This document shows, one piece after another, positions 1-64,000 of a DNA stretch of 64,000 bases. The notes beneath the pieces were generated by a model that had not been told where the DNA came from, searched no databases, and was given only the letters and a program-made list of their open reading frames with translations. Numbering within the stretch: the first letter of the stretch is position 1; every line of letters begins with the position of its first letter. This DNA is from Methanococcoides sp. EBM-47 (lineage in GTDB: Archaea; Halobacteriota; Methanosarcinia; Methanosarcinales; Methanosarcinaceae). The stretch covers positions 123,342-187,341 of the forward strand of contig MPPA01000052.1 in the NCBI GenBank assembly GCA_001896725.1, in the 5' to 3' direction. The position numbers were made by a program, and so were the translations under genes.

Positions 1-108
1 AGGCATTGGTCCAGTATAAATCATCGAAGATAACTATTTATAATTTATTTTTGTAATTAAGTACTTAATATATATCTAAACAAAAATCAACATATCGAGA
101 GGATAAGA

Positions 109-333
109 TTGACAATAATACCACTTGCACCGATAGAAAGGCTCATAAGGAGCGCTGGATCTCAAAGAGTTAGTGAATCTGCAGCAATAGCACTATCTGA
201 AATACTCGAAGAATACGGATTAGACATTTCTAGAGAGGCGATCAAGCTAGCTGAACACGCTGGAAGAAAAACTGTAAAATCTGAAGACATAGCCTTGGCA
301 AAGGACATGCTTTCCAAGAAAATGTTCAAATGA
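109..333 (+). CDS. Archaeal histone (HMf family)
   Basis: A 74-residue single histone fold. The N-terminus reads PLAPIERLIRSAG, then the alpha-2 helix (SESAAIALSEILEEYG) and the C-terminal SEDIALAKDML helix, as in HMfA/HMfB. It should dimerise and wrap DNA in the nucleoid. The start is a TTG at 109, placed by homology of the N-terminus and by a GAGAGGA ribosome-binding site at about 97-103; no ATG fits. The 108 bases upstream are very AT-rich with TATA-like stretches near 14-22 and 34-44. A second chromatin protein, MC1, is encoded at 60572-60862. Confidence 0.95.
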   Translation: MTIIPLAPIERLIRSAGSQRVSESAAIALSEILEEYGLDISREAIKLAEHAGRKTVKSEDIALAKDMLSKKMFK

Positions 334-339
334 TACAGT

Positions 340-855
340 TCAAATCACTTGCATAAATATATTAGACAGGCTTATTCCACCCAAGGTAACGATCGTTACC
401 ACAGCACCTGCAACAAGGACACCTGCGGATATAGCCATAAGCGCATGCCTGAAGCCTATGCCAAAAACAAAGGCTGCCGCACACCCAGTCCATGCACCTG
501 TTGCAGGTAGGGGAATGGCTACAAATATAGCCAGCCCCAAAGTACCATACTTTTCAAATGTTTCAGAATGATTATGACGAGTACGGGTAAAGAGCCAATT
601 GAAGAACTTGTCCCAGAACCTGAACCTGCGCAAATAGTTGGACACCGGCTCCAGGTATAGCAGAAGAGGTATCACCGGTAGCATATTACCTATGACCGCA
701 AAAAGATAGGCTTCTGCCGGATGCATTTGGTATTGAAGTAATGCAATCGGTATCGCACCTCTAAGTTCAGCCACAGGTAAGCAGCTGATCAGAATAGTGG
801 CAAGCCAGTTAGGAAAGATTTCAAAGATGTTTGTTAGTGATTGCAGAACGGTCAC
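340..855 (-). CDS. COG2426 membrane protein (Sm_multidrug_ex family)
   Basis: A 171-residue integral membrane protein with about four to five hydrophobic segments and the family features LPVAELRGAIPIAL near the N-terminus and a P-L-P-A-T-G-AW stretch in the middle. The family is called 'small multidrug export', but no transport substrate is firmly established, so I infer only a membrane protein. It starts with GTG at 855, eight bases after GGAGG, and only one base separates that GTG from the rfcS TAG stop at 857-859, so the two genes are almost certainly co-transcribed and coupled. Confidence 0.8.
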   Translation of the reverse strand: MTVLQSLTNIFEIFPNWLATILISCLPVAELRGAIPIALLQYQMHPAEAYLFAVIGNMLPVIPLLLYLEPVSNYLRRFRFWDKFFNWLFTRTRHNHSETFEKYGTLGLAIFVAIPLPATGAWTGCAAAFVFGIGFRHALMAISAGVLVAGAVVTIVTLGGISLSNIFMQVI

Positions 856-856
856 T

Positions 857-1813
857 CTAATTCCCTCCTTTTAGTACAAAATGCGCGATCAATGCTTCAA
901 GTTGTATCCTTTCATTAGCGCCTTCGGCAATCCTGAAGTCCACTTCCCCTATAACATCAATGAGTTCTACCATTTTTTCCTGAGAAATAGATATGTTTAA
1001 CATAGCCCGATAGATCTGGCCTACCACATCTTCGCCTGAAAGGCCCTGGTCAAGAAGAAGTTCATCCAAAAGTTTGCGTGCAGCTATGAAATTGCCACTA
1101 AGTGCGGTGTCGATCAGATCCGTGATCTGCTCTGGACGAGCTGTGGCAGTGATCTTATAAATGGTATCTTTATGTACTATATTGTCAACAAGAGAAGCAG
1201 CCTGCAATGCATTGATGGCCTTGCGCATATCCCCCTGGGCAACATATTTGATAGCATCCATACCGTCAGTTGAAACTTCGATCCCTTCATTACTGGCCAC
1301 AAAAAGCACACGTTCGGCCACCGCATCATCCGAAAGAGGGCGGAACCTATAAACTGCACACCTTGACTGTATGGGTTCTATGATCTTTGAGGAATAGTTG
1401 CAAGAAAGAATGAAACGACAATTATTAGTATAGCGTTCCATGGTCCTTCTCAGAGCGGCCTGAGCATCTGAAGTGAGGGCATCGGCCTCATCAAGGAATA
1501 TTATCTTAAAATCTGCCCCGCCAATGGGGGATGTTTTAGCGAAGTTCTTGATCTTGGTACGTACAACATCAATCCCTCTTTCATCGGATGCGTTCAGCTC
1601 AGTGAAATTTTCTCTCCACGAGTCTGCAAATAACTCCTTTGCAATGGAAACTGCGGTAGCCGTTTTCCCTACACCCGGAGGACCAGAGAAAAGCAAATGA
1701 GGAAGGTTTCGGCTTTTTACATAGGATTTGAGCCTTTCTATTGTCTCTGTCTGACCGACAACATCATCAAGTCTCATAGGCCTGTATTTTTCGATCCATA
1801 TCTCTTCTTTAAT
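857..1813 (-). CDS. rfcS: Replication factor C small subunit (clamp loader), probable AUU start
   Basis: AAA+ clamp-loader subunit that, with RfcL, loads PCNA. Visible are Walker A (GPPGVGKTA), Walker B (FLDEADAL), sensor 1 (LSCNYSS) and the SRC arginine-finger motif (IQSRC). The first ATG (1777) would cut off the universally conserved RFC box I. Reading upstream in frame from that ATG gives [11 protein letters not shown], exactly box I, and then an ATT (1813-1811), an ATC (1816-1814) and a TAA stop. A strong GGAGG lies seven bases before the ATT. I therefore extend the gene to 1813 (318 residues, typical length). The start is either a genuine AUU codon or a base error; no ATG, GTG or TTG is available in the extension. 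Confidence 0.92.
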
Positions 1814-1949
1814 GATTTACCCTCCTTCCAAAAAATTAGTAGTGCATAGATAGTGGTAGGTATTTTTTAAACTTTCGAATACATCGCCGAAAGATCATAA
1901 AACAAAGATATCAAAACAAAAAGAAATAGATGTTGTGCAGCGCAACATC

Positions 1950-2288
1950 TTACTCATTATTGTAAACAGAATCATAGGCATGTTTGCCGACAACCGGCAC
2001 TTTGAACTTTGTTCCTCTGTATGCCATAACAATGAAGACCAACAGCAGGAAAATACACAAAAATCCTGCAATGTCTGCTAGCACCCAGCCAAAGTAGGGT
2101 ATCCACCCGATTAGGAACACGATCAATGACAAGGGAATGAATACCAATACAGACTGCATGGCGTGGAAACGGACAAACTTGTTTTGCCTCTCGATCATGA
2201 GGAAAAGTATTCCTGTGAACCAGAATCCCACATAGCACAAAGCTGCAACAATGTTCTCGTCCAACCCGATCGATGTTTTATATGTCAT
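1950..2288 (-). CDS. DUF4870 membrane protein at the end of the rnf operon
   Basis: A 112-residue protein with three hydrophobic helices and the DUF4870/Tic20-like pattern (NIVAALCYVGFWFTGILF, then IERQNKFVRFHAMQS). The start is the ATG at 2288, which overlaps the rnfB TGA as ATGA and is preceded by GAGAGG; the longer frame to 2324 would run into rnfB. An extra small membrane gene at this position also follows rnfB in Methanosarcina acetivorans (established context), suggesting a role in assembly or function of the complex. The role itself is inference. Confidence 0.82.
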   Translation of the reverse strand: MTYKTSIGLDENIVAALCYVGFWFTGILFLMIERQNKFVRFHAMQSVLVFIPLSLIVFLIGWIPYFGWVLADIAGFLCIFLLLVFIVMAYRGTKFKVPVVGKHAYDSVYNNE

Positions 2289-3091
2289 GGTACACCTCTC
2301 AGTTCTATTGTGTGCTGAGGACATTTCTCAACACATATCCCGCAGGCAGTACATTTAGACTGGTCGATCTCGGCCAAGAAATCAGTAACTGTTATTGCCT
2401 GTACAGGACAGTTCTTTTCACATATTTTGCACGCGATGCATCCTACAGTACATGCGGCCTTTACATCCTTACCCTTGTCATGAGAGCGACACTTGATATA
2501 AACCCTTTCAGATTCTTTTGCAAAAACGAGGATGCCGTTTGGACAGGCTGATATGCAAAGCCCACAGCTTGTACATATATTTTTATTGATATGCGGTAGC
2601 TTGTCTTCTCCTATAGATATAGCACCAAATGGACAGGCACGTACACATGTACCACGACCCATGCAACCGAAATTGCAACCTTTTTCTCCATCTGAGAGCA
2701 TCATCACGGCCTTACAGTCCTCCATTCCCACATATTCGAACCTGTCGATGCAATTTACTCCCCCGTTACAAAGTACAAAAGGATATTCTCTCTCTCCTTC
2801 TGTGAGTTCCTGGCCCATGAGACCGCCTATTTGCTTGGCGACATCGAACCCACCTACTGGACAGCCATCGATCGGAGCATCATCATCCACAACTCTCTGA
2901 GCGAAGTCAGAACATCCGGCATAGCCACATGCTCCACAGTTAGCACCTGGAAGTATGCTCATTATCTCGTCTACCAGAGGATTGGTTTCAACCTTGAACT
3001 TACGAGAGGCAACTATAAGCATTACTCCTACTGCAAGCCCAAGACCTCCTAAGATGGCTACGGATTGTATCAATAAGGTATTTAAGTTCAT
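2285..3091 (-). CDS. rnfB: Rnf complex iron-sulfur subunit RnfB
   Basis: A 268-residue electron-transfer subunit. An N-terminal membrane helix (residues about 8-28) is followed by a C-x2-C-x4-C cluster motif (CGACGYAGC) with a distal Cys, and then a chain of ferredoxin-type motifs (GCMGRGTCVRACP, CTSCGLCISACP, CIACKICEKNCP, CTACGICVEKCP). It passes electrons within the Rnf complex that links ferredoxin oxidation to sodium translocation. It overlaps rnfA by 4 nt and the downstream DUF4870 gene by 4 nt, showing tight coupling. Confidence 0.96.
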   Translation of the reverse strand: MNLNTLLIQSVAILGGLGLAVGVMLIVASRKFKVETNPLVDEIMSILPGANCGACGYAGCSDFAQRVVDDDAPIDGCPVGGFDVAKQIGGLMGQELTEGEREYPFVLCNGGVNCIDRFEYVGMEDCKAVMMLSDGEKGCNFGCMGRGTCVRACPFGAISIGEDKLPHINKNICTSCGLCISACPNGILVFAKESERVYIKCRSHDKGKDVKAACTVGCIACKICEKNCPVQAITVTDFLAEIDQSKCTACGICVEKCPQHTIELRGVP

Positions 3092-3675
3092 ATTGGTATC
3101 ACCCAGAAATAATTAACAAAGGCCATAGAGAGCATCAGGGCGATGAGGAAGGCCTGGGGAAGACCCTTGATCGCAGAAGGGATGTTCACAAGCGTGGAGC
3201 GTTCCCTGATAGCTGACATCATCAGCATTACGATAGTGTATCCCAAACCTGCTGCAAAACCGAACAATACACTTTGTGCAAATCCATAATCTGACCTTAC
3301 ATTCAGCAATACTGCACCAAGTACTGCACAATTCGTACTGATCAGGGGGAGGTATATACCAAGGGAACGATAAAGAGAAGGTATATTTTTCCTGACCACG
3401 AACTCAACAAGTTGCACAAGGGCCGCAATGACGACAATGAAACTTATTAGAGAAAGGAACTCCATTTTCAATGGTACTAATAGGTAAGTGTACAGGAGAT
3501 AGGAAGCGGTAGATGACATAGTCATTACAAAAACTACAGCTCCGGACATACCTGCAGCACTTTTTACATCTTTTGTCACACCTACGAAAGAGCACAGCCC
3601 GAGGAACTGGATGAGAAGGAAGTTCTTAATGAACACACCTTCCATGAAAATAGTGAAAAGGGATGTATCTGCCAT
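3088..3675 (-). CDS. rnfA: Rnf complex membrane subunit RnfA
   Basis: A 195-residue polytopic subunit with about six transmembrane helices. It carries the RnfA/RnfE family cysteine signatures in the first helix (LGLCSFVGVT) and in the pseudo-symmetric half (LPLISTNCAVLGA), which in the family coordinate an intramembrane iron-sulfur centre. The frame is open to a GTG at 3684, but that GTG forms part of the ribosome-binding site GAGGTG; the ATG at 3675 has correct spacing and is preferred. It overlaps the rnfB start. Confidence 0.95.
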   Translation of the reverse strand: MADTSLFTIFMEGVFIKNFLLIQFLGLCSFVGVTKDVKSAAGMSGAVVFVMTMSSTASYLLYTYLLVPLKMEFLSLISFIVVIAALVQLVEFVVRKNIPSLYRSLGIYLPLISTNCAVLGAVLLNVRSDYGFAQSVLFGFAAGLGYTIVMLMMSAIRERSTLVNIPSAIKGLPQAFLIALMLSMAFVNYFWVIPI

Positions 3676-3676
3676 T

Positions 3677-4291
3677 TTATTCACCTCTTACCCGCTTCTT
3701 TTCTTTCTGGTAATTTATTATGGCCATCAGAATACCTATGGTAAGGAAAGCCCCTGGGGGCAGGATCATATTGGTTACCGAAGGGTTTACAGGCAAAGTA
3801 ATGAGGGTATGACCAAAGGTCACTATCTGCCCGCTTCCCAGTAATTCACGAATGCCGCCTATAAGCATCAGAACAAGCAAAAAGCCTGTGGATATACCAA
3901 GAGCGTCAATGACCGAATAGAAGGGGCCATTCCTGTTTGCATATGCCTCTGCACGGCCAATGATTATACAGTTCACTACTATAAGAGGTATAAATACACC
4001 CAGTGCGGCATACATGGAAGGCGAGTATGCCTCCATTATCATATCCACAATGGACACGAACGTGGCTATGATTATGATGAATATTGGAAGTCTTACAGCA
4101 GAAGGGATCTGTTTTCTCAAGAGCGATACGAAAAGGTTGGCGAACACTAACACAAAAGCAGTGCCTGCCGACATACCAATTGCATTTTCTACTGATGTTG
4201 TAACTGCCAGGGTGGGACACAGACCCAGAACAAGACCGAATATTGGGTTATCCCGCGTAATACCCCTGATGAACTCACTTAAAGGATTCAT
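3677..4291 (-). CDS. rnfE: Rnf complex membrane subunit RnfE
   Basis: A 204-residue polytopic protein, inverted-topology partner of RnfA. Family cysteine motifs are seen in LVLGLCPTLAVTTSV and FIPLIVVNCIIIGRAEA. It should span the membrane with about six helices and help form the sodium/electron path. Only five bases separate it from the rnfG stop and one from the rnfA start. Confidence 0.96.
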   Translation of the reverse strand: MNPLSEFIRGITRDNPIFGLVLGLCPTLAVTTSVENAIGMSAGTAFVLVFANLFVSLLRKQIPSAVRLPIFIIIIATFVSIVDMIMEAYSPSMYAALGVFIPLIVVNCIIIGRAEAYANRNGPFYSVIDALGISTGFLLVLMLIGGIRELLGSGQIVTFGHTLITLPVNPSVTNMILPPGAFLTIGILMAIINYQKEKKRVRGE

Positions 4292-4296
4292 TTAAC

Positions 4297-4875
4297 TCAC
4301 CTTGCCCCCTCTGCCTTTTTTATTGATTCAATCTTGGAATTCAATGCATCTATGACAGCCTGTGAAGAGATCGTAGCACCAGTAATGGAATCTATGCTAC
4401 CACCAGAACTCGAAAGTTTGAGCTGGCTTAAAGGAACCCCATTGAATTGTTGTCTGAAAGCTGGTTCAATGATCTTAGATCCCAGTCCTGGAGTTTCAGC
4501 ATGTGAGAGCACGCTCATACCTGTAACCTGTCCAAAATCAGAGGTTACACCGCCTGCAACCTCTATAATATCCTGTGAACCTGGTTGCCTCTTATAGAAT
4601 GCATAACCTATGAGATTGCCGGAGCCATCCTTGGCAAGATAGTATAATATCTCCTTATCGCCATCTTCATTGATGATCGTATCACCATATACCGGATCAA
4701 AGGTTGCTGCCTGAGGCATCACCTCTAATAGTTTTTGCTCCCTGGCCTTAGCTATATTTTCCTTTAGCTGTTCCTGGGTTGGTACATAGGTGATCCCTAG
4801 AAGTGTTGCTGCCACAGCGGCTATAAGCACCAATTTACCAACAATGATAATGAAATCTCTGTTATCATCACTCAT
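4297..4875 (-). CDS. rnfG: Rnf complex FMN-binding subunit RnfG
   Basis: A 192-residue protein with one N-terminal membrane helix (about 10-29) and an extracytoplasmic FMN_bind domain. The flavinylation motif is SITGATISS at residues 163-171, with Thr168 the predicted site of phosphoester-bound FMN, as in NqrC/RnfG family members. The flavin transferase ApbE is encoded nearby on the opposite strand (9265-10290). The gene overlaps rnfD by 8 nt. Confidence 0.96.
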   Translation of the reverse strand: MSDDNRDFIIIVGKLVLIAAVAATLLGITYVPTQEQLKENIAKAREQKLLEVMPQAATFDPVYGDTIINEDGDKEILYYLAKDGSGNLIGYAFYKRQPGSQDIIEVAGGVTSDFGQVTGMSVLSHAETPGLGSKIIEPAFRQQFNGVPLSQLKLSSSGGSIDSITGATISSQAVIDALNSKIESIKKAEGAR

Positions 4876-5884
4876 CAGATAATACCCCCATCTTCAAGCT
4901 TGAAGGAAGTTTATCTGTCAAGCGACGATAAAACCTGCCTGCTCGACCCTCGCTACCAAAGGAAGCGGGACGTGTAGTGGTTTCGATGAATGAAGACAAA
5001 CTGTTTGCCAGGAATAATCCATAAAATGTCCCAGCCACGTAATTATCAAAATAACCATATATTGATACCAGAAGACCACAAACCATACCATAGATAATGC
5101 GACCTTTCTTAGTGACGGGAGACGTGGGAGTGTCAGTGGCAATGAAAAGAATTCCAAAGAAAACGGCACCTACCATCGAATAATTCAATTCGATGCTTGG
5201 GTCGAGGAATTTGAACATCAGGGACAGATACATAAGAGGGTTCAAAACCCCTGTCCTGATCAGTTCAGCAGCAGCAAACAGCACATTAAGGGTCTGAGGG
5301 AATAGGACCATCGTAAGGAAAAATGCTACTGGCACCCTCCATTCCACAAACCCTCTATAGATAAGGTATACACCACCTATTAGAGCAATAGGTGACACAT
5401 CCACTAGCAATCCTGCACCATTCTCAAGCACGAAATCTGATAACTGACCCACATGGGGAGTTGAAACAGGAGCCATAAGATTGGGCCAAGAACTGCTGAT
5501 GAATATCCATGCTGCAAGCACAGGATTGAACACATAGGAGCCAATACCTCCAAATGCGTGTTTACCAATGGAAATGGCAAAAAAAGATCCAACTACCGGT
5601 AACCACAGAGGGGCTTCGGGGGGCATTACCAGAGATAGCATTAAGCCTATCAGCACTGCATTCCCATCGTTTATAGTGAGCTTATTACTAAAGATCTTCT
5701 GTATACCTGCCTCTGTGATAACTGCAGCAAGTGTACCAGCAAGAATTATGCTCAAAGCAGGTAGACCGAAGAAATATATTGATACAAGGCTCACAGGCAG
5801 AAGGGCTAGTACCTTGCTCCACATAATGGATCTGAAATGGATCGGAGACTTTCTATGGGGGGGAGCGGATATAGTAAATGTCAT
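4868..5884 (-). CDS. rnfD: Rnf complex membrane subunit RnfD
   Basis: A 338-residue NqrB/RnfD-family integral membrane protein with about nine to ten helices. Family landmarks are GKHAFGGIGSYVFNPVLAA and the later loop TDTPTSPVTKKGR. Bacterial RnfD/NqrB carry a covalent FMN on the Thr of an S-G-A-T motif after the first landmark; I see no such motif in this protein, where the corresponding stretch reads MAPVSTPHVGQLSDF. It ends 8 nt inside rnfG and starts directly after the rnfC stop. Confidence 0.95.
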   Translation of the reverse strand: MTFTISAPPHRKSPIHFRSIMWSKVLALLPVSLVSIYFFGLPALSIILAGTLAAVITEAGIQKIFSNKLTINDGNAVLIGLMLSLVMPPEAPLWLPVVGSFFAISIGKHAFGGIGSYVFNPVLAAWIFISSSWPNLMAPVSTPHVGQLSDFVLENGAGLLVDVSPIALIGGVYLIYRGFVEWRVPVAFFLTMVLFPQTLNVLFAAAELIRTGVLNPLMYLSLMFKFLDPSIELNYSMVGAVFFGILFIATDTPTSPVTKKGRIIYGMVCGLLVSIYGYFDNYVAGTFYGLFLANSLSSFIETTTRPASFGSEGRAGRFYRRLTDKLPSSLKMGVLSDE

Positions 5885-7237
5885 TTATTCACCTCCACAG
5901 GCACAACCAAGTTTAAGGTTCGAAGATTCTTTTTGAGGCAGATCTTCATATACCATCTCAATAGCATCTTTGGCATACCTGATCAACTGAAGAATGTGTA
6001 TTTTAGAGGGGCACACTATAGCACAGTTGCCGCATTCAATACAGTTCTCGATATGTGCCTGACGACACTCATCAAAGCGCCCCTGATCAGCCAGAACAGC
6101 AATTTTGTTTGGCAGAAGTTCCACTGGGCATACGTCCACACATGCTGCACAATGAATGCAGGCGATAGCTTCATCCCTTGATATATCTTCAGGTTTCTGG
6201 AAAGAGATCCTTGTGGTGGTCTTTGTTACCGGGACCTCATCAGTGTACTGGGCAACCCCTGTTCTCATACCGTTAGCAATAAGTTTGCCCGACTCACTTG
6301 GATAACCTCCACATGCCTCTATTACATCCTTGAAAGGTGTACCTATCCTTACCAGCACTTGGGCAGGACAGTTCTCAAGACCTTCCAGGGAAATGACGGT
6401 TTCATAGTAAGGCTTCCCCTGATGTACAGCATCATAGAGAGCTTTTGCTGATTTGACACTGCATATAGCCACACCCACGTCTGCAGGAGTGCAGCCAACT
6501 GGCACCTTTTTCCCAGTTACATTGTAGGTGAAAAAATTAAGGATGCGTTTACCATATATACGCTTCTGGGAGACCACCACAATATCAGATCCCTGGTCCT
6601 TGAAATAATAACCTATCCTACGACTGCCTATAAGGGGAGCAACTTCCAGCTGTTTTCCTTCAAATCTTAACCCACTGAAAGCTGCTATGGACTCGGCATC
6701 ATCACTACGTAGTACAATAGCACCTTTTGATGCACCTGCAGCCTTCATGAGAAGTTTGAGCGCCTCTAGCATCTGAGTACCATATTCTTCAGGTGTGCTG
6801 AATTTGCCCCCGAACCATTCAGATGATGTGGCATTGATGAGTACTGTGTTTATAGTTTTACAATCAGGCCTTAGAACACATTGTGTTGGAACACCATAGT
6901 GTTCCACTATACCGGAACTTCTTATCAGTTCAATCAGATCATTTGCTGAAGGGTCCTTTGTTGGTATGAATTCTACGGTCTGATCACTTTCAATGGTCTT
7001 GATAATAACACTCAGGACCTTATTACCATCAGGATGAGGGGCCATCTCGATCGAGAGAACCTCACCACAGACACTTGAATGAACAGATGAGCCATTGTTG
7101 TCTTTACTATCCCCTATTTTTTGCCCAATGATCACAGGATCGCCTTTTTTGACCATTGGAATGCAGGGTATGCCCTTGTGCTGTTTAAGGGGAATTATTA
7201 CCTTCTCTGGTAACTTACTTAGTCGCTTACTTTCCAT
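5885..7237 (-). CDS. rnfC: Rnf complex electron-input subunit RnfC
   Basis: A 450-residue soluble subunit. It has the N-terminal RnfC barrel-sandwich segment (HKGIPCIPMVKKGDPV), a Complex1_51K-like middle and two C-terminal 4Fe-4S motifs (CIHCAACVDVCPVEL and CIECGNCAIVCPSKI). Bacterial RnfC binds NADH/FMN; in cytochrome-containing methanogens without NADH-linked Rnf, the electron partner is thought to differ (established for Methanosarcina, applied here by inference). It is the first rnf gene after mmcA, 13 nt downstream of it. Confidence 0.95.
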   Translation of the reverse strand: MESKRLSKLPEKVIIPLKQHKGIPCIPMVKKGDPVIIGQKIGDSKDNNGSSVHSSVCGEVLSIEMAPHPDGNKVLSVIIKTIESDQTVEFIPTKDPSANDLIELIRSSGIVEHYGVPTQCVLRPDCKTINTVLINATSSEWFGGKFSTPEEYGTQMLEALKLLMKAAGASKGAIVLRSDDAESIAAFSGLRFEGKQLEVAPLIGSRRIGYYFKDQGSDIVVVSQKRIYGKRILNFFTYNVTGKKVPVGCTPADVGVAICSVKSAKALYDAVHQGKPYYETVISLEGLENCPAQVLVRIGTPFKDVIEACGGYPSESGKLIANGMRTGVAQYTDEVPVTKTTTRISFQKPEDISRDEAIACIHCAACVDVCPVELLPNKIAVLADQGRFDECRQAHIENCIECGNCAIVCPSKIHILQLIRYAKDAIEMVYEDLPQKESSNLKLGCACGGE

Positions 7238-7250
7238 TATAATTCGCTCC

Positions 7251-8738
7251 TTAAAGTACTGGTTCCCTCTCTACTTCAACCGGCTTTTGTCTGGGTATCG
7301 TTATGCTGACCTCCTGAGTAGGAGCTGTTGTTCCTGCAGGATCGGCATCATAACCTAGTAGCTCCCAATTAATGTGAAGGGTCCCTGAAGCAGACCCTGA
7401 ATGGCAATCAGCACATATCAGCGGATCTCCCAGACCAACGCCCTTACTTGCAATATTATGGTTTACCTGATACAAGAGATCAACATGTCTGAGAATAGCG
7501 TTTGGATAATCAGGCTTATTATCAAGGTCCCCATCGTATGAACGGATCTCAGAGATTGTGACCTTACCATCCCCATTAGAATCAGCTGCCTTAACTGCGG
7601 ATGGGGGTATCGGGTTACCCAGTGAAGAGCTATTGTTCGGGTTGTTCAGGACTTCCTGGTCCAGACCTTCATCCCACCACACACCACGTATTAAATTGAA
7701 AGTTTTCAGTTTCACACCTTCTTCATCCTTACTGGCCATTACCGGGAGTTTTTCATTGTATACCCCACTTGACCAGGCCAGAGTTGGCATAAAATCGGAC
7801 TCATGATACGTTGCTTCAAAAATCCCATTCTCCCAGCTAAAACCACTTATTGGAGTAACGCCTGCAATATCACCACCTGGTAACATGGGAATGTGACATG
7901 TCTCGCATTCAATGGTCTCAAGGTGACCATCAACTATACCACCATGGGAAATACCTGCATGGCAACCTTCTGAGTCACAGCCCTTTACCTTCACATAGTC
8001 CTCATGGCCTGAATCAAGAGGTATCCTCCGACCTATCTGATGCTTATAGGTTTCATGGCATTCCACACAATTCACATTGGAATGAACATCATATTCTGAA
8101 GCATTTGCGGCCATCCATGTAACTGCACTGACAGCAGCTTCATTTTGATGACAGGTATTAGCACATTGCTCCTTTTTGGGACCTGCATTGACCTCATCAT
8201 GTATCTCAGTAACGATCGGTAAAGGAGTGAGTATATTTAAAGCATAGCTTGCAACATATAAAGGATCTTTCTGTGCTTTCTTGCTGGCTTCTTCAATTGC
8301 TGCTTCTTTTGCACCGGCAATATTTCCAGAGGAAATGCTTGCAACGCGTAATTCATAATTGTATAGACCGTTTTGTTCATGACAGACCATGCAATCGACA
8401 TCTGCACCGTATTCTTCAAGGTCCCCTCCCCCAGGGTGCAACGGACCGTAAACACTTAACCATGTTTCTTTATCCATGTCACTAAAAAGGATACCTTGTT
8501 TCATGAGAGAGGACCACTCGGCCAGATCCTGCCTCACATGGAAAGAATTGTTCACTTCAGCCTGTGTATTTAAATGACAGCCCATACAAACCTTATCTGA
8601 CCATCTCTGATCGGTCATATAGTGAGATGAGATGACCTCATTACCACTATATCCGACATAAGCGTATACTCCGGATATGAAAAGCATCGATATAGCAATT
8701 ACAATGAGAAAACCTGCTTTCATGAAAATCACACTCAC
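7251..8738 (-). CDS. mmcA: Multiheme c-type cytochrome MmcA
   Basis: A 495-residue exported cytochrome with an N-terminal signal segment (about 7-26, ending VYA). Seven heme attachment motifs are visible: CXXCH at 51, 116, 224, 278 and 442, a CX3CH at 192-197 and a CX4CH at 254-260. This matches the mix of classical and atypical motifs of Methanosarcina MmcA, which exchanges electrons with methanophenazine and the Rnf complex outside the membrane. Residues 386-397 form a textbook EF-hand loop (DSNGDGKVTISE). The start is uncertain: the GTG at 8738 overlaps the upstream stop as GTGA, while an ATG at 8723 gives a more usual signal peptide. Confidence 0.95.
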   Translation of the reverse strand: MSVIFMKAGFLIVIAISMLFISGVYAYVGYSGNEVISSHYMTDQRWSDKVCMGCHLNTQAEVNNSFHVRQDLAEWSSLMKQGILFSDMDKETWLSVYGPLHPGGGDLEEYGADVDCMVCHEQNGLYNYELRVASISSGNIAGAKEAAIEEASKKAQKDPLYVASYALNILTPLPIVTEIHDEVNAGPKKEQCANTCHQNEAAVSAVTWMAANASEYDVHSNVNCVECHETYKHQIGRRIPLDSGHEDYVKVKGCDSEGCHAGISHGGIVDGHLETIECETCHIPMLPGGDIAGVTPISGFSWENGIFEATYHESDFMPTLAWSSGVYNEKLPVMASKDEEGVKLKTFNLIRGVWWDEGLDQEVLNNPNNSSSLGNPIPPSAVKAADSNGDGKVTISEIRSYDGDLDNKPDYPNAILRHVDLLYQVNHNIASKGVGLGDPLICADCHSGSASGTLHINWELLGYDADPAGTTAPTQEVSITIPRQKPVEVEREPVL

Positions 8739-9163
8739 TTTTCTGAGGCATCCTCTGGGATTTTAGAAGCAACATCTTCAAGCTGCTTTATAGCAACAAT
8801 TATAGCATTCCTCAGGTTTTGTTCGTTAGTAACTTTCAAGTCGTTAGTGACGTATTTATCGATCTCGAATGTCTTACGTACTACCCGTACATTAAAATCA
8901 AAGACCTTATCCATAAAGCCTTTTTCAGGGGTTATACCAAAAAAGTCAACATCCATACGATTGCCAACTATATTGGACTTGAGCTTTATTTTCTGCAGAG
9001 GGGAACCGGGTTTCACATAAATGATATGATGTTTTACAACACCAAATTGTTTTTCAATTCCCCTCCACCCATATTCCTCCATTATCTGGTGGATTGCCAC
9101 AATAAGGTATTTGTCCTTACTTGAATGAGAGCCTGTTGCTGAAGCTCCACTGTGTTCGCTCAT
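8735..9163 (-). CDS. Uncharacterised protein upstream of mmcA
   Basis: A 142-residue soluble-looking protein that I do not recognise. It has a Ser/Gly/His-rich start, then a compact mixed alpha/beta pattern (KYLIVAIHQIMEEYGWRGI, HHIIYVKPGSP, MDVDFFGITPEKG) and a helical C-terminus (NLRNAIIVAIKQLEDVASKI). There is no signal peptide, cysteine or heme motif. An AGGAAGTG ribosome-binding site precedes the ATG. Its stop overlaps the GTG of mmcA, so it is the first gene of the mmcA-rnf operon. A role in cytochrome maturation or redox regulation is possible but unsupported by sequence. Confidence 0.75.
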   Translation of the reverse strand: MSEHSGASATGSHSSKDKYLIVAIHQIMEEYGWRGIEKQFGVVKHHIIYVKPGSPLQKIKLKSNIVGNRMDVDFFGITPEKGFMDKVFDFNVRVVRKTFEIDKYVTNDLKVTNEQNLRNAIIVAIKQLEDVASKIPEDASEK

Positions 9164-9264
9164 TAATTACACTTCCTTTGATCAAAGATTTCCGCGAAAG
9201 AAACAATTAAATGCCCATTACGGTCCTGATTAAGTTTAAGATTGATTATGTCATTCCATTATCC

Positions 9265-10290
9265 ATGATGTATAAAACTGTTGCCATTGTCCTGATAACG
9301 ATTTTATCAGTATCATTCATGATAAACTGCATTCACAAAGAGACAAATATCCAAGAACCTACACAACAAATATACAATGATGCCAGAAGTATAATGAACA
9401 CTATTGTAACGATCAAAGTAGTTGATGATAACAGTACCCATGCCAGAAAGGCAATAGATAATGCTTTTGAGAAGGTTTACTATATTGACTCCAGCATGAA
9501 CTATTTAGATAACTCTAGTGAATTAGCCAGACTTAACACTAATTCACATATCCTGAATGCAAGCAGCGATCTTACATACGTAATCAATAAATCTATATAC
9601 TATCACCATGTTACCCATGGAGCTTTTGACATTACGGTCTTACCTCTGCTGGACCTGTGGAAGAGCAAATTTGCACCTGGAGGCACACAGCAGCCACCTA
9701 CAGAGGATGAACTGAATGCAACACTAAAGCTTGTGAACGCCAGCAACATAACAATCGAAGGGAACAATATATTCCTCCTGGAAGGTATGCAGATCACCCT
9801 GGGTGGAATAGCAAAGGGATATGCCCTTGATATTGCTATGGATTCGCTTATAAAGGATGGCATAACATCAGGCTTTGTTGATGCGGGAGGGAACGGATAT
9901 TACATTGGACATAAACCTGATGGAACATCCTGGAGAGTAGGGCTGAAGGACCCGAACATGAGCCAGCAGGTAATAACTGTTATTGAGATCACAGATATGG
10001 CTGTAGCAACCAGTGGCAATTATGAGAGGTATTTTAGTGAAGAGGCAAAGGTCTCACACATTGCAGATCCCCGCACAGGCTATCCATCCCAGAACCTTAT
10101 AAGTGCCACGGTCATTGCACCTCTTGGTATAGACTCAGATGCACTGTCAACTTCTGTATTCGTATTAGGGGAACAGGAAGGCCTTGAGATGATCGAAGGA
10201 CTTGATGGTGTAGAATGCATTCTGATAACGAACGACAAAAGGATAGTAAGGTCCAGTGGCTTTGAAAAATACGAGGTCTTTTCGAGCTGA
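9265..10290 (+). CDS. apbE: FAD:protein FMN transferase ApbE
   Basis: A 341-residue ApbE-family flavin transferase that attaches FMN to Thr in S/T-G-A-T motifs; the obvious client is RnfG of the divergent operon. Seen are the hydrophobic N-terminus ending in a Cys (VSFMINC, a poor lipobox), the ITLGGIAKGYALD motif, the DAGGNGYY loop, HIADPRTGYP and the metal-binding IDSDALSTS. The frame is open to an ATG at 9211, but the region 9211-9264 adds no family sequence; I favour the ATG at 9265 (9268 also possible), just before the signal segment. Confidence 0.93.
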   Translation: MMYKTVAIVLITILSVSFMINCIHKETNIQEPTQQIYNDARSIMNTIVTIKVVDDNSTHARKAIDNAFEKVYYIDSSMNYLDNSSELARLNTNSHILNASSDLTYVINKSIYYHHVTHGAFDITVLPLLDLWKSKFAPGGTQQPPTEDELNATLKLVNASNITIEGNNIFLLEGMQITLGGIAKGYALDIAMDSLIKDGITSGFVDAGGNGYYIGHKPDGTSWRVGLKDPNMSQQVITVIEITDMAVATSGNYERYFSEEAKVSHIADPRTGYPSQNLISATVIAPLGIDSDALSTSVFVLGEQEGLEMIEGLDGVECILITNDKRIVRSSGFEKYEVFSS

Positions 10291-10310
10291 AAATGATACT
10301 TGTTCTATGA

Positions 10311-10856
10311 TCAGGGCAGATCAACCTCGTGCAGGGTCTCATATATGGGACCCTTGGGGGTCAGAGTACTTTTCTTAAGCTTAACTGTATGAACATTCAT
10401 CAGACCCACATCAAAATCTCTAAAAGAATCTATTGCGGACACAAGCTCTTTCTTTCGGACATGAGATAGATACGTGGTCCTGGCAAGTGTCACATGTGGA
10501 ATGAATTTACGTAGCTCTTTTTTAAAACCAATCCTCGACAATATATCTTCCAGTTGCTCATGAAGACATGAATAGTCACCACTTGCACCCAACCATACTA
10601 TCCTGGGGTTCTTCATACCTGGAAATGCGCCCATTCCAGAGATCCTTGAATCAAAGGAAGGGCAATCAAGTCTATCAATCGCTGCGATGATCTCTGGTAA
10701 CTTTGCCTCATCAACATCCCCCAGAAACTTCATGGTAATATGTACGATACTGGGATCTACTGGTCTTAATCCGGAGCCAATGAGCTTTGACTGTAACATA
10801 GAGATCGTTGCATGAAATTCTACCGGAATATCCACAGCCACGAATGTCCTGATCAC
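10311..10856 (-). CDS. thpR: RNA 2',3'-cyclic phosphodiesterase (ThpR/LigT family)
   Basis: A 181-residue 2H-phosphoesterase. The two H-x-T catalytic motifs are present (VHITMKFLGD and PHVTLART), in the usual order and spacing, with the family N-terminus RTFVAVDIP. It hydrolyses 2',3'-cyclic phosphates on RNA ends; archaeal members were once called 2'-5' RNA ligases. It is convergent with apbE and divergent from dacZ, so it is probably monocistronic. Confidence 0.93.
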   Translation of the reverse strand: MIRTFVAVDIPVEFHATISMLQSKLIGSGLRPVDPSIVHITMKFLGDVDEAKLPEIIAAIDRLDCPSFDSRISGMGAFPGMKNPRIVWLGASGDYSCLHEQLEDILSRIGFKKELRKFIPHVTLARTTYLSHVRKKELVSAIDSFRDFDVGLMNVHTVKLKKSTLTPKGPIYETLHEVDLP

Positions 10857-10958
10857 AAGATCATATAAGTGTAACAGGAAAGATAAAATACTGGCGCTGC
10901 CGGCTCACATAGGTACCTTTAATAGAGATTAAGTGTTTATCTATTTAAGAGGGGCAAA

Positions 10959-11894
10959 ATGGAACAAAAAGGAATGACCGCTGATCATTATAGCAGTGAA
11001 CAGGAGGATACTGGACAGGCAGAGAACTATATGAAAAAAAATATCTTTGTTGTTGAAACTGCTGTAAGGCTTGCCGAAGAAATTAGCTCTTCAGCTATAA
11101 TCCTCTCCGGTGACCTTTGCTTTGAAGGGATCAAAACGGATATTCCCACATACTATGCTTTCGGTGATCAGAAAGAACTCATAAATCACCTAATATCCTC
11201 CAGCAGAGGAAAAGGAGGACGTACTTTTACGAACAAGATGATCGATCAATCCTATCATAAATTAAAAGAACTGGAAGACATAGCTGCTATAGAACATGTT
11301 CTGGGAACTATTTCTGAAGGGACTGTTGTTGGGATTATAGGCAGTATGGATTCCTGTGCAATAGTGGTCCATGACCTGAAGGAGAACGAAATGGTAAAAA
11401 AGATACGGGAATGTGAAGAACGAGTGTCTCCTGATGTTGTACGTGCTGTTCTTACCATTTGTTCTGATGTGGCTACAAAAGGACGTGAAGGTAAAAAAAT
11501 CGGCACTGCACTGATAGTGGGGGATGTCGATGAGGTTATGCAGAGATCACATCCTCTTATCATTAACCCTTATCTGGGACAAACACCTGAGGACAGTAAT
11601 ATCCTCGAAGAACACAATTGGGAATCGGTGAAGGAGTTTGCGCAACTTGACGGGGTATTTGTTATTTCTGAAGAGGGGCGAATACATGCTGCTGGCAGAT
11701 ATCTTGATGTAGATGCCAAGGATATAAATATAGATAAAGGCCTTGGAGGAAGACATGTATCTGCAGCAGCCATCACGAGAGATACTGTTGCTGTGGCCTT
11801 CACTGTATCAGAATCCGGTGGTTTGGTTAGAATATACATAGACGGAAAAGAATTGGTCTGTATCGATAAACCACAAAGGTGCATCCCTGCATAA
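10959..11894 (+). CDS. dacZ: Diadenylate cyclase DacZ (c-di-AMP synthase)
   Basis: A 311-residue protein with a C-terminal DAC domain (about 170-305) that condenses two ATP to c-di-AMP. The region corresponding to the bacterial DGA motif reads LDGVFVISEEGR, and the GxRHxSA motif is GLGGRHVSAAAIT; the GTALIVGD strand and VSESGGLVRIYIDG tail also match archaeal DacZ. The Ala-to-Val change in DGA is the only deviation seen. The N-terminal half is the conserved archaeal extension. A GAGGGG ribosome-binding site precedes the ATG. No c-di-AMP receptor gene was recognised adjacent to it. Confidence 0.88.
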   Translation: MEQKGMTADHYSSEQEDTGQAENYMKKNIFVVETAVRLAEEISSSAIILSGDLCFEGIKTDIPTYYAFGDQKELINHLISSSRGKGGRTFTNKMIDQSYHKLKELEDIAAIEHVLGTISEGTVVGIIGSMDSCAIVVHDLKENEMVKKIRECEERVSPDVVRAVLTICSDVATKGREGKKIGTALIVGDVDEVMQRSHPLIINPYLGQTPEDSNILEEHNWESVKEFAQLDGVFVISEEGRIHAAGRYLDVDAKDINIDKGLGGRHVSAAAITRDTVAVAFTVSESGGLVRIYIDGKELVCIDKPQRCIPA

Positions 11895-12046
11895 AATTTA
11901 TCCTGCATGGAGAACGCTCACTTATCATATAGACAGGGAAAAAGAAGAAAGAAATATAGGCCACCATTAATTTGGTCTTGATCTTCTGCAACTGGCGGCC
12001 TTTAGCTTCTACAGGCTGATCTACGGGTCCTGAATTACCCTACATC

Positions 12047-12070
12047 ACTTACTTACTTACTTACTTACTT
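12047..12070. repeat. (ACTT)6 tetranucleotide repeat across the katA stop codon
   Basis: Six perfect ACTT units, read on the katA strand as GTAA repeats. They encode the last residues and the stop of catalase. Because four and three are coprime, every reading frame meets TAA within 12 nt, so slippage would change only the last few residues. Confidence 0.9.
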
Positions 12071-13532
12071 CCACTTCAGTAAGGGATATTCCAAGGGCTT
12101 CAGCTACACCTTTGCCATAATCGGGGTCTGCTTTTAGACAGTTCCTTATATGCCTCATTTTAATCATCTTAGGTGCATCACCCATAGCATAAGCAGTATT
12201 TTTAAACAAAACCTTTTGTTGTTCAGGGGTCATAAGCCTGAACAATTTACCTGGCTGAGTATAATAATCAGCGTCATCTTCTCTGAAGTCCCACTGATAT
12301 GCTGCACCATACAGATCAAGTGGAGGTTCCTTGAACTCAGGCTGTTCCACCCATTCTCCGTAGCTGTTCGGCTCATAGCCAAGAGTGCTGTAAGCATTGG
12401 AATTGACCCTCATTTGCCCATCCCTATGATAGCTGTTGACAGGACACCTTGGAGAATTTACAGGTATTTGATGATGATTCACACCTAATCTATAACGCTG
12501 AGCATCTCCATAGGAAAAAAGCCTTCCCTGAAGCATCTTATCAGGTGAAAAACCTATGCCTGGAACAATATTAGCAGGATTAAAGGCTGCCTGTTCAACA
12601 TCTGCAAAATAGTTATCCGGATTTCGGTTCAACTCCAAATAACCAACTTCAATTAGTGGATATTCCTTTTTATACCATACTTTTGTTAAATCAAAAGGAT
12701 TATAGGGCATGTTTAATGCTTGCTCTTGGGTCATTACCTGGATGAACATCTTCCAACGAGGGAGATCACCACGTTCAATGCTTTCATAAAGGTCTCTTTG
12801 ATGGCTCTCTCTGTCTTTGGCAATTATCGCCTCAGCTTCTTCATCTGCGAGGTTTTTAATGCCTTGCTGAGACACAAAATGGAATTTTACCCATACCCTC
12901 TCATTATTGACATTGATCATGCTGTAGGCATGACTCCCAAAACCATGCATATGCCTGTAAGAGTAAGGAATCCCCCTGTCGCTCATCGTGATAGTAACCT
13001 GATGAAGTGCTTCAGGCAGCGAAGTCCAGAAGTCCCAGTTATTCTTTGCACTTCTCATATTTGTACGTGGATCTCGCTTTATCGCATGGTTAAGATCAGG
13101 GAATTTGAGCGGATCGCGAAGGAAAAACACCGGAGTATTGTTACCTACCAAATCCCAGTTACCTTCTTCAGTGTAAAATTTTATTGCAAATCCACGGATA
13201 TCACGTTCAGCATCCGCAGCACCACGTTCTCCCGCAACGGTAGAAAAACGCATGAACACATCAGTTTTTTTACCGATTTCTGAAAATATTTTAGCTTTAG
13301 TATATCCAGTAATATCATTGGTCACAACAAATGTACCAAACGCACCAGAGCCTTTCGCATGCATGCGCCTTTCTGGAATGACCTCTCTGTCAAAATGTGC
13401 AAGTTTCTCTAAGAACCAAACGTCCTGTAACAACTGAGGACCACGAGGGCCCGCTGTCAGCACATTCTGATTATCTGGAACAGGTGCACCTGCGACAGTG
13501 GTCAGTTTTCCATTTAAGTTTTGTTTATCCAT
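12057..13532 (-). CDS. katA: Heme catalase (monofunctional, small-subunit type)
   Basis: A 491-residue catalase that dismutates hydrogen peroxide. The distal site [12 protein letters not shown], the core [17 protein letters not shown], the [14 protein letters not shown] stretch and the proximal heme-Tyr motif [14 protein letters not shown] are all intact, and the length fits clade-3 catalases. It protects an obligate anaerobe during transient oxygen exposure. Catalase is patchily distributed among methanogens and is often attributed to transfer from bacteria; I cannot test that here. The 3' end lies in an (ACTT)6 repeat. Confidence 0.96.
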
Positions 13533-13889
13533 ATATGATTCCTCTACATATGATACATATTTTTACAATACCGAAAAAACATAAAGTATTGTGTATGAGA
13601 TTTATAAAGTTACCCCCAAAGCACTTGCTGAGAAAGCAATTATATCGTAAATGATAAGCAATATTAAATGATAGTATATATTATTTAATACTTATGCCTA
13701 ACTACAGCAATCATCTAATGATTAATTCCTAAAATACCCCATCTGGCTAAAACCAAGGTAAAATGATTGAGATAAAAGCAGGAAAAAGAGAATAACGATC
13801 ATAAAAAAAAGGAAAAGCATATTGTATTTGCCATTCCTTTCTAAATGATGTATAATTCGTTCCATGAGATCTGTTGTTAAACAGGCAAC
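13533..13889. other. Intergenic region between katA and the acetate transporter
   Basis: About 360 AT-rich bases with no convincing gene. The katA-proximal part (13533-13700) should hold its promoter, with several TATA-like runs on the minus strand. The poly-A tract at 13803-13810 reads as poly-T on the minus strand and could terminate the acetate transporter transcript. Confidence 0.5.
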
Positions 13890-14471
13890 TTATTCCTTTG
13901 GTGCAGGACACAGACCAGGGCATTTCAGGTGACCTACCTCGGTCATGATTATTGCAATGGCCGTGTAGAGTGAAGCAAGGCCAAGAAGAAGGGTGATAAT
14001 ACCAGCTACCATTCCACCAACAAGCGCAAGACTGAAGAAGGTGAGGTCAAGGAATATGAAAGTTACTATTATTGGCCATACACCTATCCTAAAGGTCACG
14101 ATGGTCAGCAATGTTGCTATGATACCCCAGATAATAAGGTACCAGAAGCCTGCAGATGCACTCATTGCTGGCATTACACCTCCAAAGAGGCCTATTGTTG
14201 TAGCTATCTGGATAAATGCCCAGGAGAACCAGAAGAGGGCAAATGCACCAAAAGCAGATGCACCAAATGTATCTCCCTTTTTCCAAAGTTCAAAACTGGC
14301 AAACAACTGAGCAAAACCACCTAGGAATATCGCAGTTGATATCACCATTACAGAATCAGTGAATATTTCCATGACCATTAATCCAAGGAACGTTGCTGCA
14401 AAGCCAAGACCAAAGAAACCCAATGGTGCTGGATTTGCTGTTTTGTCCTTAATTATAATTTCTCCTTCCAT
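13890..14471 (-). CDS. Acetate transporter, GPR1/FUN34/YaaH (SatP) family
   Basis: A 193-residue protein with six predicted transmembrane helices and the family signature NPAPLGFFGLG at the start of helix 1. The characterised SatP/AceTr members carry out proton-coupled acetate/succinate uptake; methanogen homologues are inferred to move acetate. The C-terminus HLKCPGLCPAPKE carries two cysteines. It appears monocistronic, with 480 bases of upstream sequence before the next gene. Confidence 0.88.
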   Translation of the reverse strand: MEGEIIIKDKTANPAPLGFFGLGFAATFLGLMVMEIFTDSVMVISTAIFLGGFAQLFASFELWKKGDTFGASAFGAFALFWFSWAFIQIATTIGLFGGVMPAMSASAGFWYLIIWGIIATLLTIVTFRIGVWPIIVTFIFLDLTFFSLALVGGMVAGIITLLLGLASLYTAIAIIMTEVGHLKCPGLCPAPKE

Positions 14472-14951
14472 AGTTAATCACTTCCCAAACATATTAACGA
14501 TATTATGAATTTATAGACCTGTTACTGTATATTTATACGCCCCTGAAAAATAAAGAGTTACAAATAATTATTCCAAAGTCATTTACACTGCATGCTATCC
14601 AAACTTAGCCAAACACCTCCTCCATAAAAACACTTTCTAATAGCAGTATATATGTGTTTTGTTCCTTATTATGTAGAGAAAAAATCAAACGGAAATTTTT
14701 TATGCGCAAACCTATTATTAAGCTGCATACATGATTTAGAATTATATAAGGTGATCATTTTCAAATAAAGCAATTAGATCGAAGTGTTAGCATAAAAAAA
14801 GTGAGAAATTACGTTGCTATTTGAATTTATAATCTACAATAAATATACATATGGTGGCATGTGGAGTTAATACGATATATTTAAATACAATAAAAACTAA
14901 TTGTGTTGGCTTTAAAGAAGCAGATGAACAAATACACTCCAACAGATCATT
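14472..14951. other. AT-rich intergenic region upstream of the acetate transporter
   Basis: About 480 bases without a supportable ORF. It must contain the transporter promoter (minus strand, near 14471) and the 3' end of the Pelota transcript. TATA-like runs occur around 14521-14550 and 14645-14660. No clear dyad or RNA structure was recognised. Confidence 0.5.
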
Positions 14952-15992
14952 TTATATCCTGAACCTTAATAGAGCTGCAATGCCTCCAAGGGCCAGTAGT
15001 TTTTGACCTGGTTCGAACACTGTGCTAAATACCACTATACTACCTTGGGAATTCTCCACTTCCTGCAAAAAAGTATCTATTTCACCTTTTTCCCTTTCTT
15101 CCCTCAGTAGCTCATCGCAGATCATAAGTATATCTATTGCACCATAGTCCAGAGCCATTTTAACTTCTGACAGACCGTATGCTACCTTACCGTTCACAGC
15201 TATCTCTTTTAAGAGATCTTCCATCAATTTAGCCTCGCGTGCGATCCGGGATTGTTCCATGATCCTGTCAACAGCCCCTCTTCGCAATACTTCCTGAAAA
15301 CCTGACATACCAATGGATGCTGTGTCTTCAAGAACTATCTTTGACATCATTTCGTTTTCTTTTTGCAGAGCATATTTCAGAAAATCCTCTTTTGTAAAAC
15401 CTGGCCCTGCAAGCACAATTGACTCGGTACCGGAAACAATGTTGACCAACTGGTCCAGTATCTCCTGGAAAAAAACATTCCTTAGATTGCCCTCAGCTTT
15501 GCCTGACGATTGAGTTATATGAGAATAAACCTCTATACCGTAATGTCTGACCAGACCAATGTCTGCATCTCCTTCTTCCACTGCAACAATAATGACTGAG
15601 GGACGCCTAGAAGCTACCTCAGCCTCATCTATCCGTTCCAGCTGATCTTTCTTCCAGATCTTGATGATGGACAGATCAGTACCTTCCTCAATATTGAAAG
15701 TATGGTGAGACCCGATGTCCATACCATGCTCTATAACACCATGTACCCTTAGCCGATTGGAGAATTTATGGAATTCCAAATTCTCCACCCGTAATCCAAG
15801 CCTCACTATTTTCTTCTCTATTTTTTCCGGGCGTAATTTATCGGTCACATTATCTGCTTTTCTTTTAGTTACAGCAAAAACCAGGTCGCCTTTCTCAATG
15901 ATATATTTGAGATGCCAAAGGTCATCCAGAGTTTCAGCTAAAACAGATATTTCACCATCGTTCCCTCGAAGGTCCCTTTTCATTACCCTCAT
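14952..15992 (-). CDS. pelA: mRNA surveillance / ribosome rescue protein Pelota (aPelota)
   Basis: A 346-residue eRF1 paralogue that enters the A site of stalled ribosomes with aEF1A and promotes splitting with ABCE1. The N-terminal Sm-like domain (MKRDLRGNDGEISVLAET), the middle domain (KIWKKDQLERIDEAE ... VIIVAVEEGDADIGLV) and the C-terminal L7Ae-like domain (about 240-346) are all visible. The GGQ loop of eRF1 is absent, as expected for Pelota. It lies 92 bases from the RqcH gene on the same strand. Confidence 0.94.
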   Translation of the reverse strand: MRVMKRDLRGNDGEISVLAETLDDLWHLKYIIEKGDLVFAVTKRKADNVTDKLRPEKIEKKIVRLGLRVENLEFHKFSNRLRVHGVIEHGMDIGSHHTFNIEEGTDLSIIKIWKKDQLERIDEAEVASRRPSVIIVAVEEGDADIGLVRHYGIEVYSHITQSSGKAEGNLRNVFFQEILDQLVNIVSGTESIVLAGPGFTKEDFLKYALQKENEMMSKIVLEDTASIGMSGFQEVLRRGAVDRIMEQSRIAREAKLMEDLLKEIAVNGKVAYGLSEVKMALDYGAIDILMICDELLREEREKGEIDTFLQEVENSQGSIVVFSTVFEPGQKLLALGGIAALLRFRI

Positions 15993-16084
15993 AATAGCAC
16001 CTGAACAAAATGATCATACAAACAACGTGGTAAAAATAATTATTGTTGAAGCAATTATTATTGAAGCAGTTCTTATGAACACGA

Positions 16085-18076
16085 TCAAGTCTTAAAGTCA
16101 GATTCCCCTGGCGGTAACATCATAGCGATCTTATCAGGAGAAGCTGCACGTTTTACAAATGATGCATCCCCTATTGCATCCACAAACTTTCTGTATATTT
16201 TCTTTGCTATATCGTTCTGATTGAACTTGCCTGGTATCAACTCCATAACGTGCTTAGCTCTTCCGCTTATTGCAGAAATGGGTCCGCCTATTACTCTTGT
16301 CTCTTCACCCATTTCAATACCAACTGCTACCCCTACGGGCACATCCTTTAGATAGTTCCTTTCACCTCGAATGATGAAAGACCCTTTCTTTACGTATTCA
16401 CCCGACTCCGGAGTTTTCGAGACCTGTGTTGGGTTCACCCAATAACAGTCTGCACTGAACTGGCCTGATTTCCAGATACTAGAATACGAGACCACGAAAC
16501 ATGCAGCCTCCTCAATGGTCTGCGGTGATACTTCTTTACCACTCGTCTTGATCACGGTCAGTGGTGCACCTGGCATCTGAGTATGTAATACGATGTCCCG
16601 CTTTTCCATGTACTTTGCAAAGATCTCCTCGTTAGTGTCCGCGTCTCTTCCACCTATTACCAAGAAACCATCTGATGATATGAACCATCTGAACTTATCA
16701 TACCAGTGCTTCTTAATGCGAACTGTGCTTTTTCTGACAGCCGGCCTTTCTTTTTTCTGCATGGCCAATTTGGTCTGCTCGATGGACCTTATGGCTCCTT
16801 CCTGCTTCTTTGACAGTTTTTTGGACCTTTCATAATAAACCTGGGCATTCTGCGGAACGGTCTTAGTGACATCGATGTTCGTTCTCACGCCCCCTATATC
16901 AAGCACCACTGTTCCTGTAGCTGGGTCTATGCTCAATATAGACCTGGCAGCCGGAACAGAGTCCTTTGCAGCCTTTATGGTAGACCTTATCTGATCCCAC
17001 GAATAACCTTTACCCCTGGCATTGGAAAGAACGTTTAGGACATCTTCTACAGCCTGATAATTAGCATAAATGCTTTCTGCAATAGAAGTTTGTTTCTCGG
17101 ATTCTTTTCCATATTTCTCCACGGCCTCTTCCTGCTGTTTTAATCTGCGCTCCAGAATGTCAGTTTTTTCCTTTTTGACCGCAATGATCTGTTCAGTGAC
17201 AGAGGCAGCTTCCCTCTTACCAAAATACTCATCCAGGGCCTTGTTAAAGGACGGAAAACATTCCTTTGTAAGTCCATGATAAACTTCCAGTTCAAATGGT
17301 ACGACATCTATTGGCTGAGAAGCATCTCCCTCGCCTTTCTTGATAATGCACGGACCTAATTTCCCGGTCTGCAATGGGGAAAAGGTTTCCTTCATTGCCC
17401 GAAGAAGCATATTTATTTCCTCGAAGCCTGCTTCTGCAACCGGCATGTTCTTTTTGACCCCTGCCCTGGAACATACTTCTTCTGAAAGAAGGCCTCCCAG
17501 ATTGAACCTGGTAGCTATCGTGCGCACCACATCAGAATCAGATGAGCTGAACACTGCAAGCATTTGTTCCTCATTGACCTCAAGAGGATTTATCTGAGCC
17601 TCAGGATAAGTGTATATCTCACCACTTCTTACCCTTCGGCCTTTGAACGTTGCAGGGTTCATGGGAAGAATGATGCGCCTTTCATTGTCAATAAGTACTA
17701 TATTGCCTCTGGCAAAAAGCTCAGCCACCAGGACGGTTTCCACACCTCCCCTAACAAAGCCTATCTCTATTATCCTGTCAAAATCGTACTGCTTAATAGA
17801 AACTATCCTGCTGCTCATTACATGTTTGCGCAGCAACATAGGAAACGACTGCGGGACCTTAGGGCTCGGAGAAGCATACTGGCTCAGATGGGCACGTTTT
17901 CCTGCCTGGATTATGAAGTCCACTCTGCCTTTACCGAAAACGAAAAGATTGAGACGTATCCCATCTTCCAGTGGCTGATATATTTTCCCGACTTTGGCAT
18001 CAATAAGCGAGAGTTCACCTGAACTTAGTTCTGCCACAAGAGCTGCAACATCTGCACTGGTCATTTCCTCCTTCAT
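16085..18076 (-). CDS. rqcH: Ribosome quality control protein RqcH / NEMF / Tae2 homologue
   Basis: A 663-residue NFACT protein: NFACT-N domain (1 to about 200), HhH segment, long coiled coil (about 300-400), coiled-coil M region with IKKHWYDKFRWFISSDGFLVIGGRDADTNE, and the NFACT-R domain (about 430-540). Homologues bind 60S/50S-nascent chain-tRNA complexes and add C-terminal Ala tails. The frame is open to 18157, but family proteins begin MKEEMTSADVAALV, so I start at 18076; a TTATA about 27 bases upstream would suit a leaderless mRNA. An ATG at 18064 after AAGGAGG is an alternative. Confidence 0.92.
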   Translation of the reverse strand: MKEEMTSADVAALVAELSSGELSLIDAKVGKIYQPLEDGIRLNLFVFGKGRVDFIIQAGKRAHLSQYASPSPKVPQSFPMLLRKHVMSSRIVSIKQYDFDRIIEIGFVRGGVETVLVAELFARGNIVLIDNERRIILPMNPATFKGRRVRSGEIYTYPEAQINPLEVNEEQMLAVFSSSDSDVVRTIATRFNLGGLLSEEVCSRAGVKKNMPVAEAGFEEINMLLRAMKETFSPLQTGKLGPCIIKKGEGDASQPIDVVPFELEVYHGLTKECFPSFNKALDEYFGKREAASVTEQIIAVKKEKTDILERRLKQQEEAVEKYGKESEKQTSIAESIYANYQAVEDVLNVLSNARGKGYSWDQIRSTIKAAKDSVPAARSILSIDPATGTVVLDIGGVRTNIDVTKTVPQNAQVYYERSKKLSKKQEGAIRSIEQTKLAMQKKERPAVRKSTVRIKKHWYDKFRWFISSDGFLVIGGRDADTNEEIFAKYMEKRDIVLHTQMPGAPLTVIKTSGKEVSPQTIEEAACFVVSYSSIWKSGQFSADCYWVNPTQVSKTPESGEYVKKGSFIIRGERNYLKDVPVGVAVGIEMGEETRVIGGPISAISGRAKHVMELIPGKFNQNDIAKKIYRKFVDAIGDASFVKRAASPDKIAMMLPPGESDFKT

Positions 18077-18192
18077 ACGGCGAACTATATGCAGGTGTTG
18101 ACTATAAGGTTTATGACAAGAAAGTAATATTATGATAAGTTCGGACATAGTAATCAATAGTTAAATGATAACAACGCGATGAAAAAAAGAAA

Positions 18193-19362
18193 ATGAACGA
18201 GAAGACAAGGAATTTCCTTGTGAACAGGTTTCAGGCCTATTACTCACAGGCTGAGATACACCTACCCCCGGAACACATATCCCGCGAATGGGGATTTATC
18301 TCCTTCAGTGATAGCTCTGAAACTTTCATGAAGCGACACATTGCCTTCGGTTCTGAAGGAGAGATCACAGATTACCTGAAAGGAATGGGTCCTTCCCATT
18401 CTTATTATTCAGTTGCGTACTATGAATACCCCAGCGCACCAAAGATGAAAGAGAAGAACTGGCAGAAAGCAGATCTGATATTTGATATAGATTCAGACCA
18501 TCTTCCTGGGAAGATGAACTCTTATGCAGAAATGCTGGAAAATGGGAAAAAAGAGACATTTAAGCTTATGGAATTCCTACTTGATGACTTCGGATTTGCT
18601 GAAAAGGACGTACATATCGTCTTTTCAGGAGGCAGAGGATACCATTGTCATATAACCGATCCTTCTGTCCTGCATCTGGAAAGCCCTGAAAGACGTGAGA
18701 TCGTTGATTATGTCAGTGCAAAAGGGATAGACATTGAAAGGATACTTAGCACAAGAGAAGTAAGTGGAGATGCGGGAAGAGAAAGTGCACAGATGATGGT
18801 ATTTCCCTCAGGGACTGAAGGAGGCTGGAGAGGAAGAATAAACAGATATTTTGTTTCTTTCATGAAAGATATAGTTGCTATGGACAAAGCTGAAGAGGTC
18901 CTGATGGGATTCAAAGGCGTTGGAGAGAAAACGGCCCGAAAGATCATAGAAGTCTTTGAAAACGAGGCACAAGTGGAAGTATTGAAGGGAGGTAACATTG
19001 ATGTCCTTTCAGGGCTGAATAAAAAAGTGATCAATACATTAATAGAGGAAGGAATTAAGAAAATGTCAGCGGTTGTGGATGAACCTGTTACAGCTGATGT
19101 CAAACGTTTGATACGCCTTCCTGGATCTTTACATGGTGGTTCCGGTCTTAAGGTAATGTCTTTAGATATCAATGAACTGGAAAAGTTCGAGCCTCTAAGG
19201 GATGCAGTGGTTTTCGGTGATAGGCTGGTAATGTCAAAAGTGATCAAGCCCTTTGCAGTACAGATGAAAGGAAAGGACATTGAGGTGGAACAGGGGGAGC
19301 AAGAGCTTCCAGAATATGTGGCTGTGCACCTTATGTGTAGAGGAGTTGCGGAATATGGATAG
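18193..19362 (+). CDS. priS: DNA primase small (catalytic) subunit PriS
   Basis: A 389-residue AEP-type primase that makes primers with PriL. The catalytic acidic motif ADLIFDIDSDHLPG and the motif VFSGGRGYHCHI are intact, as is the later LPGSLHGGSGLK. A hairpin-like segment GFKGVGEKTARKI lies in the middle, a feature of Methanosarcinales sequences. It is the first gene of a plus-strand operon and overlaps gins by 8 nt; rqcH is divergent. Confidence 0.94.
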   Translation: MNEKTRNFLVNRFQAYYSQAEIHLPPEHISREWGFISFSDSSETFMKRHIAFGSEGEITDYLKGMGPSHSYYSVAYYEYPSAPKMKEKNWQKADLIFDIDSDHLPGKMNSYAEMLENGKKETFKLMEFLLDDFGFAEKDVHIVFSGGRGYHCHITDPSVLHLESPERREIVDYVSAKGIDIERILSTREVSGDAGRESAQMMVFPSGTEGGWRGRINRYFVSFMKDIVAMDKAEEVLMGFKGVGEKTARKIIEVFENEAQVEVLKGGNIDVLSGLNKKVINTLIEEGIKKMSAVVDEPVTADVKRLIRLPGSLHGGSGLKVMSLDINELEKFEPLRDAVVFGDRLVMSKVIKPFAVQMKGKDIEVEQGEQELPEYVAVHLMCRGVAEYG

Positions 19363-20086
19363 GACCGAATTGAAAGAAATATTGCGCAGTGAGAGCAGTT
19401 CTTCCCTTAGATCCTTAAGCTTCGATTTCTACGAAAGCGTAGCAAAGTATATCTGGGAACTGGAAGACGAGATCAGACTGATCAGTAATCCAAGATCCGT
19501 TGAGTCCAGAATGCTAGAAGATGAGCTTCAAAGTGCTATCACGGATATTGAAGTGATCTTCCTGCGCAGAATAAAGAAGATCACTACAAGGGCAACTTCC
19601 AATGCCTTCTCCAAAAAATCCCCTAATCAGGATCTGGACAAACTATTGCCTGCTGAAAGAAAAATATATGATTCGGTCTTATCGGCCATAAATTCTGCAA
19701 GAGGTGAGCTGCTTGAGCCAATACTTAATCCAGAAACGGTAGTAGCTCCAAAGACCATACCTTGCAGGGAAAGCGCTTCAATGCATGTTGCCCTGCATCA
19801 GCATGATCAAAAAGAAGATACTGACATGACCACTTCAAATATACATGAAGGAGTAGAACCAGAAAGAATACAGGGGGCACCCGGGGAAAGTATTCCAGAA
19901 GTAAGAGGCAAAAGTAATATAAATGAGGAGTTCGTTGTTGTGCGAATACTGAATGACTTACCTACCTTTAAGGCTTTAGATAATCGTGATTATACTCTGA
20001 GTGCAGAAGATGTTGTTGTTTTACCAACACCTAACGCACAAGGTCTTGTGAAACGCAACGTTGCACATATCATTACAAAACTATGA
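19355..20086 (+). CDS. Archaeal GINS subunit (Gins51/Gins15-type)
   Basis: A 243-residue GINS protein. The N-terminal helical A domain (1 to about 120) is followed by a low-complexity linker (about 140-185) and a C-terminal B domain (EEFVVVRILNDLPTFKALDNR onward), the A-B order of Sld5/Psf1-type subunits. GINS joins MCM and GAN/Cdc45 in the replicative helicase. The ATG at 19355 follows GAGGAG by nine bases; the frame upstream of it lies within priS and is not used. The priS-gins pair is conserved in many archaea. Confidence 0.88.
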   Translation: MDRTELKEILRSESSSSLRSLSFDFYESVAKYIWELEDEIRLISNPRSVESRMLEDELQSAITDIEVIFLRRIKKITTRATSNAFSKKSPNQDLDKLLPAERKIYDSVLSAINSARGELLEPILNPETVVAPKTIPCRESASMHVALHQHDQKEDTDMTTSNIHEGVEPERIQGAPGESIPEVRGKSNINEEFVVVRILNDLPTFKALDNRDYTLSAEDVVVLPTPNAQGLVKRNVAHIITKL

Positions 20087-20110
20087 TCCTGATCAATAAA
20101 GGTGTAGATA

Positions 20111-20389
20111 ATGAAGATCCCAAAAAGATTCAGAACACATTGCCCTTTCTGTAAAAAGCACACAGAACATGTTGCTGAGAGGGTGAAGAAAGGAAAAGCT
20201 TCTTCACTGACACATATAGAAAGACAGAAAAAGCGTCAGATAGGAATAGGAAACAGCGGGAAGTTCTCAAAAGTTCCTGGCGGAGACAAACCTACAAAAA
20301 GGATATACCTCAGGTATCGTTGCTCAGAGTGCAATAAATCACATCAGAGACCATGCTTCAGAGCAAAGAAATTTGAATTTGCGGAGTGA
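20111..20389 (+). CDS. rpl44e: Large ribosomal subunit protein eL42 (L44e)
   Basis: A 92-residue zinc-ribbon ribosomal protein near the E site. The first CxxC is in [10 protein letters not shown] and the second in [20 protein letters not shown] at the N-terminus is a family hallmark. It lies 24 bases after gins and seven bases before S27e, within the information-processing operon. Confidence 0.97.
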
Positions 20390-20392
20390 TGA

Positions 20393-20572
<180 letters not shown>

Positions 20573-20591
20573 ATGTATTAAAAGTGATCAG

Positions 20592-21389
20592 ATGGATATC
20601 AATGAGTGGCCAGACGTTGGCGATTTTGTGGTCTGCACAGTAAAAGACGTTGTAGACTTCGGTGCGTATACCACGCTTGAGGAGTATGGAGGGAAAGAAG
20701 GATTCATCCATATCTCTGAGATCAAGGCCGGATGGGTGAAGTATGTACGTGATTACGTACGTGAAGGTCAGAAAATCGTATGTAAGGTCCTTAAAGTGGA
20801 CACTGGGCGCAGACACATCGATCTGTCCCTCAAAGATGTCAATGAACACCAGAAACGTGCCAAGATCCAGGATTGGAAAAATGAGCAAAAGGCTGAGAAA
20901 TGGCTGCAGTTCGTTGAAGAGGAAACTAAAATAAAAGAAGAAGAGCTAGATAAGCTCAAGATCAAGCTTCATGAAAGTTTTGGAAGCCTGTATTCTGCCT
21001 TTGAAGAAGCTGTGATCAATGGAGAAGCTCCTTTTGCAGAAATGAAGCTAAAAAAGAATGTTGTTAAAAGTATTCTCAGAATAGCCCAGGAAAATATAAA
21101 ACTTCCCTTTGTTGATATCGCTGGCTTTGTGGATTTGAACTGCTATCTGCCCAATGGGGTCGAAATGATAAAAGAATCACTGATGGCTGCCAACGAGATA
21201 CAGAGAGAGGGAGTGAAGGTCGAGATCACGTACATAGGTGCTCCACGATACAGGATCAAAGTAACTGCACCTGATTATAAGACCGCTGAATCTGTATTAA
21301 AGAATGCTTCTAATGCTGTTATCACTACAATACACAAGCTGGGCGGACAGGGAGTATACCATCGTCATAACGAAGGTGCAAAGGCGTGA
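20592..21389 (+). CDS. eif2a: Translation initiation factor aIF2 alpha subunit
   Basis: A 265-residue protein with the S1 OB-fold (residues about 11-85: VVCTVKDVVDFGAYTTLEEY, FIHISEIKAGWVKYVRDYV), a helical middle domain and a C-terminal alpha-beta domain that contacts aIF2 gamma. It helps deliver Met-tRNAi to the small subunit. NOP10 starts eight bases after its stop, a pairing conserved across archaea. Confidence 0.96.
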   Translation: MDINEWPDVGDFVVCTVKDVVDFGAYTTLEEYGGKEGFIHISEIKAGWVKYVRDYVREGQKIVCKVLKVDTGRRHIDLSLKDVNEHQKRAKIQDWKNEQKAEKWLQFVEEETKIKEEELDKLKIKLHESFGSLYSAFEEAVINGEAPFAEMKLKKNVVKSILRIAQENIKLPFVDIAGFVDLNCYLPNGVEMIKESLMAANEIQREGVKVEITYIGAPRYRIKVTAPDYKTAESVLKNASNAVITTIHKLGGQGVYHRHNEGAKA

Positions 21390-21396
21390 TAGACTG

Positions 21397-21597
21397 GTGG
21401 GCTCCAGGATAAAGAAATGTGTCCAATGCGGACAATATACATTAAAAGAGATATGCACTCATTGCGGAAGAAAAGCGGGTAATCCTTTACCCCCACGTTT
21501 TTCACCTCTTGACCCCTATGGAAAATATCGCAGAATTGCAAGGAATAGGGATACCAATGCGCGAGAACAGGGTAATTCATCTAGAAAAGAATGTTGA
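21397..21597 (+). CDS. nop10: H/ACA ribonucleoprotein protein NOP10
   Basis: A 66-residue zinc-ribbon protein of the H/ACA pseudouridylation complex. Start is GTG at 21397 (M-G-S-R-I-K-K-C), as family proteins begin M-G-x-x-I-x-K-C. Motifs are CVQCGQYTLKEICTHCG and NPLPPRFSPLDPYGKYRR. The usual protein ends soon after YGKYRR, but here about 18 further residues (IARNRDTNAREQGNSSRKEC) run on and overlap the PAC2 gene by 41 nt in another frame. The frame is open far upstream inside aIF2alpha, which would give a false longer start. Confidence 0.93.
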   Translation: MGSRIKKCVQCGQYTLKEICTHCGRKAGNPLPPRFSPLDPYGKYRRIARNRDTNAREQGNSSRKEC

Positions 21598-22336
21598 TAT
21601 AAAAGATCCTATAATGATCGTGGGACTCCCTGGTGTGGGCCATGTAGGAAAGCTTGTTGCTGAACACCTTGTGGAAGAACTTACTTCCATAAAGCTCATA
21701 GAAATATATTCCCCTCATTTTCCTCCCCAGGTTCTGGTTAATGAAAACAGCGAGATAAGGATGGTCAATAATGAGATCTATGTTTGTAAGGCAGGAGAAC
21801 ATGATCTTCTTGTACTGATCGGAGATCATCAAAGCAATACCACCAAAGGACATTATGAGCTCTGCGAGCTTTATCTTGATATAGCTGAAGAGATGGGTGT
21901 GAAAATGGTATACACCCTGGGGGGATTCCCAACTGGGCAGCTGACCCATATGGATGAGGTACTGGGTGCAGTGAACAGGTCCGAATTGAAAAGCATACTA
22001 GAAGTAAATGGAGTGCAATTCAAACCAAACGAGCCTGGGGGGGGCATTGTAGGTGCTTCAGGCCTTATGCTTGGCCTGTGCAAACTTAGAGGTATTGATG
22101 CTGCATGTTTGATGGGTATGACATCAGGTTACATCGTTGATCCGAAAAGTGCCCAATCATTATTGAAAATAATATGTAAATTATTTGATGTGGAAATAGA
22201 TGCAGGGTCCCTTGAAGAGCGCGCGAAGGAAATGGAAAAGATCGTTGCCCGGCTGAAAGAATATGAACAACAGCAGCAACCTCAGATGATACCGGAGATC
22301 GGAACGGGAGAAGAGGATCTGAGATATATAGGGTAA
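21557..22336 (+). CDS. PAC2-family protein (proteasome assembly chaperone-like)
   Basis: A 259-residue protein with the family core DPIMIVGLPGVGHVGKLVAEHLVEEL, GGFPTGQLT, and GGGIVGASGLMLGLCKLRG, and a C-terminal helical tail rich in Gln. Eukaryotic PAC2 helps assemble the 20S proteasome; archaeal homologues (PbaB-like) are structurally related, but client specificity is unknown. I choose the ATG at 21557 by homology; upstream ATGs at 21509 and 21518 lie further inside nop10. It sits five bases before the EndoQ ATG. Confidence 0.87.
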   Translation: MRENRVIHLEKNVDIKDPIMIVGLPGVGHVGKLVAEHLVEELTSIKLIEIYSPHFPPQVLVNENSEIRMVNNEIYVCKAGEHDLLVLIGDHQSNTTKGHYELCELYLDIAEEMGVKMVYTLGGFPTGQLTHMDEVLGAVNRSELKSILEVNGVQFKPNEPGGGIVGASGLMLGLCKLRGIDAACLMGMTSGYIVDPKSAQSLLKIICKLFDVEIDAGSLEERAKEMEKIVARLKEYEQQQQPQMIPEIGTGEEDLRYIG

Positions 22337-22341
22337 ATTCC

Positions 22342-23580
22342 ATGAAGATCAATGCAGACCTGCATCTGCACTCAAAATATTCAATGGCATGTTCCGATCG
22401 GATGGAACTGCCTACAATTGCTATTGAGGCCGCAAAGAAAGGAATTGACCTTGTGGCAACCGGAGATTGTATCCATCCTGACTGGCTTGGGGAAATTAAG
22501 GGAATAGCCATTGATGATGAAACTATAAGGATCGGTAACACAGATTTTATACTCACTACCGAAATAGAGGATAAGTTCAGAGTACACCATCTTCTGATCC
22601 TGCCCTCCATATCCAAAGCAGAAGAACTTGCTGCCAATATGGAAAAACATGGAGATATAAAAACTGATGGCAGGCCCACTGTTCGTCTGGATGGCTGTGA
22701 AATAGCCGAGGTTGCAAAAGATATAGGCGCATTGATAGGGCCTTGCCATGCGTTCACCCCCTGGACATCCATGTATGCTGCACATGATTCTCTACAAAAT
22801 TGTTATGGAGATATGACAGGATACATATCTTTCGTTGAACTTGGACTGAGTGCGGATAGTGATTCAGCAGACCGTATAAGTGAACTGCACAGACTTACGT
22901 TCCTTACGAATTCTGATGCTCACTCTCCAATGGTCAACAAACTTGCCCGGGAGTTCACACAATTAGAAGTACCGGAAATAAATTTTGAAGGGATTGAAAA
23001 AGCTATCCTTCGAAAAGGAGGTTATGGACCTACTCTTAATGTGGGTTTCTACCCTCAGGAAGGCAAATACAACGAATCTGCATGTATCAAATGTTTTACT
23101 CACTACAGTATGCAGGAATCTATGCGCTTGAACTGGAAATGCAGTAAATGTAGGGGCCGGATCAAAAAAGGCGTGAAGGATAGGATAAATGAACTTGCGG
23201 ACCTTTCTGAACCGCTTCATCCTGATCACAGACCTCCCTATGTACATCTTGCACCTCTTTCTGAAGTGATAATGATGGCATTAGGACATTCCAGCATTAA
23301 CACTAAAGGAGTACAAACGGCCTGGAACTCCCTGGTAGAAAGATTTGGCAGTGAGATAAAAGTATTATTGGATGTGCCCACTGAAAATATGGACTTCGTG
23401 GATAGGAAAATAGTTAATGCTATCCTATCGTTCAGGAACGAGGAACTCATCATCCATCCTGGTGGAGGGGGAAAATACGGTTGGCTGGAATTACCTGAGA
23501 ACAGGGATCATCACCCCATCCTTTCTGAAACTGGATGTGCTGTAAAAAAAGATAAACAAAGATCCTTGTTCGAGTTCTGA
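22342..23580 (+). CDS. Endonuclease Q-like PHP-domain DNA repair nuclease
   Basis: A 412-residue PHP phosphoesterase matching the TIGR00375/EndoQ family. The metal site begins DLHLHSKYS (residues 6-14), followed by TGDCIHPDWL, TEIED and TNSDAHSP. A zinc finger with two CxxC pairs lies around 247-270 (CIKC, CSKC), then the C-terminal HhH-like domain with LGHSSINTKGVQ. Thermococcal EndoQ cuts 5' of deaminated bases (established for that family). The protein ends QRSLFEF, a C-terminal PCNA-interacting (PIP) box. Last gene of the priS operon. Confidence 0.85.
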   Translation: MKINADLHLHSKYSMACSDRMELPTIAIEAAKKGIDLVATGDCIHPDWLGEIKGIAIDDETIRIGNTDFILTTEIEDKFRVHHLLILPSISKAEELAANMEKHGDIKTDGRPTVRLDGCEIAEVAKDIGALIGPCHAFTPWTSMYAAHDSLQNCYGDMTGYISFVELGLSADSDSADRISELHRLTFLTNSDAHSPMVNKLAREFTQLEVPEINFEGIEKAILRKGGYGPTLNVGFYPQEGKYNESACIKCFTHYSMQESMRLNWKCSKCRGRIKKGVKDRINELADLSEPLHPDHRPPYVHLAPLSEVIMMALGHSSINTKGVQTAWNSLVERFGSEIKVLLDVPTENMDFVDRKIVNAILSFRNEELIIHPGGGGKYGWLELPENRDHHPILSETGCAVKKDKQRSLFEF

Positions 23581-23593
23581 ACCGCCACGATAT

Positions 23594-23604
23594 CTATATA
23601 AAAG
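23594..23604 (+). promoter_or_regulatory. TATA box of the tRNA-Ser gene
   Basis: CTATATAAAAG centred about 34 bases upstream of the first base of the mature tRNA, the expected place for an archaeal TATA element, and flanked downstream by an A-rich stretch. Confidence 0.6.
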
Positions 23605-23633
23605 AATAAAACCTTCAAACCCGTAACAACTGT

Positions 23634-23750
23634 GCCGAGGTGGCAGAGCGGACCAATCCAACGGAACAAAATGCCCAGGAGTCTATATGCGATCGGCTCG
23701 AGACCGGTTTCCCCTGACGGGGTGCTTGGGTTCGAATCCCAACCTCGGCG
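23634..23750 (+). tRNA. tRNA-Ser(CGA) with a D-loop insertion/intron
   Basis: Acceptor stem GCCGAGG (23634-23640) pairs with CCTCGGC (23743-23749), discriminator G at 23750. D-stem GCA (23643-23645) pairs with TGC (23688-23690). Anticodon stem ATCGG/CCGGT encloses loop CTCGAGA, anticodon CGA, so serine (UCG). A type II variable arm TCCCC-TGAC-GGGGT follows, then T-stem TTGGG/CCCAA with loop TTCGAAT. CCA is not encoded. The D-loop is 42 nt long instead of 11; removing 31 nt restores a normal 86-nt tRNA-Ser. There is no room for a canonical anticodon-loop intron, since that loop is exactly seven bases. Confidence 0.93.
23656..23686 (+). other. Probable non-canonical tRNA intron (31 nt) with bulge-helix-bulge motif
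   Basis: The flanks form a bulge-helix-bulge: central four-pair helix GGAC (23650-23653) with GTCT (23681-23684, one G-U), three-base bulges CAA (23654-23656) and ATA (23685-23687), and an inner helix TCC (23657-23659) with GGA (23678-23680). Symmetric cleavage in the bulges removes 31 nt and leaves an 11-nt D-loop GAGCGGACCAA (or ...CCTA). The exact cut position inside the bulge is inferred. The outer helix is weak, so it would be a relaxed form. Confidence 0.72.
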
Positions 23751-23905
23751 TGACCATCATAGTCATAAGCCCAACATTTCCATTCTACTTGTCATCATAG
23801 TCAATGTTCTTACAGTATTTCCATTCAGCAAAATATCCATGGAATTCGGCAGGGGCTATTCTTCCATGATGAACATTATTAGGAAAAATTGAAGAGTGTG
23901 GTCTC

Positions 23906-24886
23906 TCATTCCAGCTTTTTCATCATATTATAGTCCATGATAGAATAAGCAGGGTATGCATTGACAGGAATGCCTGCCTCTGCAATAGCTGTGATGACAT
24001 TGCTCCCCGTGAACACAGATATACCTGCTTTTCCTTTTTCCACAGGCACACTGAATACATCTTCTCCTGTTTCACCGATAGCCAGATATCCACCGATATC
24101 AGATCCTTTTGCAAGCTCCATGACCTCCCGTGCTTTTTCCTTTGCAGAACCAGGTACATAGCGCAGGTCAGCGAGAAGTTTCCCAGTACCGCTTTCTATG
24201 TAATCTAGCACTGAGGTTGAGCGTTTGTTGATGAATATTTTGATCGGATCTAACGATGTACCACTATAACCTATGATATCCGCAAAGCTCACCGGCTTAT
24301 GAGCTTTCATCTGCATTAGACCACCATACAATAGAGTTGAAGGTATTCCGTTCCTGAGGAGTATACCATCATAGGTGATACTGCATACATTGGCTATTGC
24401 AAATTTACCATCCGGTACCGAGATGTCACCTTCTTCAGAGCCCTCGTCCAGCACTTTGATCCTGGGGCTTATAGATACGCCAGCATCTATCGCACATTTT
24501 AGTATATCCATTGCCTTTTCATGATCCCTTTTGTCAATAACGGATACATCCACTATGACATTTCCTTTTTTTTCCTGGGGGTCATATGTGGTCTTGTACA
24601 CTAGTTCTTCTATCCTAGTGATCACCATATCCAGCCTGTCACCTATAAGCGCATCATTGATCTCCTTCAACCCGAATTCTGTTATCGTGCGTCCAATATA
24701 TCCATGTTTCTTGGTAAAACCCCGTTCATCCAGTACACGCAGATGATAGCGTACAGCCCGTTCCCCAATGGTATATCCTCTGTTCTGCAGCTCATCTGCA
24801 ATGAGGCGGGCTCCCAGTGGTTTATCACTTTTGGCAATTATCCGCATTATCTCAATAAGTTTTATTTGGACATCAGGGTCTGTCAT
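23906..24886 (-). CDS. nrpR: NrpR-family transcriptional regulator (HTH plus one NrpR domain)
   Basis: A 326-residue protein: winged HTH (1 to about 75: LIEIMRIIAKSDKPLGARLIADEL ... RAVRYHLRVLDERGF) followed by one NrpR/DUF128 domain (about 85-326). NrpR represses nitrogen assimilation genes at GGAA-N6-TTCC operators and is released by 2-oxoglutarate (established in Methanococcus and Methanosarcina). One sensor domain fused to an HTH is the NrpRI arrangement; the separate NrpRII partner is not in this window. The ATG at 24886 has AGGAG seven bases upstream; the frame is open to a TTG at 24922, which I reject. Confidence 0.92.
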   Translation of the reverse strand: MTDPDVQIKLIEIMRIIAKSDKPLGARLIADELQNRGYTIGERAVRYHLRVLDERGFTKKHGYIGRTITEFGLKEINDALIGDRLDMVITRIEELVYKTTYDPQEKKGNVIVDVSVIDKRDHEKAMDILKCAIDAGVSISPRIKVLDEGSEEGDISVPDGKFAIANVCSITYDGILLRNGIPSTLLYGGLMQMKAHKPVSFADIIGYSGTSLDPIKIFINKRSTSVLDYIESGTGKLLADLRYVPGSAKEKAREVMELAKGSDIGGYLAIGETGEDVFSVPVEKGKAGISVFTGSNVITAIAEAGIPVNAYPAYSIMDYNMMKKLE

Positions 24887-25378
24887 ATATTGCTCCTGTC
24901 TTTGGTCCTTTTCACTGGCCAAGTTAAAGATCAGTGAAATATACCAGTCATATCTAAAAATACTATGCTATTGAATAAAAAGCCAGTTCCATCGAACATA
25001 AGGAACGATCATGGTATCGTGGAACCTGAGGCCTTTGACTTAACATACCTTTATGGTAAAATGGTCCGATCCGTCCTGTATCTTCACTTTGCCCATGTTG
25101 TAATCATATTTCCATATGTAACAGGAGCACTTTATTTTCAAAAAACATCTTTATACTTATCTTGGGTCCAAAGATGACACTACTTGCAATAGAAGGAGTG
25201 CATCACCGGCCTTAGGTTGCTGTGGGTTGTGTTCCAATTCACTGTGCCATTGCTCGAACTGATACACATTTATGATATCGTAAGCAAGCTATGACTTTCA
25301 GTAAATTAGGAAAAGCTCTGTGCTCTATTATTGCTCGAGACCCCACTCCAAAATGATGCAGAAATTATGGAAGACCTA
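24887..25378. other. Intergenic region upstream of nrpR
   Basis: About 490 bases with no supportable gene. It holds the nrpR promoter on the minus strand and the 3' flank of the phasin-like gene. A 70-codon plus-strand frame (24965-25177) has no recognisable product. A 5-bp dyad with a 6-base spacer is present at 25005-25020. Confidence 0.5.
25005..25020. promoter_or_regulatory. Inverted repeat ACGAT-N6-ATCGT upstream of nrpR
   Basis: Perfect 5-bp arms separated by six bases, embedded in GGA(ACGAT-CATGGT-ATCGT)GGAACC. The geometry resembles NrpR operators but the arm sequence differs from GGAA/TTCC. It lies about 120 bases upstream of the nrpR start. Confidence 0.35.
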
Positions 25379-25738
25379 TTATTCCTGTTCTTTTTTAGTT
25401 TCTTCTTTTGTTGCTTTGATTTCTTCTTTTTCCCCACTGATCAGCTCATCAAGTTTATCCTGCAGCTGCTGCATCTGTTCTTTCAGGGCTTTCAGGTCAT
25501 CCTTTTTCACGACTTCTGCACGCTTGAATGTTTCCTGGACCTTAGCATTGATCTTTTTCTCGATCTCTTCTGTCTGTTTTCTCTGCTCCTCGATAACCTC
25601 TTTGACGAATTTCCTACCTTCCTCTTTATTCATCTCCCCACTATCGATAAGCTCCTTTGAAAGTTCATTGATTTTGTCTTCTGTAAGAGCCCACAGGCCA
25701 ATACCAAAAAGCCCCACTTTTTTCAGAGTTTCTTTCAT
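25379..25738 (-). CDS. Phasin-like coiled-coil protein (COG3937 type)
   Basis: A 119-residue charged, almost entirely helical protein. The start (MKETLKKVGLFGIGLWALTEDKINELSKELIDSGEM, read in parts) matches COG3937 'polyhydroxyalkanoate synthesis regulator phasin' proteins: a short amphipathic N-terminus, then a coiled coil with a KEEGRKFVKEVIEEQ block and a C-terminal KEETKKEQE tail. Its function in methanogens is unknown; PHA synthesis genes are not nearby, so a granule role should not be assumed. Confidence 0.75.
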   Translation of the reverse strand: MKETLKKVGLFGIGLWALTEDKINELSKELIDSGEMNKEEGRKFVKEVIEEQRKQTEEIEKKINAKVQETFKRAEVVKKDDLKALKEQMQQLQDKLDELISGEKEEIKATKEETKKEQE

Positions 25739-25861
25739 ATTATTTTACCTCACTATCAATTGCATTCTGATAAAATAAATATCTTTGTACCATATATGGA
25801 TAAGCATGGACATCACTCACAGAAAGTAAAAAGAAAGAACGTATCATGATCTAGGAAAACA

Positions 25862-27586
25862 TCAGTTTCCGGCAATGAGAGATCTCATTGTTCTTTTCAG
25901 ATAACTGGCATGGCTCATCTCTATAAGCTGATCTGATACTTCCAGCGGATCACCATCGTTCACTACTTTTGCATCATCAATCAGAATTGTTCTGTGAGAT
26001 ACCTCTTTCACAAAATCCATGTGATGACTTACAATGATGATAGTGGTCCCAAATTCTTTGTTTATTCTTTTGAGGGCGTTTGTAACATCTCTTAATGTTA
26101 CTGGGTCCAGATCACCAAATGGTTCGTCGAGCATGAGTATTTCAGGATGCGTGGTTAGTGCGAGTGCTATATAAGCTCTTACATGTTCCCCACCGCTTAT
26201 CTGGTAAGGTGTTTTATAAAGTATTTCCAGAGGCAGATCAAGGGCCTCAAAAATCTTTGCTGCGTGTTCCTTCACATCCTCAAAAGTGACCTTAGGAAAA
26301 AGTTTGCCGTACATCTCAGGTGTAATCTGCATCTGCTGCATGATCTTGTCCTTCTCTTCCTCTTCCTGATCAGGTAATGCATAGAGCATATCTAATATTT
26401 CTTCAGGCACATTCATCTCTTTTGCTTTTTTGCGAGCATATTCCAGAGACCTTGGTCCTTTGATACGCATTTTAAAGCCGATCTGCTGGCCTATTGTCGA
26501 ATGGGGAGATAGAGTGAACTCCTGGTGCATTATGCTTATCTTTTTTCTCAGTTCCATCCTTTTGGGACTAAAGTGTGTGATATCTATCCATTCTCCGTCA
26601 TGCAGATACAGTATCTCGCCGGAAGCAGGTGATGTGAGTCCCTCTATCATCTTAAGAAGGGTAGTTTTCCCTGCTCCCGATTGACCAATGAGAGATACGA
26701 TCTCTCCTCTGTGGATGTCAAGTGACAGACCTTTGAAGTTCAGCACCTCCCCTACCCTTATAAGTGCCAGACGTTTATTGATATCTTTAACTTTGATGAC
26801 CGGTTCCTTTTTCTTTAGAGGGGCGAGCTCTACCTGCGGCTGCATGTCCTTAAGAAAATGCTTCAGTACTGTTTCTGTTTTTCCTTCCTCTATTATATGA
26901 CCATCTTCCAGGTATATTAGCCGGTCAGCAATATACATATGCAGTTCCGGCAAATGGGATACTACTATTATGGAGATATTGAATTCCTTTTTTATATTCT
27001 TTATAACGTCCAGGACCTCTTGCTTTGTGCCTGGTCCTGTCATGGTCACGGGTTCATCAAGTAACAATAATTTTGGTTTTGCAGCCAACTGGCGTGCAAG
27101 GATAAGCCTCTGCTTCTCTCCTCCACTAAGAGCGCTTGTCACATGTAGTGCTTTATGTTCAAGACCAACCGTCTTAAGGTATTCCATTGACTCTTTATAG
27201 ATCTCATCGTAAAAAGGAGAGTCTTTTTCAGGTAATCCTTCATGACCTTCCCGTCTGGAATTGATCCTGCGGATGATGTTCTCTATGGCAGGTCCATTCC
27301 ATAGCCCGAAATTACGCTGCAGATGAATTGCAGTGTTCCTTATAAGGGTTTTCATATCATCTTTATCAGAATCCGGAAAAAAGCATTTTCCGTCCAGTTC
27401 TATAGATCCCTCATCAAAGCTCTCAACGCCCCGGAGTATCCGTAGTAATGTGCTCTTTCCACTTCCGCTTTTCCCCGTTATACCCAGGATCTCTCCGTCA
27501 TTCACAGTAAAACTGATCCCTTCTAGCACTCTCTTCCGTTCACCTAGTACAATATAGTCCTTTGCAAGACCTTTTACCTTAAGCAT
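25862..27586 (-). CDS. atwA: Methyl-coenzyme M reductase activation component A2 (dual ABC ATPase)
   Basis: A 574-residue protein with two ABC ATPase domains. Domain 1 has Walker A GKSGSGKS (near 39-46), signature SALSGGEKQR and Walker B LLLLDEPV. Domain 2 has GQSGAGKT, signature ISGGEHVR and Walker B ILMLDEPFGDLDP. Length and the insert between Q-loop and signature in domain 2 fit AtwA, which supplies ATP-dependent reductive activation of MCR in the cytoplasm. There is no membrane segment. Generic dual ABC proteins are the alternative, but the methanogen context favours AtwA. Confidence 0.85.
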   Translation of the reverse strand: MLKVKGLAKDYIVLGERKRVLEGISFTVNDGEILGITGKSGSGKSTLLRILRGVESFDEGSIELDGKCFFPDSDKDDMKTLIRNTAIHLQRNFGLWNGPAIENIIRRINSRREGHEGLPEKDSPFYDEIYKESMEYLKTVGLEHKALHVTSALSGGEKQRLILARQLAAKPKLLLLDEPVTMTGPGTKQEVLDVIKNIKKEFNISIIVVSHLPELHMYIADRLIYLEDGHIIEEGKTETVLKHFLKDMQPQVELAPLKKKEPVIKVKDINKRLALIRVGEVLNFKGLSLDIHRGEIVSLIGQSGAGKTTLLKMIEGLTSPASGEILYLHDGEWIDITHFSPKRMELRKKISIMHQEFTLSPHSTIGQQIGFKMRIKGPRSLEYARKKAKEMNVPEEILDMLYALPDQEEEEKDKIMQQMQITPEMYGKLFPKVTFEDVKEHAAKIFEALDLPLEILYKTPYQISGGEHVRAYIALALTTHPEILMLDEPFGDLDPVTLRDVTNALKRINKEFGTTIIIVSHHMDFVKEVSHRTILIDDAKVVNDGDPLEVSDQLIEMSHASYLKRTMRSLIAGN

Positions 27587-27617
27587 AAGATATCATCTCC
27601 ATACATGATCCCAGAAG

Positions 27618-27632
27618 CCATAAAAAAAGAAA
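27618..27632 (-). terminator. Possible poly-T terminator after GGGP synthase
   Basis: The plus strand reads a run of A within CCATAAAAAAAGAAAG, so the minus-strand transcript ends in a U-rich tract about 20-30 bases beyond the synthase stop. This is typical of archaeal intrinsic termination; no hairpin is required. Confidence 0.4.
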
Positions 27633-27648
27633 GATGGTTTTTATTATA

Positions 27649-28392
27649 TTATTTTTTGATGGCAGATACAAGTTCCCGGATCTTGCCAGTAACATCGGGA
27701 GTTTCTTCCACTATCGTACCTGTTACGATCATATCAGCACCAGCCTCTGCACATTTGCATGCAGTCCCTGCATCCCTGATGCCTCCTCCCACTATAAGTC
27801 TGTTTTCTCCCAGTGCATGCTTGACAGCAGAGATCATCTGAGAGGTTGCCGGGCCATCCGCGCCTGAGCCGGTTTCCAGGTATGTGTAGTGCATGCCCAG
27901 ATATTTGCCTGCAAGGGAGTAGGCAACTGCTATTTCAGTCTTGTTCTTGGGGATGAGCCTTGCATCACCCACCCATCCTACTGTGCCTCCTGGCTCAATG
28001 ATTATATATGCCATGGAGATAGCTTCAATACCACTTTTGTATACAAGAGGGGCACCCATGGCCTGGTTGCCTGTCACATAGTTGATATCCCGTGAATTGA
28101 GCAGGCTCATGAAGAATATAGCATCTGCATGTGCACTCACTCCAGCTGCACTGCCGGGAAAGAGAATTATCGGCAAATCAATGGATCCTTTGATCTTTAA
28201 AATCGTCTGGTCCAGCAGTATGCCTGAAGCTCCGGTTGACCCGCCAATCATTATTGCGTCAGTACCACCTTCCTTGGCTGCAAGAGCTATAGCTGCAGCT
28301 TTCTCAGGAGATTGAGAGGCGGGGTCGATTAGTGTCAAGTGAACTGTACCTTCACGGTCTGCTATCTCGTTCAGGTACTTTTCCACTTGCAT
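27649..28392 (-). CDS. Geranylgeranylglyceryl phosphate synthase
   Basis: A 247-residue TIM-barrel enzyme that joins geranylgeranyl diphosphate to sn-glycerol 1-phosphate, the first ether-bond step of archaeal lipids. Motifs: HLTLIDPASQ, AIMIGGSTG, ILFPGSAAGVSAHADAIFFMSLLNS, YLETGSGADGP, and GGGIRDAGTACKCAEAGADMIVTG. The frame is open to 28488, but that extension overlaps the L40e gene in another frame and has no homology; the start is the ATG at 28392, seven bases after the L40e stop. DGGGP synthase for the second ether bond is at 33032-33880. Confidence 0.95.
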   Translation of the reverse strand: MQVEKYLNEIADREGTVHLTLIDPASQSPEKAAAIALAAKEGGTDAIMIGGSTGASGILLDQTILKIKGSIDLPIILFPGSAAGVSAHADAIFFMSLLNSRDINYVTGNQAMGAPLVYKSGIEAISMAYIIIEPGGTVGWVGDARLIPKNKTEIAVAYSLAGKYLGMHYTYLETGSGADGPATSQMISAVKHALGENRLIVGGGIRDAGTACKCAEAGADMIVTGTIVEETPDVTGKIRELVSAIKK

Positions 28393-28399
28393 GGCCTGA

Positions 28400-28549
28400 T
28401 CAGCCACCCTTTGCTTCCTTGGATTTGGGACGTAGCTCCTTACTCCCGCATTTCCTGCACCTGTCTGCACGTAAAGCGTTGCGGGCATTACATTTCATAC
28501 ATATCTTTTTGTTAAGTATCCTGTTTTCTGCTTCTGGGAATCTTGCCAT
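28400..28549 (-). CDS. rpl40e: Large ribosomal subunit protein eL40 (L40e)
   Basis: A 49-residue zinc-binding ribosomal protein beginning [20 protein letters not shown], with four cysteines as C-x2-C and C-x2-C (CMKC, CRKC) and ending [13 protein letters not shown], a full match to archaeal L40e. GGTGA precedes the ATG. It is coupled to the GGGP synthase gene seven bases downstream. The wrong-frame extension of the synthase hides it. Confidence 0.96.
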
Positions 28550-28639
28550 GTTATTCACCTTGATGATATGGAACAGATGAACCTAATAGTAGGCTGGTTA
28601 CATGAAGTTTAATACATATAATTGTTTTGGACAAGCTGC

Positions 28640-30076
28640 TCACTTTTGAGGCAGCTTGTTTATTCTTTCCAGTAACATTTTCCTTGTGGTCTTTGCATCG
28701 GATCTGCCCGCGGTTTTCTTCATTACCTGCCCCACAAGGAAGTTCAGTGACTTCTCCTTACCATCAAGATAGTCCTGTAACGCTTCTGGATTTTCTTCGA
28801 GGGTCTCAGTAACTGCCTTTATGATAATGTCCTCCTCAACTTTAATGAGCCCCTTTTCCTTTACAATGGTTTTAGGAGTGCCTCCATTATCCAGAATAGT
28901 CCTGATGATTTCAACACCGCTCCTCTCAGTGATCTTATTTCCGATCACGAGTTCTATTATCTCTATCATGTCCTCGACCTTGAAGGCATGCACGCCAATG
29001 TCCCGATAGTTAAGCTCTCCTTTCAGGATATCAGCTACCCATACAGCAGCTGCTCCCGGGCACACCCTCAAGGCTACGTGCTCATAAAAATCGGCTACCT
29101 TTATATCAGATGTAAGGGCCTTAGCATGCATATCTGCTATTCTGTACTCTCTCATGAAACGATCGCGCTTTGCATCAGGAAGCTCTGGCAGTGTCTTCTG
29201 CACGCCAGGAACCCAGTCTGCCACCCTCATGGGCACAAGATCGGGTTCCGGGAAATAGCGGTAGTCATGTTCTTCTTCCTTTGTACGCATGGAAAGTGTA
29301 ACTCCCCTAGCTTCATCAAAGTGCCTGGTCTCCATCACGACCTTGTCCCCGCGGCGTATAAAGTTCTTCTGGCGCATGATCTCATATAGAGCAGCCTTTT
29401 CCACACCTTTATGTGACGATATGTTCTTGACCTCTACGCGATCTCCACCCATAACGGATACATTGGCATCCACTCTCATGGCGCCTTCCAGATCGCCATT
29501 GAACACATCCAGGTATTCCAGAATGCTGCGAAGTTTATCGAGAAAACGTCTTGCCTCTTTCGGGCTTCTCATATCTGGTTCAGTGACGATCTCAATAAGT
29601 GTCATTCCTGAACGATTGTAGTTGATAAGTGTACCTTTGGACTTCTCGATGCTGCCCATATGCATGAGCTTTCCTGGATCTTCCTCCATATGGGCCCGTG
29701 TGATCCTTATTATGCGCTCCCCGTCCTCGCCATCGATAATGACCTTACCATGGCCTGCGATAGGGAAATCGTACTGGGTCGTCTGGAAGCCCTTGGGTAG
29801 ATCAGGATAGTAATAGTTCTTCCTGTGAAACTGGGTCTGCTCAACGATGTCGCAGTTAAGGGCAAGTCCTACCTTCAAAGCAAATTCCACTGCTTTTCTG
29901 TTAAGCACAGGTAGGGAACCGGGCAAGCCAAGGCAAACAGGGCATACATGAGTATTCGGCTCAGCGTTGTGATAATCAGTGGAACAGCCACAGAACAGCT
30001 TCGTATTGAGCTTGTTCAGCTGCACGTGGATCTCAAGTCCTATCTTCACTCCGTCTGGGTTCTCATATACCATCAT
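28640..30076 (-). CDS. gatB: Asp/Glu-tRNA amidotransferase subunit B
   Basis: A 478-residue GatB that carries the kinase-like core and binds misacylated tRNA. Signature blocks: KIGLEIHVQLNKLNTKLFCGC, CPVCLGLPGSLPVLN, FHRKNYYYPDLPKGFQTTQYD, then the C-terminal YqeY-like tail (about 340-478). With GatA and GatC it converts Asp-tRNA(Asn) (and possibly Glu-tRNA(Gln)) to the amide form. Start ATGATG at 30076/30073 follows GGAGG and overlaps the gatA stop. Confidence 0.96.
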   Translation of the reverse strand: MMVYENPDGVKIGLEIHVQLNKLNTKLFCGCSTDYHNAEPNTHVCPVCLGLPGSLPVLNRKAVEFALKVGLALNCDIVEQTQFHRKNYYYPDLPKGFQTTQYDFPIAGHGKVIIDGEDGERIIRITRAHMEEDPGKLMHMGSIEKSKGTLINYNRSGMTLIEIVTEPDMRSPKEARRFLDKLRSILEYLDVFNGDLEGAMRVDANVSVMGGDRVEVKNISSHKGVEKAALYEIMRQKNFIRRGDKVVMETRHFDEARGVTLSMRTKEEEHDYRYFPEPDLVPMRVADWVPGVQKTLPELPDAKRDRFMREYRIADMHAKALTSDIKVADFYEHVALRVCPGAAAVWVADILKGELNYRDIGVHAFKVEDMIEIIELVIGNKITERSGVEIIRTILDNGGTPKTIVKEKGLIKVEEDIIIKAVTETLEENPEALQDYLDGKEKSLNFLVGQVMKKTAGRSDAKTTRKMLLERINKLPQK

Positions 30077-31500
30077 ACCACCTCCACAGGTCTTCTGGTG
30101 TGATGTTCAGTGTTCTGCTCAAAGCTGTAAGCAGCCCTAAGCACTGTGGCCTCATCGAAATGCTTGCCGATTATCTGCAGTCCAATGGGTAATCCGTCAG
30201 TATATCCACATGGTAAGGATATAGAAGGCACTCCTGCAAGATTGATGGGGACAGTGTTCACATCTGCCAGATATAATGCAAGCGGGTCATCTACCTTTTC
30301 TCCCAACTTAAAGGCAGGAACGGGCATGGTAGGTGTCATCAGACAGTCGAATTCCTTGAGCGCCAGGTCAAAGTCCCGTTTCACAAGGGTTCTGACCCTT
30401 AGAGCTTTCAAGTAGTATTTATCGTGGTATCCTGCAGAAAGGGCATAAGTTCCTAGCAATATCCGGCGCTTGACCTCAGCACCGAAACCCTCCGCCCGTG
30501 TACGGGAGGCCATAACATGCCAGTTCTCTCCTTCTTTCCTGTATCCATATCTTGTGCCATCGAACCTGGCAAGGTTGGAGGATGCCTCGCTCATGGCAAT
30601 GATATAGCAAGCCGCAAGTGCATACGGAGTATGTGGCAGAGAAACCTGCTCCCATGATGCACCTAACTCCTCAAAGAGCTGGATCGCATCCCATACTGCA
30701 CTCTCCACTGCCGGATCGATACCTGCTCCGAAATATTCTGCAGGCACACCTATTTTCAGATCTGAGACATTGTCCACGAGCGCATCTTTGTACACTGTTT
30801 CGGTCTTCACTGAAGTACTGTCCCTTGCATCATAGCCACCTATAACATCCATAAGGGCAGCAATATCGGCAACACATGTTGCCAGAGGTCCTATCTGCTC
30901 CAGAGAGCTGGCGTAGGAGATAAGACCATACCTGGATATTGTTCCATAGGTTGGTTTAAGGCCTACCACTCCGCAGAAAGCAGCAGGACATCTCACTGAG
31001 CCACCTGTATCAGAACCCAGCGCAATAGGTGCTTCTCCTGCAGCCACTGCAGCGGCGCTGCCACCCGATGAGCCACCTGAAACCCTCTCCATGTCCCATG
31101 GATTGAGGGTAGGCCCATAGCAGCTGGATTCAGTGGATGTGCCCATAGCGAACTCATCCATATTGGTCTTGCCCAGGATGATAGCCCCTGCATCCTTGAG
31201 CCTTTCTATGACATGTGCATCATAAGGTGGTACATATCCCTGCAATATCTTCGAGGAGCATGTGGTAGATATGCCTTTAGTGGAAATATTGTCCTTGATA
31301 GCTATGGGAATGCCTGCAAGCGATCCGTTATGGCCTTGTTCATCTATTTCCCTGGCTTTCTCGGCAGCTCCTTCCCAGACCGTTGTGTAAGCGTTGATCT
31401 TGCTCTTCTTTATCCTTTTGAGGTATGAGGTCGTAATATCCTCGGCTGACCCTTGTGTTATTTTTTCCTTTACCTGTGAAATATTTGCCCATCCTGACAT
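30073..31500 (-). CDS. gatA: Asp/Glu-tRNA amidotransferase subunit A (amidase)
   Basis: A 475-residue amidase-signature enzyme that releases ammonia from glutamine. The Ser-cisSer-Lys triad is visible as AIKDNIS and the GGSSGGSAAAVAAGEAP / SDTGGSVRCPAAFCG blocks. It lies ten bases after gatC and overlaps gatB, giving a gatC-A-B operon. Confidence 0.96.
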   Translation of the reverse strand: MSGWANISQVKEKITQGSAEDITTSYLKRIKKSKINAYTTVWEGAAEKAREIDEQGHNGSLAGIPIAIKDNISTKGISTTCSSKILQGYVPPYDAHVIERLKDAGAIILGKTNMDEFAMGTSTESSCYGPTLNPWDMERVSGGSSGGSAAAVAAGEAPIALGSDTGGSVRCPAAFCGVVGLKPTYGTISRYGLISYASSLEQIGPLATCVADIAALMDVIGGYDARDSTSVKTETVYKDALVDNVSDLKIGVPAEYFGAGIDPAVESAVWDAIQLFEELGASWEQVSLPHTPYALAACYIIAMSEASSNLARFDGTRYGYRKEGENWHVMASRTRAEGFGAEVKRRILLGTYALSAGYHDKYYLKALRVRTLVKRDFDLALKEFDCLMTPTMPVPAFKLGEKVDDPLALYLADVNTVPINLAGVPSISLPCGYTDGLPIGLQIIGKHFDEATVLRAAYSFEQNTEHHTRRPVEVV

Positions 31501-31510
31501 GTTTCATTCC

Positions 31511-31792
31511 TCACATGATCCTCGGAGCCAAGAAGTTGCCTTCCTGTTTCTTCTCGGTATTGGCGAGCACTTCTTCCTGTGGCATGGATGGTCTGACCAC
31601 ATCTTCCCTGAACACGTTCACTATATCTGCCACATGATAGGTAGGAGACACGTTCTCAGTGTCCACTTCGGCAAGCTGGCTGAAGTAGTCAAGCACAGAG
31701 CTAAGTTTTTTAGCATAAGCCTGCGCCTCACTTTCATGGATCTCAATACGGGCTAGCCATCCCATATGTTCGACTTCTTCCTTTGTGATCAT
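31511..31792 (-). CDS. gatC: Asp/Glu-tRNA amidotransferase subunit C
   Basis: A 93-residue GatC that wraps GatA and stabilises the complex. It begins MITKEEVEHMGWLARIEI and contains the conserved YFSQLAEVDTENVSPTYHV and RPSMPQEEVL segments. The ATG at 31792 has GAGGA seven bases upstream; the frame to 31825 is rejected. First gene of the gat operon. Confidence 0.94.
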   Translation of the reverse strand: MITKEEVEHMGWLARIEIHESEAQAYAKKLSSVLDYFSQLAEVDTENVSPTYHVADIVNVFREDVVRPSMPQEEVLANTEKKQEGNFLAPRIM

Positions 31793-32292
31793 TGTAAGTT
31801 CCTCTGATTTGGAATGCAATATCATTCAGTGCATGGTATAATAAGGGTTACAAAAGCGTACATCCTATATTAAAAATGTGGGTTCGTCCCTACAGGCCCT
31901 ATATCATTCTGTGACATCTCTTTTATTTTTAAATTGCCTTGCAATCATTATTTTATGGATAACGTCGATCACTGAAAGCCCAATAAAGTAAGGAATATCT
32001 CCACCGAAGTGGATATCAATCCAGAGGTTTTAAAAAGGATGGCCCATTCTCAAAAGAGTGCCTTCACATGACCATTCGGGAAACATGCATGATATTAGGA
32101 CAGATGTCATATCTCTTATCCCACAGACATAGAGCAGACATGTTACCTGGAACCATACCGTATTATATCACAGACCTTCGCTTCACAACAGAGAAATGTC
32201 TCATCTTCACTAAAGTGAATAGCACAAATCCTTTGATCTCAGCATACCCCTTAATATAACATCAAGTTCCAATTCAATGTCCAGGGAATTCC
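31793..32292. other. Intergenic region between gatC and the RNA ligase partner gene
   Basis: About 500 bases between two divergent genes. The gatC promoter lies on the left on the minus strand. A TATA-like TTAATATAAC at 32252-32261 is 32-41 bases before the ATG at 32293. A 63-codon frame at 32068-32259 and a 20-codon fragment near 32012-32074 have no recognised product and may be remnants. Confidence 0.5.
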
Positions 32293-33009
32293 ATGTTAAG
32301 ACAACGTTTTGTTCTGGATACCACGGCCCTTACTGATCTGCATGCAAGGGAGATGATGGAAATAAACAACTTGTGCGAAGGTATGAAGAGTATACTGGAC
32401 TTGATAGCAAGTGCAAGACTTAAGCTTGATATAAGTTGCTATGTGCCCTTTCCTTCTGTGTACAATGAGCTGCATGAATTTGCCAAAAATAATGTATGTG
32501 AAACAGATGTGATAGCCAAGATCGATACATGGCTTGTGAAAAAAGCACCTGATAGGTATAATGTAATGATCAATTCCCGTATCTTCCATGAATACGTGTC
32601 CTATATGCGAGAGCGCATCAACAAAGGCATGGTAGCTGCAGAAGAAGCTATTTGGGAAGGTTCTACTAAATGTCTTTTTTTATCCACTAAGGCTGAAAAC
32701 GCACAACAAATAGAGCACGAAATAGAAAAAGGTGTCATAGGGCCAATAATCGGAAAGTTCAGGAACAAATATCGTTCAGCTTTGAGATATGGTATTCTTG
32801 ACAGTGCCCCGGACATCGATGTGCTCATACTTGCCAAAGAGCTGGATGCTGCAGTAGTAGCAAGTGATTTTGGCATACAGAAATGGGCAGAAGAATTGGG
32901 AGTACGCTTCGTGCCTGCCCACACATTTCCCATGATATTGAAGGAATACCTGGCCCATGTAGAAAATGGCGATCGTCAGATAAAGGACTTTTTTCAGGAA
33001 AAACCTTAG
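32293..33009 (+). CDS. RNA ligase partner protein (PIN-domain family)
   Basis: A 238-residue PIN-like protein of the archaeal 'RNA ligase partner' family. The first acidic residue is in [11 protein letters not shown], further acidic residues lie in the [27 protein letters not shown] block, and the C-terminus carries the partner-family [14 protein letters not shown] active sites are metal-dependent RNases. Homologues usually adjoin an ATP-dependent RNA ligase of the Pab1020 type; no such gene is adjacent here. Enzyme activity of this family is unproven to my knowledge. Confidence 0.85.
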
Positions 33010-33031
33010 TGATGTAGTCAAAACAGAGAAT

Positions 33032-33880
33032 TCATGTACCAACCAGGAACGCTACCAAAGCTATGAACATCGCTGCTTTGAAGAGCTTTGAGGATTTTGC
33101 TGGTTTCTTTTCTTTTATTATAGCAGCAACTGCTAGGAAAAATAGCATATCTGCCACAAAGACCACTGCAAGATAACGTACATTCAGCAAGGACTGCAGG
33201 TATGGCAACGGGCTTGCCAGCACGGCTACAAGGCCAACCCCGGAAGCAAAATATGAAGCTTTCTCAGCCCCTATACTGATAGCCAGAGTGCTTGCCCCAT
33301 CCTGCTTGTCCCCTTGTATATCTTCAATGTCCTTGACTATTTCTCTGGCAATGGTAGCAAAAGTTGCAAGCAGGAACAGTACGAATACTGCTTCGATGCC
33401 TCCATTGGTGTAAAATACTGCTCCTCCGAAAAGGAAAGTAGAACCGGTAAGATAACCTATGCTCAGATTACCAATAAGCACAGTGCGTTTCAGGGTAGCT
33501 GCGTAATAGATAAGCAGAAAGGAGTTGAAGAGGGCAATGACCCCACATGCCACATTAATAAAAAAAGCTATGATCGTCCCCGCTGCAAAAAGTGAAACTG
33601 AAAAATACAGAGCTTTGGACTTACTGATCCTGCCTGAAGGGATAGGTCTTTCCGGTTTGTTTATCCTATCGATCTCAACATCGTAATAATCGTTTATAGC
33701 GTTACCTGAGCCTGTTATCAGGAACACCACTAAGGACACGTACATGACCTCAGGTAGTGGAAAAGGTATTGGGCCAGCATTGCTGCTAATTATATTGTAT
33801 GCAATGAGCACTCCGATGCCTGCGGAAAAAGCTGCCATGAAGCAGTTCCCATATCTTATCAACTGCAGGTATGCACGCAT
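33032..33880 (-). CDS. Digeranylgeranylglyceryl phosphate synthase (UbiA family)
   Basis: A 282-residue prenyltransferase with about eight to nine membrane helices that adds the second geranylgeranyl chain to GGGP. The two Asp motifs are [24 protein letters not shown] and the later [14 protein letters not shown] start at the ATG at 33880 ([14 protein letters not shown]) by family length; an ATG at 33913 would overlap the nadA end by 23 nt. Co-directional with nadA and nadX. Confidence 0.92.
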
Positions 33881-33890
33881 TTGAAGCCTG

Positions 33891-34811
33891 TTATATTTTC
33901 CTCTTGATCGCAAGCATCCTATCCAGTGACCGCTTTGCCTTTATCCTTATATCCTCTGGTACTGTGATCACATATTTCATGTTTTCCAGTGAATCGGCCA
34001 CCGCTTTGATATCTATCATCTTCATATCAGGACATACTGTATAGGTTGATACCTCATAGAACTTTTTATATGGGTTCTCCTTATTGAGCCTGTGCAGAAG
34101 ACCACTTTCAGTGACGATTATAAACTCATCACTTTCAGAGGTACTTACATAATTGACCATACCGTTCGTACTGAATATCCCGTCCGACATATCAAGTACC
34201 TCGCGCCTGCATTCTGGATGTGCCAGCACTTCAGCCATAGGATGCAGGCTTTTAGCTCTTTGCACATCTACTGGAAGTATCTGATTATGGGTGGGACAAC
34301 ATCCTGCCCAGGGTAAGATCTGTTTATCCGTGTTCCTTGCCACATAATCTGCCAGGTTCTTATCCGGCACGAAGATAATCTTCGTCTGTTCAAGTGATTT
34401 CACAACTTCTATAGCATTAGCGGAGGTGCAGCAGATATCACACTCTGCTTTGACCTCAGCTGTCGTGTTCACATAGCATACCACAGCAGCATCAGGATGC
34501 TCTTGTTTGAGGCTGCGCAGGGAATCAACTCTGGCCATATCTGCCATAGGGCACCTAGCATATAGTTCTGGAAGCAGCACGGTTTTATCTGGGCTAAGCA
34601 TTGCAGCGCTCTCTGCCATGAAATGCACTCCGCAGAAAACTATCACGTCTACATCAAGATCCACTGCTTTCTGGCTGAGCTCAAGGGAATCACCCAGGAA
34701 ATCGGCAATGTCCTGGATATCTCCACGCTCATAGTTGTGGGCAAGGATCACAGCATTACGCTGTTTTTTGAGTTTGGCTATCTTTTTTTTCAGTTCCATT
34801 GTATCAGGCAT
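33891..34811 (-). CDS. nadA: Quinolinate synthase A
   Basis: A 306-residue 4Fe-4S enzyme that condenses iminoaspartate with DHAP to quinolinate. Recognisable are [36 protein letters not shown], the cluster cysteines in the [22 protein letters not shown] and HPECRREV blocks, and [14 protein letters not shown] second in-frame ATG lies at 34799. It is preceded by nadX; nadC is not in the window. Confidence 0.95.
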
Positions 34812-34917
34812 ACGATCACTGCACTGAGGTGTTGCTTTGACTTATATCTTATCGAAGGAATGGATCAGAACCTGCTGATCTTAGAATATATTCTGTATAC
34901 TTTACTTCACTTTATTC

Positions 34918-35733
34918 TCAGGTACCTACCTGTAGTGGATCAATGATCTTTTTTAGTGTTGCGATGGCAGAAAGGGATGCAAGATAACTGCTCTTTGGGT
35001 TTGTGGGAGATGCTACGTTCTCGACCTTTGAGGTCAATTTCCCAAAGCTGCCTTCAACTGAGATCTCATGTATATTGCGACATAGTGCCGGATTTGCCAC
35101 GATCCTCACTTTTGTTTTTTCAAACCCGATGCCTGCCAAGCTGAGTGTTGCAGCAACGTTCACATTTGCCGGAAACCCTTTTACAGCTTCACTTGCCTTC
35201 CCTTCGAAAATAACTGTCCTGCTTTTGATATCTTCCAGATTTATATTGTTCTGTATCACAAAAGGAGCATCAGCCAGACCTGAAAGAGGTTTCTGTGTGG
35301 TCAATGTCACGGAATATATCTGCTCAGAAGCTGCAGACTTAAGTCCGTCAAGACCTGCGATGGCACCTGATGGCAAATAGATCTTACAGCCCATTTCCTT
35401 TGCAATACTATAAATGGTCTTGAATAATATTTCATCTGCAAAAGCACCTACGCTCATGATCATTACATCGCATCCGGCATGCAGGGCTGCCGGTACTACT
35501 TCATAGACAGCTTCCTGAGAGGCACATTCAACAAGTAGGTCTATGTGTTTGACCATTTCCCCAATTTCCATCACAGCAGGCCGATGATTGGCCAGCGAGG
35601 ACAGAAGCCTCTCAACATTTTCAGTATTCCTGTCATAGATAGCGTGAACTTCAGTTTCTATCAAGCCATCATCGATCGCTTTACAGATATAAGTGCCTAT
35701 TGTTCCGCATCCGACTATTCCTATCTTCAGCAT
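34918..35733 (-). CDS. nadX: L-aspartate dehydrogenase
   Basis: A 271-residue NAD(P)-dependent enzyme that makes iminoaspartate for NadA. The Rossmann motif is GIVGCGTIGTYI at the N-terminus; further blocks are VECASQEAVYE, MSVGAFAD, YLPSGAIAGLDGLKSA and the ANVNVAATLSLAGIGFEKT stretch with the conserved late domain. It replaces bacterial NadB in anaerobes. About 106 bases separate it from nadA. Confidence 0.93.
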   Translation of the reverse strand: MLKIGIVGCGTIGTYICKAIDDGLIETEVHAIYDRNTENVERLLSSLANHRPAVMEIGEMVKHIDLLVECASQEAVYEVVPAALHAGCDVMIMSVGAFADEILFKTIYSIAKEMGCKIYLPSGAIAGLDGLKSAASEQIYSVTLTTQKPLSGLADAPFVIQNNINLEDIKSRTVIFEGKASEAVKGFPANVNVAATLSLAGIGFEKTKVRIVANPALCRNIHEISVEGSFGKLTSKVENVASPTNPKSSYLASLSAIATLKKIIDPLQVGT

Positions 35734-36514
35734 TATTTGATCCCTTCAGGATAGTTATTAACTCACACCGAGTAGTTTCTTTCATATGGTTCTTAATGAA
35801 TATATATAGTAATTTTGTTAAATCTGTCCTGCTCCATAGAACTCTTCCATAGTGCTGGAAGGTCCTTTTGGACCATGAATTGAAAGTTGGAACGAACCGT
35901 TCGCTCAATTATTTGTGGAAAAACATCATCCTCCTTATGAGACGTTCCTTAAAGTCAGCTAGTCGCACACAAGGGTCAAAGACCTATTATATGAAACTGG
36001 AAGCGGCAGGAAGAGCGATGCTTCTCCTGTAGGGTACATGTATGTCAGAAGATTGTTCAAGTATAAAAAATACTTGCTAAACAAAATTGTAAGAAAACAG
36101 ATAAATTCTAACATATTTTATATGAAGTTCATGGTAAAGACCTCAACTAACCTTCAACTCACCAACCACATTGACGTTATGATCGATACTTTTTACTCCA
36201 CACATTTTGTCTGAGCTGCTGATTAAGAAGTACTTTAGTAAGCTCTCATTGTTCGAGACAATAATTACCGTCATGGGGATTGAGAAGCTCATGGTGAGGA
36301 TCTGGAACGTATATAAAAATATAGTAATGATAATAATAATAACAATAATAATAAATAACAGACACAAACAAATAAGCAATAGCAATGATGATAGAGATGC
36401 GCTATAATCTTATGTACAAATACGCATGTTGTCCATCTATCTATCTATCTATCTATCTATCTATTTTTGATCTTGGTGATTGGTTTGATCTTTATCACCC
36501 CCATATAGCTAGAT
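35734..36514. other. Long non-coding region between nadX and the permease gene
   Basis: About 780 bases without a convincing gene. It begins with the nadX promoter on the minus strand. Small hairpins are visible: GGTCC-TTTT-GGACC (35861-35874), GAACG-AAC-CGTTC (around 35890-35905), and AGGAAGA-N-TTCTCCT near 36010-36030. An AT-rich trinucleotide tract lies at about 36325-36357 and an (ATCT)7 repeat at 36435. An 80-codon frame at about 35963-36214 has no recognised product. Remnants of a mobile element are possible but not shown. Confidence 0.5.
36435..36464. repeat. (ATCT)7 tetranucleotide repeat
   Basis: Seven perfect ATCT units plus a partial unit, about 80 bases upstream of the operator/TATA region of the permease gene. 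It is non-coding. Copy number may vary between strains. Confidence 0.9.
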
Positions 36515-36534
36515 GTTTCAATTGATCTTGAAAC
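36515..36534 (+). promoter_or_regulatory. Operator-like dyad 1 (GTTTCAA-N6-TTGAAAC)
   Basis: A perfect 20-bp inverted repeat with 7-bp arms and a 6-base centre, ending seven bases before the TATA box of the permease gene. The same arms recur at 36554-36573. Confidence 0.75.
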
Positions 36535-36540
36535 ACTAAG

Positions 36541-36548
36541 CTTTAAAT
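36541..36548 (+). promoter_or_regulatory. TATA box of the permease operon
   Basis: CTTTAAAT, continuing into ATG, an archaeal TATA-like element between two copies of the same dyad. A transcription start about 25 bases downstream would fall inside the second dyad. Confidence 0.6.
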
Positions 36549-36553
36549 ATGAA

Positions 36554-36573
36554 GTTTCAAATATGTTTGAAAT
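36554..36573 (+). promoter_or_regulatory. Operator-like dyad 2 (GTTTCAA-N6-TTGAAAT)
   Basis: A 20-bp element with the same arms as dyad 1 (inner 18 bp, 36555-36572, perfectly palindromic). Its centre is 39 bp from that of dyad 1. A dimeric repressor bound here would block TFB/polymerase access. Confidence 0.75.
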
Positions 36574-36575
36574 AC

Positions 36576-37616
36576 GTGACACAAGATCATCCCCTATACC
36601 TCGTCATTATCGGTTTCCAATCTGTACAGGAATACCTGGCATTGCATGTGCTGCTCTGCCTGATACCTGCCTTTTTCCTGGCCGGTGCTATTGCATCGCT
36701 TTTTTCAAAGGAATCAGTGCTGAAATATTTTGGTGCAGGTACACCAAAATATATCTCCTACTCAGTAGCAGCAGTATCTGGCTGCCTGCTTGCAGTATGC
36801 AGTTGTACTGTGCTACCATTGTTTGCAGGCATCTATAAAAAGGGAGCTGGCATAGGCCCGGCCACTACTTTTTTGTTCTCTGCACCTGCCATCAACATTC
36901 TTGCTATTGTTTATACTGCAAAGATCCTGGGTTATGACATAGGAGCTGCCAGGGCAGTGGGTGCAATTCTTCTCTCTATCATTATCGGACTGATAATGCA
37001 TGCGGCATATGAGAAGAACAACGTTGTACACAATGGGATCAAGACCTTTAACTCAGAAGAGCACGCTCACACCACACAGCTTTTCCTGTTGCTGCTGACA
37101 ATACTTGTTGTGCCTGAAATCATTAAGTCCTGGACAGCTCTTGCTTTGGTGGAGATCCCACTCATAGTGTTTACTGTGTACCTGTCCTTCAAGTGGTATT
37201 CTGAAGAGGAAAGAGCAAGCTGGATGCAAGAGACTTGGTTCCTTGTAAAGATGATCGCTCCATTGTTGCTCGTGGGTGTGTTCTTTGCGGGTATTCTGGT
37301 AGAACTGCTTCCTTCCGAAATAGTGGTCAAGTATGTGGGCAGTGGTAACCTGCTTTCGTACTTCATTGCTTCTGTTGCCGCTGCACTGATGTATTTCTCC
37401 ACACTTACAGAGGTCCCTATCATCAGTGCCCTGACATTGCTCGGCATGACTAAAGGCCCTGCTCTTTCAATGCTGCTCGCAGGTCCTGCACTGAGCCTTC
37501 CCAGTATGATCGTCATCTGTAGAATTATGGGAGTTCAAAAGGGACTTTCATATACCGGACTTGTGGTCATAATGGCAATGATCTCAGGGATCGTATTTGA
37601 CCATTATGTACTTTGA
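36576..37616 (+). CDS. Permease, DUF318/ArsP-like (COG0701)
   Basis: A 346-residue membrane protein with about eight to ten helices in two halves. Family motifs: SGCLLAVCSCTVLPLFAGIYKKGAG, with the Cys pair, TFLFSAPAINILA, and in the second half STLTEVPIISAL and LLAGPALSLPSMIV. Relatives export organoarsenicals or are linked to metal and thiol stress, but substrate here is unknown. The frame is open to an ATG at 36549; since that ATG abuts the TATA box and overlaps an operator, I prefer the GTG at 36576. It is followed by a 53-codon ORF and a CXXC thioredoxin. Confidence 0.85.
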   Translation: MTQDHPLYLVIIGFQSVQEYLALHVLLCLIPAFFLAGAIASLFSKESVLKYFGAGTPKYISYSVAAVSGCLLAVCSCTVLPLFAGIYKKGAGIGPATTFLFSAPAINILAIVYTAKILGYDIGAARAVGAILLSIIIGLIMHAAYEKNNVVHNGIKTFNSEEHAHTTQLFLLLLTILVVPEIIKSWTALALVEIPLIVFTVYLSFKWYSEEERASWMQETWFLVKMIAPLLLVGVFFAGILVELLPSEIVVKYVGSGNLLSYFIASVAAALMYFSTLTEVPIISALTLLGMTKGPALSMLLAGPALSLPSMIVICRIMGVQKGLSYTGLVVIMAMISGIVFDHYVL

Positions 37617-37630
37617 CAAGATGTGGATAC

Positions 37631-37792
37631 ATGTGCTTGCTGATCATTTCTTCACGGGACAAAGAAGCTCTGGACGTATTGAATGCTGGGATCGTAAGAG
37701 TTGAATATGATAGAAAAAGCGTTCTCTGCAAAATAAGGGCTAACATACCTGATGCAGATGAACTGATAGCAATACCGAAAAGAGGTTACTGA
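37631..37792 (+). CDS. Small uncharacterised ORF (53 aa) between permease and CXXC protein
   Basis: An ATG-initiated frame 14 bases after the permease stop and 48 bases before the next ATG. The product begins MCLLIISSRDKEALDVLNAG and ends DADELIAIPKRGY, an alternating hydrophobic/charged pattern that looks protein-like. There are two cysteines but no CXXC. No family is recognised. A short GTGG precedes the ATG. Position in the operon supports it; its length does not. Confidence 0.5.
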   Translation: MCLLIISSRDKEALDVLNAGIVRVEYDRKSVLCKIRANIPDADELIAIPKRGY

Positions 37793-37840
37793 AATATAGT
37801 GTATAGATTTGTGTATATATGATATTAGAAAGGTGATAAC

Positions 37841-38077
37841 ATGAAAATAGAGGTCCTTGGAACCGGTTGTGCTAAATGCAAGAAAACAAAAGAGATCGTT
37901 GAGCAGGCAGTTACCGAACTTGGTATCTCTGCTGAGATAATGAAGGTTGAGGACATGAACATTGCGCTTGGCTATGGTGTGATGATCACCCCCGCTGTTG
38001 TGATCGATGGTGATGTAAAGATAGTTGGCAAGGTACCGACAGTTGAAAAAGTTAAGGAATGGTTAACAAAAAAATAA
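37841..38077 (+). CDS. Redox-active disulfide protein (mini-thioredoxin, CXXC)
   Basis: A 78-residue thioredoxin-fold protein of the 'redox-active disulfide protein 2' family. The active site is GTGCAKCKKT (Cys11 and Cys14 by position in the sequence), with the conserved cis-proline region VMITPAVVIDGDVKIVGKVPT. Such proteins frequently accompany COG0701 permeases, suggesting a role in reducing the substrate or the permease Cys pair (inference). A GAAAGGTGA ribosome-binding site precedes the ATG. Confidence 0.92.
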   Translation: MKIEVLGTGCAKCKKTKEIVEQAVTELGISAEIMKVEDMNIALGYGVMITPAVVIDGDVKIVGKVPTVEKVKEWLTKK

Positions 38078-38427
38078 ATGAAGAGTAGACCAAGGCAGGT
38101 GAATTTAAAATGGAAAATGTGGCACAAATGCGCATGTGAAACTGCTACCATTGAACTGTATACATTGGCAGAGGCTGTAATGTTTTCCTAGTGACAAATA
38201 AAGTAACTGATGAGCCACTAAAATAGGAAAAGGTTACATCCGCACACAGTTGCATAGAGCCGCATTGCCCATTTGTCTTCTTTTTTTAATTATTCATAAA
38301 TAATGAGGATGCATTTCGGACCTGTACTTTTCTGAAAATACTGGAAGAACTAATGACTGTAATGAGTTCAGATATCTTTTTAAGACATTATCATAATATG
38401 TGAGGGTGTATATTTCAGGAAGATATC
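38078..38427. other. Intergenic region upstream of the DUF1538 operon
   Basis: About 350 bases without a gene. A T-run near 38283-38289 could terminate the permease/CXXC transcript. The promoter of the DUF1538 genes must lie at the right end, where AT-rich sequence (38370-38400) precedes a GAGGG-containing leader. No dyad was recognised. Confidence 0.5.
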
Positions 38428-39123
38428 ATGATCCAGGACTTCAAAGAAACGTATAAGGAAGTACTACAGGCAACATTACCATTGACAACAGCAATTCTGC
38501 TCATCATGCTGCTGTTCATGGGTGTGAACCCGATTCTTTTGAAAACCTTTCTTAAAGGAGCTGTATTTGTTATATTTGGTATGGGTCTTTTTTTGATGGG
38601 TGTGAAATTGGGAATGTTACCAATTGGTGAATCCATCGGAGCTAATCTGCCAAAGCACGGGTCTGTATTATTTATATTCATAGTGGGGTTCCTACTCTCC
38701 TTTATGGTAACGGTAGCTGAACCGGATGTAAGGGTACTGAGCACTGTAATCGAATCTGTTTCAGAAAGTAGTATACAAGGCAATACAATGATATTCTCTA
38801 TATCATTGGGTGTAGGCTTCTTTGTAGCTGCATCTTTACTCAGGATAATTTATGAAGTTTCTCTTAACCATATGCTATTTGTTGGTTACCTGATCGTGGT
38901 TTTATTGGCCTTTATAACACCTGCCGAGTATCTTGCAATAGCCTATGACTCAGGCGGTGTGACCACAGGTCCAGTAACAGTACCTGTGATATTGGCCCTT
39001 GGAGTTGGAATATCTTCTGTCCTTAGAGGCAAGACCGAACTTTCAGAAAGTTATGGCCTGTTAGGACTTGCATCGCTTGGTCCTATTTTAAGCTTGATGA
39101 TCTTAGGGATCCTGTCACATTAA
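38428..39123 (+). CDS. DUF1538 membrane protein, first half-size unit
   Basis: A 231-residue protein with about six to seven helices. DUF1538 motifs: GAVFVIFGMGLFLMGVKLGMLPIGE, VAEPDVRVLSTVIE and YDSGGVTTGPVTVPVILALGVG. Many bacterial DUF1538 proteins carry two such units in one chain; here the units are separate genes, and the next gene (39133) repeats the same motif order. Transport function is suspected for the family but not demonstrated. Confidence 0.88.
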   Translation: MIQDFKETYKEVLQATLPLTTAILLIMLLFMGVNPILLKTFLKGAVFVIFGMGLFLMGVKLGMLPIGESIGANLPKHGSVLFIFIVGFLLSFMVTVAEPDVRVLSTVIESVSESSIQGNTMIFSISLGVGFFVAASLLRIIYEVSLNHMLFVGYLIVVLLAFITPAEYLAIAYDSGGVTTGPVTVPVILALGVGISSVLRGKTELSESYGLLGLASLGPILSLMILGILSH

Positions 39124-39132
39124 GGAGGATAT

Positions 39133-39837
39133 ATGCAAGGGATTGTAGACGTCACGGGTGAGGTCATTCTGGCGATCATACCTATATTGATATTTTTCAT
39201 TTTTTTCCAGCTAAGATATTTGAAACTTCCTTCCTTTGAGGTAACTAAGGTCCTGGTGGGCCTGTTAATTACAGCTATAGGGATGATATTATTCCTCTAT
39301 GGAGTTTATAATGGATTTTACCCGGTCGGCTTTGAGATAGGAGAATTCCTTGGCAGCATTGAACAAATGTGGATCCTGATACCAATTGGTTTTGTCCTTG
39401 GTTTTCTGACAGCATTTGCCGAACCTGCTGTGCGTGTGCTCTGTTATCAGGTAGAGAGATCTTCGAGTGGATATATACGAGCAAAACTTATGCTTTATAC
39501 TTTATCTCTTGGTGTTGCGGTATTTGTTGCCATCGGGATGGCAAAGATCGTCTATGGGATACCATTTCTATATATCATCACTCCTGGATATGTGTTAGCT
39601 TTGGTGCTATTATGGCTATCTGATAAAGATTTTATTGGTATTGCCTTTGATGCTGGAGGAGTTGCCACCGGCCCTATGGCCGTGTCGTTTCTCATGTCAA
39701 TGCTTGTGGGTATGGCTTCTTCACACAGTGAAAGAGATGCTGTAGTGGACGGTTTCGGAATTGTTGCATTAGTGGCCTTGGCACCTATCATATTTATTAT
39801 GCTTCTTGGTGTATATGTGAAATATAAGAGGAGATGA
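39133..39837 (+). CDS. DUF1538 membrane protein, second half-size unit
   Basis: A 234-residue paralogue of the preceding gene, ten bases downstream with AGGAGG in the gap. Matching motifs: GMILFLYGVYNGFYPVGFEIGE, FAEPAVRVLCYQVE and FDAGGVATGPMAVSFLMSMLVGMAS. The two proteins probably form a heterodimer equivalent to the fused bacterial protein. It ends four bases before the PII-like ATG. Confidence 0.88.
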   Translation: MQGIVDVTGEVILAIIPILIFFIFFQLRYLKLPSFEVTKVLVGLLITAIGMILFLYGVYNGFYPVGFEIGEFLGSIEQMWILIPIGFVLGFLTAFAEPAVRVLCYQVERSSSGYIRAKLMLYTLSLGVAVFVAIGMAKIVYGIPFLYIITPGYVLALVLLWLSDKDFIGIAFDAGGVATGPMAVSFLMSMLVGMASSHSERDAVVDGFGIVALVALAPIIFIMLLGVYVKYKRR

Positions 39838-39841
39838 GGCA

Positions 39842-40195
39842 ATGTCACAAGAAAATTCATTTTCATTAATAGTAACGATTGTAAAAAAAGGCTGGGGAGA
39901 CAAAGTCGTAAACGCTTCAAAAAAAGCAGGTGCCAGAGGTGGTACTATTATGTATGGGCGTGGTACCGGCATACATGAGAACAAAAGCCTGCTTGGTTTA
40001 ATGATAGAGCCTGAAAAGGAGATAGTTCTGACAATAATTGAATCCGAAATGGCAGATAAGATAGTAGGAGCGATAAAAAAATCCATAGGTATAAATGAAC
40101 CGGGATACGGGATAGGATTCATTGTGCCATTGAAAAGTATATTTGGTGCCCAGATCCTATGTCCTCAGGACTGTTCATCAGAGGATGGAAAGTGA
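39842..40195 (+). CDS. PII-like signal protein linked to DUF1538
   Basis: A 117-residue PII-superfamily protein. Start SLIVTIVKKGWGDKVVNASKKAGARGGTIMYGRGTG matches the first beta-alpha-beta unit and the base of the T-loop; the T-loop stretch GIHENKSLLGLMIEPEKE lacks the uridylylated Tyr of GlnB. The C-terminus has four extra residues pairs with two Cys (LCPQDC). Trimeric PII proteins bind nucleotides and gate transporters; here the DUF1538 pair is the likely target (inference from the 4-nt spacing). Confidence 0.88.
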   Translation: MSQENSFSLIVTIVKKGWGDKVVNASKKAGARGGTIMYGRGTGIHENKSLLGLMIEPEKEIVLTIIESEMADKIVGAIKKSIGINEPGYGIGFIVPLKSIFGAQILCPQDCSSEDGK

Positions 40196-40317
40196 TCCAT
40201 GTTCTTTGACATCCTTTCAGATATTCAAGTGAACAGTTTTCTGGATATACTCCCATGAACCTTTTGGTTTAAAGAAAATGAAAAAAGAGCAAGGAACATA
40301 GGGTCTTACCTCTATCT

Positions 40318-41742
40318 TTACAGGTTATCTCTGGCCCATTGTGCCCCTGCTTCCAATACATTCTTGTTGATATCGATGAGTTTCTGCTTACCTGCAAAGT
40401 TCTCTGCCAGCGCCTCAGCAAACACATCTGTGGGAAGTTTTGTGATACCCAGTTCTTTTAAAACTCCAATCATCACTGTGTTTGCGGCCTTCTCTGCTTT
40501 GGCCTTGCAGGCTATCTCCATGGCAGGCACTGCAATACATGTTACTCCTTCTGGAATGGGATAATCCCCTATGGTCGAGTCATAAAGTATGACCCCGCCA
40601 GCTTTTACGTTCATGGCGAACTTCTCCAGAGAAGGGCGGTTCATTGCGATCAATATATTTGATTCGTATACTATTGGTGATCCTATGGCAGACCCTGAGA
40701 TCACCACAGAACAATTAGCTGTGCCTCCTCTTTGCTCTGGCCCGTACGACGGATACCACGAAACATGCCTCTGTGCTCTGCATGCTGCTTTTGCAAGTAT
40801 GAGCCCAAGGCTTAGCACACCTTGTCCGCCAAAGCCTGCAACCTTTATCAACACCTGCCCAAAATCAGGATCGTCCACAGCATCGGGGGACGCTTCTGTG
40901 TCAAGGTTGAAAGCCTTGTCTATGGACCCTTTTGTAAAATCACTTACACTACGGCACAATGTCTCCACTTCATCTGACCTGTCCCTAAAATTACCTAGAG
41001 GGAATTCCTTTTCCATCTGTTCGTTCACAAACCTGGTACTTGATCCGGCATCCTGTTTAAGGTTCGTGGGACAAGTGGAAAGCACTTCCACAAAGGCATA
41101 GCCTTTACCGTCACGCTGGACCTCCAGAGCTTTCCTTACAGCTTTACGAGCCTTGCGGATATGAGATATATCTGAAACAGATACCCTTTCTATGAATACA
41201 GGTGCCTGAAGACTATTGAGCAGCTCGCACATGTGCAGAGGATAACCCGCATACCTGGGATCACGTCCGGTGGGGCATGTAACTGTTTTTTCACCAATGA
41301 GAGTGGTCGGTGCCATTTGGCCCCCTGTCATGCCATAGACAGTGTTGTTCACAAAGAACACAGCTATCTTTTCCCCACGGTTGGCGGCCTGGATGGTCTC
41401 ATTAAGACCAATGGATGCAAGATCACCATCTCCCTGGTAAGAAATAACGACTGCATGATCGAGGGCCCTGGAGACACCGGTACCTACTGCAGGAGCACGA
41501 CCATGTGCGACCTGTAAGTTCCCGCAATCAAAATAATAATAAGCGAACACTGCACAGCCCACGGGGCTGATCATCACTGTTCGGTCCTGAATGCCCAGAT
41601 CGCCCAATGCCTCACCTATAAGCTTGTGCAGTATACCATGACCACAACCTGGGCAATAGTGAGTGGCAGTGGGAGCAGCTCCTCCTTTTCTAGGGAATTC
41701 GGCATAAAGACCGGCTGGTCTGCCTATGACCTTTTCTTTCAT
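40318..41742 (-). CDS. 2-oxoacid:ferredoxin oxidoreductase, fused beta-gamma subunit
   Basis: A 474-residue fusion. The N-terminal beta domain (about 1-280) binds TPP and iron-sulfur: [54 protein letters not shown]. The C-terminal gamma domain (about 295-474) begins [19 protein letters not shown] and has [19 protein letters not shown]. With the adjacent alpha and ferredoxin subunits it would interconvert a 2-oxoacid and its acyl-CoA. The family assignment is most like the branched-chain (Vor/3-methyl-2-oxobutanoate) enzymes; 2-oxoglutarate or aromatic substrates cannot be excluded. Confidence 0.9.
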
Positions 41743-42803
41743 GTTGAGCCTCCTTTTGCAATCTCTTCTATCTTTTGCATCACCTGGTCAAAAGTTATCA
41801 GGTTCCCTCCAAGCCTGTTCACAAGCTCAACAGGCCGCATACAACGTGTTGCAAGCAGGACATCCTCCCTCATCTGCCCATTGCTCATTTCCACACAGAT
41901 GAACGTGCTATCTCCTGTCTGTGCTAACTTGAACAACTCCTTTGCAGGGAAGGGGAAAAGAGTGATGGGCCTGAAAAGGCCAACCTTTATTCCTTTATTT
42001 CTTGCCTGCTCCACAGCGGACCGGCAGATACGGCTGCTGATACCGTACGAAACAAGGATGATGTCAGCATCTTCCATCATATATTTTTCATAGGCAACTT
42101 CCTGATGCTCAATGAGCTCATATTTTTTCTGCAGCCTGTTGTTGAAATCTTCAAGCTGTTCAAAATCAAGGAAAATGGAAGTTATCAGGTTCTGACGAGT
42201 TTGGGAGGTAGCAGCCACTGCCCAGGAAGTATCTACTTGCGGCTGTACTGCATTTGTGGGGAACTTCAGTGGTTCCACCATCTGACCCAGCACACCGTCT
42301 GCAAGGACAACTGCAGGATTACGATATTTAAAGGATAGTTCAAAAGCCTTTATGGTAAGATCGCACATCTCCTGCACGGAATTGGGAGCAAGGACTATGT
42401 TCTTGTAGTTACCATGTCCTCCCCCCTTAACGATCTGATTATAATCAGCCTGCTCCGGGCCAATATTGCCAAGACCAGGTCCTGCTCTCATTATATCCAC
42501 TATCACACAGGGTAGTTCTGCACCTGCGAGATATGAGATGCCCTCCTGTTTAAGGCTGATGCCCGGGCCCGATGAAGCTGTCATCACCCTGTGACCAGCT
42601 GAAGCACCCCCATATACCATATTTATAGCCGCTTCTTCTGATTCCGCCTGCACGAACTTCCTGCCCAGCATAGGAAAATAGAAGGATGCTTCGTGCAATA
42701 TCTCACTGGCAGGAGTGATCGGGTATCCAAAGTAGCAGTCACAACCTGCATACAATGCTCCAATGATGACCGCAGTATTGCCTTTTATTAATTGTGTTAC
42801 CAT
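41739..42803 (-). CDS. 2-oxoacid:ferredoxin oxidoreductase alpha subunit
   Basis: A 354-residue subunit with domains I and [66 protein letters not shown], then [14 protein letters not shown] near the C-terminus. The ATG at 42803 has GAGGAGAG six bases upstream; an ATG at 42830 overlaps the ferredoxin stop and is an alternative. It overlaps the beta-gamma gene by 4 nt. Confidence 0.92.
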
Positions 42804-42826
42804 GATGGACTCTCCTCGAAGCCTAC

Positions 42827-43066
42827 TCATTCCTTGAGGGGAATATGTACCTCTATTGCCAGAGGCTCAGGACATGTGTAGTAGCAGTTAGCACATCCTA
42901 TACACCCAAAGCCCACATACTCCACATAGTGGTATCCTCTTTCATTGAGACATTCGCTCATCCGAAGTACACCTTTTGGGCAGGATATTATACAACGTCC
43001 GCATGCTTTGCACTCCAACGTATTTATTACCGGGTAAGGGTCCTTTTTTTCCATTAGATCCGACAT
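42827..43066 (-). CDS. 2-oxoacid oxidoreductase ferredoxin-like (delta) subunit
   Basis: A 79-residue protein with two 4Fe-4S motifs, [16 protein letters not shown] and [17 protein letters not shown]. It is the electron exit of the oxidoreductase encoded next to it and is the first gene after a 159-base gap that probably contains a promoter. Confidence 0.93.
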
Positions 43067-43225
43067 TATTTCAAGCCTCTGACACTCAAGATGCGTTGAT
43101 CAGCAAATCCCAGCATCTAAAAAACAATGGCTGTGTTGTAACGGCCATTTATGTTTGTCGATTTCTGTATCCTTGGCATTTGCTACTAACATATAATTAT
43201 AAATAGTTCACCACAGAAGGCCTCT
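43067..43225 (-). promoter_or_regulatory. Leader/promoter region before the oxidoreductase genes
   Basis: On the minus strand a strong TATA-like run (ATTTATAATTATAT, about 43188-43202) lies about 120-135 bases upstream of the ferredoxin-subunit start, predicting a leader of some 95 bases. Within that leader, AATGGC (43126-43131) and GCCATT (43144-43149) can pair around a 12-base loop. This suggests an internal promoter after the acyl-CoA synthetase gene. Confidence 0.45.
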
Positions 43226-44896
43226 TTATTGACCTTTGTCCTTGTCACGTATCTCCACACGCCTGATCTTGCCGCTGATGGTCTTTGGCAATTCAGATAC
43301 AAATTCCACCACACGTGGGTATTTGTATGGGGCAGTGACCTTCTTCACATGCTCCTGCAATTCCTTCTTAAGCTCTTCGCTGGCTGTGTACTTCTTTGTA
43401 AGCACTATGGTAGCCTTGATCACCTGACCTCGTATTGGATCAGGAACACCGGTAATAGCGCATTCGAGCACTGCAGGGTGTTCTATTAATGCACTTTCCA
43501 CTTCGAAAGGACCAACCCTGTACCCTGATGTCTTGATGATGTCGTCTGCCCTGCCCACGAACCAGAAGTATCCATCTTCGTCCTTCCAGGCCATATCTCC
43601 TGTATGATAGTAGCCATCATGCCACACGTCTGCGGTCCTTTCGGGCTCTAAGCGATAACCTGTAAATATGCCAGGCGGCTTACTGGACCTCGTGTCTATA
43701 CATATCTCTCCTTCTTCACCCACTTCACATGCATTCCCCTGTGCATTCAGCAGTTCGATATCATATAAGGGAGAAGGCCTGCCCATGGAACCTGGTTTGG
43801 GTTCCATCCAGGGATATGTAGCCACGCTCACAATGGTCTCTGTCTGGCCAAAACCCTCCATGAGCTTCAAACCTGTAAGTTCAAGGAACTGCTCATAAAC
43901 CTCAGGATTTAAAGGTTCACCAGCAACAACACAATATTCAAGTTTGCTGAAATCATATTTGCTAAGGTCTTCTCTGATAAGGAACCGATATATAGTGGGG
44001 GGAGCACAGAAAGTAGTAACATTGTATTTTGCAGTGTTTTCCAGCATCTTATCTGCAGAGAACCTGTCATAATCATATACAAAGACCGCACTGCCTGCTA
44101 TCCATTGACCATATATCTTTCCCCAGATACATTTAGCCCATCCTGAATCTGCTACTGTATAGTGCAGACCACCATCTTTCACGTTCTGCCAGTATTTCGC
44201 AGTTATGATGTGTGCCAGAGGATACGCAAAATCATGTTGTACCATCTTTGGCAGACCAGTGGTACCCGATGAGAAATATAGAATCGAGATATCATTGTTA
44301 GTGGTCGCCTTCTCGCCTGTAGGGCGGTTGAAGTTCTCCGAGGCTGCTTCCATCTCAGTATTAAAATCGATCCAGCCCTTACGTTCCGTGCTCAGTACCA
44401 TTTTCTGTTCAAGGATGGAACTGCATTCCTTATGTGCGGCATCGATCTCGCCAAGTACATAATCGTCCCTGGTACATACTACCGCTTTTATATCCGCACG
44501 TTCTACGCGGTATACTATATCCTTTTTTGTAAGCATGTGAGTGGCAGGAACGGCTACAGCTCCTATCCTGTGCAGAGCAAGCAGGCAGAACCAGAACTCA
44601 TACCTGCTTTTAAGTATGAGCATTACATTGTCGCCTTTCCCTATACCATATTTGGTGAAAACGTTTGCTACCTTGTTGCTATAGTACTGCAGGTCCCTGA
44701 AATTGAAGACCGCTTCATTGCCGTTGTCATCACACCACACAAGGGCTTGTTTCTGTGGCTGCTGGGCGGCATAAACATCTACGACATCGTAGGAGAAATT
44801 GAAATTATCAGGGACATTGATGACAAGGTTTTTCTTAAAATCCTCATATGATTTAAAATCTGCAACAGGAACGAAACTATTTAGCAAAGAGGTCAT
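43226..44896 (-). CDS. AMP-forming acyl-CoA synthetase (medium/branched-chain type)
   Basis: A 556-residue ANL-family enzyme that activates a carboxylate to acyl-CoA. Core motifs: [66 protein letters not shown], and the C-terminal lysine motif [11 protein letters not shown]. It resembles the Methanosarcina acetivorans acyl-adenylate synthetase that prefers 2-methylbutyrate (family knowledge). Next to a 2-oxoacid:ferredoxin oxidoreductase, it could feed reductive carboxylation of isovalerate, isobutyrate or aryl acids to amino-acid precursors (inference). Confidence 0.9.
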
Positions 44897-44912
44897 GTTC
44901 TATCTCCTCCAC

Positions 44913-45473
44913 TTACATTATAATAGCAAGGAATTTTGCACTCTTCCCACCCACAGCAGCCATGCTATGTGGATAGTTGGAATCGAAGAATATGGAATCT
45001 CCTTCTTCAAGGACGATCTCATTATTATGGATGAACACCTTTAAAGTTCCCTCAAGCACAAAATTAAATTCCTGTCCTGGATGGGAGTTCATGGACATCT
45101 CTGTTCCCTCTGGTTTAGGTTCCACTTTAACCACAAAAGGCTCAGCTTTCTTGTGAACGAAATTGGAGGCAAGGCTCTGGTATTTGTACTCTTTCCTTCT
45201 TTCCACGCTGACACCTTTATCCTTACGTGTCACCGTAAAAACATGCATTCGTGGATCTTCACCTGTCAACAGCACCGACATGTCGACCTTAAGCCCACTG
45301 GAGATCCTATAAAGGATGCTGGCGGGAATATCTGTCTCACCGGCTTCGTAAATTTGATAGGAGCCAGTATCCATGTCCAATCTATCAGCCATTTCATCCA
45401 CCGAGATGTCGGATATTTCACGTAGCTCCTTAATACGATCTGCTATTTCTTTTATTTTTTCCTGCATGTTCAT
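44913..45473 (-). CDS. XRE-family regulator with C-terminal cupin sensor
   Basis: A 186-residue protein: HTH_3 domain (about 5-65: [34 protein letters not shown]) and a cupin_2 domain (about 110-186: [41 protein letters not shown]). The cupin should bind a small ligand. It is 16 bases upstream of the acyl-CoA synthetase start and probably controls that operon. Start ATG at 45473 or 45467, both after AAGGAAGG. Confidence 0.9.
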
Positions 45474-45545
45474 CAGCCTTCCTTTTCTTGTAAATCCCTT
45501 AGATATCACAGTTTTTGGCCAACTAGGATAGGATCATTACAATTT

Positions 45546-45557
45546 ACTCAGCTGAGT
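45546..45557. promoter_or_regulatory. Palindrome ACTCAGCTGAGT between divergent genes
   Basis: A perfect 12-bp palindrome 73-84 bases upstream of the XRE-cupin start, in the intergenic region shared with the isoprenol kinase gene. It is a plausible operator for the XRE-cupin regulator. Confidence 0.4.
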
Positions 45558-45701
45558 TAAAATCTTCTATTATTTCAATCATTCCGTTTAGTATACCAGT
45601 ACCAATGCATTTGTTCACAGATTTTTTAAAACATGGTTTTGTTCCCAGAAAGACACATCACAAATATATATGTTCTTTGACATATGTGCAACAGTTTTGG
45701 A

Positions 45702-47159
45702 ATGGGTGACATGAACAAGATAGAGAATATTACCAAGGAAATTGATCCCATATATATCAGGCATCTGCTCCATGCTTCACTAGGGCTCACATGCCTGCTA
45801 TATCCTTTTCTTCCTCTGGGTATGCTGATACTTATAATGTTCCTCATGATCATGATCTTGAGACATTTGCCCCAAAGATCAAAACTATACCAGATCCTTT
45901 CCAGTAAGGAAAATGACAAAAACATCTTCAAAAGACCGATAGATAAAAATCTCAGAAGCGCAAACAACCTTGTTATTTCCATCCTTTTGCTTCTGTTGTT
46001 CAAATATGGTTTTAGCTTGGAAGGTGTGACATTCCCTATATACGTGATCGGTGGGGCTGTGGCCATCAGCACGTTCGGAATAGCCTCCGCTAACATGTTC
46101 ACTCATTGGAAAAAAAATCAATTAAAATGTCTGGCAAAATTAGATTATCCTGAAAAAACATACAAAGAAGAAGAAGACAGCGAGGTTTTCCATTTGCCTT
46201 CAAGCCTCGTCATGTTATTAGCAGGCATCATTTCGGCTTTTCTGTTAGGAGCGTGGATCATTCATTGGGAGGGGATCAATGTCACCTATGATATGATCTT
46301 TTTTATAGCAGTGATCGGATCGGTCACCGGAGCCCTTTTTGAATCCATCCCCTCCAGAGTGGACGACAACATATCGGTTGTTTTTGGATCAGGCATGGTC
46401 ATGTGGCTTTTTGCATCTTTTGGATACACAGTGCCGCCTGCGCATATGTTCTTTGCCCTTCTTTTTTCCCTGCTGTTAGGCTACCTTGCTTATAGAGCAC
46501 GTATAGCGGACATATCTGCTCTTTTGGGTGCAAGCCTTATTGGTGTACTGATCATAGTATTTGCCGATATTTTCTGTTTCCTTTTATTGTTAACCTTTTT
46601 TATACTGGGTGGGGTTTTTACCAAATACAAGTATGCTTACAAGGCATCTATTGGTATAGCCGAGAAAAAAGGTGGTGTGAGGAGCTATGAGAATGTTTTC
46701 AGCAACAGTATGGCAGCTCTTGTGCTTGCCATTGCCTATGGCATGTATCCTCAATACAGTGAGTTCATCATGTATTCATATCTGGGTACTGTTGCAACTG
46801 CAACAGGTGACACACTTGCAAGTGAGATAGGCACCACCTCAAAAGAAAGACCACGAATGATCACGAACTTAAAACCTGCAAGACCAGGCCGCGATGGTGC
46901 GGTCACTATACTTGGTGAACTTGCATGCATATTTGGTTCTCTTGTGATAGCTGTTCTAGCAATTTTGTTCGGAAAGGTGGAGAATGCCTATCTGGGGCTT
47001 TTGATCACCGGTCTTGGAGGATTTATTGGTACTAACATTGATAGCTTACTGGGTGCCACACTTCAGAACAGAGGACTATTATCTAATAGCGGAGTGAACT
47101 TCTATGCTAATTTTGCCGGAGCAGCGGTTTCAGGCTTACTTTTTCTGTCATTATCCTGA
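45702..47159 (+). CDS. Fused VTE5-like / VTE6-like (DUF92) membrane protein, putative isoprenol/isoprenyl phosphate kinase
   Basis: A 485-residue polytopic protein made of two halves. The N-terminal half resembles dolichol/phytol kinases (VTE5/SEC59): an early IRHLLHASLG and the late signature FESIPSRVDDNISVVFGSG (about residues 213-231). The C-terminal half is DUF92/TMEM19 (VTE6): GGVFTKYKYAYKASIGIAEKKGGVRSYENVFSN (read in parts), DTLASEIGTTSKERPR and NLKPARPGRDGAVT. In plants VTE5 and VTE6 sequentially phosphorylate phytol; fused forms in archaea are predicted to salvage geranylgeraniol. A TATA at 45663-45670 argues against the ATG at 45684; ATGs at 45702 and 45711 are candidates. Confidence 0.82.
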   Translation: MGDMNKIENITKEIDPIYIRHLLHASLGLTCLLYPFLPLGMLILIMFLMIMILRHLPQRSKLYQILSSKENDKNIFKRPIDKNLRSANNLVISILLLLLFKYGFSLEGVTFPIYVIGGAVAISTFGIASANMFTHWKKNQLKCLAKLDYPEKTYKEEEDSEVFHLPSSLVMLLAGIISAFLLGAWIIHWEGINVTYDMIFFIAVIGSVTGALFESIPSRVDDNISVVFGSGMVMWLFASFGYTVPPAHMFFALLFSLLLGYLAYRARIADISALLGASLIGVLIIVFADIFCFLLLLTFFILGGVFTKYKYAYKASIGIAEKKGGVRSYENVFSNSMAALVLAIAYGMYPQYSEFIMYSYLGTVATATGDTLASEIGTTSKERPRMITNLKPARPGRDGAVTILGELACIFGSLVIAVLAILFGKVENAYLGLLITGLGGFIGTNIDSLLGATLQNRGLLSNSGVNFYANFAGAAVSGLLFLSLS

Positions 47160-47281
47160 ACAAAAGGCATCTGATACCATGGATCTGCTAGTTGAGCCAC
47201 AAATATGACAAATCCTTTTATTACTTCAAACATTAAATAATACCATAGTTGATCTTTATCATATATACAAAAGTGAATATC

Positions 47282-48295
47282 ATGCTTGACATAGGAATCA
47301 TAGGTGCATCTGGTTATACAGGCGGTGAGCTAATGCGCTTACTGCTCAGTCATCCACAGGCCAGGGTAGAACTGGCAACATCCCGTAGGCTGATGGGTCA
47401 AAAGGTATCTGCCACTCACACACATCTTAAAGATATGGTGGATATTCAGTTCGAAAACCCTGATCCACATGAAATAAAGGACAGGTGTGATGTGGTCTTT
47501 GTGGCTGTGCCACATGGTACTGCCATGAACATCGTGCCAAAGATACTTGATGACAAAGTAAAGGTAATAGACCTGAGCGCTGATTACCGGCTTAAGCCAG
47601 CGGTCTTTGAGGATGTATATGGCATCAAACATCTCGACCCACGTAATGTGGTCTACGGAATGCCAGAGCTGCACCCGGAAATAAAACATGAGGGATTTAT
47701 AGCCAATCCTGGTTGTTTCCCAACAGGTGCTACTCTTGCAGCCGCCCCTCTTGCGCAGGCATCTATGATAGACAGCGTAGTATTTGACTCCAAAACAGGT
47801 GTTTCCGGTGCAGGCATTGAGCCAAGCCAGGCTTCACACTATCCTAACATGGCCGAAAATGTACAGCCTTATAAGCTGACAAAACACAGGCATTTGCCGG
47901 AGTTCACTCAGGAGCTACAGCGTTTGGACAAAAACCTCACCAATATCAGTTTTACCCCTCATATCATTCCTTCAGTAAGGGGTATACTTACTACAGCCCA
48001 CATATTTACCAAAGGGACCCTCACGAAATATGATGTTATGGACCTGTACACAGAAATGTATCAAGACAAACCATTTGTCAGGATGATGGATGGGATACCA
48101 TCTCTCAGCGCAGTAAAAGGCTCCAATTTCTGTGATATAGGCTTTGAAGTAGATCCCCGTAATAATCGCGTAGTTGTTATCTCGGCGATCGACAACCTGG
48201 TAAAGGGAGCATCAGGACAGGCTATACAGAATATGAACATCATGTGTGGCTTAGATGAGACCACCGGTTTATGGGTACCAGGTATAGCCCCTTAA
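47282..48295 (+). CDS. argC: N-acetyl-gamma-glutamyl-phosphate reductase
   Basis: A 337-residue enzyme of arginine biosynthesis. The NADP motif is IGIIGASGYTGGELMRLL; the catalytic Cys is in IANPGCFPTGATLA; further blocks are SKTGVSGAG and FTPHIIPSVRGI. The ATG at 47282 is chosen over 47249, which adds 11 unrelated residues. argJ follows after a CBS gene; argB is at 59503. Confidence 0.95.
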   Translation: MLDIGIIGASGYTGGELMRLLLSHPQARVELATSRRLMGQKVSATHTHLKDMVDIQFENPDPHEIKDRCDVVFVAVPHGTAMNIVPKILDDKVKVIDLSADYRLKPAVFEDVYGIKHLDPRNVVYGMPELHPEIKHEGFIANPGCFPTGATLAAAPLAQASMIDSVVFDSKTGVSGAGIEPSQASHYPNMAENVQPYKLTKHRHLPEFTQELQRLDKNLTNISFTPHIIPSVRGILTTAHIFTKGTLTKYDVMDLYTEMYQDKPFVRMMDGIPSLSAVKGSNFCDIGFEVDPRNNRVVVISAIDNLVKGASGQAIQNMNIMCGLDETTGLWVPGIAP

Positions 48296-48325
48296 GTTCC
48301 AATGCTTATCAAGATGGTGTGATCC

Positions 48326-48799
48326 ATGCAAGTCAAAGACATAATGAATACAGATGTGATCGTATGCGACCCTCGAACAACCATAAGTGAGGCTTCCCAG
48401 CTGCTCAAAAAGCATAACATCAGTGGCCTTCCGGTAGTAGAAAATGGCAAGGTCGTAGGCATAGTCTCAGAAGGAGACCTGCTCAAATTACTGGAAGTTC
48501 CTGAACCTGGTGGTCTGTGGTTACCTAGTCCCTTTGAGGTAATAGAGATACCTATACGTGAACTTCTCAACTGGGAAGAAACTAAACATATGCTGGATGA
48601 CATTGGCTCAAAGCCTGTCCGTGAGATCATGCAAAAGAATGTGCATGTCATATCCCCGGAAAATAGTATCCAGGATGCGGCCAAGCTTATCACGAAATAC
48701 AAGGTGAACCGCCTCCCGGTCATAGAGGATGGTGTTCTGGTCGGCATCATCACTCGAGGCGACATCATACATGGACTGGGGAGGGATACAGAGCAATGA
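48326..48799 (+). CDS. CBS-domain pair protein
   Basis: A 157-residue protein made of two CBS domains: VKDIMNTDVIVCDPRTTISEA ... LPVVENGKVVGIVSEGDLL and VREIMQKNVHVISPENSIQDAA ... LPVIEDGVLVGIITRGDII. Such pairs bind adenosyl nucleotides and often sense energy state. It overlaps argJ by 4 nt (ATGA), so it may modulate the arginine enzymes or be merely co-expressed. The ligand is unknown. Confidence 0.93.
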   Translation: MQVKDIMNTDVIVCDPRTTISEASQLLKKHNISGLPVVENGKVVGIVSEGDLLKLLEVPEPGGLWLPSPFEVIEIPIRELLNWEETKHMLDDIGSKPVREIMQKNVHVISPENSIQDAAKLITKYKVNRLPVIEDGVLVGIITRGDIIHGLGRDTEQ

Positions 48800-49980
48800 A
48801 ATCTATCGATGGTGGTATCTGCGCTGTAAAAGGTGTTAAGGCCTGGGGTATCAAGTCTGGAAAAATGGGTCTTGGAGTGATCGTGGCAGAAGGTAATGCA
48901 GCGGGAATGTTTACCAGGAACAGGGTCATTGCTGCTCCCCTGGTAGTTACAAAAGAGCATCTTCAAAAACATGGCAGGCTTAGTGCCCTGATAGTCAACA
49001 GTGGCAATGCAAATGCTTTTACCGGTGAACAGGGGATTGTGGACGCAAGGGAAATGGCTTGCATGCTGGCAGATGAGCTATCCATAGATTCCGAACATGT
49101 GGCAGTAGCTTCTACCGGTGTCATTGGCAGACGTTTGGACACAAAATGGATATGTTCGAACCTTTCAGGTGTTGTAGCCTCATTAAGAGCAGATCACGAA
49201 GGCAGCCATGCTGTGGCCAGGTCCATAATGACCACAGATACTACTATGAAAGAGATAGCTATTGAACTTGATAGTGGTATCCGAATAGGTGCCATTGCCA
49301 AGGGGGCTGGAATGATAGAGCCTAACATGGGCACTATGCTATGTTTTGCTTATACGGATGCAAAAATGCCTACAGAACTATTGCATGAATGCCTTACCAA
49401 GGCTGTAGACAAAAGCTTCAACATGGTAGTAGTGGATGGTGATACCAGCACCAATGATATGGTACTCTTGACAGCGACCGGTGGGTCAGGCATTCAACCT
49501 CTGACGACAGATTTCCAGCAAGGGCTTGACCATGTGCTGATAGAGCTTGGAAAAATGATCGCTGCTGACGGTGAGGGTGCCACAAGGCTGATAGAAGCAA
49601 ATGTAACCGGTGCTTTATCAGATGAGGATGCCCGTCTGGCTGCAAAAGCGATCGTGCGCTCGCCACTTGTAAAATCTGCAGTTTTTGGTAAAGACCCTAA
49701 CTGGGGGCGTGTGACAGCAGCTGTTGGATATTCAGGTGCTGAGGTCGATCAGCACAAGTTATCACTTGCGTTTTCAGATGGTAGGGATACAATACAACTT
49801 GTGATCAGCGGCAAGATCCCCGGAATGAGCGATGATGGCCTCTCCATACTCAGAAAAATAATGGGAGGAACAAAGGTCAATATCATAGTAGATCTGGGAC
49901 TGGGAATGAGCAGTGCCACAGCATGGGGTTGTGATCTTACTTACGATTATGTGCGTATAAATGCTGAATATACAACATAA
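48796..49980 (+). CDS. argJ: Glutamate N-acetyltransferase / ornithine acetyltransferase
   Basis: A 394-residue ArgJ that recycles the acetyl group from acetylornithine to glutamate. The autocatalytic cleavage and nucleophile site is KGAGMIEPNMGTMLCFAYTD, with the Thr beginning the beta chain in the GTMLC motif; VVVDGDTSTNDMVLL and DPNWGRVTAAVGYSG are also present. Coupled to the upstream CBS gene; only 30 bases precede the next gene. Confidence 0.95.
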   Translation: MKSIDGGICAVKGVKAWGIKSGKMGLGVIVAEGNAAGMFTRNRVIAAPLVVTKEHLQKHGRLSALIVNSGNANAFTGEQGIVDAREMACMLADELSIDSEHVAVASTGVIGRRLDTKWICSNLSGVVASLRADHEGSHAVARSIMTTDTTMKEIAIELDSGIRIGAIAKGAGMIEPNMGTMLCFAYTDAKMPTELLHECLTKAVDKSFNMVVVDGDTSTNDMVLLTATGGSGIQPLTTDFQQGLDHVLIELGKMIAADGEGATRLIEANVTGALSDEDARLAAKAIVRSPLVKSAVFGKDPNWGRVTAAVGYSGAEVDQHKLSLAFSDGRDTIQLVISGKIPGMSDDGLSILRKIMGGTKVNIIVDLGLGMSSATAWGCDLTYDYVRINAEYTT

Positions 49981-50010
49981 GTTCAGAATTTTTTGAAAAA
50001 AGGTGAAAGA

Positions 50011-51498
50011 ATGGACATCGATGAATGGGAAAAACGTTACTCTATGGCATTTTCCAGTATCAGCGAGATACTGGATAACATAAATGGTGTCTTTGTTGCA
50101 TACAACAGCAACGTGGATGCTATTAAGCATGTCAGTGAAAAGGATATACACAAACTCATTTCCATTGTGGGGGCAAAAGCAGTGCAGCAAAAGGTCACGG
50201 AATATCCCCGCGAGATCCAGGACCCTGTGGACCTTGTTGCAAGGCTCGTGATAGCCATGCGGGATGGGAAAGCTGCAGAAGTTCCCACATATACTGCTGA
50301 TACCCACAAATGGCTCATGGATAACATGGTATTTGATAAAGCCCGTATGGGAGGGCAGGCTGGTATCATATCCAATCTTCTGTCAAACCTCGGGGTCAAT
50401 AATGTCATAACATATGTCCCATGGTTGTCCAAGGAACAAGCCGAGTATTTTGTTGATGCACCCAATCTGAAATATCCAGTGATAGAAAATGGTGTTCTCA
50501 GGTTAAAGCACCCACATGATGCCTATGATGTGAACCAGCTCCCTAAGATCAATTGGATCTTTGAGTTCTCAAAAGGCACAAAGGTCGAATATGATGGAGA
50601 GATATTTGAGGTTCCCAGAGATAATCGTTTGATCATCTCTTCCAGACCTCCATGGCTACGCATAGACATGAGTGAGCAGCTATATGATCAGATCCCCCAT
50701 ATGAATGGGATGATCGATGGTGCCATCCTTTCAGGTTATCAGATGATAAAAGAGAAATATGAGGATGGAACAACCTACCATGATTATGTGAAAAAGGCCG
50801 TAGATGTTATCAAAAGACTAAAAGAAGGCAGCCCTGACATGCGTATACATGTAGAGTTCACTTCCATTCAGAACAAGGTCATAAGAAGAACGATCCTTAA
50901 GGATATTGTGCATAAGCATGCCTCCTCTTTAGGACTGGATACAGTTGAGGTGGCTAATGCCCTTAATGTGCTGGGTCATGAAGAGCTGGCATACGCTGTC
51001 ATCAGTAAAGGAGAGAACAGTATCTCTGCACTGTATGAGGGGGCTGTTAAGCTCTTATGTGAATTGAAGCTTGAAAGGGTACACATACATTCCCTGGGTT
51101 TCTACATATGTGTAGCTTCTAAGGATTTCCCTCTTACAGTGGAAGAGCACAGGGATGCTTTGATGTTCTCATCTACCCTTGCAGCAGCCCAGGCATTACA
51201 TGGTGATATTGGCAGCCTTGAGGAAGGAGGAACGGGTCTTGGTGTTCCAATATCCGAAAGAGGACATGATGACCTTGAGCAGCTGGAAAAGTATCTTGTA
51301 CGAAGGGATGTGTGTACCGGCACTGAGTTCGAGGATGGATGTGTCTGTGCGCTTAACCATGACCTTATTGTCATTCCCACAAAAGTGGTACAGGACCCAG
51401 TAGCTACCGTGGGGATCGGTGACACCATCTCAGCAGGTGCTTTTGCAGCCATCCTTGCTATGATCCGAAAAAAAGGGGCTGAAGATAGGGGTTCTTGA
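50011..51498 (+). CDS. pfkC: ADP-dependent phosphofructokinase/glucokinase
   Basis: A 495-residue ribokinase-fold enzyme that uses ADP as phosphoryl donor in modified archaeal glycolysis. Seen are the substrate residues VAYNSNVDAI, the ARMGGQAGIISN motif, IHVEFTSIQN (HVE), and the catalytic GxGD in VATVGIGDTISAGAF. GGTGA lies five bases before the ATG at 50011; the frame to 49993 is not used. Next gene is a diverged paralogue. Confidence 0.92.
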   Translation: MDIDEWEKRYSMAFSSISEILDNINGVFVAYNSNVDAIKHVSEKDIHKLISIVGAKAVQQKVTEYPREIQDPVDLVARLVIAMRDGKAAEVPTYTADTHKWLMDNMVFDKARMGGQAGIISNLLSNLGVNNVITYVPWLSKEQAEYFVDAPNLKYPVIENGVLRLKHPHDAYDVNQLPKINWIFEFSKGTKVEYDGEIFEVPRDNRLIISSRPPWLRIDMSEQLYDQIPHMNGMIDGAILSGYQMIKEKYEDGTTYHDYVKKAVDVIKRLKEGSPDMRIHVEFTSIQNKVIRRTILKDIVHKHASSLGLDTVEVANALNVLGHEELAYAVISKGENSISALYEGAVKLLCELKLERVHIHSLGFYICVASKDFPLTVEEHRDALMFSSTLAAAQALHGDIGSLEEGGTGLGVPISERGHDDLEQLEKYLVRRDVCTGTEFEDGCVCALNHDLIVIPTKVVQDPVATVGIGDTISAGAFAAILAMIRKKGAEDRGS

Positions 51499-52838
51499 TG
51501 AAGGTCCTTTGTGCATACAACGCTAACATCGATGCTTTACATTCCATCACAGGTGCAGAAGTATCTGCTATGCTTGCTTCTGTGGATGTAGCGGAAGTGG
51601 TAGAAAAAATAAGGGATCCTCCTGGTCTTATAGATTCCATGTCCGATTTTCTTGCGGGGCTTTTGCTCTGCATGAAAGAGGGTATAGGCGCAGAATGGCT
51701 CATTCACGGACCAGATACCTTTAAACTCCTTAAGGAGCAGTTCATCCATAGATCGAAGCTAAGAATGGGCGGCAATATGGGCATAATGGCAAATGTGCTT
51801 TCTGAGATGGGAGCAGAGCTTGTGGTTCCCAATGTTGTTAATCCCACGTCTCAGCAACTTTCCTTCTTTTCTCAAAAGGCAGTTTATATCCCAGGAGCTG
51901 AGCCCTGTTCTAAGGAAATGAAATGTGAAGATGATGAAAACATACACTTCGTCTTCGATTTCAAAAAAGGGGACCGCGTTAAATATGGAGATATCTTTTT
52001 CACAGTTCCGAGAGAGAACCGGTTCATTGCGACCTATGATATCCTGAACATATCCCTCCTGACCAATCCACATTTTGAAGATTATGCTATCGAGCATGCA
52101 GGTGAGATGGATGGAATGCTGATCTCAGGTTTTCACATGATGCTAAAAACCTATCCTGATGGCTCTGGTTATCAGGACAGGCTTGAGCAGGTGTTAAAGC
52201 AGCTGAAGATGTGGGGTTCCATGAATGATGATCTCTTAATACATGTGGAATTTGGCCATTTTAATGATAAAGACATGGCTTTGCATGTTTTTTCCAGATT
52301 ATCGCCTCTTGTAAGCTCTATAGGCATGAACGAAGATGAGCTTGCCATGCTTGAGCCTCTGCATAAAGTGAACGCGGCCAATATATTGCAGATGGACGTT
52401 CTTTCTATACTGGAAGCTTCAGATCAGTGTTTGTCGGCTTTTGGGCTCAAAAAAATGATCGTTCATACCAGGGAATATGTCCTTAGCATATCTCGCAAGA
52501 CATGCCTCTCACCGGAAGAACAGCTTGAAGCCATGGGCTTTGGCATTACATGTGCCGGGATATTTGCATCGACCGGTCAGCTGCATCACAGGGATAAGTT
52601 GCAGTTACTGTCTTCTGACCTTCAGGAAAGTGTATTTGGCAACATTCAGATGCAACGCCTGATCGAAACAACAGCAGCTGTTAGTTCAGGTCGTGGTGCT
52701 GCTGGAATGTATGAAGGTCACCAGATATGCATGTTGCCTACTTTGCTCAGTGATGACCCGGTCTCTACTGTGGGCCTGGGAGATACTGTTACAGCTTCAA
52801 TGTTCCTCAGAGAACTGGAATTGCAAAAAGCGAGGTGA
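51498..52838 (+). CDS. ADP-dependent sugar kinase paralogue
   Basis: A 446-residue protein of the ADP-dependent PFK/GK family, clearly homologous to the preceding gene: LCAYNANIDAL, RMGGNMGIMANVLSEMG, IHVEFGHFND, and VSTVGLGDTVTAS with the catalytic Asp kept. It is shorter at both ends and more divergent, so its substrate may differ. Its ATG overlaps the upstream stop (TGATG). Confidence 0.85.
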   Translation: MKVLCAYNANIDALHSITGAEVSAMLASVDVAEVVEKIRDPPGLIDSMSDFLAGLLLCMKEGIGAEWLIHGPDTFKLLKEQFIHRSKLRMGGNMGIMANVLSEMGAELVVPNVVNPTSQQLSFFSQKAVYIPGAEPCSKEMKCEDDENIHFVFDFKKGDRVKYGDIFFTVPRENRFIATYDILNISLLTNPHFEDYAIEHAGEMDGMLISGFHMMLKTYPDGSGYQDRLEQVLKQLKMWGSMNDDLLIHVEFGHFNDKDMALHVFSRLSPLVSSIGMNEDELAMLEPLHKVNAANILQMDVLSILEASDQCLSAFGLKKMIVHTREYVLSISRKTCLSPEEQLEAMGFGITCAGIFASTGQLHHRDKLQLLSSDLQESVFGNIQMQRLIETTAAVSSGRGAAGMYEGHQICMLPTLLSDDPVSTVGLGDTVTASMFLRELELQKAR

Positions 52839-52851
52839 GGATATCTACACT

Positions 52852-53682
52852 TTGAAGTGCAGTAATTTTCATCTGGACCACACTCTGGATTGCGGTCAGG
52901 TATTCAGGTGGAACAAGGTAGGAGGTGTGTGGACAGGTGTGGTGCAAGGGGACGTGGTACGCGCCTGGCAAGACTTGCACACAGGGTTAGTACACATCGA
53001 TTCCAAGTTACCGGAAGATTTTTTTCGCAGCTATTTCCGATTTGATGATGAACTTGACAGTATACTTGACGAAGTGAACAAGGATGAACATATGGATGAA
53101 GCTATTCGTGGTTACAGGGGAATGCGTCTTATCCGGCAGGAGCCATGGGAATGTCTGATATCATATCTTCTTGCCACTGCCTGGAGCATTCCCAACATAA
53201 AGAACGGCATTTCCAAACTATCCCGTATTTTTGGAGAGGAAATTGCAGATGGCCATTATAGCTTCCCAGGTCCAGGTGCATTAGCAACGGCATGTGATAC
53301 TGATCTGTACAGCTGTAAGCTGGGTTTCAGAACGGATCGCATACGTAAGGCGGCAGTACAGGTAGCTGATGGTGACATCAGCCTTGATGAGCTTTTTGAG
53401 CTTGACTATGAAGATGCAAAGAAGAAGCTCATGGAGCTGGATGGCATTGGAGAGAAAGTAGCGGATTGTATACTGCTTTTCGCCTTTGGGAAGATGGAGG
53501 CCTTTCCCGTGGACACACATGTGGAAAAAGTAGTCAGTACATATTACGGCGATCATGACTTCTTCAAGGATGGGATCACAAAGGCTAAAATAGGCACATG
53601 GGGAAGAATGTACTTTGGAAAGTACTGTGGTTATGCACAACAATACCTGTTCTATCAAAAACGGCTTGAGGGTTTGAAATGA
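52852..53682 (+). CDS. ogg: 8-oxoguanine DNA glycosylase (Ogg1-type)
   Basis: A 276-residue HhH-GPD glycosylase/lyase. The N-terminal domain has LDHTLDCGQVFRWNKV; later PWECLISYLLATAWSI; HhH with catalytic Lys in LDGIGEKVADCILLFAFGK and the catalytic Asp in PVDTHVEKV. The frame runs back into the kinase gene to 52693, but homology begins at LKCSNFHLDH. The best start is the TTG at 52852 after GAGGTGAGG. Confidence 0.9.
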   Translation: MKCSNFHLDHTLDCGQVFRWNKVGGVWTGVVQGDVVRAWQDLHTGLVHIDSKLPEDFFRSYFRFDDELDSILDEVNKDEHMDEAIRGYRGMRLIRQEPWECLISYLLATAWSIPNIKNGISKLSRIFGEEIADGHYSFPGPGALATACDTDLYSCKLGFRTDRIRKAAVQVADGDISLDELFELDYEDAKKKLMELDGIGEKVADCILLFAFGKMEAFPVDTHVEKVVSTYYGDHDFFKDGITKAKIGTWGRMYFGKYCGYAQQYLFYQKRLEGLK

Positions 53683-53774
53683 CCGGGGTGGACTGAAGAA
53701 CGCTGATGTTCAGAAGATCAAAGGCACAGTCTTTTGATATTCTGATCATCTGCCTGCTTTATGGATAGACCGCA

Positions 53775-53987
53775 ATGCTGAGAATATACTACAAGGACTT
53801 CCTTTATGGGAACCGCCTGACAAAACTGGATATAGACCAGGCTAAAATCAGAAAACCCAAGGGAAGAACGAAGAGGCCAAAAAAAGCAAGGTCATTGGCA
53901 TTTCCCAGCAAAGAGGCTCTGCTAAAGCTTTCAGTTCCAATAATGACCGATATCAATGTAAAGTGGACCACTGTGGACAGGTATTAA
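53775..53987 (+). CDS. Hypothetical small basic protein
   Basis: A 70-residue frame starting at an ATG, with a Lys/Arg/Pro-rich middle (KIRKPKGRTKRPKKARS). No family is recognised and no good ribosome-binding site is visible. It may be real or a remnant; treat as tentative. Confidence 0.3.
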   Translation: MLRIYYKDFLYGNRLTKLDIDQAKIRKPKGRTKRPKKARSLAFPSKEALLKLSVPIMTDINVKWTTVDRY

Positions 53988-54239
53988 AAATACTGCCAGA
54001 TATTTGGAATTTTTTAACAAATTGCTGAGAACCCGAAGAAACCCATTTTTAGCCAATTGTTCAAAACCTGCATATAGGACATGCTTCTATTACCAAGGTC
54101 CCCGGGATCCTCTATTGTCCAATAAGAATGGAAGTACTTGAACTTGATTGGATGCTCTCGCATGATACAAAAGTATGAGAGGAATACAATAATAAACAAG
54201 TATACTATATTTAGCATTGTTTTTTGCAACGAGGAGTGG

Positions 54240-55157
54240 ATGAAGAACTACAAGAGGATATTTAAATTTATAATTATATTAATATCGATTGTACTCATAT
54301 TCAATTATAGAAATGAACTTCTACCCGAAGCTATAGCATTATTTCACAATCTGCAGAATGCGGATATAAAAGATATAACCATTGCAATAGCCCTTTATTT
54401 ACTAAGTGTATATATTTTTGCTGAAAGATGGAAGATCGTTCTCAATTCATTAGGATATGATTTAAAGACCACACAGTTATTTCCTGTGATATTTGGTGCC
54501 ATTCCCATTAACAATCTTACACCCGCGAACAGAGCTGGGGGAGAGCCATTGAGGATGTTCTGGGTCAAAAAGGAATTTGGGGTCAAGTACTCAGATGCTG
54601 TTATATCTATAATCTTCGAAAGATCGGTAGAAGCAATACCTGTGTTAGTGATGATGATCTATGTAAGCTATACTATACTGCCTTTTATCCAGAGCGCTCA
54701 TCCATTGACCTCGAACATGGTCTATGTAGCAGCCATACCATTTGCTCTGGTATTCCTGGCATATCTGCTGAAGGATAAGATAGGCAAATACATAGAAAAT
54801 TATAAAGAAGACTGCTATAAACTTAGAACGGTCTTTTACCCAACATTGTTCCTATCCAGTAGTGTATGGGTGCTGGACATCTTCAGGTTTAAGTTCATTA
54901 CATTATCTTTAGGTTTACAGCTACCTTTCAAGATCATTGTACTGATATCTCTTCTCTACATGATACTAGGTTCTATACCACTTACAACAGGAGGTTTGGG
55001 AGTTGTGGAAGGAGGACTGATAGCAGCACTTAGCTTCTTTGGGATATCTATGGCCATAGCTGCCGGTATCATTCTAATAGAAAGGTTCATTTCTTATATT
55101 TTAGCAAGCCTGATCGGCTCTGTATTTCTGATCAGATTTGGAGCTTTTAAAGTATGA
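54240..55157 (+). CDS. UPF0104/LPG synthase-like membrane protein (COG0392)
   Basis: A 305-residue protein with about eight transmembrane helices. Family blocks: RWKIVLNSLGYDL, INNLTPANRAGGEPLRMFWVKKE, and SIPLTTGGLGVVEGGLIAALSFFG. Relatives include lysyl-phosphatidylglycerol synthase flippase domains and archaeal proteins in glycan or glycolipid assembly. I start at the ATG at 54240 after GAGGAG; the longer frame (to 54138) lacks homology. It overlaps the glycosyltransferase by 4 nt. Confidence 0.87.
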   Translation: MKNYKRIFKFIIILISIVLIFNYRNELLPEAIALFHNLQNADIKDITIAIALYLLSVYIFAERWKIVLNSLGYDLKTTQLFPVIFGAIPINNLTPANRAGGEPLRMFWVKKEFGVKYSDAVISIIFERSVEAIPVLVMMIYVSYTILPFIQSAHPLTSNMVYVAAIPFALVFLAYLLKDKIGKYIENYKEDCYKLRTVFYPTLFLSSSVWVLDIFRFKFITLSLGLQLPFKIIVLISLLYMILGSIPLTTGGLGVVEGGLIAALSFFGISMAIAAGIILIERFISYILASLIGSVFLIRFGAFKV

Positions 55158-56281
55158 AGAAATTTAAGATCGCACTCGTAAGTGATTGGTATTATCCAAA
55201 AATAGGAGGTATAGAATATGCAATTGATTCACTGGCCAGGAACTTTATAGCTCTGGGACATGAAGTCCACATCATAACCAGAGGATACGACAAACTTCAG
55301 CCATTTACCCCTGTGAAAGAACTTACAGTAATAAGATTGAAAGGAAAAGAACTTACAGAACGCTTCCTGTCCATAGGAGCTTATAAGGAGCTCTATGACA
55401 TATTGAAACATGGAGAATATGACATGGTCCATGCACATGGTCTGGACTCCCCACTTGCCATATCCTCACTTCTGATCTCGCACATAATTGATATACCTGT
55501 TGTAATAACCAATCACTCCCTCGCAGGAAAAGGGCTCATCAGAATTCCTCTCCATTTACTGGGTAAGTTCTTCCTCAGATATCCAGATGCTATTATAGCT
55601 GTGAGCTCAGCTGTGGCAAAAGAGACAAGGATCATGTCCAATAGGCCAGTGTATCTGATACCCAATGGAGTTGATATATTAGCTTCAGATGGTGCAGACA
55701 CACCAGTTGTACTGGAAAAGGGCGGAAGGACCTCAGTGATAATTGTCTCCAGAATGACAAAGAAAAAAGGAGTGGATTCTATAGTTGAAATTGCTCCTTC
55801 ACTTATCAAAGAACATAGTGATGTTCTTTTCCTGATGGTTGGCGATGGACCTTTAAAAGATAAACTTGAAAAGAGAGTAAAAAAACAGAACATGGAACAG
55901 AATTTTATCTTCACAGGTGAAGTTCCTAGAAAAACGGTATTTTATCTTCTCGGTAGATCGGATATATCCGTCATGCCTTCAAAGAACGAAGCTTTCGGCA
56001 TCGCTGTCCTTGAAGCCTTTGCAAAGATGGTGCCGGTCATAGCAAGAAACAACAGTGGGACCTCGGATATTATTGCTCATGAAAAAACGGGCTTTCTTGT
56101 AAAAAATAACAAAGAGATGGTAACGTATATAATGAAACTGATAGATGAACCTGAGCTTAGAAAAAAAATATCCTACAATGCCCACGAAGAGCTAAAAAGA
56201 TACGAATGGCCTGACATAGCCAGGAAGGTCATCGATGTGTATACACAGGTGGTCCATGAAAAGAATCGCTATCACAATTGA
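55154..56281 (+). CDS. Glycosyltransferase, GT4 family
   Basis: A 375-residue GT-B enzyme. N-terminal acceptor domain opens with VSDWYYPKIGGIEYAIDSLA and has VHAHGLDSPLA; the C-terminal donor domain has VIIVSRMTKKKGVDSI and the E-x7-E type motif in MPSKNEAFGIAVLEAFAKMVPVIA. It transfers a nucleotide-activated sugar to a lipid or glycan; the substrate cannot be read. It overlaps both neighbours. Confidence 0.93.
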   Translation: MKKFKIALVSDWYYPKIGGIEYAIDSLARNFIALGHEVHIITRGYDKLQPFTPVKELTVIRLKGKELTERFLSIGAYKELYDILKHGEYDMVHAHGLDSPLAISSLLISHIIDIPVVITNHSLAGKGLIRIPLHLLGKFFLRYPDAIIAVSSAVAKETRIMSNRPVYLIPNGVDILASDGADTPVVLEKGGRTSVIIVSRMTKKKGVDSIVEIAPSLIKEHSDVLFLMVGDGPLKDKLEKRVKKQNMEQNFIFTGEVPRKTVFYLLGRSDISVMPSKNEAFGIAVLEAFAKMVPVIARNNSGTSDIIAHEKTGFLVKNNKEMVTYIMKLIDEPELRKKISYNAHEELKRYEWPDIARKVIDVYTQVVHEKNRYHN

Positions 56282-57056
56282 CGTGGAACAGGATTGTCCA
56301 CCTTTTCTTGGAACTATGCGTGGAATTGAGGAAGGCCTCCCCAGACTGATGGAGCTGTTCAGGAACAAGGAGATAAGAGCTACTTTTTTCACTACTGGGA
56401 AAGTTGCAGAGCTTTATCCTGAAACCATTGCGCAAATACCTGAAGACGGACATGAGCTTGGATGCCATGGCTATGCCCACGAAAGGTTTGACAAAGTGGA
56501 TAAAGAACAGGCAGGTATTGCAATTGCTAAGGCAAAAGATGTCCTTGAGGATATAGGTCCTTCAATTGTATCGTTCAGGGCACCAAATCTTAAATTCCCA
56601 CTGAAGTATATGGAAATACTCCAGGAGAATGGCTTCAAAATAGATTCTTCCATTGCAAAATACAAACCTCCATTTCCCAGAAAACCTTACACAATAGATG
56701 GTATTATAAGAATACCTGCATCAATAACCTCATCTTTCCTGCGCCTTCCACTTGCTGTGATCCTCCCTATGCTCGATCACATGCATGATCCGGTATTGTT
56801 CATACATCCCTGGGAGTTCATAGATATGACAAATAGCCCTATCAGATGGGATTGTAAGTTCAACACCGGAAAGGTGGCGTTACAAAACCTATCTGCAGTG
56901 ATAATGCATTTCAAAAAGAAAGGGTATAGTTTTTTAACTCTTCATGAAATGGCTATTGGAAATAATATATATGAGCGAAGAAGGTCTTATAGGATAACAG
57001 AAAATGAAACCGGGACCCCCTCTCAAACAAAGCGGGAAGAATGTTCGGGCAGATAA
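56256..57056 (+). CDS. Polysaccharide deacetylase (NodB domain)
   Basis: A 266-residue CE4-family protein. Motif 1 is ITIDVEQDCP, motif 2 is ELGCHGYAHERF (the HxxxH metal site), and the ATFFTTG strand lies between. No signal peptide is seen, so it probably acts in the cytoplasm on a lipid-linked or precursor sugar. The ATG at 56256 lies 26 bases inside the glycosyltransferase gene, suggesting coordinated translation. Confidence 0.92.
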   Translation: MKRIAITIDVEQDCPPFLGTMRGIEEGLPRLMELFRNKEIRATFFTTGKVAELYPETIAQIPEDGHELGCHGYAHERFDKVDKEQAGIAIAKAKDVLEDIGPSIVSFRAPNLKFPLKYMEILQENGFKIDSSIAKYKPPFPRKPYTIDGIIRIPASITSSFLRLPLAVILPMLDHMHDPVLFIHPWEFIDMTNSPIRWDCKFNTGKVALQNLSAVIMHFKKKGYSFLTLHEMAIGNNIYERRRSYRITENETGTPSQTKREECSGR

Positions 57057-57120
57057 AGCTAATTCCCGGAAATAAATATTGGATTGGGTCCCCTGAGCAT
57101 GCTATTGTACCAATGACGAT

Positions 57121-57133
57121 CTTTTTTTCTTTG
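57121..57133 (+). terminator. Possible poly-T terminator after the glycan cassette
   Basis: CTTTTTTTCTTTG, a T-rich run about 65 bases downstream of the deacetylase stop, fits archaeal intrinsic termination of the plus-strand operon. No hairpin was checked. Confidence 0.4.
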
Positions 57134-57320
57134 AGGACATAGAACTCATTTCAAAACGTCCCTGACACCTTTTCCCAACACAACGGGAACACGCAATATC
57201 TAATAACTTTTTGAGGGTCGTATTAGAGCCATATTAAGATATTCGATCATTAATATCCTTCAGCCTATCTGCTCGCTGGTTTCTAAATATTGCCTAAAAC
57301 CACATGAAAATTTTTCTACA

Positions 57321-58078
57321 TTGTTGTGCGAAAAGTTGGATTACAACATAATGGTAAAAGAATGTGTAAATGATGTGGTAACAGCGAACATTGGTGATGA
57401 GATCTTGTTAACCATCGTTCCTGATGAAGGGTATAGTCTAGATCAAAATACATTAAAAATAAATGGACAAGAAATTGAAGGTGAGACCTTTATAATGATG
57501 GCAAATGATGTTGAAGTGACAACACAGTTCGTACCTATTGATATACCGAATAGTCAAAAACCCGGTAGTTCAAGGTCGAAGGATCCGAAACACAGAAACT
57601 TAAAGACAATGAGCCAGGGATCAGAATATCCAAAATTTGAGAATCAAATAACAAATGTTCCAAAAGTAGAACATACAAATAGTCAAGAAGCTGATCCATC
57701 TTTTCAGCTGGGGAACAAAAAAGATCTTACATTTGTAGTAAGTGTGGAAGATCTACCAAGCTTAAACAGGTAATAGTTGATGGTAAAATTTTAGATCATA
57801 AATATTATACGGCAGACTTTGATCATAATACTATCACATTAAAAGCGGATTATTTACAGGGCTTAAAGGAAGGAGAACATAATTTAGAGATAGTATTTAC
57901 AGATGGAGTAGTAAAAGCAAGTTTTAGCGTTCTAGACACAAAAGCATAAGATGATGAAAAAGCCGTGATCCTTCAAGCAGATGCACCAAATTCAATAAAT
58001 GAACCTGCATGGTTGGTTCTAATTTCATTGCTTGGATCTATTATATTTCTGCATGCTAATAGAAGAAAGGATGTATAG
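57321..58078 (+). pseudogene. Decayed surface protein: repeat domain, X2 domain, C-terminal anchor
   Basis: An opening frame (57321-57773) encodes a beta-rich repeat-like domain (GDEILLTIVPDEGYSL ... MMANDVEVTTQF), a hydrophilic linker, and the first strand of a CBM_X2-like domain (KKDLTFVVSVEDLPSLN), then TAA. The rest of the X2 domain (QVIVDGKILDHKYYTADFD ... LKEGEHNLEIVFTDG) continues in the -1 frame from CTTAAAC at 57761-57767, then meets an in-frame TAA at 57947-57949. In that frame a C-terminal hydrophobic anchor follows (INEPAWLVLISLLGSIIFL with RRK) to the TAG at 58076-58078. No signal peptide remains. Two lesions argue for a pseudogene. Confidence 0.75.
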
Positions 58079-58456
58079 CTTTATTAGTGAAGAGCGCAAA
58101 ACGATATTTATCATATTGAACGATGATAGCAATAGAATAAAAAGGAGAATAAAGATCAGATTGTTAGGTCAGAATACAAAAAAGCATATTGATCGTTTGA
58201 CAATAAACTTAGGATCCGTTGCATGATATGATAAAATGATTAAAAATCCATACCATCTGAGTGTAATTCGCTCAGAACTTGTTAAGAGCACCAATTATGA
58301 TCTTGACATTACTTATTTTTCGTTTTCACAATAATTGATAACAAAATGTTGCTTATAATCGTACACAATGGATCACCTGCACTAAACTAAATAAAGAAGA
58401 TCAAAACATTTAAACCGAATTGTTTAGACCAAATTGTAATTTGCGAGTTCGAGTAA
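58079..58456. other. Intergenic region upstream of RaSEA
   Basis: About 380 AT-rich bases. A short hairpin CTGAG-N9-CTCAG lies at about 58257-58275. A TATA-like AACATTTAAACC occurs near 58405-58416, about 40-50 bases before the RaSEA start. A short frame overlapping the pseudogene end (58032-58226) has no recognisable product. Confidence 0.5.
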
Positions 58457-59497
58457 ATGTCACTGAATACTACAGTTCTTGAGATACGCCAGAGGCAGCG
58501 TATCAAGCCCACACCTCTGGACACGCCGTCTGCTGTGTGGACAGGCAAGGATCACGTGGATGGGAATGTGGAGAATACCCTTACAATGATCTTCCGCACT
58601 TCCGGATGCTGGTGGGGAAGGGTAGGAGGCTGCACCATGTGTGGCTATGTTTATGACAGCGCGCATACATCTCCCTCAGTGGATGATCTTGTTTCCCAGT
58701 TCCAGAAGGCCATGGATAAAGCCTCAAGGTTTGACAGGTTCATGGTCAAGATATTTACTTCAGGTAGTTTCCTTGATGAAAGGGAAGTGCCTGAAGACGC
58801 CCTCTCAAAGATACTTTCACTTCTGGAAAAGGATGATCGGATCTTCAAGGTAGTGGTGGAATCCAGACCAGAGTTCCTGACAGAAGCATCCATGGATCTC
58901 TGCCTTGCTCACCTTAAAGATACTTTGTTCGAAGTGGCCATAGGCCTTGAGACCAGTTCGGACCTCATCAGAAAACACTCTATCAACAAAGGTTTCACTT
59001 TCAGGGATTATGTCAGGGCTGCCAAGGTTGCAAAAGCCAATGGTGTTGCAGTAAAGACATATCTTATGCTGAAGCCCCCTTTCATCTCAGAACAACAGGC
59101 TTTGGAGGATATGGTGGTCTCAGTAAGAGAAGCGTCAGTATATTCCAACGTGATATCTATCAATCTGTGTAATGTGCAGAAAGGCACTTTTATAGAACAT
59201 TTATGGGAGAGGGGAGAATATCGTTCCCCGTGGTTATGGAGCATTGTGGAGATCCTTAAAAGGACAAAAAGAGAGTTACCAAATGTGATCATCACTTCCG
59301 ATCCTGTAGGAGCAGGTGCCAAAAGGGGTCCCCGCAACTGTAAGGAATGCAGCGGACGGGTTGCAGATGCCATCAGGGCTTTTTCACTGAGCCAGGACCT
59401 ACATGATCTTGAAGGGCTGGAATGTGATTGCAGGCATATGTGGGAAAAGGTTCTGGTTCTGGATGACCTCAGTTTCGGCTCGCCCATCCTAGAGTGA
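58457..59497 (+). CDS. Archaeosine synthase radical SAM subunit RaSEA
   Basis: A 346-residue radical SAM enzyme. The cluster cysteines are in FRTSGCWWGRVGGCTMCGYV (C-x7-C-x2-C), typical of this COG1244/TIGR01210 family. Other blocks are KIFTSGSFLDEREVPE, VVVESRPEFLTE and AIGLETSSDLIRKHSINKGFT. With ArcS it converts lysine-modified preQ0 in tRNA to archaeosine at position 15 (established). ArcS is not in the window. Confidence 0.9.
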   Translation: MSLNTTVLEIRQRQRIKPTPLDTPSAVWTGKDHVDGNVENTLTMIFRTSGCWWGRVGGCTMCGYVYDSAHTSPSVDDLVSQFQKAMDKASRFDRFMVKIFTSGSFLDEREVPEDALSKILSLLEKDDRIFKVVVESRPEFLTEASMDLCLAHLKDTLFEVAIGLETSSDLIRKHSINKGFTFRDYVRAAKVAKANGVAVKTYLMLKPPFISEQQALEDMVVSVREASVYSNVISINLCNVQKGTFIEHLWERGEYRSPWLWSIVEILKRTKRELPNVIITSDPVGAGAKRGPRNCKECSGRVADAIRAFSLSQDLHDLEGLECDCRHMWEKVLVLDDLSFGSPILE

Positions 59498-59502
59498 ATC
59501 TC

Positions 59503-60399
59503 TCACTCTCCATCCTCACCTCTGTAAACCATTGTCCCTATCCCTGTATCGGTAAAGAGCTCCAACAGAACAGAGTGAGATACGCTCCCATCTATTATGT
59601 GCACTCTTTCCACACCACTTTCCACTGCGGTCACAGCACCCCTTAACTTAGGTACCATACCACCAGAGATGACCTCTTCTCTCACTAATTTTTCCACATC
59701 TTCAAGTTTCACTCTGGATATGCGAGAAGCCTTATCATTGATGTCCTTCAGGATGCCCGGCACATCTGTCATGAGAATGAGCTTCTGTGCCCTCAGAGCT
59801 GCAGCGATATCCCCAGCTACTGTATCTGCATTTATGTTGAGCCCTCTTCCGTTAGCGTCTATAGCAATGGGGGATATCACAGGAATATAACCATGTTCTG
59901 TGACAATTTTCAGGATCTCCGTGTTGATGATCTCGGTTTCTCCCACCCAGCCCAGATCAACTTCCTGCTCTTCGTTCTCTATCATGACCTTTTGGGCAGC
60001 CATTTTCTTTGCAATGATAAGCTTACCATCTTTACCGGAAAGGCCAATTCCCTTTCCTCCGTGTTTGCCTATGAGGGATACGATATCACTATTAATATTA
60101 CCTACCAATACCATGCGTGCAATTTCAAGGGTTTCGTCATCTGTGATGCGTAATCCTCCCACAAATTCGGGTTTCTTTCCCATGCGGTTCATCTTCTCGG
60201 TGATCTCGGGTCCCCCTCCATGCACTATGATCGGATGAATACCTATGAATTTCAGCAACACTACATCTTCAATGATATCGCTCATGACCTGCTTATCAAC
60301 CATGGCATGGCCACCTACTTTGATGACCATTATGGCATTATGGAACTTCCTGATGTAAGGAAGAGCCTCTATCAACACGTTCTCTCTTTTCAATGTCAC
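59503..60399 (-). CDS. argB: Acetylglutamate kinase
   Basis: A 298-residue amino-acid kinase. N-terminal IMVIKVGGHAM, IIVHGGGPEITEKM, VGGLRITDDETLEIA, and GGMVPKLRGAVTAVESGVERVHIIDG near the C-terminus. It performs the second step of arginine synthesis and is distant from argC-argJ. Convergent with RaSEA, only five bases apart. Confidence 0.96.
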   Translation of the reverse strand: MTLKRENVLIEALPYIRKFHNAIMVIKVGGHAMVDKQVMSDIIEDVVLLKFIGIHPIIVHGGGPEITEKMNRMGKKPEFVGGLRITDDETLEIARMVLVGNINSDIVSLIGKHGGKGIGLSGKDGKLIIAKKMAAQKVMIENEEQEVDLGWVGETEIINTEILKIVTEHGYIPVISPIAIDANGRGLNINADTVAGDIAAALRAQKLILMTDVPGILKDINDKASRISRVKLEDVEKLVREEVISGGMVPKLRGAVTAVESGVERVHIIDGSVSHSVLLELFTDTGIGTMVYRGEDGE

Positions 60400-60571
60400 G
60401 GTCCATCCTCACTGGCTAGTCGATCACCAATAAAAAGTATCACCAATGATAGCGTTTCCAATATATTATCTTTATTGGACCACAAATGTTGTTTGTTAAA
60501 AAATAATATTTGTTAAAAGAGAATGGTACCAGAATCCTGGCGACCAAAAAAACATGATCCTATTATTAGGC

Positions 60572-60862
60572 TTAGATCTTCTCGAGCTTCTCTATGCCTA
60601 CTTTCTTCACAAATGGTTTGCTGATCTTATCAGGCATCCAGTCAGGCTTGTTCTTCGGAGCATCCACATTCTCTCTCCAACCTTTGAAGACATGGATCTT
60701 TTTGGTTCCTCTCTCCCGAAGCTTTATGGTTTCTGGCTTTGCCTTTGTTCCCTTGCCGCGGTTAGCGACCTTCAATGCTGCCTGACGTGGCTGTTTTCCG
60801 GTAAATACACCGTGTTCATTTCCATTTTTATCTCTCAGTACAAAGTTCCTAGTTTCAACCAT
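60572..60862 (-). CDS. Chromosomal protein MC1
   Basis: A 96-residue basic monomeric DNA-bending protein of Methanosarcinales and haloarchaea. The sequence ETRNFVLRDKNGNEHGVFTGKQPRQAALK and the central RGTKKIHVFKGWRENVDAPKNKPDWMPDKI stretches (given in parts) are near-diagnostic. GAGGTGAC precedes tandem ATGs at 60865/60862; the second has better spacing. Confidence 0.96.
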   Translation of the reverse strand: MVETRNFVLRDKNGNEHGVFTGKQPRQAALKVANRGKGTKAKPETIKLRERGTKKIHVFKGWRENVDAPKNKPDWMPDKISKPFVKKVGIEKLEKI

Positions 60863-60919
60863 CATGTCACCTCATTACTTGCATGTGACTTTACTCGATA
60901 AGCCTATTCTGCACATATA

Positions 60920-60927
60920 GTATATAT
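60920..60927 (-). promoter_or_regulatory. TATA box of the MC1 gene
   Basis: The minus strand reads AAATATATATAC about 60 bases upstream of the MC1 start, predicting a leader of roughly 35 bases that contains the GAGGTG site. Confidence 0.55.
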
Positions 60928-61089
60928 ATTTTTCTTTAAATGTTGCCTTTCGATTCTGGTTTATACCAGTTGGATTATCGGGCGGATCCATAATCCTGTT
61001 TAATTTATATTGCTGTTTAAATATTTTAATCTATCCCTGTCGTAACACAACATTTACATGCAATGAATTCATTTCCTTTACCTAGTACG

Positions 61090-61097
61090 TATAAAAT
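61090..61097 (+). promoter_or_regulatory. TATA box of mptA
   Basis: TATAAAAT in the context ACGTATAAAATAG, about 55 bases upstream of the ATG at 61148, which also has an AGAGGT ribosome-binding site. Confidence 0.55.
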
Positions 61098-61147
61098 AGA
61101 CCTATCTCAATTTTACATGAATATGATCTGTTCTTAGAGGTAATGTT

Positions 61148-62098
61148 ATGGAACTTTCTACTGTTGTATTGCCGGATATACAGGCAAATAAGCCCAAGAT
61201 ACCTATCAACCTGACCCGCGTAGGTGTGACCAACGTCAAAAAACTGGTAGCTGTCAAAAGAAAAGATAAACGTCCCGTCATGCTCATATCAACATTCGAT
61301 ATCTATGTTGATCTGCCTTCTGACAGAAAGGGTGCTAACCTTTCCCGCAACTTCGAAGCTGTTGATGAGGTTTTAGAAAAAGCAGTGAACATGCCTGTTT
61401 ATGAGGTCGAGCAACTATGCAGTGATGTTGCTCTGAGCCTGCTCGTAAGGCATGAATATGCTACAAGGGCAGAAGTCCACCTCAAGAGTGAATATGTCAT
61501 TAAAAGGGAATCCCCTTCCACTAAAATGGAATGTCAGGAAGTAGTGGAGATCTTCGCTGAAGCAAAAGCCAGCAGGGAGGAATCCGGAAAAATCAATATA
61601 ACTAAACTTATAGGCGCAGAAGTGGTAGGCATGACCGCTTGCCCGTGTGCTCAGGAGATCATGACGGACAATGCCCGCAAACAGCTTGAAGAGATTGGTG
61701 TGGATAACAGAAAAATAGCTGAATTCCTCCATCGTGTGCCCATGGCAACCCATAACCAGAGAGGAAGGGGGATCATTTCCATTGAAGTTGCAAGTGATGA
61801 TTTCATATCTCTTGAAAAAGTGATAACTATCATTGAGAGATCTATGAGCTCAAATGTCTTCGAGTTGCTAAAGCGTTCAGATGAAGCGATAGTAGTTCAG
61901 ACGGCCCATAAGAATCCGAAGTTCGTGGAAGACTGTGTTCGTACCATGGCCCATAATGTTGTTAAAGAGTTCAAGGACCTTCCGGATGATGCGATCGTGA
62001 CCGTAAAGCAGATAAACGAGGAAAGTATCCACCGCCACAACGCCTTTGCTGAAAGGGTTGCAACCATAGGTGAACTTCGTGCAGAGATCACCAGCTGA
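61148..62098 (+). CDS. mptA: GTP cyclohydrolase MptA (methanopterin biosynthesis)
   Basis: A 316-residue FolE2/MptA-family enzyme catalysing the first step from GTP toward tetrahydromethanopterin (7,8-dihydroneopterin 2',3'-cyclic phosphate). Start [21 protein letters not shown] is family-typical; the metal/substrate region [12 protein letters not shown] and [14 protein letters not shown] are intact. It is followed 51 bases later by a DUF2098 gene. Confidence 0.95.
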
Positions 62099-62149
62099 AT
62101 CTTTTCAGATTGTTCCGACCACCATTCTGAAGTTAAAGAGTGTGATTAT

Positions 62150-62464
62150 ATGGATGAAGGTTCAGTTCCTATCCAGGCCCAAGATCTAAACGGGGATCCA
62201 ATCGAGATTGGTTCATATGTGATCTACATCAATACAGGTACTGCAGGTCAGGTTATTGAAATTAAGCAGGATGAAGGTACAACGTGGGCCCTGTTGGATA
62301 CCACCGGGCTCTACTACAATGTCCTGGCTCTTGTGACAACCGATGAAGGAGCCATCAAGGTGAAGAAAGAACGTGAAACTGGCAAAATAGATATAGCTGA
62401 TCTTGCCGATCAGCAAACCACAGCAACTGTCGCTGACGTTGGACAGGTGACAGGTGGGGGATAA
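62150..62464 (+). CDS. DUF2098 protein (COG4014)
   Basis: A 104-residue protein matching methanogen DUF2098: IEIGSYVIYINTGTAGQVIEIKQDEGTTWALLDTTGLYY. It is a small beta-rich domain of unknown function, found in many methanogens near methanogenesis or cofactor genes. Co-transcription with mptA is likely from the 51-base gap. Confidence 0.88.
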   Translation: MDEGSVPIQAQDLNGDPIEIGSYVIYINTGTAGQVIEIKQDEGTTWALLDTTGLYYNVLALVTTDEGAIKVKKERETGKIDIADLADQQTTATVADVGQVTGGG

Positions 62465-62493
62465 CACCTCCTGTCATCTTACTATACTTCCTG

Positions 62494-63435
62494 TTACAGC
62501 ATATTCTCTTTTTTCAGCAAAGTAAGTGAACGGATCCATTCTCCCTTTGGCTCACGTGAAGTACCTACAACGAGCCTTTTTTTCTTACCTATTCTTTCAA
62601 CTGTCCCTTGGGCTTCGATAAGCTCTCGGGGTAACGCCTGTCCTGCATAAGTATGAGTATAGGATAACACGTGATCTATTTCAGGGTGCATTACTTTGTA
62701 TATTGCAGGGCTGTCAAAGGCAAGATCAGCGTTTATTACCGTTGCTTCTATTCTCATGGTCCCAATGTCCTTTCCTCTTGCCAGAGGTTCTTTTATCTGT
62801 TCCCAATCCCTCACGAAAAGGAGGTCGAAATATGTGCCTTCTACCATACCTCTGTTCCCTTTCCGTTCCTCATGGACTACGAACTCCTCAAAGGATATTT
62901 CTGGAATGCGTTTTTTGTATATCCTTTCCCACATCTCCATACTTAGGTCTTCTATTGGCCCTGATCTTTTCTTTTCCTCAGCGATGGCATCTCTGGCTAT
63001 GAACCAATATTTCCCGTACACTACAAAATCCACATCAGATGTCTCGTTCTGCAATCCCGGCAACAAAGAACCCGTGACTCCCATATGCGATCTTGGCACT
63101 CCTGCTTTTTCAAGAACATTTACGATCGCAGCTATCCGGCTATCTGTGGCCACAAGATGTTTTATAGCATCATTAGGGGAGAGTATCCTTTTTACCTGTT
63201 CTTCAGGTACCACATGTACATCTTCCACCCATTCAGGCCGATGCTTTCTCATAAAATCGAAAGAATCATCAAAATCATACTTATGGTATCTTTTTCCGTT
63301 CATTTGTCGTTCCCCTTTTTCATCGGGTACGTATCGTAGTGTCGAACGTATCCCATGGGGGTGGAAATAATCGGATACAGCGAATATCCATTCATCCTGC
63401 GTTATGAAAAAGTCCCTGAGCCGTGTTTTTAACAT
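62494..63435 (-). CDS. Nucleotidyltransferase-fold protein (COG2413-like)
   Basis: A 313-residue protein with a Pol-beta-type nucleotidyltransferase motif: GVTGSLLPGLQNETSDVDFVVYG (read in parts, GS followed by DVD). Further acidic residues lie in GTYFDLLFVRD. The N-terminal domain is family-specific (HPHGIRSTLRYVPDEKGERQMNGKRYHKYDFDD in parts). The transferred nucleotide and target are unknown. Confidence 0.8.
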   Translation of the reverse strand: MLKTRLRDFFITQDEWIFAVSDYFHPHGIRSTLRYVPDEKGERQMNGKRYHKYDFDDSFDFMRKHRPEWVEDVHVVPEEQVKRILSPNDAIKHLVATDSRIAAIVNVLEKAGVPRSHMGVTGSLLPGLQNETSDVDFVVYGKYWFIARDAIAEEKKRSGPIEDLSMEMWERIYKKRIPEISFEEFVVHEERKGNRGMVEGTYFDLLFVRDWEQIKEPLARGKDIGTMRIEATVINADLAFDSPAIYKVMHPEIDHVLSYTHTYAGQALPRELIEAQGTVERIGKKKRLVVGTSREPKGEWIRSLTLLKKENML

Positions 63436-63572
63436 TCTAATCTCCTTTGTATTGGATTAAAGGTAATAATTCTTCTTAGTAATAATCATATTGCAAATAT
63501 CTCCCTGAACAAAATGATTATGAATCATGATGATTAATCTGCTCTTATATTTAGGATAAAACATCATATTGG

Positions 63573-64000
63573 GTGATATGCCTGCTTCCCCTTGAACAGT
63601 GGATCATACAAAAGCGACGCGAGTTCCACAAGTACCCAGAACTTAGTTTTAATGAGCACATGACACAGAAGAGAATAATCAATTCTCTTAAGGAATTCGA
63701 TCTGGAAAGCAGTCCTATCGCTGATACAGGAGTTATAGCAGATATCACAGGAAGTGGACCGGGACCTTGTATCGCAATACGTTCTGATACGGATGCTCTG
63801 CCAATACAGGAAGAAAGAACTGCTTATAATAGTGAATATATCTCTTGTCATAACGGTGTCATGCACGCATGCGGCCACGATGGTCACATGGCTATAGTAT
63901 TGGGTGTGGCTCGCATGCTTTTCGAAAAAAGGCATGAGTTCCCTGGTAAAGTGCGATTGATTTTTCAGCCGGCAGAGGAGCAATATCCAGGTGGGGCCAA
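63573..64000 (+). CDS. M20-family amidohydrolase/peptidase, N-terminal part (cut by window end)
   Basis: The frame begins after TAG at 63552-63554 and has one usable start, GTG at 63573. It encodes QKRREFHKYPELSFNE, IRSDTDALPIQEE, the metal-site MHACGHDGHMA, and FQPAEEQYPGGA at the window end, typical of IAA-amino-acid/N-acyl-amino-acid amidohydrolases. Reading continues beyond 64000. No clear ribosome-binding site is seen, so the start is tentative. Confidence 0.88.
   Translation, partial: MICLLPLEQWIIQKRREFHKYPELSFNEHMTQKRIINSLKEFDLESSPIADTGVIADITGSGPGPCIAIRSDTDALPIQEERTAYNSEYISCHNGVMHACGHDGHMAIVLGVARMLFEKRHEFPGKVRLIFQPAEEQYPGGA

Follow-up and report, generated by a model that had tools for sequence, protein, structure and literature searches.

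The tRNA-Ser(CGA) gene in the window (the whole stretch of 64,000 nucleotides analyzed here) has a D-loop of 42 nt, which falls to 11 nt once 31 nt are removed, and raises the question of whether the surplus is an intron spliced by the endonuclease EndA and how it came to lie there. We propose, with a probability of about 0.92, that the gene is functional, present in single copy and interrupted by an EndA-spliced intron, which would have been gained near the base of the class Methanosarcinia and lost precisely at least twice, and whose host gene would have been displaced in presumed Methanosarcina. This reading draws on the gene, the splicing motif, its conservation, the compensatory changes, the exact intron-minus orthologues and the type of EndA.

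The Rfam tRNA model RF00005 (gathering score 29) covers exactly the interval of the gene and assigns the surplus bases to the D-loop (Table 1). ARAGORN detected no tRNA in the window when introns were disallowed, and with the intron option it called tRNA-Ser(CGA) but set the intron at position 33. Reading the stems directly, we found 7/7 pairs in the acceptor stem, five pairs each in the anticodon stem and the T-stem, and the pairs G10-C, C11-G and A12-U in the D-stem, with the insert at D-loop position 21/22; intron removal leaves an 86-nt type II tRNA-Ser of the same form as the intron-minus orthologues described below. The identity, position, 31-nt length and 86-nt product given in the earlier note were upheld by the Rfam match and the stems, and its figures for the D-loop before and after removal by direct reading. 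The anticodon loop has 7 nt, hence the intron is non-canonical, as had been claimed, and not of the canonical 37/38 kind. Boxes resembling CGAYA.CT.T.TAA, putative promoters by their consensus likeness, also precede the gene in several related genera.

The genome (2.18 Mb, 53 contigs) gave 42 tRNA matches, and the Ser tRNA genes detected were GCT, GGA, TGA and one CGA, that of the window. A second intact Ser(CGA), which according to the earlier note would have made this gene a pseudogene, is ruled out by this single detection, no other copy being found among the tRNA matches of the Rfam model and ARAGORN. Locus L049 (G000:C51:69943-70032, minus strand), labeled "unknown" by ARAGORN with the anticodon letters tcga, is family-wide with spans of about 90-118 nt; it was rejected as a second Ser(CGA) and fits a tRNA-Arg(TCG) with a short anticodon-loop intron.

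Table 1. Features of the tRNA-Ser(CGA) gene and its precursor, in window coordinates.
Feature	Position	Strand	Basis or remark
tRNA-Ser(CGA) gene with D-loop intron, 117 nt	23634..23750	+	Rfam RF00005, 41.6 bits
Exon 1, 22 nt, tRNA positions 1-21 (count skips/adds D-loop positions)	23634..23655	+	Motif-based splice site, matches intron-minus orthologues
Intron, 31 nt, AUCCAACGGAACAAAAUGCCCAGGAGUCUAU	23656..23686	+	
Exon 2, 64 nt, tRNA position 22 to discriminator base G73, no encoded CCA	23687..23750	+	
Central helix, 5' strand GGAC (exon)	23650..23653	+	Partner 23681-23684; 86/86 distinct homologues
5' bulge CAA; inferred cut 23655/23656	23654..23656	+	3-nt bulge in 86/86 homologues
Inner helix, 5' strand UCC	23657..23659	+	Partner 23678-23680; homologues vary on both sides
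Inner helix, 3' strand GGA	23678..23680	+	
Central helix, 3' strand GUCU (intron)	23681..23684	+	GUCU/GUCC/GUUC in homologues, all pair with GGAC
3' open loop AUA; inferred cut 23686/23687	23685..23687	+	NNA in 86/86; no in-register outer helix
Anticodon CGA, 7-nt loop CUCGAGA	23699..23701	+	
Promoter-like box cgatatctatataaaag, BRE/TATA-like, about 30-46 nt upstream of tRNA	23588..23604	+	Consensus resemblance

The motif was compared in 86 distinct sequences, each running from exon 1 to the anticodon loop, from 119 genomes. In all 86, GGAC of exon 1 pairs over 4 bp with GUCU, GUCC or GUUC of the intron (GGAC/GUYY, with one G-U pair in the window gene), a 5' bulge of 3 nt adjoins this central helix, and the 3' triplet is NNA. 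The inner helix likewise had 3 or more contiguous pairs in 86/86, while shuffling the inner sequences yielded such a helix in 4.5 of the 86 on average and in 12 at most; therefore the inner pairing is not due to chance. Moreover, inner pairs 1, 2 and 3 have each changed on both sides (UA to CG, CG to UA, and CG to UA or GC, respectively). Intron length ranges from 17 to 47 nt across the homologues, exon 2 always starts with A, and the motif-based sites always give the spliced form GGAC-N-A-A-Y-GCG in the insert-bearing genes. The shortest intron (17 nt, hairpin UCC-AACG-GGA) was observed in GoM-Arc1 type loci L115 and L119.

Position 16 is a C in 86/86 and the 3' triplet is always followed by C or U, so that no outer helix forms in register in any of these sequences; in the window gene C16 lies opposite U55, the 3-nt AUA is left unclosed, and the D-stem resumes only past an internal loop. 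The motif is therefore of the relaxed HBh'/BHL type as defined previously (PMC8707768, PMC6379350), not a strict bulge-helix-bulge (hBHBh'). The earlier note had described a bulge-helix-bulge with two 3-nt bulges and a 4-bp GGAC/GTCT helix, of which the helix and the 5' bulge CAA stand and the closed 3' bulge does not; the outer helix that it called weak is absent in register throughout. When the isolated precursor of the window gene was folded without constraint, the minimum (-42.9 kcal/mol) was a different structure, and the cloverleaf with the splicing motif came to -40.5 kcal/mol (2.4 higher), which speaks against the splicing motif. For some members of family f7, fold prediction also yields a continuous helix in competition with the motif.

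We scanned 186 genomes of the order, and 192 genomes of the class with completeness of at least 80%, for a pattern made of exon 1, an intron of any kind and the anticodon loop. The two scans found the insert in 119 genomes; it is not peculiar to the present one. The order has 81 carriers in the 186-genome scan and one more in the class scan (genera g1, g3-g7, g9, g13 and g14 of family f1, family f2 and family f4), with contigs named Methanolobus, Methanococcoides, Methanohalophilus, Methanosalsum, Methanohalobium and Methanomethylovorans, as well as ANME-2 and ANME-3 type archaea and GoM-Arc1/Argoarchaeum. In the sister family f7 (Methanothrix-like), 37/42 genomes carry the insert, and one named contig of this type belongs to a Methanothrix MAG. 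Absence from close relatives with evidence of sequencing error, which the earlier note had held to tell against an intron, was not what we found: the insert is present in 6/6 genomes of the host genus, and a DNA similarity search of 60 relatives found it in most genera. Genes identical or nearly identical to that of the window are present on contigs named Methanomethylovorans and place the host in that genus. The reversed-pattern control matched 0 genomes in the order scan and 1 in the class scan, and the exact pattern run over about 85,000 species returned only Methanosarcinales-type contigs and that same Methanothrix MAG, besides three unrelated bacterial matches. The insert is thus a conserved feature of most Methanosarcinia except presumed Methanosarcina and two ANME-like families. 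Outside the class, the matches listed were only intron-minus orthologues or chance matches, and tRNAs with diverged exons would escape the pattern.

Some copies are irregular. The tRNA-Ser(CGA) copies L113, L127 and L123, on MAG contigs, give way to unrelated sequence within the anticodon arm, beyond it or in the T-arm, and may be either integration events or assembly joins. One Methanomethylovorans MAG has two copies with different flanks (L078 and L105, on contigs C217 and C235 of G001), which may reflect either a duplication or an assembly mixture.

Insert-free orthologues define the ends of the insert. A tRNA free of the insert, mostly GAGCGGACTAACGCGG, occurs in family f3 (14 genomes) and in family f5 (31 genomes), where two genomes have a more diverged, likewise insert-free tRNA; the class scan also found an insert-free orthologue in f6, and among the matches listed outside the class such orthologues occur in families f10, f11, f16, f19, f20 and f27. 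This intron-minus form, GGAC-N-A-A-Y-GCG, is exactly the product predicted from the motif-based splice sites, and therefore the insert and the motif agree on one junction, with one ambiguous A.

Whether the intron was gained once is a separate question. The deep branches of the EndA tree stay unresolved, so independent gains are conceivable, and insertions made separately at one site in Methanosarcinales and in the Methanothrix-like family would agree with the strong internal differences of the f7 introns and with the lack of the intron in f6 and in families outside the class; the likeness of the central helix is moreover forced, because the GGAC of the exon dictates its 3' strand. Against this, the position is identical to the nucleotide and the relaxed motif is the same in both groups, and UAAUCCAACGG is common to f1, f2 and partly f4, with UAAUCC or UAAUC shared by some f7 members. 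We regard separate insertions as unlikely, at perhaps one chance in four, and prefer a single ancient gain.

That the insert might stay in the mature tRNA, unspliced, as an enlarged and structured D-loop, would be in keeping with an inner hairpin that is stable in many species and with a motif that has no outer helix of the strict kind. However, the intron-minus orthologues miss exactly the segment bounded by the splicing motif, and the 4-bp helix, the 3-nt bulge and NNA are kept in 86/86 while the hairpin varies freely in length and sequence; it is therefore the splice-site geometry that is kept, not the hairpin, and we consider retention very improbable.

In genera g8 (presumed Methanosarcina, 31 genomes), g12 and g2 no true match to the orthologue pattern was found, and those of their members that were examined have another Ser(CGA) without an intron, which seems to have displaced the intron-bearing gene in presumed Methanosarcina and related genera. 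Such intronless genes (GCCCAGGT.GTCTAG...CTCGAAA and similar) are L168-L170, L172 and L176 in presumed Methanosarcina and g12, and L161 and L162 in g2; among the Ser tRNAs of the present genome none is a clear donor of the presumed-Methanosarcina gene (identity at most 70%). Genera g10 and g11 (e.g. G014, G015 and G028) gave no Ser(CGA) by pattern or DNA similarity, and their small genomes may have lost this tRNA altogether. The absence from g10 and g11, together with the Ser(UGA) gene encoded in the genome, could suggest that the window gene is a pseudogene or a remnant the cell can do without, its UCG codons being served by tRNA-Ser(UGA), which could decode them through wobble. Yet the exon stems are undamaged and conserved throughout 119 genomes from many genera, the intron evolves by compensatory change, a promoter-like box is common to related genera, and presumed Methanosarcina, where the gene is gone, has another Ser(CGA) in its place; the chance that the gene is defunct appears slighter still than that of retention. 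As for an error of sequencing or assembly, or contamination during binning, the window does sit in a draft assembly of 53 contigs, but the insert recurs with small differences in every genome sampled from the genus, as well as in isolates of Methanolobus, Methanohalophilus and Methanococcoides, independent genomes that rule out an assembly error and make this explanation negligible.

The presence of an EndA gene in the genome supports the proposal of the earlier note that EndA is the likely processing enzyme. There is one such gene (358 aa, two PF01974 domains), a single two-domain gene is also found in 24/24 other genomes tested, carriers and non-carriers alike, and neither a separate beta subunit nor a three-unit fusion was detected here or in those 24 genomes. 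In the PDB, 1r0v and 2gjw, both of the A. fulgidus alpha'2 enzyme, are nearest to it, and the crenarchaea-specific loop is missing from Methanosarcinia EndAs where they are aligned with the engineered 3p1y chimera, which has this loop. Judged by sequence, the EndA here is a homodimeric alpha'2 enzyme without the crenarchaeal loop. Published views differ: two reviews restrict efficient processing of relaxed motifs to (alpha-beta)2, epsilon2 or loop-bearing EndA (PMC6379350, PMC4033280), whereas according to another paper homodimeric EndA cleaves BHL-like motifs as well (PMC8707768). Provided that splicing occurs, the tRNA-Ser(CGA) case favours homodimers acting on relaxed motifs. Korarchaeum has been named as the sole archaeon combining an alpha2 EndA with noncanonical introns (PMC4033280), and the other alpha4/alpha2 euryarchaea have been described with canonical strict-BHB introns only (PMC4090602).

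We infer how the precursor is cut and joined, and in what order gain and loss took place, as follows. In the precursor the GGAC of the exon would pair with the GUCU of the intron, with the CAA bulge and the UCC/GGA helix on the 5' side and the open AUA on the 3' side; alpha'2 EndA would cut after nucleotide 2 of CAA and nucleotide 2 of AUA, and the archaeal tRNA ligase would join the exons into the 86-nt tRNA. The intron would first have appeared near the base of Methanosarcinia, and at least two ANME-like families (f3 and f5) would since have lost it precisely; in presumed Methanosarcina and related genera another Ser(CGA) gene would have taken the place of the host gene. It is reasonably likely that a relaxed intron has persisted from near the base of the class onward alongside an alpha'2 EndA without a specificity loop as the only detected splicing endonuclease.

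If this is true, the rule tying noncanonical introns to (alpha-beta)2, epsilon2 or loop-bearing enzymes fails, and relaxed introns are substrates of alpha'2 EndA in vivo. A class-wide relaxed D-loop intron together with a loop-free alpha'2 EndA would contradict two reviews (PMC4033280, PMC4090602), and cultured organisms are available as a test; the orthologues that lack exactly the intron, together with the gene displacement in presumed Methanosarcina, would moreover make a compact case for tRNA intron loss. D-loop introns are already known in crenarchaea and Methanopyrus (PMC4307357, PMC3695527). A description of the Methanosarcinia tRNA-Ser(CGA) D-loop intron was not found in the open-access literature searched, and as far as that literature extends, the distribution and the enzyme pairing appear to be new. 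A possible cause of the oversight is that the Methanosarcina model genomes seem to be without the intron.

Several known systems invite comparison. The 673 noncanonical introns reported by tRNAscan-SE 2.0 in 217 archaeal genomes (PMC8450103) are of the same general class and may include some of the present genes, the text passages of that paper naming neither this intron nor the clade. Three thermophilic euryarchaeal methanogens with noncanonical introns, not named in the text (PMC3218864), might include a Methanothrix. Sulfolobus tokodaii tRNA-Glu and Aeropyrum pernix tRNA-Thr also have a BHB-like motif in the D-arm (PMC4307357), with cleavage at the predicted sites demonstrated experimentally for the S. 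tokodaii pair (PMC4307357), but these introns belong to crenarchaeal EndA and to other tRNAs than tRNA-Ser(CGA). Methanopyrus kandleri tRNA-Glu likewise has a euryarchaeal D-loop intron that is a predicted EndA substrate, and its precursors were seen by RNA-seq (PMC3695527); however, it is the second intron of that tRNA and is paired with an (alpha-beta)2 EndA (PMC6379350), whereas here it is the sole intron, in a tRNA-Ser, with an alpha'2 EndA. Within the present genome, the elongator tRNA-Met (L042) has a canonical 37/38 intron and shares with tRNA-Ser(CGA) the 4-bp helix, the 3-nt bulges, the rule of cutting after the second bulge nucleotide and AUA on the 3' side; the two differ in the 3' bulge, which is closed by the anticodon stem in tRNA-Met (strict hBHBh', by eye) and by no helix in tRNA-Ser(CGA).
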